This document shows positions 1 through 43,188 of a stretch of 43,188 bases of DNA, piece by piece. Position 1 is the first letter of the stretch, and every line of letters starts with the position of its first letter. Made by a program: the position numbers and the translations under genes. Where the stretch lies: NCBI GenBank assembly GCA_031292455.1, contig JARLHC010000159.1:1-43188 (forward strand), written 5' to 3'. The notes under the pieces were generated by a model that did not search any database, was not told the DNA's origin, and was given only the letters and a program-made list of their open reading frames with translations. The stretch comes from Ignavibacteriaceae bacterium. Its GTDB lineage: Bacteria; Bacteroidota; Ignavibacteria; Ignavibacteriales; Ignavibacteriaceae.

Positions 1-52
1 GTTGTTATGAGGTTTAGTATGCTGTAAGTAATCTGTGATAGGTGCGTATATC

Positions 53-219
53 TGTGCTTTTCTTTACGAAAGAAAAGCACACAAAGAAACATGGCTTAAA
101 ATATTTTGCTATAAATTCAGCTACATTCCATTGCTCGGGAAGAACTCACTACGTTCGAACAGCTTCCCTCACTGCCATTCCATTCCGCTGAATTTATTTA
201 ACGCAAAATATTTAAGGCC
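53..219 (+). repeat. Composite hairpin repeat, copy 1
   Basis: Two structures in series. A perfect 13-bp hairpin (53-65 with 69-81, loop acg) is followed by a 127-bp imperfect inverted repeat at 93-219. The outer arms are 93-121 and 187-219, begin ggct and end ggcc, and have a small ttaac bulge on the 3' side. Inside is a smaller hairpin (gggaag at 137-142 with cttccc at 163-168) whose loop region reads aactcactacgttcgaacag. A second copy with the same length and layout but different stem sequence lies at 2961-3126. An open frame over 35-229 looks like a chance by-product of the repeat. No transposase is present. Confidence 0.7.
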
Positions 220-580
220 GGAAAACTAAAACCAAATATGAACATTACATTATGCTGAATTTTTTTAACGCGAATTATTTGAGGCCTGTTAAATACGAAC
301 CAAATATGAACCAAATAAGGACATTCTATTACGTACGCTGATTTTTTTAACGCAAAATATTTAAGGCCGATAAATATGAAACAAATAAGGGAAGCTCATT
401 AAGCAAATATTTTTAACGCATTATATTTTAGGCCGAGAAACTAAAACCATATAAGGACATTCCATTTCGCTGAATTTTTTTAACGCGAATTATTTGAGGC
501 CAGTTAAATACGAGCCAAATAAAAACCAAATAAGAGCCAAATGAAATCCCAATAGAAGCAAACTAAAATGTAAGGCCGGG
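187..580 (+). repeat. Degenerate tandem array of 3'-arm units (cluster 1)
   Basis: The 3' arm of the composite hairpin recurs as 32-34 bp units, each of the form gctga(a)-T run-aacgc-AT-rich-ggcc, at 187-219, 254-286, 337-368, 401-434 and 469-501, with a trace near 561-578. The units at 254-286 and 469-501 are identical over 33 bp. Spacers are 32-51 bp and contain variants of aactaaaaccaaataagga. Apart from repeats I see no gene in 1-644. Confidence 0.65.
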
Positions 581-610
581 AAATGAGGGGAGGAAATAGG
601 GAATGAAGAG

Positions 611-632
611 AGGCACTCCGTGGGGAGTGCCT
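611..632 (-). terminator. Hairpin downstream of the DUF6266-like gene
   Basis: A perfect 9-bp stem (611-619 with 624-632) with a four-base loop lies 12 bp beyond the stop of the minus-strand gene at 645. No T-tract follows on the minus strand, so it is a weak or Rho-assisted terminator, or only an RNA-stabilising hairpin. Confidence 0.5.
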
Positions 633-644
633 TAAGAAGGGAGA

Positions 645-1325
645 TCAGGATTGGACAGAGAGGGATGTGTGGACTGTTTGACCATTGTCGTCAAGGGTGA
701 CGAGACATGCGAATGCTTTTTTGGTCGTGTAGTATCCGTACTGTACAAGTCCGGTTCCTTCTAATTCAGCAGTGAGATCTATCGGGTTGATCAGATCGAG
801 ATTATGCTGAGGGGATTTGAATGAAAGGACAATTGTTGGAGGTAACCCATCCTGGTTGGGAGTTGAAAGAACAATTATACCGGCAGCCACAATATATTTC
901 TCAGTGCCGGTATCAATCCCAGCTTTAACTCCCAAAGCATCGGTAGTCATCTGAACACCCGTGGCAAGGGTGGTAACATGGGAATTGGTGAGACTAAAAC
1001 CGAACATTGGAGCTACTGCAGCACTGAGAATGTTAGCAGCAGAACCGATGATCTTATAATTAGCCTGGAAGATCTCATTAAAGCGCGACATCCTGCCGTC
1101 AGTAACCGGCCAGGCAGCTTTAAGCACAGCGAGAGAATTAACAGCCTTAGCTATTTTGCCGGTCATTGCGAACTTAGAACGGCGGGCAAGAACAACAGGA
1201 TCGAGGGTGGCTTTTAACTTTTCAACGCGCATTGCGATGTAGTTACTGCCAGCCCTTTTTTTGAAGACAACATGTCCTACGGCTCCGTTGACGTCGCCGA
1301 AGACCTGCTTCGTTAGGTGTCCCAT
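645..1325 (-). CDS. Hypothetical protein, DUF6266-like
   Basis: 226 residues with no signal peptide or clear membrane segment. The N-terminus has the pattern MGxxxKxxxGdvnGxVGxVVxKxxxGxNYI followed by RRSKFAM near residues 48-54. This resembles the start of the DUF6266 family found mostly in Bacteroidetes; the resemblance is recalled by eye and not searched. The C-terminal part looks beta-rich. The start is supported by an AAGGAG about 9 nt upstream of the ATG. It is transcribed divergently from the small gene at 1562, with a 154-bp inverted repeat between them. Function is unknown. Confidence 0.6.
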   Translation of the reverse strand: MGHLTKQVFGDVNGAVGHVVFKKRAGSNYIAMRVEKLKATLDPVVLARRSKFAMTGKIAKAVNSLAVLKAAWPVTDGRMSRFNEIFQANYKIIGSAANILSAAVAPMFGFSLTNSHVTTLATGVQMTTDALGVKAGIDTGTEKYIVAAGIIVLSTPNQDGLPPTIVLSFKSPQHNLDLINPIDLTAELEGTGLVQYGYYTTKKAFACLVTLDDNGQTVHTSLSVQS

Positions 1326-1382
1326 AAGAATTACTCCTTATAAAATTATTGAATAATGTTTAGCCGAGGAAGTGAAGATCCT

Positions 1383-1536
1383 CCCTCTACTATATACCTG
1401 CAATTCTGTTATTTTTTGCCATTCCGTGAAAAAATGGCAAAAAAGGTTCTGAAAGTGGTGCAGGGAAAGGGACTTTTTCTTCAAAAAAAATAAAAATGGC
1501 AAAAAACAGGATTTCTGCAGGTATATAGTAGAGGGG
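1383..1536. repeat. 154-bp inverted repeat between divergent genes
   Basis: Arms of about 42 bp (1383-1424 and 1494-1536) are near-perfect inverted copies with a few indels. The outer 18-19 bp (ctctactatatacctgca and its complement) are exact. A third partial copy of the inner end starts near 1432 (aaaatggcaaaaaaggttctg). There is no obvious target-site duplication and no ORF. In both arms, read outwards, TGGCAA is followed 19 nt later by TATATA, so each arm could be a promoter for the gene it faces. It could equally be a MITE-like element or a dyad operator. Confidence 0.7.
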
Positions 1537-1561
1537 TACTTTTTTTTTTGAAGGAGTGTTT

Positions 1562-1780
1562 ATGAAAAACATAATTGAGAGTATTGGCTATTTCATAGAG
1601 GGGGCGGCAAGGATATTCGACTTTGCAGGGGTAATGAGTGAAGATAATCTTCATGAAACGCATGACGGCACAGCGATAAACAAGGACTGGAAAGCCGTGA
1701 GATCGGATTTCAGAATCTCTAAAAATAATATGAGCGAGGGAATTAATGACTTCAAAAAGAAAACGAACAAGAAGAATTAA
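1562..1780 (+). CDS. Small hypothetical protein
   Basis: 72 residues, hydrophilic and highly charged at the C-terminus (ends DFKKKTNKKN). I do not recognise the family. The ATG at 1562 is preferred over the in-frame GTG at 1556 because AAGGAG (1551-1556) is correctly spaced before it. The gene follows the right arm of the inverted repeat and overlaps the next gene by 35 nt, so the two are probably co-transcribed and translationally linked. Confidence 0.55.
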   Translation: MKNIIESIGYFIEGAARIFDFAGVMSEDNLHETHDGTAINKDWKAVRSDFRISKNNMSEGINDFKKKTNKKN

Positions 1781-2147
1781 ACCTGAAGAGGACTTTCCGA
1801 GTCCAGGCATGCTAAAGGATTATGAGAAAGTAATTCCCGGTCTTGCACAGAATATCATCAATTACACAGAGAGGCAGACTGTGCACAGGATTGAAATGGA
1901 AAGGAAGCTGATAACCTCAAACATCAGGAAATCATACCTGGGTTTGATATTCGGGTTCCTGATCGGAGTAACGGGAATAGGAGGGGGCATGTACCTGACA
2001 ACGATCGGGTTTAACATAATAGGGATTATGTTTTCGTCGGGGACATTGGTTTCGTTAGTGATGAGTTTTATTTACGGAAGCCAGTCGAAAAAGTGTAAAG
2101 GAATGATTTCGCCCCTGAACACAGATAAGAATGTAAAGGGCGATTAA
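1746..2147 (+). CDS. DUF2335 family two-TM membrane protein
   Basis: 133 residues. The N-terminal part has the DUF2335 signature: PSPGMLKDYEK at 19-29, a following PGLAQ, then a polar helix containing TERQTVHRIEMERK (41-54). Two hydrophobic helices follow at about 63-83 and 86-109, with a short charged tail. The family is a predicted membrane protein of unknown function that is common on mobile elements. The gene overlaps its upstream neighbour by 35 nt and lies 131 bp before the sigma-like gene. Confidence 0.75.
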   Translation: MTSKRKRTRRIKPEEDFPSPGMLKDYEKVIPGLAQNIINYTERQTVHRIEMERKLITSNIRKSYLGLIFGFLIGVTGIGGGMYLTTIGFNIIGIMFSSGTLVSLVMSFIYGSQSKKCKGMISPLNTDKNVKGD

Positions 2148-2220
2148 TTGTCTTTTTAAATTAATAATACAAGTTAATATTTAGAATGGTTATGCAAATA
2201 ATTTATAATAATAAGGAGGC

Positions 2221-2256
2221 ATGAAGAACAGACTGGTTACCGATTTAATTTATTAA
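2221..2256 (+). CDS. Possible 11-residue leader ORF
   Basis: The mini-ORF MKNRLVTDLIY is preceded by AAGGAGG (2213-2219), one of the strongest ribosome-binding sites in the window, and ends 22 nt before the sigma-like gene. It could be a leader peptide or a translation-coupling ORF. It could also be a chance ORF, since 12 codons carry no coding evidence. Confidence 0.25.
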   Translation: MKNRLVTDLIY

Positions 2257-2278
2257 AAATTAATTAGGAGAAACCTTG

Positions 2279-2935
2279 ATGTATTCTGCTGGTTTGAACC
2301 AGGGCAGAGAATATTTTATAAATATCCTTTCACAGAAAGAGCACACAAACAAATGGGTAAGTTTTGCAACAAGCAAAATAAGGATTCATAGAAACAGGGA
2401 TCATGCGTTATACAAGCAGGCGGAAGACTATGTACAGGATGCAATATTAAAGATATTATCGCTTAAAAATATTCCTGAAAGGGATCCGGAGGAGATCGAT
2501 AAGTATGTCTGCGGTTTTATACGCAAGGAAATAAGTTATGTTTTAAGGAATGCCCGGGCAATAGTTCCAATATCAAAATGGGATGATGAGGATGAGATGA
2601 ATGATGATGACCTAATTGAGAATAATCTTATCCCCAATAATATGGTTGAAGAGTTTGATGATCCATTTAAGGTTACGGCAGAGACAATCGGTACGGATGA
2701 AAAAATAAGAATATGCTATGAGCTGCTGGAGAAGAAACCATCGGAATGGCTGATTGTTTTTGATGAGAGGGCGAAGGGGCATCCGAACAGAGATATTGCA
2801 AAATATCTGAGTGTGGATGTTGAGGAGGTAGAGAAGAAATGGAAAAGGATTGTGCGTTATCTAAGGAAAAATATTTCAACCAGGGGAAATATATATTTTA
2901 TAAGCGAGGAGAGGTTTATGAGGAAAATGGCTTAA
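2279..2935 (+). CDS. RNA polymerase sigma-70-like (ECF-type) factor
   Basis: 218 residues. A region-2-like helical segment (about 45-95, with YKQAEDYVQDAILKILS and FIRKEISYVLRNAR) is followed by an acidic linker (about 101-130). The C-terminal region-4-like helix-turn-helix (about 145-198) includes HPNRDIAKYLSVDVEEVEKKWK. This layout fits a small alternative sigma factor, but sequence match to classical ECF groups is weak. The ATG at 2279 is used because AGGAG (2266-2270) is 8 nt away; TTG at 2276 is the alternative. The last two codons and stop lie in a fragment of the dispersed repeat (2927-2951). No anti-sigma gene is visible unless the DUF2335 membrane protein plays that part, which is only a guess. 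Confidence 0.65.
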   Translation: MYSAGLNQGREYFINILSQKEHTNKWVSFATSKIRIHRNRDHALYKQAEDYVQDAILKILSLKNIPERDPEEIDKYVCGFIRKEISYVLRNARAIVPISKWDDEDEMNDDDLIENNLIPNNMVEEFDDPFKVTAETIGTDEKIRICYELLEKKPSEWLIVFDERAKGHPNRDIAKYLSVDVEEVEKKWKRIVRYLRKNISTRGNIYFISEERFMRKMA

Positions 2936-3126
2936 AATATTTTACTATAAAAATCTCTCTGTTCTTTTCTTGACACAAGAAAAGAACGAAAAGAAATATG
3001 GCTGCAATTAAAATACTATAAATTTACTTCCTCTCCGCTGTGGTAAATGAACTCGCTTCGCTCGGACAGCATTTCCCACAGCCGCTCCGCTCCAGTAAAT
3101 TTATTTAACGTATTTTAATTAAGGCC
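2927..3126 (+). repeat. Composite hairpin repeat, copy 2, with partial 5' arm
   Basis: 2927-2951 repeats the 5' arm of copy 1 (compare 91-115). A perfect 12-bp hairpin (2961-2972 with 2976-2987) follows, then a 127-bp inverted repeat (3000-3126). Its arms start ggct and end ggcc as in copy 1, but the stem sequence differs on both sides so that pairing is kept. The inner hairpin pairs ctgtgg with ccacag and encloses aactcgcttcgctcggacag, matching the loop of copy 1 at most positions. Confidence 0.7.
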
Positions 3127-3347
3127 GGGGAACTAAAACCAAATAAGGACATTATATTACGCTGATTTTTTTTAACGTAAAACATTTGAGGCCGTTTAAT
3201 ACGAACCAAATAAAAACAGAATAAGAACAAAATAAGGACAATCTATTACACTGATTTTTTTAACGCATTTTATTTTAGGCCGGGGAACTAAAACCAAATA
3301 AGGACATTCTGTTACGCTGATTTTTTTAACGCATTTTATTTTAGGCC
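3095..3347 (+). repeat. Degenerate tandem array of 3'-arm units (cluster 2)
   Basis: The 32-33 bp units at 3095-3126, 3161-3193, 3250-3281 and 3316-3347 share the T run-aacg-ggcc pattern of cluster 1 and the same spacer words (aactaaaaccaaataaggac). The last two units and the spacer between them form a near-exact 66-bp direct repeat. The array is in the same orientation as cluster 1 and ends about 40 bp from the stop of the next minus-strand gene. Confidence 0.65.
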
Positions 3348-3386
3348 GGGAAATAAGAGTCAAATAAGGAGAAGATAAGGAAAGGA

Positions 3387-3818
3387 TTAGTCGGAGGGGA
3401 GGCGTTTTTGCATGTTGAAGTATTTTTTGGACCATTCGAGGTCGGAGAGGATCTGGGTAAGGTTGTGCATGGATTCCTGGGACATGTCAAAGTATGTTTT
3501 ATCAAAATAGAGTTTTATCTGTTCGTCAGCGCCGGCAACAATGTCTTTCATCTGTTCGACAACTTTCTGCATGTTATGAGTAAAATCTTTTTTAATATGG
3601 TCGAGATTTTTTACTTCGGGATTGGCTGCCCCGGTTCTTAATACACGCAAGAGTCCCTGCACATATTTGGCAGTGAATAAGAGGTCATCAAATATTTTAT
3701 CTTTACCGGCTTCAATAGTTTGAATGTACAGAGTTTTAAGGTCAGCTTTTTTGTTAAGCTGATGCTGAGAAAAATCATCTATCTGATCAACTATCCTTGC
3801 CGGTATTTTTGATTCCAT
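3387..3818 (-). CDS. Hypothetical helical protein
   Basis: 143 residues, predicted mostly alpha-helical, soluble, no signal peptide, and no motif I recognise. Its ATG overlaps the stop of the upstream O-methyltransferase gene (TAATG arrangement), so the two are translationally coupled and probably act in a related process. It lies right next to the repeat array at 3095-3347. Confidence 0.6.
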   Translation of the reverse strand: MESKIPARIVDQIDDFSQHQLNKKADLKTLYIQTIEAGKDKIFDDLLFTAKYVQGLLRVLRTGAANPEVKNLDHIKKDFTHNMQKVVEQMKDIVAGADEQIKLYFDKTYFDMSQESMHNLTQILSDLEWSKKYFNMQKRLPSD

Positions 3819-4459
3819 TATATTTTTATTCCGATACCCAGTCCGTCGCCTACAGGAATTATTACGGGTTTTAACCTGGGGTGCACCATAAATTCTTTGT
3901 TAAAATTCCTTACATACTCCGTTGAGGTTTTATATTCGGGGGGGACCTTTTCGGCTGCCGCATGTCCATGCCAAAGGAGATTATCGACCACTATCATCCC
4001 ACCTTTTTTAAGAAGAGCGACTGATAATTTAAAGAGTTTGGAGTATTCATTTTTATCGGCATCAAGGAAAATGAAATCATATTTTCTATCAAAGGTTGGC
4101 ATGAGGTCGAAGGCATCACCGAGAAGTATTTTAATTTTGTCATCATATCCCGATTTCTTTACATATACTTTTGCCAATGAAATATTGTCGGTACTTTTTT
4201 CAATTGTGTGGACAATCCCCTTTTTCCTTAAGTTCCGGGCAATCCTGATAGAGGAATAGGCAATGGCAGTGCCAATTTCGAGAACTCTTCTGGGGTTTGC
4301 ATTTTTAATGAGGATTTCCAGGAGTGCAGCAGACTGCCAATCGAGTATGGGGATTTTATGCTCCGATGCATATTTTTCCATTTCGAGTATTAATGGGTCT
4401 TTGGAATCTTTGAACTGCCTGAGATATTCGTACTGAGCGGGGTATAATATTTTGTCCAT
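3818..4459 (-). CDS. Class I SAM-dependent O-methyltransferase (COMT-like)
   Basis: 213 residues, typical of the catechol/caffeoyl-CoA O-methyltransferase-like family. Visible features are the SAM-binding motif VLEIGTAIAYSS (about 59-70), the acidic motif FLDADKNEY with the DADK metal/substrate segment, and GGMIVVDNLLWHG. Catalysis would be methyl transfer from SAM to a hydroxyl group; the substrate cannot be read from sequence. It is the first gene of a two-gene unit with the unknown helical protein downstream. Confidence 0.85.
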   Translation of the reverse strand: MDKILYPAQYEYLRQFKDSKDPLILEMEKYASEHKIPILDWQSAALLEILIKNANPRRVLEIGTAIAYSSIRIARNLRKKGIVHTIEKSTDNISLAKVYVKKSGYDDKIKILLGDAFDLMPTFDRKYDFIFLDADKNEYSKLFKLSVALLKKGGMIVVDNLLWHGHAAAEKVPPEYKTSTEYVRNFNKEFMVHPRLKPVIIPVGDGLGIGIKI

Positions 4460-4555
4460 AATTGATAATATTTGTTTTTAAGTTTTAGTTATGCAATGTT
4501 TTATACTAATATATTAAAAAAAACAATATCACAATTTGATTTTACACAGACTCCT

Positions 4556-5464
4556 TTATTTAATTGACTTAAACATCCTGTTCCATTTTATGCTTTTAGT
4601 GAGTTCGCCAAAGTGGGCAATTGAGATAAAGGGGTCCCATGACCAGTAGATCATGACAGCTTTTCCGAGGATGTTATCGGCGGGAACGAAACCCCAATAC
4701 CTGCTATCCATACTATTCTCGCGGTTGTCCCCCAGCACAAAGTAATAATCTTTCCTGACTGTATAGTTTTTTGCAGGGGTACCCCCTATTGTAATTACAG
4801 AGCCCTCGGTGCTCACAGTCCTTTTTTCCAATTCGCGGTTTATCATCATGCCCCAGCAACCGATATTTGCTTTGTTAAGTTCAATAATATCGCCTCTTTT
4901 GGGGACCCTTACAGGGCCATAATTATCGATATTCCAGTTTTTCCCCAATCCGAATAATGCAGGATCCTTTTTCCCTTTTCCGATTATATCGGTATTAAAG
5001 GCAGTACCCGCGGGTTGAGGTAACGGAACTCCGTTTACATAGACCACCCTGTCCTTAATTTCGACAGTATCACCCGGCTGGCCAATAACTCTTTTTACAA
5101 AATTTACAGGACCGGGAGGATAGAATTCATTCAACTGACCGGGAAAATCAAATACTATGACGTCGTTACCTGCAGGTTTTTTAAATTCAGTAAGATTAAG
5201 GAAAGGAAGATTTATATCGGTGAACGGAATACTATGGGGAGTAGATATTGCGTAGGCAAATTTATTCAGCACGATATAATCCCCTATCAGCAAGGTGTTT
5301 TCCATTGAACCGGAAGGGATTTTGTAGAGATCGATGAAAAATCCTTTAATTATCATTGACAAGAAGAGCAAGATAAATAAAGATTTAAGGCATCCGCCGC
5401 GTTTAGGGGGCTTACGCGACTGAGAAGTATCTGCTGACCGCTCGTTATTTTTACGGGAGCTCAT
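4556..5464 (-). CDS. lepB: Signal peptidase I
   Basis: 302 residues. A basic N-terminus is followed by one membrane anchor (about 28-47) and then the S26 catalytic boxes. The nucleophile Ser53 lies in PSGSMENTLL and the general base Lys124 in NFVKRVIGQPGD. The C-terminal box GDNRENSMDSRYWGFVP is intact. The enzyme cleaves signal peptides from exported preproteins at the outer face of the cytoplasmic membrane. The gene starts 11 bp after lepA, a classic pairing that suggests one transcript. An insertion between the catalytic boxes makes it somewhat longer than minimal forms. Confidence 0.95.
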   Translation of the reverse strand: MSSRKNNERSADTSQSRKPPKRGGCLKSLFILLFLSMIIKGFFIDLYKIPSGSMENTLLIGDYIVLNKFAYAISTPHSIPFTDINLPFLNLTEFKKPAGNDVIVFDFPGQLNEFYPPGPVNFVKRVIGQPGDTVEIKDRVVYVNGVPLPQPAGTAFNTDIIGKGKKDPALFGLGKNWNIDNYGPVRVPKRGDIIELNKANIGCWGMMINRELEKRTVSTEGSVITIGGTPAKNYTVRKDYYFVLGDNRENSMDSRYWGFVPADNILGKAVMIYWSWDPFISIAHFGELTKSIKWNRMFKSIK

Positions 5465-5475
5465 TTAAGTCCGTT

Positions 5476-7269
5476 TTATTTATCAATTTGAAGAACAGCC
5501 AGGAAGGCCTCCTGCGGGATTTCCACATTGCCGACCTGTTTCATTCTTTTTTTACCTTCCTTTTGTTTCTCAAGAAGTTTCCTTTTACGGGAGATATCGC
5601 CGCCATAGCATTTGGCGAGGACGTTTTTCCTTAAAGCTTTAACAACAGCTTTTGAAATAACTTTAGTACCAATTGCCGCCTGAATATTTATTTCAAACAT
5701 CTGTCTTGGAATAAGCTCTTTGAGCTTGGAGGAAACTTTCTGTCCCCAAACATAAGAATTATCGCGATGAACTATCATAGAAAGAGCATCAACGGGTTCA
5801 TTATTTAATAAAATATCGAGTTTTACAAGATCGGATTCACGGTAGCCGATATATTCATAATCAAAAGAGGCATAGCCACGGGTAGTAGATTTAAGCTTAT
5901 CAAAGTAATCGAAGATTATTTCGGCAAGAGGGAACTCAAACTGAAGATCGGCTCTTGTGGGATCGATATAGGAAATATTCTTATAAGTGCCGCGCTTATC
6001 CATGCTAAGCTTCATTATATTGCCGACATATTCGCTTGGGCAGACGATCTGAGCTTTTACATAAGGTTCCTCAACGCTGTCGATATCACCGACAGAGGGC
6101 ATTTCAGCGGGGTTATCGACAATAATATCGACGCCATTTTTTTTATGGACATGATATTCCACGTTGGGGAGAGTTGTAATAATTGACTGGTTATATTCAC
6201 GGTACAAGCGTTCCTGGACTATTTCCATGTGGAGGAGACCAAGGAAGCCGCATCTGAAACCGAAGCCGAGAGCGGCGGAAGTTTCCGGCTGATATATAAG
6301 GGCAGAATCATTGAGGCGGAATTTCTCGAGGGCATCGCGCAGATCCTCGAACTTTTCGGCATCGGTAGGATAGAGTCCGCTATAGACCATCGGTTTTACG
6401 TCTTTATAACCGGGGAGAGGTTTATCAGCGGGATCCTTTTTATGAGTTACGGTATCGCCAACTTTTGCATCGTGGACATCCCTGACACCGGCAATGAGAT
6501 AGCCGACATTACCTGCTGCAAGTTCATCGCATTTAATTTTTTTAAGACCGAGTATTCCAATTTCTTCAGCTTCGAATTCTTTATCTATGGCAAAGAATCT
6601 TATTTTATCTTTTGTACGGAGAGTTCCATTAACAACACGGATGAATGCGACGGCACCGCGGAAAGCATCAAACTTAGAATCAAATATAAGGGCCTGGAGG
6701 GGAGCATCGGGATCGCCACCCGGGGGGCGGATTTTAGTTACCACAGCTTCGAGGATTTCCTCTATACCAATTTTTGTTTTAGCGCTGGCGAGAATTATAT
6801 CGCTATCCCTGCAGCCGATGAGATCGATTATCTGCCCTTTTACTTTATCGATTTCAGCACTGGGGAGATCGATCTTATTTAGGACGGGGATAATTTCGAG
6901 TCCTGCTTCGATAGCGAGGTAGAGATTGCTAATAGTCTGAGCTTCAACGCCCTGGGCGGCATCCACAACGAGGAGAGCGCCTTCGCAAGCAGCAAGGGAG
7001 CGGGAGACTTCGTAGGAGAAGTCGACATGTCCCGGTGTATCGATTAAATTAAGGATATAATTTAGATTGTCTTTAGCGGTGTATTTCATCTGGATGGCGT
7101 GGGACTTAATAGTAATGCCCCTTTCGCGTTCAAGGTCGAGGTCGTCGAGCAACTGAGCTTTTGCTTCCCTAAAACTTACAGTCGCGGTAGTTTCAAGCAG
7201 GCAATCTGCAATAGTTGATTTACCGTGATCAATATGTGCAATAATGCAAAAGTTCCTGATGTTAATCAT
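5476..7269 (-). CDS. lepA: Elongation factor 4 (LepA), back-translocating GTPase
   Basis: 597 residues, the usual full length. The GTPase motifs are complete: G1 AHIDHGKST (11-19), G3 DTPGH (77-81) with catalytic His81, and G4 NKID (131-134). The LepA-specific C-terminal domain ends in the basic stretch [20 protein letters not shown]. It acts on ribosomes and influences elongation and assembly. The gene lies between the Ppx/GppA gene (46 bp upstream) and lepB (11 bp downstream). Confidence 0.97.
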
Positions 7270-7315
7270 AAATTCCTATAAATGGATGTGCAAATATACG
7301 GATGGTGAGGAAATG

Positions 7316-8278
7316 TTAAAAGGTAAATTGTATTTGAGCAGGGATATTCTTTATCATTTGGAGGATAATTCCTTCCCTGAGAGCATATTCGGATAATATC
7401 ATATCCTGAATATGGAAAAGCTCGAAAGCTTTTCTGAGGATAAGGAGACCTGCGGGGAGGATATCAGCTCTTTTACCTTCAACGCCGCCAATTCTAAGCC
7501 GGTCCTTAGTAGTTTTGCACGAAAGGACGAAATCAATTACCTCGTTAAGTTCAGCCGCAGAGAAAGAGAATCTGTTCAGCTTTCTCAGTATTTTATTTTT
7601 ATTACCGAAATAAATAATAGATGCGGCATTCTGGATAGTACCGGAACTGCCGGCTGCCAGTTCGAAAGGAATGTTATAGCTAATTTTTTTATTCTCGTTA
7701 AACTGTTCTTCGATAAATTCAGAGCAATGGGCAATGGAGGCATTATTTAATACAGCGCCGGGGAAGAATTTTTTAGTTAACCTTACGGCGCCAAGTTTGA
7801 AGCTTTCGGCAAATATGATTTTACCGCCGGCATGGTAGATCAATTCGGTGCTTCCACCGCCGATATCGAGGCAGAGAGCATCCCTGTTTCCAATCAGGAG
7901 GGCTTTCCTGACGCCGGCGAATATAAGTTCAGCTTCCTTTTCGCCGGGGATAATTTCAATTTTAATACCGGTGCGGGAATATATTTTATCGATAAATTCC
8001 AAGTTATTAGACGCATCCCTTACAGCGCTGGTAGCTATGGCTTTTATTTTGGCTTTATAGTGATCGGATATAACACGGAACCTGGAGAGGATAGAGGCGG
8101 CGTGGTTGATTTCATCTTCGGAAATTATTTTTTCCTCCCCTTCTTTCCATGTACCAAGACGGATAACTTCCCTTTCCTTTCTTACAATGGAAAATGATTT
8201 ACCAACGACTTCCGCGATAATCATGTGAAAGGAATTGGAACCGACATCAATTGCTGAGATAACCCGTGGATGTTTCAA
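7316..8278 (-). CDS. Ppx/GppA family exopolyphosphatase-like protein
   Basis: 320 residues covering the actin-like ASKHA core only. The N-terminal phosphate-binding loop is AIDVGSNSFHMII and the second is LDIGGGSTELIY. Members hydrolyse inorganic polyphosphate or pppGpp; this short form lacks the C-terminal HD-like extension of E. coli Ppx, so the substrate is uncertain. The only in-frame start consistent with the upstream gene is TTG at 8278, which overlaps the upstream TGA stop (TTGA) and implies translational coupling. Confidence 0.85.
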   Translation of the reverse strand: MKHPRVISAIDVGSNSFHMIIAEVVGKSFSIVRKEREVIRLGTWKEGEEKIISEDEINHAASILSRFRVISDHYKAKIKAIATSAVRDASNNLEFIDKIYSRTGIKIEIIPGEKEAELIFAGVRKALLIGNRDALCLDIGGGSTELIYHAGGKIIFAESFKLGAVRLTKKFFPGAVLNNASIAHCSEFIEEQFNENKKISYNIPFELAAGSSGTIQNAASIIYFGNKNKILRKLNRFSFSAAELNEVIDFVLSCKTTKDRLRIGGVEGKRADILPAGLLILRKAFELFHIQDMILSEYALREGIILQMIKNIPAQIQFTF

Positions 8279-9378
8279 TGGTAAGCCGGTATTTTCCTTA
8301 AAAGTATTTCACAGTCTTCAAACACATCCTCAACAGTAATATCATCTATAAAATCTGATTTCCTAATGAACCTTTTATCAGTTCCGCCAGGCGCCCACAG
8401 AAAAGGATTTGTATGCCCAAAAAGAGATATTTGCGGAACATCTGTAGATGCGGCAACATGCATAATCCCGGTATCATTAGATATAAATAAATCCGATTTG
8501 GAAATTAGCGCTGCAGTCTGGGTAATGGTGTGATTAAGAAAATAAGAAACAGGGGTTTTGAGATTAGCTTTCATAAAAGAGATCTCTTCCTGATCGCTAA
8601 TCCAGCCGGTAATATAAATTTTGCACTTATAAGAATTATCAAGACGGCTAATAAGAGAGGCGAACTTATTAAGTGACCAGCGGTTTTGGGGTTTACCGGC
8701 ACTAATATGGAGGCCTATAAGATATTCACCCTTGTTAAGGTTAACGGAGGCGGAGATAAATTCATCAGCCACTTTTATATCCTCTTCATCAAATGAAATC
8801 CCGGGTTTAAGATTGGAGGTAGTAATGCCGAAAGGTTTTACCAGGTCGAGACTTCTTTCATACATATTCTGATCGGGAAATTTTCTCCAATCGATAGTAA
8901 TCCTTCTATCGAAGAAGAAGGCGCTTTTATTTTCCTTACCATCGAGACTACGGGGTCCGATGCGAATCTTAGCATTAGCGAACCTTGCAAGGATATTGCT
9001 TGTAAAGGAGATGGAGATTGTTACAGGAACTATTGCTACATCGTACTTTTCACTTAACAGTTTATGGAGACTATTAAAGTAGCCGGGGTTAAGCAATTTC
9101 TTTTTATCGAAAATGAAAAGCCGGTCGATATATTTATTTTTTAAGAGTCCGCGATAATTAGAGGGGCTTGTAATGGCAGTAATATGGGCATGGGGATATT
9201 TCTCTTTAATTGCACGGAAGAGAGGGACACATGCTAAAAGATCGCCGAGCTGGTTATGCTGCCTGATAACAATAAATCGGGAAGGACTTCCCAAATCATA
9301 ATTGTCTTTAATTTCCGGGACTTCATATTTCCTGAAAAAATCATAGATAAGTTTATTTAGGATTGTGTTTCCAGCCAT
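8275..9378 (-). CDS. Glycosyltransferase family 9 (heptosyltransferase-like)
   Basis: 367 residues with the GT-B layout of ADP-heptose:LPS heptosyltransferases. The N-terminal domain has RFIVIRQHNQLGDLLACVPL, where the acceptor-side Asp lies in GD. The C-terminal nucleotide-sugar domain has GLHISAGKPQNRW and DLFISNDTGIMHVAAS. Such enzymes add sugars to the lipopolysaccharide inner core at the cytoplasmic face of the inner membrane, which points to a Gram-negative envelope. The exact donor is not readable from sequence. It abuts the small membrane protein gene upstream. Confidence 0.85.
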   Translation of the reverse strand: MAGNTILNKLIYDFFRKYEVPEIKDNYDLGSPSRFIVIRQHNQLGDLLACVPLFRAIKEKYPHAHITAITSPSNYRGLLKNKYIDRLFIFDKKKLLNPGYFNSLHKLLSEKYDVAIVPVTISISFTSNILARFANAKIRIGPRSLDGKENKSAFFFDRRITIDWRKFPDQNMYERSLDLVKPFGITTSNLKPGISFDEEDIKVADEFISASVNLNKGEYLIGLHISAGKPQNRWSLNKFASLISRLDNSYKCKIYITGWISDQEEISFMKANLKTPVSYFLNHTITQTAALISKSDLFISNDTGIMHVAASTDVPQISLFGHTNPFLWAPGGTDKRFIRKSDFIDDITVEDVFEDCEILLRKIPAYH

Positions 9379-9569
9379 TACTGAGAATCTTTATTCTTAT
9401 CATCTTTTATTTCAGTAAAATGTGCTTCCTCAACGTCTTTAAATTTAGAATCCGGTGCAGCCGGGCCATTAACATTCTTTTTATTCATTTCAGAAAAGAG
9501 CCGGACAAAGAACAATATGCCTCTATATATCAGATAAAAAACAAGAAAATAAAAAAACAACCTATACAT
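9378..9569 (-). CDS. Small single-pass membrane protein (DUF4834-like)
   Basis: 63 residues. One hydrophobic helix (about 3-23) is followed by a charged cytosolic tail with an acidic stretch, DVEEAHFTEIKDDK. This TM-plus-acidic-tail pattern resembles the DUF4834 small proteins of Bacteroidetes; the match is by impression only. The start overlaps the upstream kinase stop (TAATG) and its own stop abuts the next gene, so it is embedded in the operon and likely real despite its size. Confidence 0.6.
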   Translation of the reverse strand: MYRLFFYFLVFYLIYRGILFFVRLFSEMNKKNVNGPAAPDSKFKDVEEAHFTEIKDDKNKDSQ

Positions 9570-10243
9570 TAAATTATAATCCTCGATTCTGGTTTGAAAT
9601 ATTCCGTAAAGCCTCTGTCTTTACGGAAGATCTGGTTAAATAACTCATCGAAATCACTATCTGCATTGACAAAGTCCAGTTCAGTAGAATTTACAATAAG
9701 CAATGGAGTGCTTGTGTACCTGAAGAAAAAGTAATTATAAGCTTCGCTTAATTCTTCGATATAGCTTCTTGTCAAATTGCGTTCAATTTTCCTGCTTCTT
9801 TTTTTGATATTATACATGAGCCGATCGACATTTGACTGAAGGAAGACGACGAGATCGGGTTTCCTGAGGACACGGCTAAGGAGTGGGAAGATACTTTCGT
9901 ATAATTTTAATTCTTCGCCGCTAAGGTTGAGGTAGGCAAAGATACGGTCTTTTTCAAAAGTATAGTCGCAAATTACATATTCATTAAAAAGGTCCTGCTG
10001 ATCAAGTCCCTGCTGTTGTTTATAGCGGTTAATAAGGAAGAACATCTGTGTTTGGAAAGCATATCTTTTCCGGTCGTTATAAAACTTTTCGAGGAAAGGG
10101 TTTTGCTCGAACTGTTCATAGATAATATGGGCGTTAAGGCGGTCCTTAATTTTTTTAGCGAGTGATGTTTTTCCGGCACCGATTACGCCTTCGATAGCGA
10201 TATATTTTATTTCAGAAGATTCTTCCAATTTAGTTCCAGTCAT
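9569..10243 (-). CDS. Deoxynucleoside kinase
   Basis: 224 residues of the dNK/dGK-dCK family. The P-loop GVIGAGKT is at 19-26. The DYTFEKDRIFA segment corresponds to the DRS/ERS motif region, and a basic LID-like segment KKRSRKIER lies in the C-terminal half. It phosphorylates deoxynucleosides in salvage. The gene overlaps folK by 4 nt (ATGA). Adjacent folK and a deoxynucleoside kinase are a recurrent pair in Bacteroidetes-like genomes, as recalled. Confidence 0.88.
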   Translation of the reverse strand: MTGTKLEESSEIKYIAIEGVIGAGKTSLAKKIKDRLNAHIIYEQFEQNPFLEKFYNDRKRYAFQTQMFFLINRYKQQQGLDQQDLFNEYVICDYTFEKDRIFAYLNLSGEELKLYESIFPLLSRVLRKPDLVVFLQSNVDRLMYNIKKRSRKIERNLTRSYIEELSEAYNYFFFRYTSTPLLIVNSTELDFVNADSDFDELFNQIFRKDRGFTEYFKPESRIII

Positions 10244-10764
10244 ATTAGTTTTTGTTGAATTTTGCCAATAACTGTTTTTTCAGATTCCACAATACAAATA
10301 TCACTAATTTTTTGATTTAAAGCAGGGTGATAATAATCAGGGGCAATTTCATTAAGAGGGATAAGGACAAAGTCTCTTTTAGCGACTTCTTTATGGGGCA
10401 CGGTTATCCGTTCATTAGAGAAGATGATATTGTTATAAAACAGAATATCGAGGTCTATGACCCGGGGCCCCCATCTGATAGTATCCACCCTTCCAATTTT
10501 TTTTTCTATTGATTTAAGGAGATCGAGTAATTCTATAAGGCCATGGGTGGTTTTAATTTGAGCGGCGGCATTATAAAAATTAGGCTGGTCTTTATAACCA
10601 TAAGGGAGAGTTTCATAAATGGAGGAGATATTAACAATAGAATTGTTCCGATCCTGCCTTATTTCATGAAGAGCGTCAGACAGGTTTTGAAACCTATCCC
10701 CTTTATTAGAGCCCAGTGCGATATAAGATAAATTTTCTTTTCCCATTGATCTGATTATTATCAT
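10240..10764 (-). CDS. folK: 2-amino-4-hydroxy-6-hydroxymethyldihydropteridine pyrophosphokinase
   Basis: 174 residues as drawn. The HPPK signatures are YIALGSNKGDR near the start and RWGPRVIDLDILFYNN, which holds the Mg-binding aspartates (DLD). It transfers pyrophosphate from ATP to the pterin in folate synthesis, the step after FolB. The first ATG is at 10764; the ATG six codons later (MGKENLSYIAL) fits the family length equally well and neither has a strong ribosome-binding site. It sits directly downstream of folB. Confidence 0.93.
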   Translation of the reverse strand: MIIIRSMGKENLSYIALGSNKGDRFQNLSDALHEIRQDRNNSIVNISSIYETLPYGYKDQPNFYNAAAQIKTTHGLIELLDLLKSIEKKIGRVDTIRWGPRVIDLDILFYNNIIFSNERITVPHKEVAKRDFVLIPLNEIAPDYYHPALNQKISDICIVESEKTVIGKIQQKLI

Positions 10765-10785
10765 TCCGGCATTATGAACCGATTT

Positions 10786-11157
10786 CTAAAGTTCATCTCT
10801 GGATTTAATTACTTCCACTTCGACGCCATCGGTAACGCCGCCGAGGGGAGGATTATTTTTTCTTATCCTTACAGCGACCTTCTGAACTTTAGGAAAGCGG
10901 GTAAGGAGAGCATCGGCTACTTTGACTGCGAGAGTTTCAATTAAATAATATTTTTCCTCAAGAGCCATGTGATACAACAACTTATAAACTTCATGGTAAC
11001 TTGTAGTTTCCTTCAAGCTATCGGTTGCAGCTGCTTTGCTAAAATCGGTATATAGATCGACATCCGCTTCAAATTTTCCGCCCACATTTTGTTCTTCGGA
11101 CATAACGCCATGGTAACCGTAGAATGAAGCTTTTCTTATCCGTATTATATTCATCAT
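10786..11157 (-). CDS. folB: Dihydroneopterin aldolase
   Basis: 123 residues from the ATG at 11157. Family features are FYGYHGVMSEEQNVGGKFEADV, with the catalytic Glu, and the active-site Lys region ETLAVKVADALL. It converts dihydroneopterin to 6-hydroxymethyldihydropterin for FolK. A longer open frame reaches 11229, but its extra 24 residues overlap the EamA gene and match nothing in the family. The chosen start gives an ATGA overlap with the upstream stop. Confidence 0.92.
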   Translation of the reverse strand: MMNIIRIRKASFYGYHGVMSEEQNVGGKFEADVDLYTDFSKAAATDSLKETTSYHEVYKLLYHMALEEKYYLIETLAVKVADALLTRFPKVQKVAVRIRKNNPPLGGVTDGVEVEVIKSRDEL

Positions 11158-12059
11158 ATTTGTTTGAATGCTACCTTTCTTATATTTCCAAAAATTGCTG
11201 TTAAAAGACCAATGAGCACGAGAATACATCCTGTTAATTGATGAGGGGATAATTCCTCTCTATAAAAGAACCATCCTAACAACAGGGCCAAAATGGGAGT
11301 AATAAAAGTAATAAGCGACACTATAATAATATTAACTCTTTTAATTAGCCAATAATAGGATGTAAATGTAATTAAACTGCCAAATAAAGCCAGATAAAAT
11401 ACAGATAAAAATGCTTTATAGTCATATTTTATTGGCAAATGGCTTTCGATAATAAATCCATATACGGTTAAGATAATACCGGCGATAAGCATGGGAAAGA
11501 AATTCATTGATAAGGGGTGCAGATGGTGGCCATATTTTTTTATTGAAACGGCGACCATAGACTGCATTATTGCGCTTAATATTACAACGATCATTCCTAC
11601 AATATAATTATCCAGGTTCCCAGTAAAGTTTTCAGAGAAGATTATAAACAGTCCGATAAATGAAATAATTATACCTATAATTTTATTAATGCCAATCTTT
11701 TCAGAGGGAATCATGAAGAAAGAGAATATGGCAATTGAAAAAGGGTATATAGCATAAATAACTGCGGTAAGTCCTGACGGTACAAATTGTTCGGCCCAAT
11801 AAATAAGTCCGTACGGAAACACAAACGAGAAGAAACCCATTAACAGGTAGAGCCGGATGGCGGTACGATCAGTTTGTATTTTAATTTTTCGTAAAGATAT
11901 TACACCGAGAATGAGAAGGGAAGCCAGGGTAAAGCGGTAGCCGGCGGAGATTATAGGGGGAATGGACTCGAGCCCGATTTTAATGGCAAGCCATGTGGAG
12001 CCCCAGATCATGCATGTAAGGAGATAGACAGCGACGACTGTTAAGATATTACCCTGCAT
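11154..12059 (-). CDS. EamA/DMT family permease
   Basis: 301 residues with about ten hydrophobic helices in two EamA repeats. The first opens with TCMIWGSTWLAIKIGLESIPP, a typical DMT start, and the second repeat ends in LTGCILVLIGLLTAIFGN. Members export amino acids or other metabolites across the inner membrane; the substrate is not inferable. It overlaps pgeF by 11 nt upstream and folB by 4 nt downstream, so it belongs to the same transcript. Confidence 0.88.
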   Translation of the reverse strand: MQGNILTVVAVYLLTCMIWGSTWLAIKIGLESIPPIISAGYRFTLASLLILGVISLRKIKIQTDRTAIRLYLLMGFFSFVFPYGLIYWAEQFVPSGLTAVIYAIYPFSIAIFSFFMIPSEKIGINKIIGIIISFIGLFIIFSENFTGNLDNYIVGMIVVILSAIMQSMVAVSIKKYGHHLHPLSMNFFPMLIAGIILTVYGFIIESHLPIKYDYKAFLSVFYLALFGSLITFTSYYWLIKRVNIIIVSLITFITPILALLLGWFFYREELSPHQLTGCILVLIGLLTAIFGNIRKVAFKQI

Positions 12060-12795
12060 TTTTATCCCTCAGGACAATGATGCCCAATGATCTTCCGGAA
12101 TTTATTCCATCCCTCCTATAGGATTGGAGCAAGTTTTTCATTTCATAAGAGCAGAGAATAGACTTCTGGATATTTTGCGGGGGCACACCGGCATCCAATA
12201 ACATATCATAATTTGCTACGGCGACATCAAGGAGATATTTATCCCCTTTGGGTTCAAGGTACTTATTATCGAAAAGGTGAGCTACATCCGGGTCGACCTC
12301 ATAGTTCTTCTGTGAAATAGAAGGGCCTATATAGATAAAGAGATTTGCGGGTTTGGAATTATAATCATCGAAAAGCCGGCGGATTGTTTTCCGGACTATT
12401 TTCTTTTGTGTGCCCTGCCATCCCGAATGGACACCTGCGATAATTTTATTTTCTTTATCATAAATGAAGACGGGGACGCAATCGGCGGTGCTTACTGCGA
12501 GTCCCAGATTAAATTTACCGGTAATGAGGGCATCGCTTTGGCCGATCGATCCTCCTTTATCGACATAAGTGATAATATCGCTATGTATTTGTTTTTGAAG
12601 AACGACATCGTTATTGGAGAGGCCCATATAGTTAAAAAAAGCTGTCCTGTTTTCAAGAACAATTTCCTTATTATCCAAACCGGTAAGGGACATATTAAAA
12701 TAGAAGGGAGCGTTCCTATTCAAGCCAATCTTTGTGCTGAAGCCAAAGGAAATTTCGGGGAAATCGGAGAAAATACGGGATTTGAGGACTACCAT
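12049..12795 (-). CDS. pgeF: PgeF/YfiH laccase-domain (Cu-oxidase_4) protein
   Basis: 248 residues. The metal-site residues of the family are visible: His in LQKQIHSD, Cys in STADCVPV and His in AGVHSGWQGT. Characterised members act as purine nucleoside phosphorylase/adenosine deaminase-like enzymes or guard peptidoglycan synthesis by editing UDP-MurNAc-L-Ser; older names call it a polyphenol oxidase. It is the first gene of the minus-strand block and is divergent from surE, so 12796-12920 must hold promoters for both. Confidence 0.88.
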   Translation of the reverse strand: MVVLKSRIFSDFPEISFGFSTKIGLNRNAPFYFNMSLTGLDNKEIVLENRTAFFNYMGLSNNDVVLQKQIHSDIITYVDKGGSIGQSDALITGKFNLGLAVSTADCVPVFIYDKENKIIAGVHSGWQGTQKKIVRKTIRRLFDDYNSKPANLFIYIGPSISQKNYEVDPDVAHLFDNKYLEPKGDKYLLDVAVANYDMLLDAGVPPQNIQKSILCSYEMKNLLQSYRRDGINSGRSLGIIVLRDKNAG

Positions 12796-12920
12796 ATACT
12801 AATATTTTTAGGAAACAATTTAATAAAATAATTCAACTTATAGACCTGAAAGCTTCATTGAGAGTAACAGCGGTATATATTATATTGATACCCGGTTTCT
12901 TAATTATTATAGGGAAAATA

Positions 12921-13688
12921 TTGAAAATTTTAGTAACAAATGATGACGGCATTGAAGCACCGGGAATACAGGTACTTGCAGATGCCTTAAGGGAAATTGG
13001 TGAAGTAACGATAATAGCACCATTAAAAGAGCAAAGCGGTGTAGGCCACGGGATAACGATGCAGATACCGTTAAGGGTTATCAATTATGATAAAAACGGG
13101 AAGTTCTTTGGATATGCGGTTAACGGTACTCCTGCAGACTGTGTTAAAATAGGAGTAAGGAATATATTAAAGGAGACACCGGATCTTGTAGTTTCGGGAA
13201 TTAATAAAGGTTCCAACACTGCGATTAATATAATTTATTCCGGAACTGTTTCTGCTGCGCGGGAAGCATCAATTATGGGAATACCTTCAATTGCGATATC
13301 GCTTACCAGCCATACAGGAACTGATTTCAGGTATTGCGGAAAGGTTGCCCGGATGTTAGCAAAGAAGATGAGAGGGAGTGACCTTCCGACGGGCACACTG
13401 CTAAATGTAAATGTACCCGATGTACCCGAAGAGGAGATAAAAGGGATTTGTTTAACCACACAGGGAAAATCCAAATGGGACGATATTTATGAGCAGAGAG
13501 TAGATCCAAACGGCCGGAATTATTACTGGCTGACCGGAAATCTGACTACTTTAGATACTGAAATTGAAACCGACCAAGCAGCTATAAAAAATAACTATGT
13601 ATCAATAACTCCAATCCACTTTGACTTAACAGATTATGCATCATACGAGAAAATGAAGAGCTGGAATATAGAACGGCTAATGGATTAG
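12921..13688 (+). CDS. surE: 5'/3'-nucleotidase SurE
   Basis: 255 residues from TTG at 12921, giving the canonical start MKILVTNDDGIEAPG; the paired Asp residues bind the metal. Further motifs are PLKEQSGVGHGIT and VVSGINKGSNTA. It dephosphorylates nucleoside monophosphates. An open frame begins at an earlier TTG (12858), but its extra residues are hydrophobic and not part of the family. AGGG lies just upstream of the chosen start. The stop is 4 bp from the next gene. Confidence 0.93.
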   Translation: MKILVTNDDGIEAPGIQVLADALREIGEVTIIAPLKEQSGVGHGITMQIPLRVINYDKNGKFFGYAVNGTPADCVKIGVRNILKETPDLVVSGINKGSNTAINIIYSGTVSAAREASIMGIPSIAISLTSHTGTDFRYCGKVARMLAKKMRGSDLPTGTLLNVNVPDVPEEEIKGICLTTQGKSKWDDIYEQRVDPNGRNYYWLTGNLTTLDTEIETDQAAIKNNYVSITPIHFDLTDYASYEKMKSWNIERLMD

Positions 13689-13692
13689 GGAT

Positions 13693-15831
13693 ATGTTTGG
13701 ATTTGAAAAGATCAGCCTGACTTTTTCATTCAACTATTTATTTTTTATATCCGCGCTGATCCTTTTAGTACTTTATGCATATTACACATACAAGTACACA
13801 GTACCTGCTGTAAGTCCTGCCAGAAAAAATCTACTGACTATATTAAGGGCATCAGGACTTCTGTTAATAATATTCATAGTATTTGAACCCAAGCTAAGTC
13901 TGACCAAGAAATTAACGATCAAACCGGTAAACCTAATCTTTCTTGACAACTCAAGATCTATCCAGATTACTGACGGTACGGACAGGACGGGACACATGAA
14001 AAGTTTTATAAAGGAAATCTCCTCCGGCAAGCTGGATGACAGGCCAGGCATTTTCACATTCGGAAGCAGTGTAAAGGGGGTAAAAGCCGACAGCATGGAG
14101 AAGATAAACTTTTCTGAAGGGACAACTAATTTCTCAAATATCTTTTCCGGGATAAAGAAGGACGAGCAAAACATTTCGGCGATTACAATTATCAGTGACG
14201 GTGTAATAACGGAGGGAAGCAATCCTGTTTATACGGCAGAGAAAATGGGAATACCGGTATTTACGATAGGCATAGGTGACAGCACAAGAAGAAATGACAT
14301 CGAGATTAAAAATGTTCTTTATAACGAGTATATTTATGCAGGAACGCCGACTTCCATAGTGGTATCAGTTGCCAATAAAGGTTTTGCAGGAAAAAGCACA
14401 AGCATATCATTATTGGAGAATGAAAGGCCGATTGAGCAGAGGAATATTATATTAAATGAAGACGGAATCCAGAACGAGGAGTTTACATATACGCCAAAGG
14501 AAGGGGGAGAAAAGAAATTAACGGTTGCAGTAACCCCTATGCAGGGAGAGTTTACTACAGCGAACAATAAAAAGATAATATTCATTAATGTATTAAGCAA
14601 TAAAATAAAGATAGATATTTTAAGCGGTGCACCCTCACCTGATCTAACTATTATTAAAACGGTGCTTCAATCCGATGAGAACTTATCGGTAAGCAGTTTA
14701 ACATTCATAGCACCCGGCAAAACGGTTGAAAAGAATAACCCTGAAAGAATGATAGACAGCGCAGATATTTTTTTTATGGTGGGTTTCCCTTCAAAGGAAG
14801 TACCGGATGATCTGATTAAAAGAGTACTGGCAAGGAACAGACCATTCTTTTTTGTTTTTACAGATGCAGTAGATGTGAACAAGCTGAAATATTTATCGGG
14901 AGATCTGTCATTTTCAATTAACAGACCGGGGCAGGGATTTATAGAAGTACAGCCGAACATTTCTTCCAATCAGCTGAAAAATCCTTTACTGCAGAATAAT
15001 TCTTTAGATGTTATTAGTGCATGGAATAACCTTCCGCCTGTACTTCAAATAAGCAGTGAATTTAGTGCCAAGCCAGAAGCTGAAGTAATTGCGCGCACCA
15101 AGGTTAATAACATCCCCATGAATTCCCCGCTTATTTTAACAAAGAGGATAGGGAATAAAAGATCGGTTACCGTACTGGCAAAGGATATATGGAAATGGAA
15201 ACTGCAAACTGCAACGAAGGACCTGGATCTTTTTGACAGGTTTATAAGTAATTCAGTAAAATGGCTTCACTCATCGGAGGAAGAAAAGCAAGTAAGGATT
15301 AAAACAACGAAGAAAGTTTACTCACCGGGAGAGGAGATAGAATTTACAGGGGAAGTGTACAATGATTTATTTAATCCTGTTTCCGATGCAGATGTAACGG
15401 TTAATATTGCAAGCGGTGATCAGAAAAATGAGATTAAGTTAGCATCTTTGGGAAATGGTTTATATGAAGGAAGATTCCAGACAACCAAGCCGGGGGATTA
15501 TTCATTTTCAGGTTCAGCTTTAGAGGGACAGAAGAAACTGGGAACTGATGCAGGTAAATTTAATGTGGGGGATATAGATGTGGAGATGGCTGATCCAAGG
15601 ATGAACTATGAGTTCTTAAGTTCACTTGCAGGAGAGACAGGGGGCAAGTTTTTTACATATAATGACTATTCACAATTATTTACCATACTAAATAAACTGA
15701 ACAGAGAATCGTCGAAAGAAAAGCTTAATGTAAGTGAAATAAATCTTTGGTCAAACGAGTGGCTTTTGGGATTAACAATTCTTATTTTTTCACTTGAGTG
15801 GTTTATAAGGAAACGTTCCGGCATGTTATAG
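13693..15831 (+). CDS. Membrane-anchored vWA-domain protein (BatA-like)
   Basis: 712 residues. Two N-terminal TM helices (about 14-34 and 47-65) precede a vWA domain whose MIDAS residues are intact: DNSRS (85-89), GTTNFS and IISDG. A long periplasmic region follows, with CARDB-like beta domains and a class-I-glutamine-amidotransferase-like middle part. A C-terminal TM (about 691-707) ends the protein. Similar large proteins occur in Bacteroidetes-type genomes as likely envelope scaffolds; the function is unknown. It sits between surE (4 bp) and comF (43 bp) on the plus strand. Confidence 0.8.
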   Translation: MFGFEKISLTFSFNYLFFISALILLVLYAYYTYKYTVPAVSPARKNLLTILRASGLLLIIFIVFEPKLSLTKKLTIKPVNLIFLDNSRSIQITDGTDRTGHMKSFIKEISSGKLDDRPGIFTFGSSVKGVKADSMEKINFSEGTTNFSNIFSGIKKDEQNISAITIISDGVITEGSNPVYTAEKMGIPVFTIGIGDSTRRNDIEIKNVLYNEYIYAGTPTSIVVSVANKGFAGKSTSISLLENERPIEQRNIILNEDGIQNEEFTYTPKEGGEKKLTVAVTPMQGEFTTANNKKIIFINVLSNKIKIDILSGAPSPDLTIIKTVLQSDENLSVSSLTFIAPGKTVEKNNPERMIDSADIFFMVGFPSKEVPDDLIKRVLARNRPFFFVFTDAVDVNKLKYLSGDLSFSINRPGQGFIEVQPNISSNQLKNPLLQNNSLDVISAWNNLPPVLQISSEFSAKPEAEVIARTKVNNIPMNSPLILTKRIGNKRSVTVLAKDIWKWKLQTATKDLDLFDRFISNSVKWLHSSEEEKQVRIKTTKKVYSPGEEIEFTGEVYNDLFNPVSDADVTVNIASGDQKNEIKLASLGNGLYEGRFQTTKPGDYSFSGSALEGQKKLGTDAGKFNVGDIDVEMADPRMNYEFLSSLAGETGGKFFTYNDYSQLFTILNKLNRESSKEKLNVSEINLWSNEWLLGLTILIFSLEWFIRKRSGML

Positions 15832-15874
15832 ACGGGTTTATTAAGTAATATTTGCGGGGATTACTTTTAATAAA

Positions 15875-16558
15875 ATGTATTTTATAACCGAGCTCCTGGA
15901 TTTTTGTCTTCCCAGGATTTGCCCTTCGTGCAATAACAAATTAAAATTAAGCGAAGAGTGCATTTGTATAAGTTGTTTAAATAAAATCCTACGTGCAGAT
16001 ACTACACGTATAAATTATGAATATCAGAAGAAATTCAAGACAGGGGGAATAATTTCCGAATTCACATCTCTTTTTGTATTTGAAAAAGATAAGGAATTAC
16101 AGAGGATAATTCATTCAATTAAATATGGAAATAATTTCAGAGCCGGTGAATCATTGGGCAAACTACTCGGGGATAAATTACTGAATGTTGGACTAACCCG
16201 GGAATTTGATCTTATAATTCCAGTCCCGCTTCATCAACTCAAGAAAGCTGAAAGAGGATACAATCAATCATATTATATATCCAGGGGGGTAAACAGGAGA
16301 ATAAAGAAGGTGCTGGATAAAGGGAGTGTTAAGAGGATTAAATTTACTGAAACCCAAACATCTATGAATATACAGGAAAGGGAGAGGAATATTAAAGGAG
16401 CATTTAAGGTTAATAATAATGAAAGTATTTCCGGGAAAAACATTCTTATAGTTGATGATGTTATAACGAGCGGAAACACGGTATCAGAATTAGGAAGGAC
16501 ACTGAAGAATAAAGGAGCCGGGATTATTTATGCAGCTTCTATAGCAATTGCAGATTAG
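15875..16558 (+). CDS. comF: ComF family phosphoribosyltransferase-like protein
   Basis: 227 residues. The N-terminal zinc ribbon has CPSC (16-19) and CISC (31-34) pairs. The C-terminal PRTase fold has the PRPP loop ILIVDDVITSGNT (about 190-202). In competent bacteria ComF helps pull in single-stranded DNA; in others it is a housekeeping protein of unclear role. It ends one base before the convergent argS stop, so the two transcripts overlap 3' to 3'. Confidence 0.88.
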   Translation: MYFITELLDFCLPRICPSCNNKLKLSEECICISCLNKILRADTTRINYEYQKKFKTGGIISEFTSLFVFEKDKELQRIIHSIKYGNNFRAGESLGKLLGDKLLNVGLTREFDLIIPVPLHQLKKAERGYNQSYYISRGVNRRIKKVLDKGSVKRIKFTETQTSMNIQERERNIKGAFKVNNNESISGKNILIVDDVITSGNTVSELGRTLKNKGAGIIYAASIAIAD

Positions 16559-18187
16559 CTACATTTTATCAGGGGCATTGACACCCAAAATTTTAAGTCC
16601 ATTCTTAATAACAATTTTAACTGCACCGATAAGAGCCAACCGAGCTTCGGCAAGATCTTTTTCAGTACCGAGTATTCTACAAAACGTATAGAACTTATGG
16701 AATATAGCAGCGAGCTCTTCGAGATAGACGCAGATATGATGAATTTCATACTGAAGAGCAGCATTTAAGATTTCCTCGCTGAACTGATGTAGTTTTTTGA
16801 TAAGCTGTATTTCCACATCAGTAGAAAGGAGATGCAGATTAGCTGTTGATGCTACGAGGTTTTGTTCGCTAACCATTTTCAGGATAGAGCATATCCTTGC
16901 GTGAGCGTACTGCAGATAGAATACAGGATTTTCATCCGACTGTTTTTTAGCAAGGGCAAGATCAAAGTTCATATGGGAAGATATATTCCTCATATTAAAG
17001 AAATACCTGACTGCATCAGCCTTTGCCTCATCGACGAGTTCATCGAGAGTTATGTAGTTTGCCTTACGGGTAGACATTTTAACAATTTCACCATTCTCCA
17101 CGATAGTGACAAACTGGTGGATAAGTACCTTCATTTTAGAAGTATCATATCCTAAGGCCTGAAGGCCGGCCACGACATCGGGATAAGTAGCATTATGATC
17201 GGAGCCGAAGAGATCGATTATCAGATCATAATTGCGTTCAAATTTAGTAATATGGTAAGCGATATCGGGCAGCCTATAGGTTGGTTCGCCGGTAGATTTA
17301 ACAATAACCTTATCCTGTTCATTGCCAAGCTCAGAAAGTTTAAGCCAGACTGCCCCATCTTTTTCGTAAGAAAGATTTTTCTCTTTAAACCTACCGAGCA
17401 GGGATTCTATTTTCTTATCGGAGTAGAGGAGATTCTCGTTGAAGAAAAGGTCAAACTTAATTCCGATAGAAATAAGAGATTTCTCTATATCGGCGAATAT
17501 TTCCTGTTCCGCTTTAATTTTGAACTTGCCTTCGGCAGGTTCATTTTTAAGGGAGGCGCCGAATTCATTTTTAATTTCCTCTGCGATGTCCTTAATATAC
17601 TCGCCCTGGTAATACTCATCGGGAAATTGTACTTCCTCACCCAGCAGTTCAAGGTAGCGGAGCCGAACGGAATCGCCAAGTACTCTCATCTGCCGACCGG
17701 CATTATTGAAATAATACTCGCGGTCGACTTTATAACCGACCCATTCAAGGAGATTAGCAACAGTATCGCCGCAGACAGCATTACGGCCATGGCCAACAGT
17801 AAGGGGGCCGGTAGGATTTGCAGAGACAAACTCGACATTAGCTCTTTTCCCTTCAAATTTATTTGATCTGCCGTAATTATCCCCTTTTTCAAGAACCTCT
17901 GCGATAATACCTGTTACAAAGGCAGGAGTATAGAAGAAATTGATAAAACCGGGGCCTGCTATTTCAGTTTTATAAATTATATTTTTATCGATCTCCAAAT
18001 TTTCAAGGATCTCCGCAGCAAGGGTGCGCGGGTTTCTTTTTAATTTTTTAGATAGCAGAAGAGCGGCATTGCATGAGAGATCGCCGAAATCATTATTAGG
18101 CGGAATTTCAAAATGCAGTGTTAAATCTTTGAGATAATCTAAACGTGAAGATGCTTTATCAAATAAAGAATGAAGATATCTTTTCAA
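16559..18187 (-). CDS. argS: Arginyl-tRNA synthetase
   Basis: 542 residues, slightly short for the family. The HIGH-type motif is NPTGPLTVGHGRN (around 124-136) and the KMSKS-equivalent is KMSTRKAN. The N-terminal Add-1 domain and the C-terminal anticodon-binding domain (DALR type) are present; the C-terminus reads KNGLKILGVNAPDKM. It charges tRNA-Arg, including the tRNA at 30708-30781. It is convergent with comF and 24 bp downstream of rsfS. Confidence 0.96.
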   Translation of the reverse strand: MKRYLHSLFDKASSRLDYLKDLTLHFEIPPNNDFGDLSCNAALLLSKKLKRNPRTLAAEILENLEIDKNIIYKTEIAGPGFINFFYTPAFVTGIIAEVLEKGDNYGRSNKFEGKRANVEFVSANPTGPLTVGHGRNAVCGDTVANLLEWVGYKVDREYYFNNAGRQMRVLGDSVRLRYLELLGEEVQFPDEYYQGEYIKDIAEEIKNEFGASLKNEPAEGKFKIKAEQEIFADIEKSLISIGIKFDLFFNENLLYSDKKIESLLGRFKEKNLSYEKDGAVWLKLSELGNEQDKVIVKSTGEPTYRLPDIAYHITKFERNYDLIIDLFGSDHNATYPDVVAGLQALGYDTSKMKVLIHQFVTIVENGEIVKMSTRKANYITLDELVDEAKADAVRYFFNMRNISSHMNFDLALAKKQSDENPVFYLQYAHARICSILKMVSEQNLVASTANLHLLSTDVEIQLIKKLHQFSEEILNAALQYEIHHICVYLEELAAIFHKFYTFCRILGTEKDLAEARLALIGAVKIVIKNGLKILGVNAPDKM

Positions 18188-18211
18188 ATGAGTCCCGTAT
18201 AAGATAAGGAA

Positions 18212-18616
18212 TTAAAGATCACTTTTAATTTTTTTAGGGCGCCCCGGTTTTTTCTTTACCGGTAATTTAAGGAGCGGATCTTCGGCTACGACAACCGGAG
18301 CATCTCCCCAGAGTTTATCCAAGCTATAATAATCACGTGATTCTTTTTTGAATACATGCACGACAATATCAACAAAATCAATCAATACCCAGTTTAAGGA
18401 CCTATAACCTTCTGTATGCCAGCTGCGGACACCTTCTTCCCTCATTTTTTTATCGACTTCATCGGCGATTGCTTTTACCTGAGTATCAGAATCCGCGCTA
18501 CAGATAATAAAATAATCTGCGATTGCGGTTAAGGACCTGAGGTCAAGGATTTTAACATCATACCCCTTTTTAGTAAATATGAGTTCAACAATTCTATCAA
18601 TAATTTTATTACTCAT
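18212..18616 (-). CDS. rsfS: Ribosomal silencing factor RsfS
   Basis: 134 residues. The RsfS/Iojap core shows DYFIICSADSDTQVKAIADEV and RSLNWVLIDFVDIVVHVF. A basic C-terminal tail, KKKPGRPKKIKSD, resembles an AT-hook-like GRP motif and goes beyond the usual end of the family. RsfS binds uL14 on the large subunit and blocks subunit joining under starvation. It is preceded by the LytR_C gene with a 6-bp gap. Confidence 0.93.
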   Translation of the reverse strand: MSNKIIDRIVELIFTKKGYDVKILDLRSLTAIADYFIICSADSDTQVKAIADEVDKKMREEGVRSWHTEGYRSLNWVLIDFVDIVVHVFKKESRDYYSLDKLWGDAPVVVAEDPLLKLPVKKKPGRPKKIKSDL

Positions 18617-18622
18617 TCAACC

Positions 18623-19114
18623 TCATTTAATATTTGATTTTAGCTGATTATAATCTTTTCCGATTACCAAGGAGACATCAAGGAAATAGTCAGAATTTAC
18701 CTGTTGAATAATATTCTTCCTATCAATGCCGAGGATATCGGCAATTTTTTCAGCGTTAGCCCTATTACCCGTCCTATCGATAACCAGAGATTTCTCGATA
18801 TCGAATGAAATGTAGTTTTTCATCTGAACGACATCTACATGGTTATTTCTAAGGAAATCGGTAATCTTTTCTGCCGCACCGGAAACACCGCAGCCATTAA
18901 GCACTTCCAGCTGAATTATAGCAGAAGGTACTGATTTACTTTCAGGAAGAACAACTTTATGACTATTGTTTTTAATTTTACTTATTATTGAAAATGAGAG
19001 AAAGCCCACTACTACAATAAGAAGAAATATAATAATGTTTAATAAAAGATTAGCAGTCGGTTTCTTTGCGTCGGTATTTTTCTCAGGTTTACCCGGTTGG
19101 GAAATTTCCTTCAC
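18623..19114 (-). CDS. LytR C-terminal domain membrane protein
   Basis: 163 residues. A polar N-terminus is followed by one TM helix (about 22-45). The exported C-terminal domain of about 95 residues has the LytR_C look: IQLEVLNGCGVSGAAEKITDFL, then ADILGI and DVSLVIGKDY. This domain occurs at the end of LytR-CpsA-Psr enzymes; here it stands alone without the catalytic LCP domain. Next to rsfS is a recurring place for it in related genomes, as recalled. Likely a wall-associated accessory protein. Confidence 0.75.
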   Translation of the reverse strand: MKEISQPGKPEKNTDAKKPTANLLLNIIIFLLIVVVGFLSFSIISKIKNNSHKVVLPESKSVPSAIIQLEVLNGCGVSGAAEKITDFLRNNHVDVVQMKNYISFDIEKSLVIDRTGNRANAEKIADILGIDRKNIIQQVNSDYFLDVSLVIGKDYNQLKSNIK

Positions 19115-19131
19115 TTAAAGTCTCATAATTA

Positions 19132-19629
19132 TTAATAGCCCCATGGACTGTAGTCCCTATCAAAACCTAACATCGGGGTAAATCCATTATAGAGATAAGG
19201 ATTATAAGTCCCGGGCAGGTTCCTGTACTGGAGGGAGATCGAAACATCCTTAAACGGCTGGTAATTTATGGCAGCTCTGCTAAGATAGATACCATTCAGG
19301 TTATTCTGAAAGTTCTTTCCGAGAGTGCTATAAGGAGAATTAACAATACTAATATCTGTCTGGACGTTCAGGTTAGGGATAATTTTGAAAAACATGCTAT
19401 TAGTATAAACGCCCAAGGCAAATCCCTGGCCTCCGAAAGCAGAATATGACAGATCATAAGAATGTTTCATAAGAAAATTATCTGAATTCAGAAAGCCAAA
19501 CAGATTACCGCTTGCGGAATGATCGATAATGCCATCCTTAACACTCGGATTATCCAAACCTGAACTCTTATATTGTGCAAAGCCTGTTAATGTAAATCCG
19601 ATAATAAATAATAAAATAATCTTTTTCAT
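19132..19629 (-). CDS. Secreted hypothetical protein
   Basis: 165 residues with a clear signal peptide (MKKIILLFIIGFTLTGFAQ, cleavage near 18-19). The mature part is beta-rich and aromatic, with alternating patterns such as VSISLQYRNLPG, suggesting a small outer-membrane or periplasmic protein. I do not recognise the family. It ends in SPWGY. It lies 17 bp upstream of the LytR_C gene, so co-expression is likely. Confidence 0.6.
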   Translation of the reverse strand: MKKIILLFIIGFTLTGFAQYKSSGLDNPSVKDGIIDHSASGNLFGFLNSDNFLMKHSYDLSYSAFGGQGFALGVYTNSMFFKIIPNLNVQTDISIVNSPYSTLGKNFQNNLNGIYLSRAAINYQPFKDVSISLQYRNLPGTYNPYLYNGFTPMLGFDRDYSPWGY

Positions 19630-19773
19630 TTTAATACCTTAATATCCTTCACAATATAAAATAAAAGATAAATCAAAATCAATGATAAATTGAGATTAAG
19701 CATCAGCTATTTTAACAATGCAAATATAAGCATAAATAGATCAACCTTTCAATGGCATAAGGGGGGTATTGGT

Positions 19774-20229
19774 CTATTTGAGCTTAACCGTCATTTCAAT
19801 TTCCAGGGCAGCGTCAAGAGGCAATTCATTAACGCCAACAGCGCTGCGGACATGTTTTCCTGCTTCACCGAAGATTTTAAGAAGCAGTTCCGAGGCACCA
19901 TTTGCAACTTTAGGCTGATTTGTAAATCCATCCGCACTATTAATGAAAGCAGTAAGTTTAACGACATGTTCAATCTGATCCAGATCACCGCAGACACTTT
20001 TAATAACGGCGAGGCAATTTAACAGAGAGAGTACGGCAGCTTTCTGTCCATCTTCTTCGGTAAAGTTAAATCCTATTTTACCTTTATACATAAGCTGGCC
20101 GTTGACGCTGGGGAGCTGTCCTGACGTATATACCATCTTATCTATTTTCATAGCGGGGATATATGCTGCAAGGGGTTTAGCCGGTTCGGGCAACGAGTAT
20201 CCAAGTTCTTTTAATTTCTGTTCAATCAT
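19774..20229 (-). CDS. RidA/YjgF/UK114 family protein
   Basis: 151 residues from the ATG at 20229 (AAAAGG lies 8-9 nt upstream; a GTG three codons earlier is less likely). It belongs to the longer YjgF-like subgroup with an N-terminal extension EQKLKELGYSLPEPAKPLAAY. The core has YTSGQLP and the C-terminal HVRSAVGVNELPLDAALEIE, whose Arg corresponds to the imine-binding arginine of RidA. A reactive enamine/imine deaminase role is possible but subgroup members vary. It is divergent from mazG. Confidence 0.85.
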   Translation of the reverse strand: MIEQKLKELGYSLPEPAKPLAAYIPAMKIDKMVYTSGQLPSVNGQLMYKGKIGFNFTEEDGQKAAVLSLLNCLAVIKSVCGDLDQIEHVVKLTAFINSADGFTNQPKVANGASELLLKIFGEAGKHVRSAVGVNELPLDAALEIEMTVKLK

Positions 20230-20290
20230 TGTTAGCACCTTTTAATTACTAATTTGTTATTTTTAATGCCTTATTAAAACAAGGATATAG

Positions 20291-21055
20291 ATGTTAGAGT
20301 ATAAATTTAAAGAATTTGTAGCAATAGTAAAAAAGTTACGGATAGAATGTCCGTGGGACAGAGAGCAGACCCATGATTCGATCAAGTCAAACACACTTGA
20401 AGAGGCATATGAAGTTGTAGAAGCAATTGACAACAAAGATTACGAAGAGCTAAAGAAAGAGCTTGGTGATTTGTTTCTGCATATATTATTTCATTCACAG
20501 ATAGCGGAAGAGAATAATCATTTTACACTTTCGGATGTGATAGATTCTATAAATGAAAAGCTAATAAGAAGGCACCCACATGTTTTCGGTGATACAACAG
20601 TTACAGGAGCAGATCATGTTCAAACCAACTGGGAAGCGATAAAACTGACTGAAGGAAGGAGTTCAGTACTTGAGGGAGTGCCTATAAACATGCCATCGTT
20701 ATACAGGGCATTCCGTTTGCAGGAAAAGGCATCAAAGGTAGGATTTGACTGGGAAAAGAAAGAAGACGTATGGAAGAAGGTTATAGAAGAAATAGAAGAG
20801 ATGCATGTTTCTGAAAGAGAAGAAACGCGGGAAGAACTGGAAAAGGAAGTTGGGGATGTATTTTTTGCAATGGTAAACTATTCAAGGTTCTTAAAGATCA
20901 ATCCTGAAGATGCACTGCGCAGTGCGAATGAGAAATTTATTAAGAGGTTTTCATTTGTAGAAAAGAGAATTATTGAAACAGGTAAAAAGATTAATGAATC
21001 GAACCTGGCAGAGATGGATGTATTCTGGAACGAGAGCAAGAAAGATATAAAATAA
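20291..21055 (+). CDS. mazG: Nucleoside triphosphate pyrophosphohydrolase MazG
   Basis: 254 residues with two MazG domains. The first is the catalytic type, CPWDREQTHDSIKSNTLEE followed by the acidic KELGD segment (about 57-60). The second repeats the pattern with REELEKEVGD. It hydrolyses NTPs to NMP and pyrophosphate, sanitising the pool and affecting ppGpp levels. It is the only plus-strand gene in this part and is convergent with phoH with 2 bp between the stops. Confidence 0.93.
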   Translation: MLEYKFKEFVAIVKKLRIECPWDREQTHDSIKSNTLEEAYEVVEAIDNKDYEELKKELGDLFLHILFHSQIAEENNHFTLSDVIDSINEKLIRRHPHVFGDTTVTGADHVQTNWEAIKLTEGRSSVLEGVPINMPSLYRAFRLQEKASKVGFDWEKKEDVWKKVIEEIEEMHVSEREETREELEKEVGDVFFAMVNYSRFLKINPEDALRSANEKFIKRFSFVEKRIIETGKKINESNLAEMDVFWNESKKDIK

Positions 21056-21057
21056 TT

Positions 21058-22014
21058 CTATTTAGTTACGCCCCGTTTCTCGTAGGCATTGATTATTTCT
21101 TTGACCAGGCGGTGTCTTACAACGTCTGATTTTTCAAAGTAAATAAACCCAACTCCTTCAATTCCCTGCAAAATTTCTTTTGCCTGAATAAGTCCGCTTT
21201 GAGTTTTAGAGGGAAGATCGATTTGTGTAATATCGCCTGTTACAATTGCTTTAGAGCTAACGCCTAACCGAGTCAAGAACATTTTCATTTGCATATCGGT
21301 AGCATTCTGTGCTTCATCGAGAATAACGAAAGCATTATTAAGAGTCCTACCGCGCATATATGCAAGGGGAACTATTTCAACAATTTTCTTTTCTATATAG
21401 CCCTTAAGTTTATCAGTAGGCATCATATCATCGAGGGCATCGTAGAGGGGGCGGAGATAGGGATCGATCTTTTCCCTGAAGTCGCCGGGAAGGTATCCCA
21501 AGCTTTCGCCTGCTTCGACTGCAGGGCGGGCAAGGACAATTTTATTAACGATACCCCTGTTATGAGCTGATATAGCCAAAGCAACTGCGAGATAGGTTTT
21601 ACCGGTACCGGCGGGGCCTATAGCGAAGCAGATATCATTTTTTGCAGCCATCTCCAGATATCTCTGCTGGCCGGGAGTACGGGCTTTAATAACATCATTT
21701 TTAGTATAGAGAACGATGGAATCGAATTCCTTGCCGCTGATTATTTCTTTCCCCTCTATAGTAAGGTCAAGGATAGTTTCGACATCAGAGGATTTGAGGG
21801 AATTATTAGTATTGAGGACATAGATCATTTCCTTAAACACTTTTTCGATTGATTCGATTTCCTCAGCGACACCTTTGATAATAACATTATCCCCTCTCAC
21901 AGTGATTGAGGAGTTAAAGCGATCCTCGAGAAGGCGAAGGTTTGCGTCATTCAATCCCAGGAGGGAAAGCATATTTACATTTTCCAATACAAGTCGTTTT
22001 TCTATAGCAGTCAT
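21058..22014 (-). CDS. phoH: PhoH family ATPase
   Basis: 318 residues. The N-terminal segment (about 1-70) is KH-like. The PhoH core has Walker A GPAGTGKT (133-140), Walker B FVILDEAQN, and TGDITQIDLP. It is a predicted RNA-associated ATPase or helicase, often linked to ybeY, though ybeY is not adjacent here. A terminator of the upstream LysM gene lies 15 bp before its start, so it needs its own promoter or read-through. Confidence 0.93.
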   Translation of the reverse strand: MTAIEKRLVLENVNMLSLLGLNDANLRLLEDRFNSSITVRGDNVIIKGVAEEIESIEKVFKEMIYVLNTNNSLKSSDVETILDLTIEGKEIISGKEFDSIVLYTKNDVIKARTPGQQRYLEMAAKNDICFAIGPAGTGKTYLAVALAISAHNRGIVNKIVLARPAVEAGESLGYLPGDFREKIDPYLRPLYDALDDMMPTDKLKGYIEKKIVEIVPLAYMRGRTLNNAFVILDEAQNATDMQMKMFLTRLGVSSKAIVTGDITQIDLPSKTQSGLIQAKEILQGIEGVGFIYFEKSDVVRHRLVKEIINAYEKRGVTK

Positions 22015-22028
22015 ATTTTTTAAACAGC

Positions 22029-22064
22029 AAAAACCCCTATCATAAAGTTGTGATAGGGGTTTTT
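22029..22064 (-). terminator. Rho-independent terminator after the LysM gene
   Basis: A 14-bp stem (aaaaacccctatca, 22029-22042, with 22051-22064) and an eight-base loop sit between the LysM-gene stop and the phoH start. The A and T runs on the two sides make it usable on either strand; on the minus strand it ends the lipoprotein/LysM transcript. Confidence 0.85.
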
Positions 22065-22104
22065 AATTATTAAATAAAACACATTAAGATACTAAATACC
22101 AGAA

Positions 22105-22788
22105 TTATTGAACAGGAGCGGGTTTATAATTCATTTTCAGTTTTTCATATTTAGATTTTTCTTCTTCTGTAAGATTAGGGATCTTAAAGGTTTGTTTAGG
22201 GAAAATCAAATCAGGATTCTTAATCTGGTCGCGGTTTGCGCTATAAATAACAGGCCAAGCAAAACCATTTCCATAGTGTTCCGGCTTTTTAGCAATCCGC
22301 CACAGGCAGTCGCCCTTAACGACAGTATAGCTCTTTACGGTAGGTTCTTCGACCCAAGAATCCAGATCTTTCTGCATCTGGTTCTGGACTTTATCGAAGT
22401 ATTCCGGTAAAGCACTAATCTTATTCATTTTAAGGGCATTAAGATCTTTTTGTCTGTCAGCTTTAGGTCCTTCTTTCCTATTGATCTTTCCGCTTAATTC
22501 ATTAACAGCATTACCGAAATTATCGACATCAGATTTTGAAGCACCGATCATTGTATAAAGTTCATTCATACAATCATCATAATTCTGGATGCCCTTACTC
22601 TGAGCGGTAAGGTTAGTAATATCGGTATTTAAAGTAGTAATTTCAGTCGTCAAACTTTCTTTTTGAGTTTTTAGACGAGCCATTTCAGCTTCCCATTCGT
22701 CTTTTGTCATCTTTTCCTGCGCAAGCAGAGAAAAAGAGAAGATCAGCATGAGAGAGAGTACGCCAAGAAAATATTTACTGAATTTCAT
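22105..22788 (-). CDS. Secreted coiled-coil LysM protein
   Basis: 227 residues from the ATG at 22788, which has GGAGG six bases upstream. A signal peptide (MKFSKYFLGVLSLMLIFSFS) is followed by a coiled coil (about 28-85), a linker, and a LysM domain near 155-205 starting SYTVVKGDCLWRIAKKPE and ending IFPKQTFKIP. LysM binds peptidoglycan, so this is probably a periplasmic wall-binding protein. It follows the coiled-coil lipoprotein gene by 34 bp; the two may form a complex. Confidence 0.8.
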   Translation of the reverse strand: MKFSKYFLGVLSLMLIFSFSLLAQEKMTKDEWEAEMARLKTQKESLTTEITTLNTDITNLTAQSKGIQNYDDCMNELYTMIGASKSDVDNFGNAVNELSGKINRKEGPKADRQKDLNALKMNKISALPEYFDKVQNQMQKDLDSWVEEPTVKSYTVVKGDCLWRIAKKPEHYGNGFAWPVIYSANRDQIKNPDLIFPKQTFKIPNLTEEEKSKYEKLKMNYKPAPVQ

Positions 22789-22822
22789 AAAATTCCTCCA
22801 AATCAATTTTTTTTATTAATAG

Positions 22823-23098
22823 TTATTTAGGCAATTTATCAAGGTTAGCCTTAGTTTCTTCTTTTTCCTTATTGCATTGCTCAAGTTTAGCATTCTTGTC
22901 AGCTATTTCTTTCTCAAGACTGGATCTTTGATCTTTCAAGGAATTTGCTTGTGTCTGCAGAGTGCTTACATCAGCTCTCAAATTTTTTAAATCGTTAATT
23001 TGAGTGTCACTAAGTCCTCCGCAACCACTCATAAATGCGGTGGCCACAACAAAAGAAGCGACAATAGAAGAGTGTTTTATAACATGCGTTAGTTTCAT
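22823..23098 (-). CDS. Small coiled-coil lipoprotein (Lpp-like)
   Basis: 91 residues. A signal peptide with lipobox FMSGC places the lipidated Cys at residue 26. The mature part is an almost continuous coiled coil (about 33-88) rich in L, K, E and Q. This resembles Braun-type lipoproteins in size and layout but has no C-terminal Lys-Arg-Lys attachment end; it ends DKLPK. It probably tethers or spaces the outer membrane, together with the LysM protein encoded just downstream. Confidence 0.75.
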   Translation of the reverse strand: MKLTHVIKHSSIVASFVVATAFMSGCGGLSDTQINDLKNLRADVSTLQTQANSLKDQRSSLEKEIADKNAKLEQCNKEKEETKANLDKLPK

Positions 23099-23166
23099 AT
23101 AACCTCCATTATGGTTTTATATATTATCCGGAAATTGATGAAATATTCATTCTTATTCATTCAAGT

Positions 23167-23194
23167 AATAAGGTCATTAAAAAATGACCTTATT
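23167..23194 (-). terminator. Palindromic hairpin after radC
   Basis: A perfect 12-bp stem (aataaggtcatt with its complement, 23167-23178 and 23183-23194) with a four-base loop lies between radC and the lipoprotein gene. The stem is only moderately GC-rich, so a regulatory palindrome is an alternative. Confidence 0.55.
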
Positions 23195-23270
23195 ATATAA
23201 CTATTTTTAAAGTTAAATTCAAGTTAAGTCATTGAAAATAAAGGGAATAATGACGTAAAATACAATTTAT

Positions 23271-23948
23271 TTAAATAAGTCTACGTTCCACGAAACTAGT
23301 ATAGGTGTTTCCCGCCAGGATAATGTGATCAAAAACAGGGATATCGAGCATTTTTCCGGCTTCCACGAGTTTTTTAGTAATAGAGATATCCTCATTAGAG
23401 GGTTCAGGATTTCCGCTGGGGTGGTTATGCATCAAGATCACACTGGCAGAACAATTTTCAATGGCGGTCTTGAATATTTCCCTTGGATGAACGATGCTAG
23501 AATTAAGGTTGCCGATTGAGATAATATCGTACTTAATAATTTTATTAGCAGAATTAAGGGAGATAAGGAGAAACTTTTCTTTGAGTTCATCTTTTAGAAG
23601 AGGGATGAACATTTCCGCTACATCCTGAGGTGATGTGATTTTTTTCTCAGAATAATTCTTGTTCTGTGATAAAATCCTCCTGCTAATTTCAAAGGCAGCT
23701 AATAGTGAAGCAGCTTTACCTTTGCCTATCCCTTCCTTCTTAATAAAATGAGAAGGATGTTTGGATGCCAGAACAGCGAGGTTTTCATTTTCTGTAATTA
23801 ATTCCTGAGAAATGGTGATTACCGACTTCCCTTTTGTGCCAGTTCTTAGCAATATTGCTAAAAGCTCGGCATCGCTTAAGCTTTGTGATCCTCTTAATAA
23901 CAATTTTTCCCGCGGTCTGTCATCAAGAGGGAGATCTTTAACCCGCAT
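23271..23948 (-). CDS. radC: RadC family JAB/MPN-domain protein
   Basis: 225 residues. The N-terminal helix-hairpin-helix segment includes KEGIGKGKA (71-79). The C-terminal JAMM metal site is HNHPSGNPEPSNED, with H174, H176 and D187 as ligands. The biochemical role is unsettled; an older link to recombination repair has been questioned. It lies 29 bp downstream of the periplasmic-binding-protein gene. Confidence 0.93.
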   Translation of the reverse strand: MRVKDLPLDDRPREKLLLRGSQSLSDAELLAILLRTGTKGKSVITISQELITENENLAVLASKHPSHFIKKEGIGKGKAASLLAAFEISRRILSQNKNYSEKKITSPQDVAEMFIPLLKDELKEKFLLISLNSANKIIKYDIISIGNLNSSIVHPREIFKTAIENCSASVILMHNHPSGNPEPSNEDISITKKLVEAGKMLDIPVFDHIILAGNTYTSFVERRLI

Positions 23949-23977
23949 ATAATTACTCCCACAAATAATTATTTTTA

Positions 23978-25708
23978 TTATTCCCCTATACTGAACTTAT
24001 CAACTAATTGAAATTTACCATCCTTATAACGTATAATATTTAAAAACTTATTTACTCTTTGAGAGCCGAGAATTATATTATTGTGATACCCCTTATAGAT
24101 TTTACCCGATTCCATTTCAACGCTTAAAGTATTACGATCCGGATCTTTATCTTTAAAATATTCAAGCACAAATTTTGCGGCATCATATCCATATAAAACA
24201 TTACGGGTAGCGTCCATACCTGTTTTCTGATGAAAGGACTTATTGAATTCCTGGAAATTAAAATCGTCATAATCCAGGAAATAGTCGCTGGTAAGGATAA
24301 GCTGATTGCTTAATGTGGAAGAGGATTCAAATCCTTTGGCAGAGAGCCACTCCTGATTTCCATATAAATTAATATTTATTTCATGCTGTTCAAGCTGGGA
24401 GAGAATGACAGGGGCATCGGCTTTATCGGTCAATGGAACATAGAGACCTTCAATTTCTTTTATTTTTGACTTAATTTTAGATATTTGAGAATTAAGGTCA
24501 TACGATTTACTTGAATAGGAGACTTCGACAATAATTTTGCCGCCAAGTTTTTTAAACTCATCCTTAAATGCAGCAGCTATGGAAGAAGAATTTTCTTCAT
24601 CTGCCGAAAGGATTGCCATTCTCTTTTTATTTTCCACAAAATAAATATACTGTGCCATTATCCTGCCCCGAAGAATAAAGGAGGGATTCGCCTGATAAAA
24701 ATTAGAATATGATGAAGTAAGATCGTTTTCAGTAGCAGTAGGTGAGATTATAGGAATATTCGAATTTTTGAATATTTCAAGGGCAGCTTTTACTTCATCG
24801 CTATAGACTGGTCCGATAATAGCTTTAATACTATGGATCTTATCGAATTCTTCTTTAATCTTTTTGATTTGATCCTGTTTTCTTTCAGTATCCCTGATGA
24901 GCAGGCCTATTTTTCTATCAGAGCTATTATTGAATTCAGAGACAGCAAATTTAATTCCCTCAAGAATCTGGACGGAAGGATCGGTAAAAGAGGAATCCCT
25001 ATGATCATTAAAAACAGGAAGCATGACACCCATAAGGTTGCCGGTATTTTCATCAGCCAGATTAAGGTTTGCCAACAAGGCTTCAGCATAGGGTTTTTCA
25101 AAGGAGCCGGGATAATCAGATACTATTTCGGAAAAGCATTCTTTAGCGATACCGCGATTATTTTTTAATAAGTTTAATTTTCCTTTGAGCCATAAAAGGT
25201 AGGTATGGTCTTTAGGAAAGGTAAGATTACTAAGCAAGGTATCGAGACTTTCATTATCCATATGGAGCAGAGTTATCTTTTCGCCAAGAGTTCTGGCAAG
25301 ACTGTCATACTGAAAAGATTTAGTATTTAAAAGAAGCAGGCATAACTGTGTTAACGATTTACCGTACATAGCTTTATCGAGATAATACCCGGTTAAGCAC
25401 ATATGGGCTTCATCTATATAGATACTTAAAGGATATTCGAGAAAGAGTTTATCAAAAGATTTCAGAGCTTCCTGTTCAGAAGATTTCAGGAGGTTAATTT
25501 TTCCTTCAAATAAAAGAGCGGCGGTAGTGCGCTTATTAAATTCTTCATCTGCTATACGGGAAAATACCTGTAATGCCTCATCATTCTGGTACGACTGAAA
25601 TAAGTTTACGCCGATTTGAAATTCAGTATTTATATTATTATCAGGGCTGCTTTGCGGGAAGATAATAACTGCGGTAAAAAGCAGGAATAGCAGGGATTTA
25701 GAGACCAT
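23978..25708 (-). CDS. TPR plus type-1 periplasmic binding protein fusion (LpoA-like architecture)
   Basis: 576 residues from the ATG at 25708 (a TTG three codons upstream is the alternative). A signal peptide (about 1-20) leads to a helical TPR-like half (about 25-225). A Peripla_BP_6/LivK-like domain follows, with NLMGVMLPVF, IKAIIGPVYSDEV and NIPIISPTATE. No permease or ATPase genes are nearby. The layout matches E. coli LpoA, the activator of PBP1A, more than an uptake system, but ligand binding cannot be excluded. It overlaps the upstream TPR gene by 11 nt. Confidence 0.8.
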   Translation of the reverse strand: MVSKSLLFLLFTAVIIFPQSSPDNNINTEFQIGVNLFQSYQNDEALQVFSRIADEEFNKRTTAALLFEGKINLLKSSEQEALKSFDKLFLEYPLSIYIDEAHMCLTGYYLDKAMYGKSLTQLCLLLLNTKSFQYDSLARTLGEKITLLHMDNESLDTLLSNLTFPKDHTYLLWLKGKLNLLKNNRGIAKECFSEIVSDYPGSFEKPYAEALLANLNLADENTGNLMGVMLPVFNDHRDSSFTDPSVQILEGIKFAVSEFNNSSDRKIGLLIRDTERKQDQIKKIKEEFDKIHSIKAIIGPVYSDEVKAALEIFKNSNIPIISPTATENDLTSSYSNFYQANPSFILRGRIMAQYIYFVENKKRMAILSADEENSSSIAAAFKDEFKKLGGKIIVEVSYSSKSYDLNSQISKIKSKIKEIEGLYVPLTDKADAPVILSQLEQHEININLYGNQEWLSAKGFESSSTLSNQLILTSDYFLDYDDFNFQEFNKSFHQKTGMDATRNVLYGYDAAKFVLEYFKDKDPDRNTLSVEMESGKIYKGYHNNIILGSQRVNKFLNIIRYKDGKFQLVDKFSIGE

Positions 25709-26609
25709 CAGAGACAATAGTATTTTTTACAATATTAGCTGCGGACTTTTTCCCTTCCAGAGCATATTGGTTAAGCGGGTCGATAGTAAGAGCGATATCA
25801 TAATAAACGAGGGCATCTTTAGCTTTATTGCCCCGCAGGCAGGCATCTGCAAGTTTGGTATAGATTTCGGAAGATACTTCATCAGTAGTTTCAATCTGTT
25901 TGAGGAAATTCTTTTCTGCCTTAATAAAATCGCCGAGCTTAAAATATATTTTACCGGCAAGTTCATACACCCGGGGTTCATTAGGATTTAATTTTATAGC
26001 CTTTTCCACAGGAGAGACAGCATGGGCATGCATATCGAGGTTATAGTAAATTTCAGCGTAGATAGCATTAAGTTCCCAGTAATTAGAATACATAAGCTCA
26101 GCCCGTTTAGCGCAGATAAGGGCTTTATCAAAATTGCACAGCTTAATTTCAGTTTTTGCGAGATAAATATTAGCTTCCTGGTACAATTCCGACTGTTCAG
26201 AATGGGAGATAAAGTTCTGGAAATTTATTTTAGCGAGTTCATATTCGGCGAGCATAAAATGGGCATAGCCCATAAAGAAATTAACAGCGGGTTCTTCTTC
26301 AGGAAGTATGAAGCTTAAGACTTCTATAGTTTCCTCCCACCTGGAATTCCTTAAAAGGAACTGACCGAAGAAGAGGCGCACAAGTTTATTTTCAGGATCC
26401 GAATTAAGGAACTCATTAAGGGCTTCGACGGCGGGGGCAATATTGCCAAGTTGTTCATAAACTTCGGCAAGGCCGAAATAGGCATCGGTAGCCTGCGGAT
26501 ATTCATTTATCACAGTTTCATAAAACTGAAGGGCATGAAGGGGTTTCCCCTGTGCCTGATAATCGCGGGCCTGTTTAATCTTATAGTCTATCTGGTACTT
26601 AATATCCAA
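25698..26609 (-). CDS. Tetratricopeptide repeat protein
   Basis: 303 residues, nearly all TPR: about seven 34-residue units can be followed, for example PHALQFYETVINEYPQATDA, AVSPVEKAIKLNPNEPRVYE and ALVYYDIALTIDPLNQYALE. No signal peptide, so probably cytoplasmic. It overlaps the TPR/periplasmic-binding gene by 11 nt, suggesting coordinated expression. Partner unknown. Confidence 0.85.
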   Translation of the reverse strand: MDIKYQIDYKIKQARDYQAQGKPLHALQFYETVINEYPQATDAYFGLAEVYEQLGNIAPAVEALNEFLNSDPENKLVRLFFGQFLLRNSRWEETIEVLSFILPEEEPAVNFFMGYAHFMLAEYELAKINFQNFISHSEQSELYQEANIYLAKTEIKLCNFDKALICAKRAELMYSNYWELNAIYAEIYYNLDMHAHAVSPVEKAIKLNPNEPRVYELAGKIYFKLGDFIKAEKNFLKQIETTDEVSSEIYTKLADACLRGNKAKDALVYYDIALTIDPLNQYALEGKKSAANIVKNTIVSDGL

Positions 26610-26692
26610 GGCTTATACCCGTAAATTCATTAAAGGAAATATAGAAATAAATCAGAACAAAAAATCCTACAGGTAAGGAAATAATTACTATT

Positions 26693-27073
26693 TTATTTGC
26701 CGATTAATGATTTATAAGCTTTGCTATCGAGCAGTGAGTCCAGTTCGGCCGGATCAGACATTTCGATTTTAACAATCCATCCAGAATTGTAGGGGTCGGT
26801 ATTTACGAGTTCCGGGCGGGTTTGTAATTCTTTATTTATTTCAACGATTTTACCGCTGCAAGGAGAATAGATATCGCTAACGGTTTTAACAGCTTCAATA
26901 GTACCGACAGAATCGCCTAATTTAATATCTGTTTTATTGGAGTCAATATCGATAAAGACGACATCGCCGAGTTCGCCCTGAGCGTAATCGGTAACGCCAA
27001 TAGTTCCAATTTTTCCCTGAACGGAGATCCATTCATGGTCTTTAGTATATTTTATATTATCGGGAAAGTTCAT
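26693..27073 (-). CDS. gcvH: Glycine cleavage system H protein
   Basis: 126 residues, the usual length. The lipoyl-lysine is Lys63 in GTIEAVKTVSDIYSP. GcvH carries the aminomethyl group on its lipoyl arm between the P, T and L proteins; gcvP and gcvT are not in the window. It is 29 bp downstream of accC, an unusual partner, and could also serve as a lipoyl carrier in lipoate relay. Confidence 0.95.
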   Translation of the reverse strand: MNFPDNIKYTKDHEWISVQGKIGTIGVTDYAQGELGDVVFIDIDSNKTDIKLGDSVGTIEAVKTVSDIYSPCSGKIVEINKELQTRPELVNTDPYNSGWIVKIEMSDPAELDSLLDSKAYKSLIGK

Positions 27074-27102
27074 AAAAACCTCAAATAAGATTAAAGTAGA
27101 AA

Positions 27103-28437
27103 TTATTTAAGAAAATCATCAAGAAAGCCGGTATCAAAGTTACCACTTTTAAATCTTTCATCCTCAAGAACTTTAAGGTGGAAAGGGATAGTAGTTTTGA
27201 TACCTTCAATTACAAATTCTTCGAGAGAGCGTTTACCTCTTGCGATAGCATGCTCGCGGTCTGAGCCCCAAACGATCAACTTAGCAATTAATGAATCATA
27301 GTAAGGGGGAACAGTGTAAGAAAGATAGATATTAGTATCTATTCTGACGCCGAAGCCACCGGGGAGATTAAGAGAGATAATTTTACCAGGTGAGGGCCTG
27401 AAATTCTGATCGGGATCTTCGGCATTTATTCTGAATTCAATAGCATGGCCGAATGGTTCACGGGGCAGGCGATCAATTTTTTCACCTTCAGCGACAAGGA
27501 TTTGCTGCCTGATAAGGTCGACGCCATAGACGAGTTCAGTAACGGGATGTTCGACCTGAATTCTTGTATTCATTTCCATGAAATAGAAATTCTTATGTTT
27601 ATCGAGGAGGAACTCAATAGTGCCGGCACCTTCATAGTTAACCGATTTAGCGCCTAAGACGGCGGTCTCCCCCATTTTATTTCTCAGGAAATCATCAATT
27701 GCAGGGGATGGAGATTCCTCGATGAGTTTCTGGTGTCTGCGCTGGACAGAGCAATCTCTTTCGCCGAAATGGTAGACATTTCCGTGAGAGTCGCCCATGA
27801 TCTGAATTTCGACATGGCGAGGATTCTCTAAATATTTTTCTATATAGACATCGGGGTTACCGAAGAAGGAGACAGCTTCATTGCTTGCAGTCTGGAATGC
27901 AATCAGGAATTCACTTTCATCATAGACCAGACGCATACCTTTACCGCCGCCTCCGGCGGAAGCTTTAATAATAACAGGGAAGCCGATTTCTTTTGCAATA
28001 GATATTCCTTCTTCGGGAGTGAGGACAACGCCGTCGCTGCCAGGGATAACGGGGACGCCATTTTTCTTCATTGTATTTTTAGCGAAAGCCTTATCCCCCA
28101 TTGCTTTTATCATATCGGAAGAGGGGCCGATAAATTTAATTCCTGATTCAGAGCATATTTCGGAGAAATATGCATTCTCAGCGAGGAACCCGTAACCGGG
28201 GTGAATAGCATCGGCGCCGGTAATATGGGCAGCGGAAATAATGGAAGGGATTTTAAGATAGCTATCCTTGCTTGGAGGGGGGCCAATACATACAGCTTCA
28301 TCGGCAAAGGTAACGTGAAGAGAGTCCCTATCGGCTTCGGAATAAACAGCGACAGATTTAATACCTAATTCTTTGCAAGTTCTTATTATCCGAAGGGCAA
28401 TTTCCCCCCGATTTGCAATCAGTATTTTTTTAAACAA
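27103..28437 (-). CDS. accC: Acetyl-CoA carboxylase biotin carboxylase subunit
   Basis: 444 residues. The N-terminal domain opens [18 protein letters not shown]. The ATP-grasp glycine loop [11 protein letters not shown] is at 159-169. [14 protein letters not shown] and the C-terminal domain are present. It carboxylates biotin on AccB with ATP and bicarbonate, the first half of malonyl-CoA synthesis. It is 25 bp downstream of accB, the standard order. Confidence 0.97.
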
Positions 28438-28462
28438 TAATATCTCTTTATTTAATAAGGGA

Positions 28463-28924
28463 TTAAGTTTGAATTAAGAAGAGGGGCTGACCGAATTCAA
28501 CGGGTTTACCGTTTTCAGCAAGGATCTTAATAATTTTGCCACTTACATCGCTTTCAATTTCATTCATAAGTTTCATAGCTTCGACAATGCAGAGGACGGT
28601 ACCGGGGGAAACGACATCCCCGACCTGGATAAAGGAATCGGCATCAGGGGCAGGTGCCCTATAGAAAGTTCCAACAATAGGGGAATGGATTATATGCTGA
28701 TTCTGATCTTCTTCCTTGTCTGATTTCTTTTGGGTTTGAGGGTCAGACTGGGGTTGAGCCAGGGAGGAGGAAACAGTCTGGACTGTATTGGACTGATCGG
28801 CCGGAGAGTAGAAACTAACTTTTTTAGCTAATTTAATTTTGAAGTCATTCTCTTCAATTTCAAGGTCAGTGAGAGAGCTGGTTTCTAAAAGCTTGATCAG
28901 TTTTTTAATGAGATTAAGATCCAT
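28463..28924 (-). CDS. accB: Biotin carboxyl carrier protein of acetyl-CoA carboxylase
   Basis: 153 residues. The N-terminal helical domain is followed by a Gln/Ser/Pro-rich flexible linker (about 43-75) and a biotinyl domain with Lys118 in [13 protein letters not shown]. The thumb segment near APAPDADSF is present. It carries carboxybiotin between AccC and the carboxyltransferase. It starts 18 bp after efp. Confidence 0.96.
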
Positions 28925-28942
28925 ATTGAATCCTGCAAATAA

Positions 28943-29506
28943 TTATGATTTTACTCTTTCCACATAGCCGCCAGTTCTGGTATCGACTCTTAAAACATCA
29001 TTAACATTAATAAACAGGGGGACATTAATAGTAGCGCCTGTTTCGAGTTTAGCGGGTTTAACAGCACCAGTAGCAGTATCGCCTCTGAAGCCCGGTTCAG
29101 TTTCAATTACTTTCAGATTAACGAAGATAGGGATATCGACGTTTATAATTTCGGAGCCATTGAAAAGGAGTTCAACCTCTTCTGCTTCTTTAAGGTAGTC
29201 GACGCCATCTCCGAAAAGCTGAGCGGGGATATTTATTTGTTCATAGGTATCATTATCCATACAGACAAGGAATTCACCTTCCCTGAAGAGGTATTGATAC
29301 TTACGTCTTTCGACCCTAACTATTTCGATAGTTTCACCGGAGCGGAAAGTATTATCGAGAACCTTACCGGTTCTAAGATTTTTAACCATAGTTCTGACGA
29401 AAGCGCCGCCTTTTCCGGGTTTAACGTGCTGGAATTCGATTACAGTATAGAGATCATTTTTAAATTTAATAATTAGACCATTTCTGAGATCAGAGGTATC
29501 TGCCAT
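28943..29506 (-). CDS. efp: Elongation factor P
   Basis: 187 residues in three beta-barrel domains. The tip loop reads HVKPGKGGAFV with Lys32 at the modification site, as in lysylated or unmodified EF-Ps and unlike the Arg type. EF-P relieves ribosome stalling at polyproline. The order efp-accB-accC is common in bacteria. A promoter should lie in 29507-29700, but I cannot place one firmly. Confidence 0.96.
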   Translation of the reverse strand: MADTSDLRNGLIIKFKNDLYTVIEFQHVKPGKGGAFVRTMVKNLRTGKVLDNTFRSGETIEIVRVERRKYQYLFREGEFLVCMDNDTYEQINIPAQLFGDGVDYLKEAEEVELLFNGSEIINVDIPIFVNLKVIETEPGFRGDTATGAVKPAKLETGATINVPLFINVNDVLRVDTRTGGYVERVKS

Positions 29507-29916
29507 AAATAAATGTCGATAAGTTAGTGATTAAATAGGGGGAAAAAATATAGATTTAAGGGTTCAATGTCAATAAAATGAAATAATAGAAATTGCAGGT
29601 TTTTTATAAAAAACGGGGTGTTTTTTTCTATTTTTGCATCATTTCAGGCAAAAAGGAGGTGAATTTTAATATAATTAATTTTGAAGTCTAACCTGAGTTT
29701 AGGGGAATAGTATTCAGAGGGGGCATTATATGCTAAAAAGCACAGAATTTGGCGAAAATAAGAGGAGGAACCGGCAAGTTTTAAGAGAGGATGTACAATG
29801 ATCTATATTCTGCGAGTATTCTGTGGGTATTCTGCGGGTATGGAGAACAGATGAAACAGGGTAGATCTATACTTAAATGGCATCTTTAATGGATGCCATT
29901 TATTGTAAAAAATGTA
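29507..29916. other. Gene-poor stretch with tandem 11-mers and mini-ORFs
   Basis: No convincing gene. It contains GGAGGTGA near 29656 with no start codon at the right distance, two overlapping mini-ORFs on the plus strand (29730-29801 and 29798-29854, joined by ATGA), and three tandem 11-bp units tattctgYgRg at 29806-29838. The promoter of the efp-acc operon (minus) must lie in its left part. Confidence 0.5.
29875..29901 (-). terminator. Terminator-like hairpin after the YfgM-like gene
   Basis: A perfect 10-bp stem (aaatggcatc at 29875-29884 with 29892-29901) and a seven-base loop lie 16 bp beyond the minus-strand stop. The following minus-strand sequence is AT-rich but has no long T run. 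Confidence 0.6.
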
Positions 29917-30606
29917 TTATTGTTCCAGGAGCAGGGTATATTTATCAATTTCCCTAACGGCAGTAGAAGTGGCGTAATCTTTTTTAATTTTAGCGAAAAG
30001 TTCTTTTGCGTCAGAATTTTTGCCTGCTGTAATATAATTTATAGCTGCCAGGAGGAGATATTCCGGATTGAGGACATCTTCATCAGAAACAAAGGCAGCT
30101 TTTTTATAAAGATCGGCTGCTTTTTCATAATTCTTTTGATAAGCCTGATAGGAAGCCTGACCGGCTATTGCAGTAGCCTTAAATAATTTGTTGCTGCCGC
30201 TATAATCTTTATATAGTTTATAAGCTTCATCCAATTTACCCAAGTTGTTATAGGAATTGGCCATATATATTTTGGCGATTTCGCCATTTTCGGTAGATCC
30301 GTACTTATCGACGATGCTTTTAAGTCCGCTTAGTTTAGTACCAGCTCTTCCTTCAATAGCCTCGAGGTAATTTCCTGTATCATAAGAGCTCATCATACGG
30401 GCAAGTTCGGTACCAGCGGTTTCATTGTTTTTAGCTTTATTATTTGCGTAGAGGATAACTGCCAGAATAACGACAACCAGAATGCCAGCATAGATAGCGA
30501 GGCGATTCAAATTTTCCTGGATATATCCATAGGCTTTATAGTATGTAGTTACGAGTTTATCTTCTTTAATCTCTTTTTTGGAGAGTTTTTTTCTTTTAGT
30601 AAGCAT
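29917..30606 (-). CDS. YfgM-like membrane-anchored TPR protein
   Basis: 229 residues. A very basic N-terminus (KRKKLSKKEIKEDK) is followed by one TM (about 35-54) and then TPR repeats such as LGKLDEAYKLYKDYSG and AYQKNYEKAADLYKKAAF. This is the TPR_21/YfgM arrangement: N-in anchor with periplasmic TPRs, linked in E. coli to SecYEG and chaperones. The role here is inferred from architecture only. It lies about 100 bp downstream of the tRNA-Arg gene. Confidence 0.75.
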   Translation of the reverse strand: MLTKRKKLSKKEIKEDKLVTTYYKAYGYIQENLNRLAIYAGILVVVILAVILYANNKAKNNETAGTELARMMSSYDTGNYLEAIEGRAGTKLSGLKSIVDKYGSTENGEIAKIYMANSYNNLGKLDEAYKLYKDYSGSNKLFKATAIAGQASYQAYQKNYEKAADLYKKAAFVSDEDVLNPEYLLLAAINYITAGKNSDAKELFAKIKKDYATSTAVREIDKYTLLLEQ

Positions 30607-30707
30607 TTAATAGGATCCTTAATATAAAGATTAGGTAATAAAATAAAATCAACGGAAGCAAATTTAAGATTAAATTTAATAATCTTCCATTGATAACATA
30701 AAAAAAG

Positions 30708-30781
30708 TACGCCCAGGGGGAATCGAACCCTCAACCTTTGGAACCGGAATCCAACGTTCTATCCAATTGAACTATGGGCGC
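30708..30781 (-). tRNA. tRNA-Arg (anticodon CCG)
   Basis: 74 nt without an encoded CCA. The acceptor stem is GCGCCCA/TGGGCGT with one G-T pair. The D arm is GTTCAATTGGATAGAAC. The anticodon arm is TTGGA-TTCCGGT-TCCAA, giving anticodon CCG, which reads CGG. The T arm is GAGGG-TTCGATT-CCCCC with one A-C mismatch at its second pair. The discriminator is A. Confidence 0.93.
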
Positions 30782-30795
30782 AGATAAGGAAATGC

Positions 30796-30801
30796 ATTAT
30801 A
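30796..30801 (-). promoter_or_regulatory. -10 element of the tRNA-Arg promoter
   Basis: The minus strand reads TATAAT, a perfect -10 hexamer, 14 bp before the mature tRNA 5' end. The -35 region at 17-bp spacing (ATCTTT) is poor. 30782-31081 otherwise holds AT-rich sequence with no gene seen. Confidence 0.5.
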
Positions 30802-31081
30802 CGGCATTTTTCGATACAAAGATAAGAATAAAAAAGCAAATAATTAGGGAAAATGGTTAACTCTATTGTAAAAATAAGCAGGAGCATAATGAAATATAAT
30901 TTTCATTTAATATTGTAATTCCATAGACAAGGTAATAAGTGTATATATGCCGATAACTGATAATACAATATTGATGTTAGTGGAAAATTATTTTAATTTT
31001 GAACAGTCCACTTATCAAAGGGAATAGTCCTTCTATTCTATAAGAAATATTGATCTATTGATAAAATAGTATTAAGGAGAA

Positions 31082-31438
31082 ATGACCTGTGGCAATACCA
31101 CAGGATGCAGTAAAATGAAGAAGGTTAAAGAGATAATTATTTCAGATGTTGTTTTCAAGAATATATCCATTTTTGAATGGCTGATATATTTAATAGTTAT
31201 TTTTATTGCAATAAGTTCTTTAGGGATACAGACAAGATGGTGGTTTTTACAAAAGATATATCCTGCTGATTTTACAATTTATTATAATGCGGCGAACGGG
31301 AATTATCCTGACAGCCGGATGGAAAATATCAATCGGTCTTATGTCTTTTCTGTAGATTTTCAGCTATTTCTTTTATTGTTATGTTTTTTTCAACCAGAAG
31401 GACTAATAGATGATAAACAAGATCGGAGGTTTCATTGA
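31082..31438 (+). pseudogene. 5' fragment of a polytopic membrane protein (possibly GT87-like)
   Basis: The first about 80 codons encode a TM helix (FEWLIYLIVIFIAISSLGI) followed by WWFLQKIYPADFTIYYNAANG. This resembles the start of large membrane glycosyltransferases (DUF2029/GT87), where the first TM is followed by a D-x-x-x-Y-Y-N-A segment. From about 31329 the frame only runs antisense to hisIE. I read this as a gene truncated at its 3' end. A 7-bp hairpin (31086-31104) sits at the first ATG; ATG 31115 is an alternative start. Confidence 0.45.
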
Positions 31439-31952
31439 TAAGATCTTTTTTATTCCTGTCCATAGCCGCGATAACAGTTTCGATAGCTTCTTCACCCACT
31501 TTCTGAATAATCCTGTTCTCCCCTTCTTTAAAGAGTTTGGTAGTGTATGAATCTGCGGGCATATTTTTTTTTCTTGATTGAATTATACTATACAATTCAT
31601 TAATAAAGGAGATGCCGGGATATTGATCTTCTTTAAAGCATGAGTAGTCGCCTGTATGGCAAGTAGGGCCATCGGGGATTGCTCTTATGAGAAGCGTGTC
31701 GTCATCGCAGTCGCTTTTAATATCCACGACATTGAGGAAATTTCCGGAATTCTCCCCCTTGGTCCAGAGTTGTTTTCGACTTCTGCTATAGAAAGTAACC
31801 TTGCCGGTAGCGTTAGTAATGGAGAGTGATTCTTTGTTCATAAAGCCAACCATAAGGACAACGCCTGTATTATCATCAATTACGACTGCAGGCACCAGGC
31901 CATTGAGTCTATCATAGTTTAATTTCTCAGGAGAGAAGAGTATTTTTTTCAT
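31329..31952 (-). CDS. hisIE: Bifunctional phosphoribosyl-AMP cyclohydrolase / phosphoribosyl-ATP pyrophosphatase
   Basis: About 207 residues. The N-terminal HisI domain has SDCDDDTLLI and the Zn cysteines in GPTCHTGDYSC. The C-terminal HisE domain has the helical GEEAIETVIAAMDR signature. It carries out steps 2 and 3 of histidine synthesis. The ATG at 31952 (MKKILFSPEKL) is preferred; an in-frame ATG at 31967 would overlap hisF by 14 nt. It is the last gene of the operon, and its 3' end abuts the truncated plus-strand fragment. Confidence 0.94.
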   Translation of the reverse strand: MKKILFSPEKLNYDRLNGLVPAVVIDDNTGVVLMVGFMNKESLSITNATGKVTFYSRSRKQLWTKGENSGNFLNVVDIKSDCDDDTLLIRAIPDGPTCHTGDYSCFKEDQYPGISFINELYSIIQSRKKNMPADSYTTKLFKEGENRIIQKVGEEAIETVIAAMDRNKKDLINETSDLVYHLLVLLVEKNITIKEIAENLQKRHKTD

Positions 31953-31953
31953 A

Positions 31954-32709
31954 TTAAACCCGTACATGTATTTTATTTTGTTGAAGGTAATTTTTTAATT
32001 CTTTTATTTTTATTTCGCCAAAGTGGAAAAGAGTAGCTGCCAAACAGGCATCCACATTTGCATTATTAAAACAATCAAGGAAATGCTGCATGGAACCGGC
32101 GCCTCCAGAAGCGATAACAGGTATATTGACATTAGACGTTAACAATGAGAGGAAAGGGATATCGAAGCCCGATTTAGTTCCGTCTTTATCCATAGAAGTT
32201 AAAAGGATTTCGCCGGCACCCAGTTCTTCAACCTTTTTGCACCAGGGTAAACCTTCCAGAGCAGTTTCTTCAGTTCCCCCTTTTACAAAGACTTTGTACG
32301 AATTATTTATCTGTTTAATATCGATAGCAGCTACAATTGCCTGGCTACCGAATTGTTTTGAAGAACTTGTGATAAGCTGTGGATCAGTAACGATAGAGGA
32401 ATTAAGGGAGACTTTATCTGCGCCTGCTTTCAGGAGATTCTCAATATCTTTAAGATTACGGATTCCCCCGCCCACAGTAAATGGGATCTGAATAGCAGAG
32501 GCAATATCCTTAACAAGTTCAACCAGAGTTTTTCTTTTTTCAATTGAGGCAGTAATATCGAGAAACACCAGTTCATCAGCTCCTTCATTTGAATAGACTT
32601 CTGCAAGTTCAACTGCAGAGCCGGCATCCCGAAGGTTAATAAAGTTAATTCCTTTGACCACCCTGTTGTTTTTAACATCGAGGCATGGGATTATTCTTTT
32701 ACTAAGCAA
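31954..32709 (-). CDS. hisF: Imidazole glycerol phosphate synthase cyclase subunit
   Basis: 251 residues, a complete (beta/alpha)8 barrel. The catalytic Asp of the first strand is in IPCLDVKNNRVVKG and the second in VAAIDI. Phosphate loops are VGGGIRN and ASGGAGS. With HisH it makes imidazole glycerol phosphate and AICAR from PRFAR and glutamine-derived ammonia. It overlaps hisA by 8 nt. Confidence 0.97.
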   Translation of the reverse strand: MLSKRIIPCLDVKNNRVVKGINFINLRDAGSAVELAEVYSNEGADELVFLDITASIEKRKTLVELVKDIASAIQIPFTVGGGIRNLKDIENLLKAGADKVSLNSSIVTDPQLITSSSKQFGSQAIVAAIDIKQINNSYKVFVKGGTEETALEGLPWCKKVEELGAGEILLTSMDKDGTKSGFDIPFLSLLTSNVNIPVIASGGAGSMQHFLDCFNNANVDACLAATLFHFGEIKIKELKNYLQQNKIHVRV

Positions 32710-33418
32710 GGGTACTTAACTCCTTCAGGTCAATTGTATTTTCATAAATAGCTTTACCGACGACAGTACCATAAATATTCATTTTCATCAGAGTTTTGAT
32801 ATCCTGAATATCTTTTATTCCGCCAGAGGCAATCAAACTGATAGAGGGGTAATCCTTCATAATTTCTGAATAAAGCTGAGTATTAGTGCCCTGCAGGGTA
32901 CCATCTTTGGAAATATCAGTACAAAGGAACTGATTTATTCCAAGAGAGGAGCAATAGTCAATATGCTCATTAAGGGAGACGGAAGTAGTTTCGGTCCAAC
33001 CGTGAACAGCAATTTTCCTATTGTTTACATCGGCAGAAATAATAAATGACATCGGATTGTAAGCTTTGAGTATTGACTCAAACAACAGTTTATCTTTTAC
33101 AGCAAGAGAGCCAATAATAATCCTGTCAATACCTACCGATAACAATGACTGAATTGTTTCAGCATTTCTTATACCTCCGCCGAACTCAATTTCAAGGCGG
33201 GTTTTGTTTTTAATAGATTTTAATATTTCGAGGATAGTAACTTCACCTTTGGCGGAACCAAGAAGATCGACAATATGAATTCTTGTGAAACCGAAATCTG
33301 CGTACTGACAGGCTTGTTCAAGGGGTGAAAGAGGATAGTACTTAATTTGATTAAAATCCCCCCGGGTAAGCCGGACAGTTTTTTTATCATACACATCAAT
33401 AGCGGGTATAATTAACAT
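32702..33418 (-). CDS. hisA: ProFAR isomerase
   Basis: 238 residues, a half-barrel duplication like HisF. The first catalytic Asp is in IPAIDVYDKKTVRLTRGD and the second in ISADVNN. Phosphate loops are FGGGIRN and ASGGIKD. It isomerises ProFAR to PRFAR. It sits 12 bp after hisH and overlaps hisF. Confidence 0.97.
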   Translation of the reverse strand: MLIIPAIDVYDKKTVRLTRGDFNQIKYYPLSPLEQACQYADFGFTRIHIVDLLGSAKGEVTILEILKSIKNKTRLEIEFGGGIRNAETIQSLLSVGIDRIIIGSLAVKDKLLFESILKAYNPMSFIISADVNNRKIAVHGWTETTSVSLNEHIDYCSSLGINQFLCTDISKDGTLQGTNTQLYSEIMKDYPSISLIASGGIKDIQDIKTLMKMNIYGTVVGKAIYENTIDLKELSTLA

Positions 33419-33430
33419 TTGGTATATAAT

Positions 33431-34018
33431 TTAGCAATAATTGATAAAATTACTTAACACTTTAAGACCTGAGACAGAAGATTTTTCAGGATGGAACTGC
33501 ACACCGAAATAATTTTCTTTTTCGAGTGAAGCAGAGAAGCTGATTCTATTTTCAGTAACAGAAGTAGTTAACTGATCAACCGGAGCGTAATAAGAGTTTG
33601 CGAAATAGAAGAACTCATCCTGTTTTATATCCTTAAACAACTTATTGGCAGGTTTATAATGAACTGTATTCCAACCGATATGAGGGACTTTGGTTTCACT
33701 GCTTTTAAACCTGACAACCGATAAAGGGAAAATACCGAGTCCATTAACATTTCCTTCATCAGAATGATCACACATCAACTGCATACCAAGACAAATGCCG
33801 AGCATAGGTTTTTTTATTTCCCGGAGGAAACCGAATAGGTTATTATCATGCAATCTATTAACAGCAAAGGAGGCCTCACCAACACCGGGGAATATAATTT
33901 TTTCAGCTTTAACTAATTCGTGAATATCCGAAGTTATTATAAAAGAAAAGCCGAGTCGTGTTACTGCATTTGCCACTGAAGCGACATTTCCGGCACCGTA
34001 ATCAATAATAGCAATCAT
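33431..34018 (-). CDS. hisH: Imidazole glycerol phosphate synthase glutaminase subunit
   Basis: 195 residues. The class I amidotransferase triad is complete: Cys76 in GICLGMQLM, and His176 and Glu178 in QFHPEKSS. It feeds ammonia to HisF. It overlaps the hisB stop by 4 nt (ATGA). Confidence 0.97.
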   Translation of the reverse strand: MIAIIDYGAGNVASVANAVTRLGFSFIITSDIHELVKAEKIIFPGVGEASFAVNRLHDNNLFGFLREIKKPMLGICLGMQLMCDHSDEGNVNGLGIFPLSVVRFKSSETKVPHIGWNTVHYKPANKLFKDIKQDEFFYFANSYYAPVDQLTTSVTENRISFSASLEKENYFGVQFHPEKSSVSGLKVLSNFINYC

Positions 34019-34905
34019 AGAATGCCTTTAGTTGAGGGAAGGGACCCGGATGCACGCTGATCAAGTCTGCAGGCTTCATTCAATGCTTTAGCGAATGCCT
34101 TGAAGATAGCTTCAATTTTATGATGATCATTCTCCCCTGCTGACCTGAGATAGATATTTGCTTTCATACCAGAAGCCAAGGCGCGGAAGAATTCCTTAGT
34201 AAGTTCAGTAGGGAATTCACCTACCGTATTACGTTTAAAGTCTGCTTTGAAATTAAGAAAGGTACGTCCCCCGAGATCAATTGCACAATAAGCGGCTGAT
34301 TCATCCATTGGAAGGAAGAATCCATATCTTTTGATGCCAGCCTTATTGCCCATAGCTTCAGAGATTGCCCGGCCAAGGACAATGCCAGTGTCTTCAACGG
34401 TATGGTGTTCATCGACCTGAAGGTCGCCTTTAACATTAATATCAAGGAATATATTTCCATGTCTTGCAATCTGAGAAAGCATATGGTCAAAGAAACCTAT
34501 TCCTGTATTGATTGTACTTTCTTTTTTACTATCCAAAGAGACTTTAACTGAAATATCAGTTTCTTTTGTTTTTCTGATAATATGAGAGAACCTTAATTGT
34601 GAGATAATGAAACATGCAGCAGCTTCAAAAGAGGTAAACTTAGATTTATTATTTAATAATAATTGTTTCTTGCCTTTTGATGAAACGGAGTAATCATAAG
34701 TTAAATTCCTGCCTATTCGATTTAATGAAACTTTTTCCAATTTTAAGACCTTTAGCAGAAGAGGGTCCAGTTTAGCAAGGGAGGTATCGACATAAAGTTT
34801 GCAGCCATTGGATTGCAATGTTTTTAGCCCTGAGATGAGTCCTTCAGAACGGGAGGAGTTTAAGTCGAATATTCCTGAGTCGATTATTATTGTTTTCATT
34901 TGCAT
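34015..34905 (-). CDS. hisB: Imidazoleglycerol-phosphate dehydratase with a degenerate N-terminal HAD remnant
   Basis: 296 residues. Residues about 105-296 are a complete dehydratase with the metal-binding DEHHTVEDTG and ENDHHKIEA motifs. Residues 1-104 look like a decayed form of the histidinol-phosphatase domain of bifunctional HisB. TIIIDSGIF (5-13) corresponds to the FIDRDGT nucleophile motif but lacks the second Asp. GLKTLQSNGCKLYVDTS aligns with the ELLKLQKAGYKLVMITN region of E. coli HisB. The middle with the Zn cysteines is missing. The junction SHIIRKTKETDI matches the E. coli fusion point. Dehydratase activity is expected; phosphatase activity is not. Confidence 0.93.
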   Translation of the reverse strand: MQMKTIIIDSGIFDLNSSRSEGLISGLKTLQSNGCKLYVDTSLAKLDPLLLKVLKLEKVSLNRIGRNLTYDYSVSSKGKKQLLLNNKSKFTSFEAAACFIISQLRFSHIIRKTKETDISVKVSLDSKKESTINTGIGFFDHMLSQIARHGNIFLDINVKGDLQVDEHHTVEDTGIVLGRAISEAMGNKAGIKRYGFFLPMDESAAYCAIDLGGRTFLNFKADFKRNTVGEFPTELTKEFFRALASGMKANIYLRSAGENDHHKIEAIFKAFAKALNEACRLDQRASGSLPSTKGIL

Positions 34906-34907
34906 TT

Positions 34908-35960
34908 CTATTTATTTAATGCTTTTTGTAATAAACTGATTAATTTTATATTCTGATCATGAGTACCAACGGTAATACGGAGGCAATTTTCCAGATTGGG
35001 CTGATTGCTTCTATCGCGAATTATAATTCCTTCATCTGCTATTTTTTTCTGAATTACGGAGGCATTTTTAATCCTGATCAGGATGTAATTAGTATCCGAA
35101 GGAAAAATCTTTTCTATGCCGTTTAATTTATTTAATTCATTTATAAGAAACTGTTTTTCTGAAAGGATAGAGGTAACAAATCCATCCTTTTTACTGATAT
35201 TCGAAAATGCTACCTGGAAAGCTTTTCTTGTAAGAGAATTTATATTGTAGGGAGCTTTAATCTTAAAGAGATAGTTAATTATTTCCTCATCAGCTATACA
35301 ATAACCAAGCCGGATAGCTGCCAGGCCCCAGGCTTTAGAGAATGTTCTTAACAAAACGAGATTGGGAAATTCATTTAATAAACCGATGCAGGAGTTTTCT
35401 TCACCGGCGAAATCAATATAGGCCTCATCTACAACAATTATGGAATTGATCTTTTGCAAAAGTGTCCTTATGGATTCTTTATTTAACAGATTACCAGTAG
35501 GATTATTGGGCGAACAAAGGAAAATAATCTTAATGCTGTTATTCCAATTATTTATAACTGTTTCTGTATCAATATTAAAATCTTTATTCAAGAGTATGGT
35601 ATTTGATTTTACGTCATTTATATCGGCAGCCACTTTATACATCCCGTAGGTCGGTTCAAGGATCATGATAGAATCGTGCCCAGGTACACAGAATATCCTT
35701 ATAAGAAGATCAATAATTTCATCTGACCCAACGCCAAAGAACAACTTATTAAATGTTACGCCCAAGTATTCGCTTAAACGTTTGCGCATTGACAACTGAA
35801 GAGGGTCAGGATACCGGTTCAGCAATTCACCAGATGAATCAACAACAGAGCCGAAGGAATTTTCATTAGCATCGAGAAGAATTCCATGATTATAGATATC
35901 CCTTGCGGAAGTATAGGGTTTGAGATCTTTTATATTTTTTCTGATTAATTCCTGTATCAT
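34908..35960 (-). CDS. hisC: Histidinol-phosphate aminotransferase
   Basis: 350 residues of the class I/II PLP aminotransferases. The Schiff-base Lys is in TFSKAWGLAAIRLGY. CSPNNPTGN and the late Arg in CLRITVGT (substrate carboxylate/phosphate side) are present. It converts imidazole acetol phosphate to histidinol phosphate. It overlaps hisD by 4 nt and sits 2 bp before hisB. Confidence 0.96.
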   Translation of the reverse strand: MIQELIRKNIKDLKPYTSARDIYNHGILLDANENSFGSVVDSSGELLNRYPDPLQLSMRKRLSEYLGVTFNKLFFGVGSDEIIDLLIRIFCVPGHDSIMILEPTYGMYKVAADINDVKSNTILLNKDFNIDTETVINNWNNSIKIIFLCSPNNPTGNLLNKESIRTLLQKINSIIVVDEAYIDFAGEENSCIGLLNEFPNLVLLRTFSKAWGLAAIRLGYCIADEEIINYLFKIKAPYNINSLTRKAFQVAFSNISKKDGFVTSILSEKQFLINELNKLNGIEKIFPSDTNYILIRIKNASVIQKKIADEGIIIRDRSNQPNLENCLRITVGTHDQNIKLISLLQKALNK

Positions 35961-37243
35961 TTTTTCAGCCTTATTGTGACAGCATTTTTATGAGCAAATA
36001 ATCCTTCCTCAATGGCAAGAGTTTCGACAGCCGCGGATATATGACTGAGACCGTCTTTAGTTAATGATTGAAATGAAACAGCCTTCATAAAGAACTCCAC
36101 GCTGACACCGCCGAAGGAGCGGGCAAATCCGGAAGTCGGCAGAGAATGGTTAGTCCCTGATGCATAGTCACCAGCACTTTCGGGGGAATATTCTCCAAGG
36201 AAGACAGAGCCAGCGTTCCTGATATAATCAACAAACTGATCGGGTTGTTTTACATTCAAAATCAAATGTTCAGGAGCGTATACGTTACTAAAGTTTAAAG
36301 CATCGGTGACAGTATCCGTTATAAGCATGAAAGAGTTCCCCAATGATTTTTCAGCGATGTTTTTTCGTGGAAGGAGTGAAAGCTGCAGCTCAAGTTCCTT
36401 CTCAACCTCAACTGCTTTTTCTTCTGAAGTTGTTACAAGAATTACCTGTGAATCTTCTCCATGTTCTGCCTGTGAAAGGAGATCGGAGGCAATAAATGAG
36501 GGGTCAGCGTACTGATCAGATATAACGAGCAATTCGCTGGGGCCTGCAGGCATATCTATTGCGCATCCTTCCGGATCGATACTAACGAGAAGTTTTGCAG
36601 CAGTAACATACTGATTGCCGGGTCCGAATATTTTATCCACTTTATGGAATGAAGAATCGCCAAAGGCGAGGAGACCTATTCCCTGAGCTCCGCCAATTTT
36701 AATTATTTCTTTTATGCCGCATAATCCGGCAGCATACAAGATTGCAGGATTGATGTGGTCTCCCTTAACAGGAGTAGCTAATACTATTCTAGGGCAGGCG
36801 GCTATCCGGGCCGGGATACCTAACATAAGTACGGTGGACGGGAGGACTGCGTTACCTCCGGGAATATATAATCCGACATTATCGATGGGCCGGAATTCCC
36901 GTGAACATATAATACCCGGCAGGGTTTCTTTCCTGATTTTATTTGGGACTTCTTCCTTATGAAAAGCAAATATATTAGAATAAGCAGTTTCGAGGGCCTT
37001 CTTAACTTTTGGGTTAAGTGATTTTTCGGCTTCCAGAATTTCATTATCAGAGACATAGACTGAATTTGAGGAGAAACCATCAAACTGTTTTGCATATTTA
37101 ACTGCGGCCTGCAAACCATTGTTCTTAATATCTTCAAGAACGGGTTTTATTATAGTGAATGTCTTTTCAAAATCGACTGCCGGACGCTTTGTAAGTCCAG
37201 ATATTTCCTGTTCATTCAAATTGTTTAATTTAAAACATTTCAT
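35957..37243 (-). CDS. hisD: Histidinol dehydrogenase
   Basis: 428 residues, standard length. Conserved segments include VGLYIPGGNAVLPSTVLM, GPGNQYVTAAK, DMPAGPSE, the metal and catalytic region LSQAEHGEDSQ, and YAPEHL. It performs the last two NAD-dependent steps to histidine. ATGA overlaps on both sides link it to hisG and hisC. Confidence 0.97.
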   Translation of the reverse strand: MKCFKLNNLNEQEISGLTKRPAVDFEKTFTIIKPVLEDIKNNGLQAAVKYAKQFDGFSSNSVYVSDNEILEAEKSLNPKVKKALETAYSNIFAFHKEEVPNKIRKETLPGIICSREFRPIDNVGLYIPGGNAVLPSTVLMLGIPARIAACPRIVLATPVKGDHINPAILYAAGLCGIKEIIKIGGAQGIGLLAFGDSSFHKVDKIFGPGNQYVTAAKLLVSIDPEGCAIDMPAGPSELLVISDQYADPSFIASDLLSQAEHGEDSQVILVTTSEEKAVEVEKELELQLSLLPRKNIAEKSLGNSFMLITDTVTDALNFSNVYAPEHLILNVKQPDQFVDYIRNAGSVFLGEYSPESAGDYASGTNHSLPTSGFARSFGGVSVEFFMKAVSFQSLTKDGLSHISAAVETLAIEEGLFAHKNAVTIRLKK

Positions 37244-38118
37244 GGGATCATATTCTCAATTGGTAATAAAAGAATTCCAGTAGCCCCCAGGCTTTTCAGT
37301 GAATCTACTATTTTCCACAGGTAACCGGAAGGAATTACAGCATGGACAGCGACCAATTTCTCATCTGCCAATGGAAGAATTGTAGGGCTTTTAATAGAAG
37401 GGATTACCTTCTCTATTTTTTCAAGTGAAGATTTAGGCACATTCATCATCAGATACCTGGAATTTTTAGCTGTAAGTACAGACTTGATCCTCCTGTGAAG
37501 TTCATCCAGGTATTTTTTCTTTTGCGGATTTAATTCCCTGCTGGCCGAGCTAATGAGTACTGCCTGGGATTCAAACACGCTAATAGATTTTTTTAATTTA
37601 TTCATCATGAGGGTATTGCCAGTAGAAACGATATCGCAGATAATATCGGCTACACCGAGTGCGGGTGCAATTTCAACCGATCCGCTGATCTCAATTATCT
37701 TTGCGTTTATCTTATTTTCGGTAAGATAATTCTGCACAATTCTCGGAAAGGAAGTGGCAATAGTTTTGCCTTCAATATCCTTGACGGATTTTATCGAAAT
37801 ATTCTCAGGAGCGGCCATCATAAGGGAGCATTTACCGAATCCAAGTTTTTCAACGATTCTTGTCTGGGCATTTTTTGCAACCAGGACGTTTTCGCCGACG
37901 ATACCGATATCGGCAACGCCGTCCTGAACATATTCCGGGATATCATCATCTCTCAGAAAAAGTATTTCAAGAGGGAAATTATAAGCAGGAACCACCAAAC
38001 GTTCGGAATAATTGTCTATTTCCACTCCACATAATTTTATGAGTTCGATAGATTTTTCTGTTAATCTTCCCTTTTTCTGAATTGCTAATTTAAGATTTCC
38101 ATTGTTTGAAACTGACAT
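37240..38118 (-). CDS. hisG: ATP phosphoribosyltransferase, long form
   Basis: 292 residues from the ATG at 38118, which has AAGGTGA (38126-38132) seven bases upstream. The core opens LKLAIQKKGRLTEKSIELIKL and includes the PRPP loop near DIICDIVSTGNTLMMN. The C-terminal about 80 residues are the regulatory HisG_C domain of the long, HisZ-independent form, so histidine feedback is expected. The open frame extends to 38178 (MNPGNK...), but those codons are the attenuator terminator itself and should not be taken as protein. Confidence 0.95.
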   Translation of the reverse strand: MSVSNNGNLKLAIQKKGRLTEKSIELIKLCGVEIDNYSERLVVPAYNFPLEILFLRDDDIPEYVQDGVADIGIVGENVLVAKNAQTRIVEKLGFGKCSLMMAAPENISIKSVKDIEGKTIATSFPRIVQNYLTENKINAKIIEISGSVEIAPALGVADIICDIVSTGNTLMMNKLKKSISVFESQAVLISSASRELNPQKKKYLDELHRRIKSVLTAKNSRYLMMNVPKSSLEKIEKVIPSIKSPTILPLADEKLVAVHAVIPSGYLWKIVDSLKSLGATGILLLPIENMIP

Positions 38119-38152
38119 GCTTAGATCACCTTTATTTTTATATAAAACAAAA

Positions 38153-38175
38153 AACCCCGACTTATTGCCGGGGTT
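38153..38175 (-). terminator. his operon attenuator terminator
   Basis: The minus strand reads AACCCCG-nine-base loop-CGGGGTT followed by TTTTGTTTTAT, a classic intrinsic terminator located before the operon's first gene. Its 5' arm with flank (AACCCCGGCA, 38175-38166) can instead pair with TGTCGGCGTT at the end of the leader ORF (38214-38205): nine of ten positions pair, counting one G-U. That is the competing antiterminator. Confidence 0.88.
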
Positions 38176-38202
38176 CATAATTTCTTTAATACAGGATATA
38201 TT

Positions 38203-38268
38203 TCAACGCCGACACATTATATGTGAATGAAAATGATGATGGCGATGATATAAACTATTAAAATTCAT
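38203..38268 (-). CDS. hisL: his operon leader peptide
   Basis: 21 codons. Residues 8-16 read HRHHHFHSH, six His in nine, far above chance. The stop lies 27 nt before the terminator's 5' arm. A pause hairpin can form within the ORF: CGCC (38244-38241) with GGCG (38210-38207) and CACAT (38225-38221) with ATGTG (38217-38213). Stalling at His codons would break it and free TGTCGGCGTT to act as antiterminator; full translation would cover that segment and allow termination. No Shine-Dalgarno is seen, only an A-rich leader. Confidence 0.88.
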   Translation of the reverse strand: MNFNSLYHRHHHFHSHIMCRR

Positions 38269-38290
38269 TTTTATTATTTTCTTAGGGTAA

Positions 38291-38319
38291 AATCTAAGAT
38301 AATCCGGATAAAAAGTCAA
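38291..38319 (-). promoter_or_regulatory. Promoter of the his operon
   Basis: The minus strand shows TTGACT (38319-38314), a 17-bp spacer, and TAGATT (38296-38291), ending 22 bp before the leader ATG. It is a good sigma-70-type match in the position required for the attenuator. The -10 hexamer is imperfect. Confidence 0.55.
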
Positions 38320-38373
38320 ACTGTTATATTCGGGGGGGTATAGTAGGAGGAGATAGATTTCACTATTTAATGG

Positions 38374-39423
38374 TTATATATTTACCCTAATATGATTGGA
38401 ATAGATCCATGCTTTTTTATTGTGTTTTATTTCAACACGATAGACGCCGGGATCTTTTACAAGGAATTCCGCACCGTTTCCTTCGGTAGTTTCTACAAGT
38501 TTGCCATTATGGAGTAACATAATTTCAGAATTAGGGGAAGGGGTAAATACATGGAGCCGAATTTTATCGTTATATTCCACAGTATCTCCCATCTGGTATT
38601 TTTTCTTTCCAGCTTCCGCATAAAATCTGAAGCCTTTTGAATCTGCAAGATAATCGTTAGCGACAAAGGAGTTACCTGATGCGAGAGCTGAGTAGATAAT
38701 CTGCTTAATTTTGTTTAATGATTTCTCATCATCTTTCCTGGGAAGTTCCTCTTCGACCAACAAATGTGTCCTGATTGATTTAAAAAGTACTTTATAGGGA
38801 AACACTTCAACTTCAACAAAGCCGAGGACGTTATACTTATGAGCATGGGCATCAACTCCGCCGATGCCGACTACTTTTCGAGTCAAATTAAGTTTATCCC
38901 AAACCAGCAAAGTTTCCTCAGGTGGTGCAGTAACTGATTTGAGAGGATGAATAAATGATTGATATTTGTTCTGATCGGTAAGGTTTTCCATCCATTCGGA
39001 CATATGGTTCCAAATTTCGATACCAGTAAAATCGGTAAGATCCCATTCTGTCCATGGATAAGGGGGATGTTCAGCCATATGTTTTCTTTTCTCATGGGGA
39101 TGAGCAAGGAAACCGATACCTCCTGCCTCTTTTACTCTTTTGACATATTCTTTTGCTGATAGTCTTGTAGAGAATGCATCATTAATACCAAAAGCGAGGT
39201 AATGATTTTCATTGAGTTTATCATTTATTTCACAGCCCACAAGAAGGAGAGTATTATTATACCAACCTTCGTATCCTTCCTTAAGTGCACGCAGAGTATT
39301 ATGATCGGTTAAAAGGATATAATCAAGTCCAACTTCTTCAGCGAAGCGGGCAATATCTTCCACTTCCCCGGAACCATCGGAGAAAATAGAATGCATATGT
39401 ATAGCGCCGGTGAGTTCAGTCAT
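38374..39423 (-). CDS. PHP-domain metallohydrolase (CehA/McbA-like)
   Basis: 349 residues. PHP motifs are HMHSIFSDGSGEVEDIA (from His9), LLTDHN, an acidic GCEIN, FLAHPHEKRK, EIWNH, and the terminal GGVDAHAHK, so all four PHP metal-ligand clusters are present. A C-terminal beta domain (about 265-349) with FLVKDPGVYRVEIKHNKKAW is typical of CehA/McbA-like proteins. Substrates are phosphoesters or other hydrolysable groups, not determined. It ends about 105 bp upstream of the his leader on the same strand; PHP proteins include the HisK-type histidinol phosphatases, so a role in that missing step is possible. Confidence 0.8.
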   Translation of the reverse strand: MTELTGAIHMHSIFSDGSGEVEDIARFAEEVGLDYILLTDHNTLRALKEGYEGWYNNTLLLVGCEINDKLNENHYLAFGINDAFSTRLSAKEYVKRVKEAGGIGFLAHPHEKRKHMAEHPPYPWTEWDLTDFTGIEIWNHMSEWMENLTDQNKYQSFIHPLKSVTAPPEETLLVWDKLNLTRKVVGIGGVDAHAHKYNVLGFVEVEVFPYKVLFKSIRTHLLVEEELPRKDDEKSLNKIKQIIYSALASGNSFVANDYLADSKGFRFYAEAGKKKYQMGDTVEYNDKIRLHVFTPSPNSEIMLLHNGKLVETTEGNGAEFLVKDPGVYRVEIKHNKKAWIYSNHIRVNI

Positions 39424-39629
39424 TACAATTAATTTTTATAATAATAAACATAGGAATAAATCTAACTTCCGGAAAGATATAAACTGAGATACTTCACATT
39501 AAAACCTGGTTGTAAGATCAAGCATAAATCTACTCCATGATCTATCTTTTTAACCAAATAAAATAGTTTCATAAACATATTCAAAATGAGCAAAATAACC
39601 TTAGTATAAACGGAGATCAGGAGGGAGTA

Positions 39630-39652
39630 AAAGCGGCGATAGAAGCCGCTTT
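39630..39652 (-). terminator. Terminator after the dapF unit
   Basis: An 8-bp stem (aaagcggc with gccgcttt) and a seven-base loop lie 17 bp beyond the stop at 39670, with a short T run on the minus strand. It separates the dapF unit from the PHP gene. The rest of 39424-39629 is AT-rich with no gene seen. Confidence 0.7.
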
Positions 39653-39669
39653 CATAAAAAAGAGATGAA

Positions 39670-39975
39670 CTAAATTTCCGAAATTTCGTATAGAGTTGAG
39701 TACTTTGTAGAATTCGCGTTAGTCAGGTCATTTAGTTTATTAATTAGAATATTTAATCTTTCGTCCTGATTATCATCGAACTTATCAAAAGCTTCACTTG
39801 AAGAAAAAGTATAAATTTCCTGATAATTATTTGGTTTTCCTTTAACTTCATAAACTGAATAATTTTCCAAACCTTCAGCTTTAAGAAGGTTTTTTAATTC
39901 TTTAACCACACTAAAGTATTCTTCTTTTTTGCCTGAATTAATCTCATATTGAATTGAGAATATTACTTTCGCCAT
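39670..39975 (-). CDS. Small dimeric alpha/beta-barrel-like protein
   Basis: 101 residues from the ATG at 39975, with TGGAGA seven bases upstream. The frame stays open to 40059, but the extra codons overlap dapF. The sequence MAKVIFSIQYEINSGKKEEYF, then YSVYEVKGKPNNYQEIYTF, has the beta-alpha-beta-beta look of ferredoxin-like dimeric barrel proteins (ABM/DUF families). I cannot assign a specific family. It lies 14 bp after dapF and is probably co-transcribed. Confidence 0.6.
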   Translation of the reverse strand: MAKVIFSIQYEINSGKKEEYFSVVKELKNLLKAEGLENYSVYEVKGKPNNYQEIYTFSSSEAFDKFDDNQDERLNILINKLNDLTNANSTKYSTLYEISEI

Positions 39976-39989
39976 TTGATCTCCAATTA

Positions 39990-40859
39990 TTAAAAAAACG
40001 TACTGTATAAAAAATCGCCGGTATAAACTATTTTTACCGGGCCAGTTAAAGATAGGCAAGTAATATCCTGCCCTTTTGCTAAAAAGTCTACTGTTAAAAT
40101 GTCTCTTCCCTTAGTAACAAGGGATATGGGTGGATTTATATTATAAAGGAAATATGCCATAAGAGCAGAAGCAGTAGAGCCAGTTCCGCAAGAAAGCGTT
40201 TCATCTTCTACACCTCTTTCATAAGTCCGGATATAAACTTTATCTCCAACAATCTTAATAAAATTAACATTAGTTCCATTTGGAAAAAGATCTTTTTTAT
40301 ACCTGATCTCTTTTCCCAGGTTAAAAACGGGGAATGAATCGAGATCAGAATAATAAGAGCTATTGACAGACGGATCTTTCAGAACATCTTCAATATTAAT
40401 AATCACATGAGGAGAACCAGTATCAATAAAAGAAGATTTAATAGATTGACCAGCTGCTTTAATAATAAAATTCAAGTTTATTTTAGCCGGGGGGTTAAAA
40501 TTTACTTTTGTCTTATTGTTATCTATGATTTCACCTGAATATTCTGTTCCATTTGAAAGAAACCTAACGGACTTATTTCCAGTTATTTTAGAAAATTCTG
40601 CAAATTTAACTGCACATCTGGCTCCGTTACCACAAAGGCTTCCTGTTGATCCGTCGGAATTATAATAATTCATTAAAAAATCATACGGAGCACCGGAGCC
40701 GCCAATAGTAATTAATCCATCGGCACCAATACCATTTCTTCTATCGCACAATTTTTTAATTGAGCTACTATCAAGGATTAGGTCAGGAAATAGGTCTTTA
40801 TTGAGAACAATAAAGTCATTCCCGGCTCCGCTCATCTTTATAAAAGAAATTTTTTCCAT
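39990..40859 (-). CDS. dapF: Diaminopimelate epimerase
   Basis: 289 residues. The two catalytic cysteines are Cys76 in GSLCGNGARC and Cys224 in TLSCGTGSTA. The N-terminal KMSGAGNDFIVLN is standard. It interconverts LL- and meso-diaminopimelate for lysine and peptidoglycan synthesis, so the wall is probably of the meso-DAP type. Upstream 40860-40934 is a short AT-rich spacer. Confidence 0.96.
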   Translation of the reverse strand: MEKISFIKMSGAGNDFIVLNKDLFPDLILDSSSIKKLCDRRNGIGADGLITIGGSGAPYDFLMNYYNSDGSTGSLCGNGARCAVKFAEFSKITGNKSVRFLSNGTEYSGEIIDNNKTKVNFNPPAKINLNFIIKAAGQSIKSSFIDTGSPHVIINIEDVLKDPSVNSSYYSDLDSFPVFNLGKEIRYKKDLFPNGTNVNFIKIVGDKVYIRTYERGVEDETLSCGTGSTASALMAYFLYNINPPISLVTKGRDILTVDFLAKGQDITCLSLTGPVKIVYTGDFLYSTFF

Positions 40860-40934
40860 TAGACATTAAATTTAGTGGAATATAAAATTGTTTTCAATTA
40901 AAATATTGCAAAAGTGAGAAATATCAGAGAGGAA

Positions 40935-41810
40935 TTAAGGGAAATCGACGGAAAAGCCGATTCCAAATCTTTCAATTCTTTCATAATAGAATTCATTAAA
41001 CATATTATTCCCCTTAAAGTAGGAAATAAAGAAGTTAACGCCCTTTTTCTGCCATTCGCCTAATTTAATGCCAGCCTGGAAATTATTACTGCCAAGATAT
41101 TCCGGCAGACCGGCTAACTGGAAATGATATGCAATAAAGAAATGATAGAATGGTTCTTTGGCTGACTCAGTCCTATTGCCTGTATGAACTTCAAAGCCAG
41201 AGCAAAAAGTACCTTTTTTCAATATAGATGGGCGAATCCTGGCAGCATAGGATCCACCGATATAGGGGCGAAAAGCAAAATCAGAAAAGGAAAATTCATC
41301 GGAGAAGATAAGTTCGGCAAAATCTCTTGTAAAAGGCATAGGGGTTTTCCCATTCATCCACTGATTATTAGTCAGATCATAAGAGCCGTCAACGAGGTGA
41401 GCGCTATTATGGATATAACGGAGTCTGGTAGAAAATCGGTTCCCGGGCAGTTCTTGAGTAAAAGTTGCATTTCCGCCAAAAAAACCATCCAGTGTGCCAA
41501 TTTGGAGCCGATATTGTTTATAACTCGTGGAATAAGCATAAGCCATGAACTCTATGCCAACAGTGATATATTCTTTTTCGTATAAATTTACACGGAGCAG
41601 ATCAATAGAATTGCCAATATCTACTTTGAGATTAGTAGAATTAGGATAATAGAGGATTCCTAATTTTGCTTCTGTATTACTAGCCCTTAAGGGAAGGAAA
41701 TTAAGTCCGTCAGGAAAGAGGATGTAAGTATTTTCGTTCTCCTTAAGATTTTGCGGATAAGAGATTATGGTTAATAAAGCAACAAAATAAAATAGTATAG
41801 ATCTTATCAT
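40935..41810 (-). CDS. Outer-membrane protein, DUF1207-like
   Basis: 291 residues from the ATG at 41810 (a frame-in ATG at 41840 is the alternative; neither has a clear ribosome-binding site). A signal peptide (about 1-20, ending TIISYPQ) precedes a beta-rich body with STRLRYIHNSAHLVDGSYDL, which recalls the YHxSSHLGDE motif of DUF1207, and a C-terminal aromatic strand GIGFSVDF. Likely an outer-membrane beta-barrel. Function is unknown. Confidence 0.65.
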   Translation of the reverse strand: MIRSILFYFVALLTIISYPQNLKENENTYILFPDGLNFLPLRASNTEAKLGILYYPNSTNLKVDIGNSIDLLRVNLYEKEYITVGIEFMAYAYSTSYKQYRLQIGTLDGFFGGNATFTQELPGNRFSTRLRYIHNSAHLVDGSYDLTNNQWMNGKTPMPFTRDFAELIFSDEFSFSDFAFRPYIGGSYAARIRPSILKKGTFCSGFEVHTGNRTESAKEPFYHFFIAYHFQLAGLPEYLGSNNFQAGIKLGEWQKKGVNFFISYFKGNNMFNEFYYERIERFGIGFSVDFP

Positions 41811-41840
41811 GGAATAAAAAATGAATGTAATGAGTTGCAT

Positions 41841-42334
41841 AAATATAATAAATAATTAGCGGATGAGGTTTAAGAAAGAAATTAAGTTTTGAAATATTTA
41901 TAGGGAAATGAAATAATAATTAAATGATCCTCATTTTTAAATGGACAAAAAAGAAAAAGTGATAAAACAAACACACCGAAAGATCAAGTTTCAAATCCAA
42001 AGTCGCTTAATAATTACTTTATGCCCGCTTGTTTGGTACAGCAGAACCAAGTCGGAGGCTACAACTGGCAGAGTTGGTATTAAGGTAATGGATTTATAGA
42101 ATAAAGCGATTTTGCCTGATGTATAAAAGATCGGCAAACGGAGATGCGATATAATCATGATGAAGTGTACGAACCATTAATTAAGGCAAGCCATTAAATC
42201 ATTGACCTATGAATTAAAATAGTTAATAAATTCCGGAGAGATTTTTTGTATCTTTTTATGGATTTATATAAGTTGGATGGGTGATATAAATCAATTGGCA
42301 CTTTCTTCCTAAAGCATTATGGAGATGTACAATT
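41841..42334. other. Intergenic region between divergent genes
   Basis: About 490 bp with no convincing gene. A 52-codon frame (41941-42099) has no ribosome-binding site and no recognisable features. A possible plus-strand promoter for the VIT gene is tttttgtatc...ataagttgg near 42243-42277, which fits the loose Bacteroidetes pattern TTTG-N20-TAnnTTTG with one mismatch. Confidence 0.4.
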
Positions 42335-43188
42335 ATGAAAAGATTGACCTTCCTATTGGCACTACTTATTATTTCCCAAACCTTAGCTATCAATGAACTT
42401 GTTGTAAAAGTCCCGAACGTTTATACATCGAAACCCGGGTACATAGATCAAGCTACATTAGTAATACAACCATACGGCGGTTATGCTGAGCAGTCATTAT
42501 ATTTAGAATATTCAGACCATAATCAGTTTACGGCCGGTCAACAGGTAGAAATCATACATCGTTTTGAATTGCCGCAAGGGAGTACAGTTAACGATTTATG
42601 GTTATGGATCGGAGACAATGTCATGAAAGCAATTGTAATTGATACATGGAAAGCCAGAAAAATATATGACAGCATAGTGAGTATGAAAAGGGATCCGGCA
42701 TTTCTGACCAAGAGTGGAAATCAATACGAGCTGCATATTTATCCTCTTACACCGGGAAGTATCCGGAAGATAAAAATGAATTTTATTACACCAACGCAAT
42801 CAATATTGGGTGAAATATTGGCTGAGTTGCCACTTGGGATGCTGAATTCAAGTAATAATACAATCCAACCGCTCACGATACTATACCGCACAACGCAGGA
42901 TATATGGGGAGTGCCTCATCTTAAAGAGTTTCCCAGTGCTGTTTTTACTGATGTTACGGATACGCTTGGTTATCACTATAGGCAATACAAGGTGGCTAAT
43001 ATCAAGACATTGAGCACATTCAGATTTGCATACAATTTTTCTATGTCGCAGAGTGCATATTTTAGTTCAAGTGAAAATGACAGCAGCCAGCGTTATTTCC
43101 AATTGATGGTAAGTGCCAAAGATGCATTAGGAATAGCTGTGGATTCGAGCGCAAAGAAAGTAATGTTCGGATTAGATTTAAGCGGGGA
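42335..43188 (+). CDS. Secreted VIT/vWA-domain protein, 3' end outside the window
   Basis: The first 284 codons of an open frame that runs off the window. A signal peptide (MKRLTFLLALLIISQTLA) is followed by a VIT domain (about 25-155), with IHRFELPQGSTVNDLWLWIGD, KARKIYDSIV and ELHIYPLTPGSIRKIKMNF. The sequence ends at KVMFGLDLSG, the first strand and start of a MIDAS motif of a vWA domain. VIT/vWA proteins are secreted or surface proteins related to inter-alpha-trypsin inhibitor heavy chains; the bacterial role is unclear. GGAG lies about 10 nt before the ATG. Confidence 0.8.
   Translation, partial: MKRLTFLLALLIISQTLAINELVVKVPNVYTSKPGYIDQATLVIQPYGGYAEQSLYLEYSDHNQFTAGQQVEIIHRFELPQGSTVNDLWLWIGDNVMKAIVIDTWKARKIYDSIVSMKRDPAFLTKSGNQYELHIYPLTPGSIRKIKMNFITPTQSILGEILAELPLGMLNSSNNTIQPLTILYRTTQDIWGVPHLKEFPSAVFTDVTDTLGYHYRQYKVANIKTLSTFRFAYNFSMSQSAYFSSSENDSSQRYFQLMVSAKDALGIAVDSSAKKVMFGLDLSG

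Follow-up and report, generated by a model that had tools for sequence, protein, structure and literature searches.

A putative ribosome-mediated attenuator upstream of the histidine operon in an Ignavibacteriaceae bacterium and its Bacteroidota relatives

Described histidine leaders and the operon of the window

Classical attenuation of histidine biosynthesis is exemplified by enterobacterial hisL, in which a leader ORF with a run of His codons lies upstream of hisG and is followed by a T-tailed terminator, while the end of the leader can pair with the 5' arm of the terminator to give an antiterminator (an anatomy drawn partly from general knowledge and partly from the section of PMC9413887 concerned). 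These elements all recur in the locus studied here. His leader peptides have also been published for Firmicutes, namely for the Bacillus cereus group, Peptostreptococcaceae and Erysipelotrichales (relevant sections of PMC2965389 and PMC9413887). They likewise combine a His-rich leader with a terminator and, in PMC9413887, also with an antiterminator; unlike our locus, they belong to another phylum and stand upstream of his operons or of hisZ/hisS relatives, and the His leaders of Firmicutes and Bacteroidota are likely of separate origin. Within the phylum, the pertinent parts of PMC9723704 report strong hints that amino-acid operons of Flavobacterium psychrophilum are attenuated through leader peptides. 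They also describe a conserved structured element 5' of hisG in Flavobacteriaceae, which has no Rfam match. This element shares gene and phylum with ours, and the section of PMC9723704 that describes it does so without a peptide, competing helices, or lineages beyond Flavobacteriaceae. Short ORFs resembling leader peptides are described for Bacteroides in a section of PMC7366714, and the sections of PMC8305728 on the his genes of this superphylum mention attenuation once, in the account of enterobacteria. Regarding leader-peptide attenuation in Bacteroidetes together with histidine, only PMC4833913 was relevant by its title among the matches listed. For amino-acid operon control in Ignavibacteria, no account was found among the literature matches listed, subscription journals being mostly outside the scope of that search. 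The comparative study of Lopatovskaya et al. 2010 is said perhaps to predict such attenuators in Bacteroidetes/Chlorobi already; if so, the novelty of his attenuators in Bacteroidota would be lower still.

The window analyzed here is the whole stretch of 43,188 nt of contig JARLHC010000159.1 from an Ignavibacteriaceae bacterium, whose genome (G000) comprises 171 contigs and is 96.7% complete. The closest named genome is that of Ignavibacteriales bacterium fen_1302, with a HisG identity of 89%, followed by other Ignavibacteriales and by Melioribacteraceae. The his operon lies on the minus strand and starts with hisG (37240..38118), assigned from the ORF list and Pfam domains as the long form with a HisG_C domain. 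Seven further his genes follow (31329..37243, minus strand), whose names were inferred from Pfam domains and gene order: hisD (37243-35957), hisC (35960-34908), hisB (34905-34015), hisH (34018-33431), hisA (33418-32702), hisF (32709-31954) and hisIE (31967-31329). All eight ORFs carry the Pfam domains expected for HisG, HisD, HisC, HisB, HisH, HisA, HisF and HisIE. The start of hisG is the ATG at 38118, with GGTGAT just before it, and the same start is found in the nearest relative; an alternative in-frame ATG at 38178 would give a hisG of 312 amino acids that reads through the terminator.

A few further features of the region were noted. None of the eight his ORFs showed a Pfam domain for histidinol-phosphate phosphatase, which makes the protein of a PHP-domain gene (PF02811; 38374-39423, minus strand), adjoining the operon on its upstream side, a candidate for this function. 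HisB (34015-34905, minus strand) has approximately 130 residues ahead of its IGPD domain without a Pfam match, possibly, as a guess, a worn phosphatase domain. A tRNA gene is located at 30708-30781 on the minus strand, approximately 550 bases downstream of hisIE.

With a probability of roughly 93%, we read the region in front of hisG as a ribosome-mediated transcription attenuator of this operon, that is, as a leader switch that very probably turns the his genes off when histidine is plentiful. A ribosome-stalling His attenuator in an Ignavibacteria lineage had already been proposed in a sequence-only reading of the window, and this core claim finds good support in conservation and in the changes seen among relatives. 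The predicted mechanism is the classical ribosome-mediated attenuation of enterobacterial hisL, here conserved through much of Bacteroidota. In contrast to hisL, the six His codons of the window's leader are interrupted by others, the promoter is of the Bacteroidota type, and a pairing within the leader is unconserved in relatives.

The His-rich leader ORF and its promoter

The leader ORF, MNFNSLYHRHHHFHSHIMCRR, can be read directly from the sequence as 21 codons plus stop (38268-38203, minus strand). Its His codons are numbers 8, 10, 11, 12, 14 and 16 (38247-38221), which places six His within residues 8-16, exactly as the sequence-only reading had it. Conservation of this ORF upstream of hisG had been named there as a check, and a search of 59 genomes, with that of the window among them, gave a HisG match in 39; one of these was truncated at a contig end and was set aside, which left 38 upstream regions. 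Counting as His-rich any ORF with at least 3 His per 10 residues, 37 of the 38 loci of the order (window counted) carry one, ending 62-111 bases upstream of the matched hisG start. L036, apparently on the same contig as L102, is a relative without such a leader. In a second set of named loci, which overlaps the first, the count was 78 of 80, including one taken as a chance match (L092, the end of an ORF that resembles TrpR by eye), which was kept in this count and in the pooled one below. L039-L090 were counted as Ignavibacteriales together with L001-L038, some of the records carrying wider names (Bacteroidetes or Chlorobiota bacterium).

For controlled counts, nonredundant sets were formed by removing near-identical copies and any upstream region of less than 300 bases, which reduced 238 regions to 205. 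Both sets pooled gave 94 regions, and a His-rich ORF was present in 92 of them on the sense strand, in 3 on the antisense strand and in 3-6 after dinucleotide-preserving shuffling (three rounds), so that the ORF is indeed conserved in relatives. With the stricter rule of at least 4 His in 10 residues, 84 of 94 remained, against 0 in antisense and 0 in shuffles. Among ATG ORFs upstream of hisG in the same 94 regions, richness in His was by far the most frequent (83), followed by Ile (16) and Leu (10). A sample across the phylum yielded a His-rich ORF upstream of hisG in 83 of 120 loci and none in 37; nonredundantly, these were 74 of 111 in sense, compared to 4 in antisense and 9-14 in shuffles. 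This sample, like the 165 leader loci used below, includes some long or distant ORFs, perhaps chance matches, which were kept in. Among the few genomes sampled for each, no His-rich leader was found in several families, for example f4, f10, f17, f22, f24, f25 and f27. Judged by these counts, the leader is spread through the sampled Ignavibacteriales and many other Bacteroidota families, and the window is not an isolated case.

The ORF could in principle encode a stable His-rich, metal-binding peptide with a function of its own, and several of the peptides do hold five to seven His per ten residues. We assign this reading an almost negligible likelihood, as the N-termini are highly variable, the ORF keeps its place with respect to hisG, its end follows the needs of RNA pairing, and the corresponding leaders of trpE have Trp instead. 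Similarly, the operon might be controlled by another RNA sensor, a T-box or a riboswitch, with the ORF being incidental; his genes of Firmicutes are under T-box control according to the section of PMC9413887 in question. Here, conservation centers on the His-rich ORF itself, and a tRNA is the only family to reach an Rfam threshold in the window as well as in a scan of 19 related loci together with that of the window, which leaves this reading with hardly any probability. The Rfam leader families are also below threshold in the window and the 19 related loci, the window scoring 23.1 bits for RF00514 His_leader (threshold 49) and 28.1 bits for RF00506 Thr_leader (threshold 55); such sub-threshold scores carry no weight in the present reading.

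Upstream of the leader, a putative promoter (38289..38319, minus strand) was located by consensus score, consisting of TTG (38319-38317), a 20-base spacer and TAGATTTT (38296-38289). It matches the Bacteroidota type TTG/TAnnTTTG, whose -7 consensus is given in a section of PMC9723704, at 8 of 9 specified positions, compared to 9 of 12 for the E. coli type. The site TTGACT-17-TAGATT, proposed before as the promoter, is present at 38319-38291, but the Bacteroidota type fits better and is the one enriched in relatives. Over 62 loci of L001-L090, the mean score of the Bacteroidota-type site was 8.5 of 9 against 6.8 in shuffles, whereas the E. coli-type site reached 9.0 of 12 against 8.5; between 37500 and 39000 in the window, 7 E. 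coli-type sites were found against 5.4 +/- 2.7 in shuffles, which is not above chance. In 46 of the 55 best-scoring loci, the second promoter box ends 8-29 bases upstream of the leader start.

This promoter also bears on the simplest objection, namely that the stem-loop before hisG does no more than terminate the PHP-domain gene upstream or a short RNA, the His codons being there by chance. The PHP gene does lie on the same strand and ends approximately 105 bases ahead of the leader. Nevertheless, a promoter type enriched in relatives stands between the two, 92 of 94 regions have a His-rich ORF compared to 3-6 after shuffling, and leader end and terminator arm are matched across loci, so that we regard this explanation as extremely unlikely.

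Terminator, antiterminator and within-leader pairing

The intrinsic terminator claimed between the leader ORF and hisG is present: hairpin search and folding gave a stem of 10 pairs (38176-38152, minus strand) and a T tract, the whole spanning 38176-38149. On its own it folds at -16.5 kcal/mol, a value equaled by none of 200 shuffles, and the whole leader (38285-38128) has a fold z of -3.9, again matched by 0 of 200. Segment 3, AACCCCGGCA (38166..38175, minus strand; hairpin search, pairing test and alignment), comprises the terminator 5' arm and the first loop base and is common to both competing helices, and segment 4, TCGGGGTTTTTT (38149..38160, minus strand; hairpin search, folding and alignment), comprises the 3' arm and the T tract. 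Of 165 nonredundant leader loci, 112 have a T-tailed terminator downstream of the leader (119 under a relaxed rule), and among L001-L090 the count is 64 of 67. The 5' arm varies by clade, being ACCCCGGC in Ignavibacteriales, GGGCTTACC or GGGCTTGCC in Chitinophagales loci and ACCCGTTTGAG in family f31, which is perhaps Flavobacteriaceae and is taken as such here, and the leader end varies along with it between clades.

This leader end harbors segment 2, TGTCGGCGTT (38205..38214, minus strand), formed by the last leader codons and assigned by a direct pairing test and the alignment of relatives. As claimed in the sequence-only reading, nine of ten positions are paired between TGTCGGCGTT (38214-38205) and AACCCCGGCA (38175-38166); one of these nine is a G-U pair. 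Tested directly, this pairing was equaled by 2 of 100 shuffles, while the stretch 38230-38160 folded alone was not above shuffles (80 of 200 as good); support for the antiterminator of the window hence comes from the direct test and the relatives, not from the isolated fold. Across loci, pairing of the leader end with the terminator 5' arm beats at least 96 of 100 mononucleotide shuffles in 87 of 112 cases, and the pairing region is mostly located downstream of the final His codon and near the stop, a part of the leader that would be masked by a ribosome that has arrived at the stop codon. Cognate combinations pair better than non-cognate ones, with means of -12.34 and -8.93 kcal/mol over the 112 loci. 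Within the 64 loci of L001-L090 the advantage is modest (-11.77 vs -10.20 kcal/mol), and for the median locus there 26% of the other loci's leader ends pair equally well, because segment 3 is nearly invariant in this group.

Matched changes were counted in a MAFFT alignment of these 64 related sequences. The terminator helix is paired in 91.0% of cells with 28 two-sided changes, compared to 85.7% and 8.6 in shuffles, and the seven-pair antiterminator in 83.1% of cells with 29 such changes, compared to 78.2% and 15.6; the observed values were reached by 0 of 500 shuffles in either case, and slid registers of the antiterminator gave only 20-49% paired. The measures least misled by relatedness are the counts of pairs with such changes and of pair types. 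By these, the terminator exceeds shuffles in pairs (5; 9 of 500 shuffles as high) but not in types (13; 67 of 500), and the antiterminator has no clear excess in either (4 pairs, 130 of 500; 13 types, 83 of 500). The antiterminator figures are lowered because some rows, that of the window included, are out of register at segment 2 at the leader end. After re-anchoring, which was feasible for 66 of 67 rows, the antiterminator is confined to bases of the loop and the half of the 5' arm next to it; as this register was chosen to favor pairing, the counts obtained with it are illustrative.

A third pairing lies within the leader itself, with CGCC (38241..38244, minus strand) as its 5' side and GGCG (38210-38207) as partner, accompanied by a second pairing of CACAT (38225-38221) with ATGTG (38217-38213). 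It is strong in the window, where 0 of 100 shuffles were as good, and ordinary in the sister genome, that of the nearest relative (48 of 100). Of 87 loci, 19 reached the 5% level and the median z was -0.4, which is somewhat above chance; for want of conservation, we rejected it as a general design element. Accordingly, the three mutually exclusive pairings described at the outset can all be found in the window, but only two of them are conserved, antiterminator and terminator, and it is for these that matched changes were obtained over the 64 rows. The term "complete hisL logic" is thus too strong for this locus.

Taken as a ribosome-mediated attenuator, the locus has a codon run in its leader ORF that matches the operon, an intrinsic terminator between leader and first gene, and an antiterminator with pairing, position and matched changes, which a ribosome at the stop codon would exclude. 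In the switch that we propose, RNA polymerase would start shortly upstream of the leader ORF with the ribosome trailing it. With ample charged tRNA-His, the ribosome would proceed to the stop codon and cover segment 2, segments 3 and 4 would pair, and transcription would end at the terminator approximately 30 bases upstream of hisG. If charged tRNA-His runs short, the ribosome would stall on the early His codons (8-12) and leave segment 2 free to pair with the loop-side half of segment 3, so that no terminator would form and the eight his genes would be transcribed. The geometry deserves attention here, as His codon 16, the last one, extends to 38221 and segment 2 begins at 38214. A ribosome shadows roughly 12-15 bases, and because of this footprint a stall at codons 8-12 would free segment 2 and a ribosome at the stop codon would cover it, in line with the classical logic. 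Transcription start, stalling, histidine dependence and termination itself are predictions from the sequence.

Loci without a recognizable terminator and leaders of other operons

No T-tailed terminator hairpin was found in 46 of the 165 leader loci, even by the relaxed rule. Of these, 34 are either Pedobacter-like (19) or from family f33 (15). Loci of this kind include L091, L093, L095, L098-L100, L106, L107, L109, L112-L115 and L118 (Pedobacter, Hufsiella and relatives), L212, L218, L220, L222 and L227, and also members of families f33, f38, f48 and f53. Over the 46 loci, the spacer is rich in C and poor in G (0.216 and 0.114, respectively) compared to loci with a terminator (0.151 and 0.183). 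Pedobacter-like loci have two small conserved hairpins near the leader end, CATCGCC..GGCGATG and GTTTTGTACTTCAAAAC, and their conserved elements yielded no convincing alternative structure. Another output may exist at these 46 loci, possibly a Rho-dependent or translational one. The same loci, mostly of other clades, could be taken as a hint that the leader controls the translation of hisG, its start being hidden or freed, rather than the end of transcription, and attenuators with a structure that hides the ribosome site in place of a terminator are described in a section of PMC9413887. For the window such control is very unlikely, as stem and T tract are present there and in 64 of 67 loci of L001-L090.

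Leaders of a corresponding kind precede trpE in relatives. TrpE was matched in 22 of 31 genomes searched, the window's own genome giving no match, and the upstream regions (L239-L260, Ignavibacteriales) contain a Trp-rich leader in 21 of 22 loci, compared to 0 in antisense and 2 of 66 in shuffles; the leader amino acid therefore matches the operon. A strong terminator follows in all 21. In the test that works for his, 0 of the 21 leader ends paired with the terminator 5' arm. With the terminator loop and 3' arm, 11 of 21 paired at the 5% level, a post hoc result noticed by inspection, and this mirrored test gave 19 of 112 at the his loci; the trpE leaders of relatives thus seem, post hoc, to pair with the terminator's other arm. 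Short ORFs rich in Thr/Ile were found upstream of aspartokinase-homoserine dehydrogenase genes in 4 of 17 regions at the threshold applied (Thr-rich in L284, L285, L287 and L288), and none precedes L281, the one examined of two such genes in the window's genome. Because the 4 of 17 is a raw count, attenuation is not claimed for these genes.

A joint reading of these data, which we offer tentatively and rate at somewhat below even odds, would regard the His leader as an old Bacteroidota sensor whose output was exchanged in evolution between an intrinsic terminator and Rho-dependent or translational control, with a mirrored trp leader in the window's order. Ignavibacteriales, Chitinophagales and others (perhaps Flavobacteriaceae) would use the terminator with a clade-specific matched arm, while Pedobacter-like loci and several other families would have kept the peptide and lost the terminator, relying on a C-rich, G-poor spacer or on small conserved hairpins. 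The antiterminator of the trp leader would be mirrored in that it captures the terminator loop and 3' arm.

For the biology of the group, the leader in 83 of 120 sampled loci predicts histidine control of his operons in a large part of the phylum. The comparative set assembled here would provide cases of translation-coupled attenuation working with a Bacteroidota-type promoter, and the natural variants without a recognizable terminator may serve as a test of how a leader peptide can drive another output.
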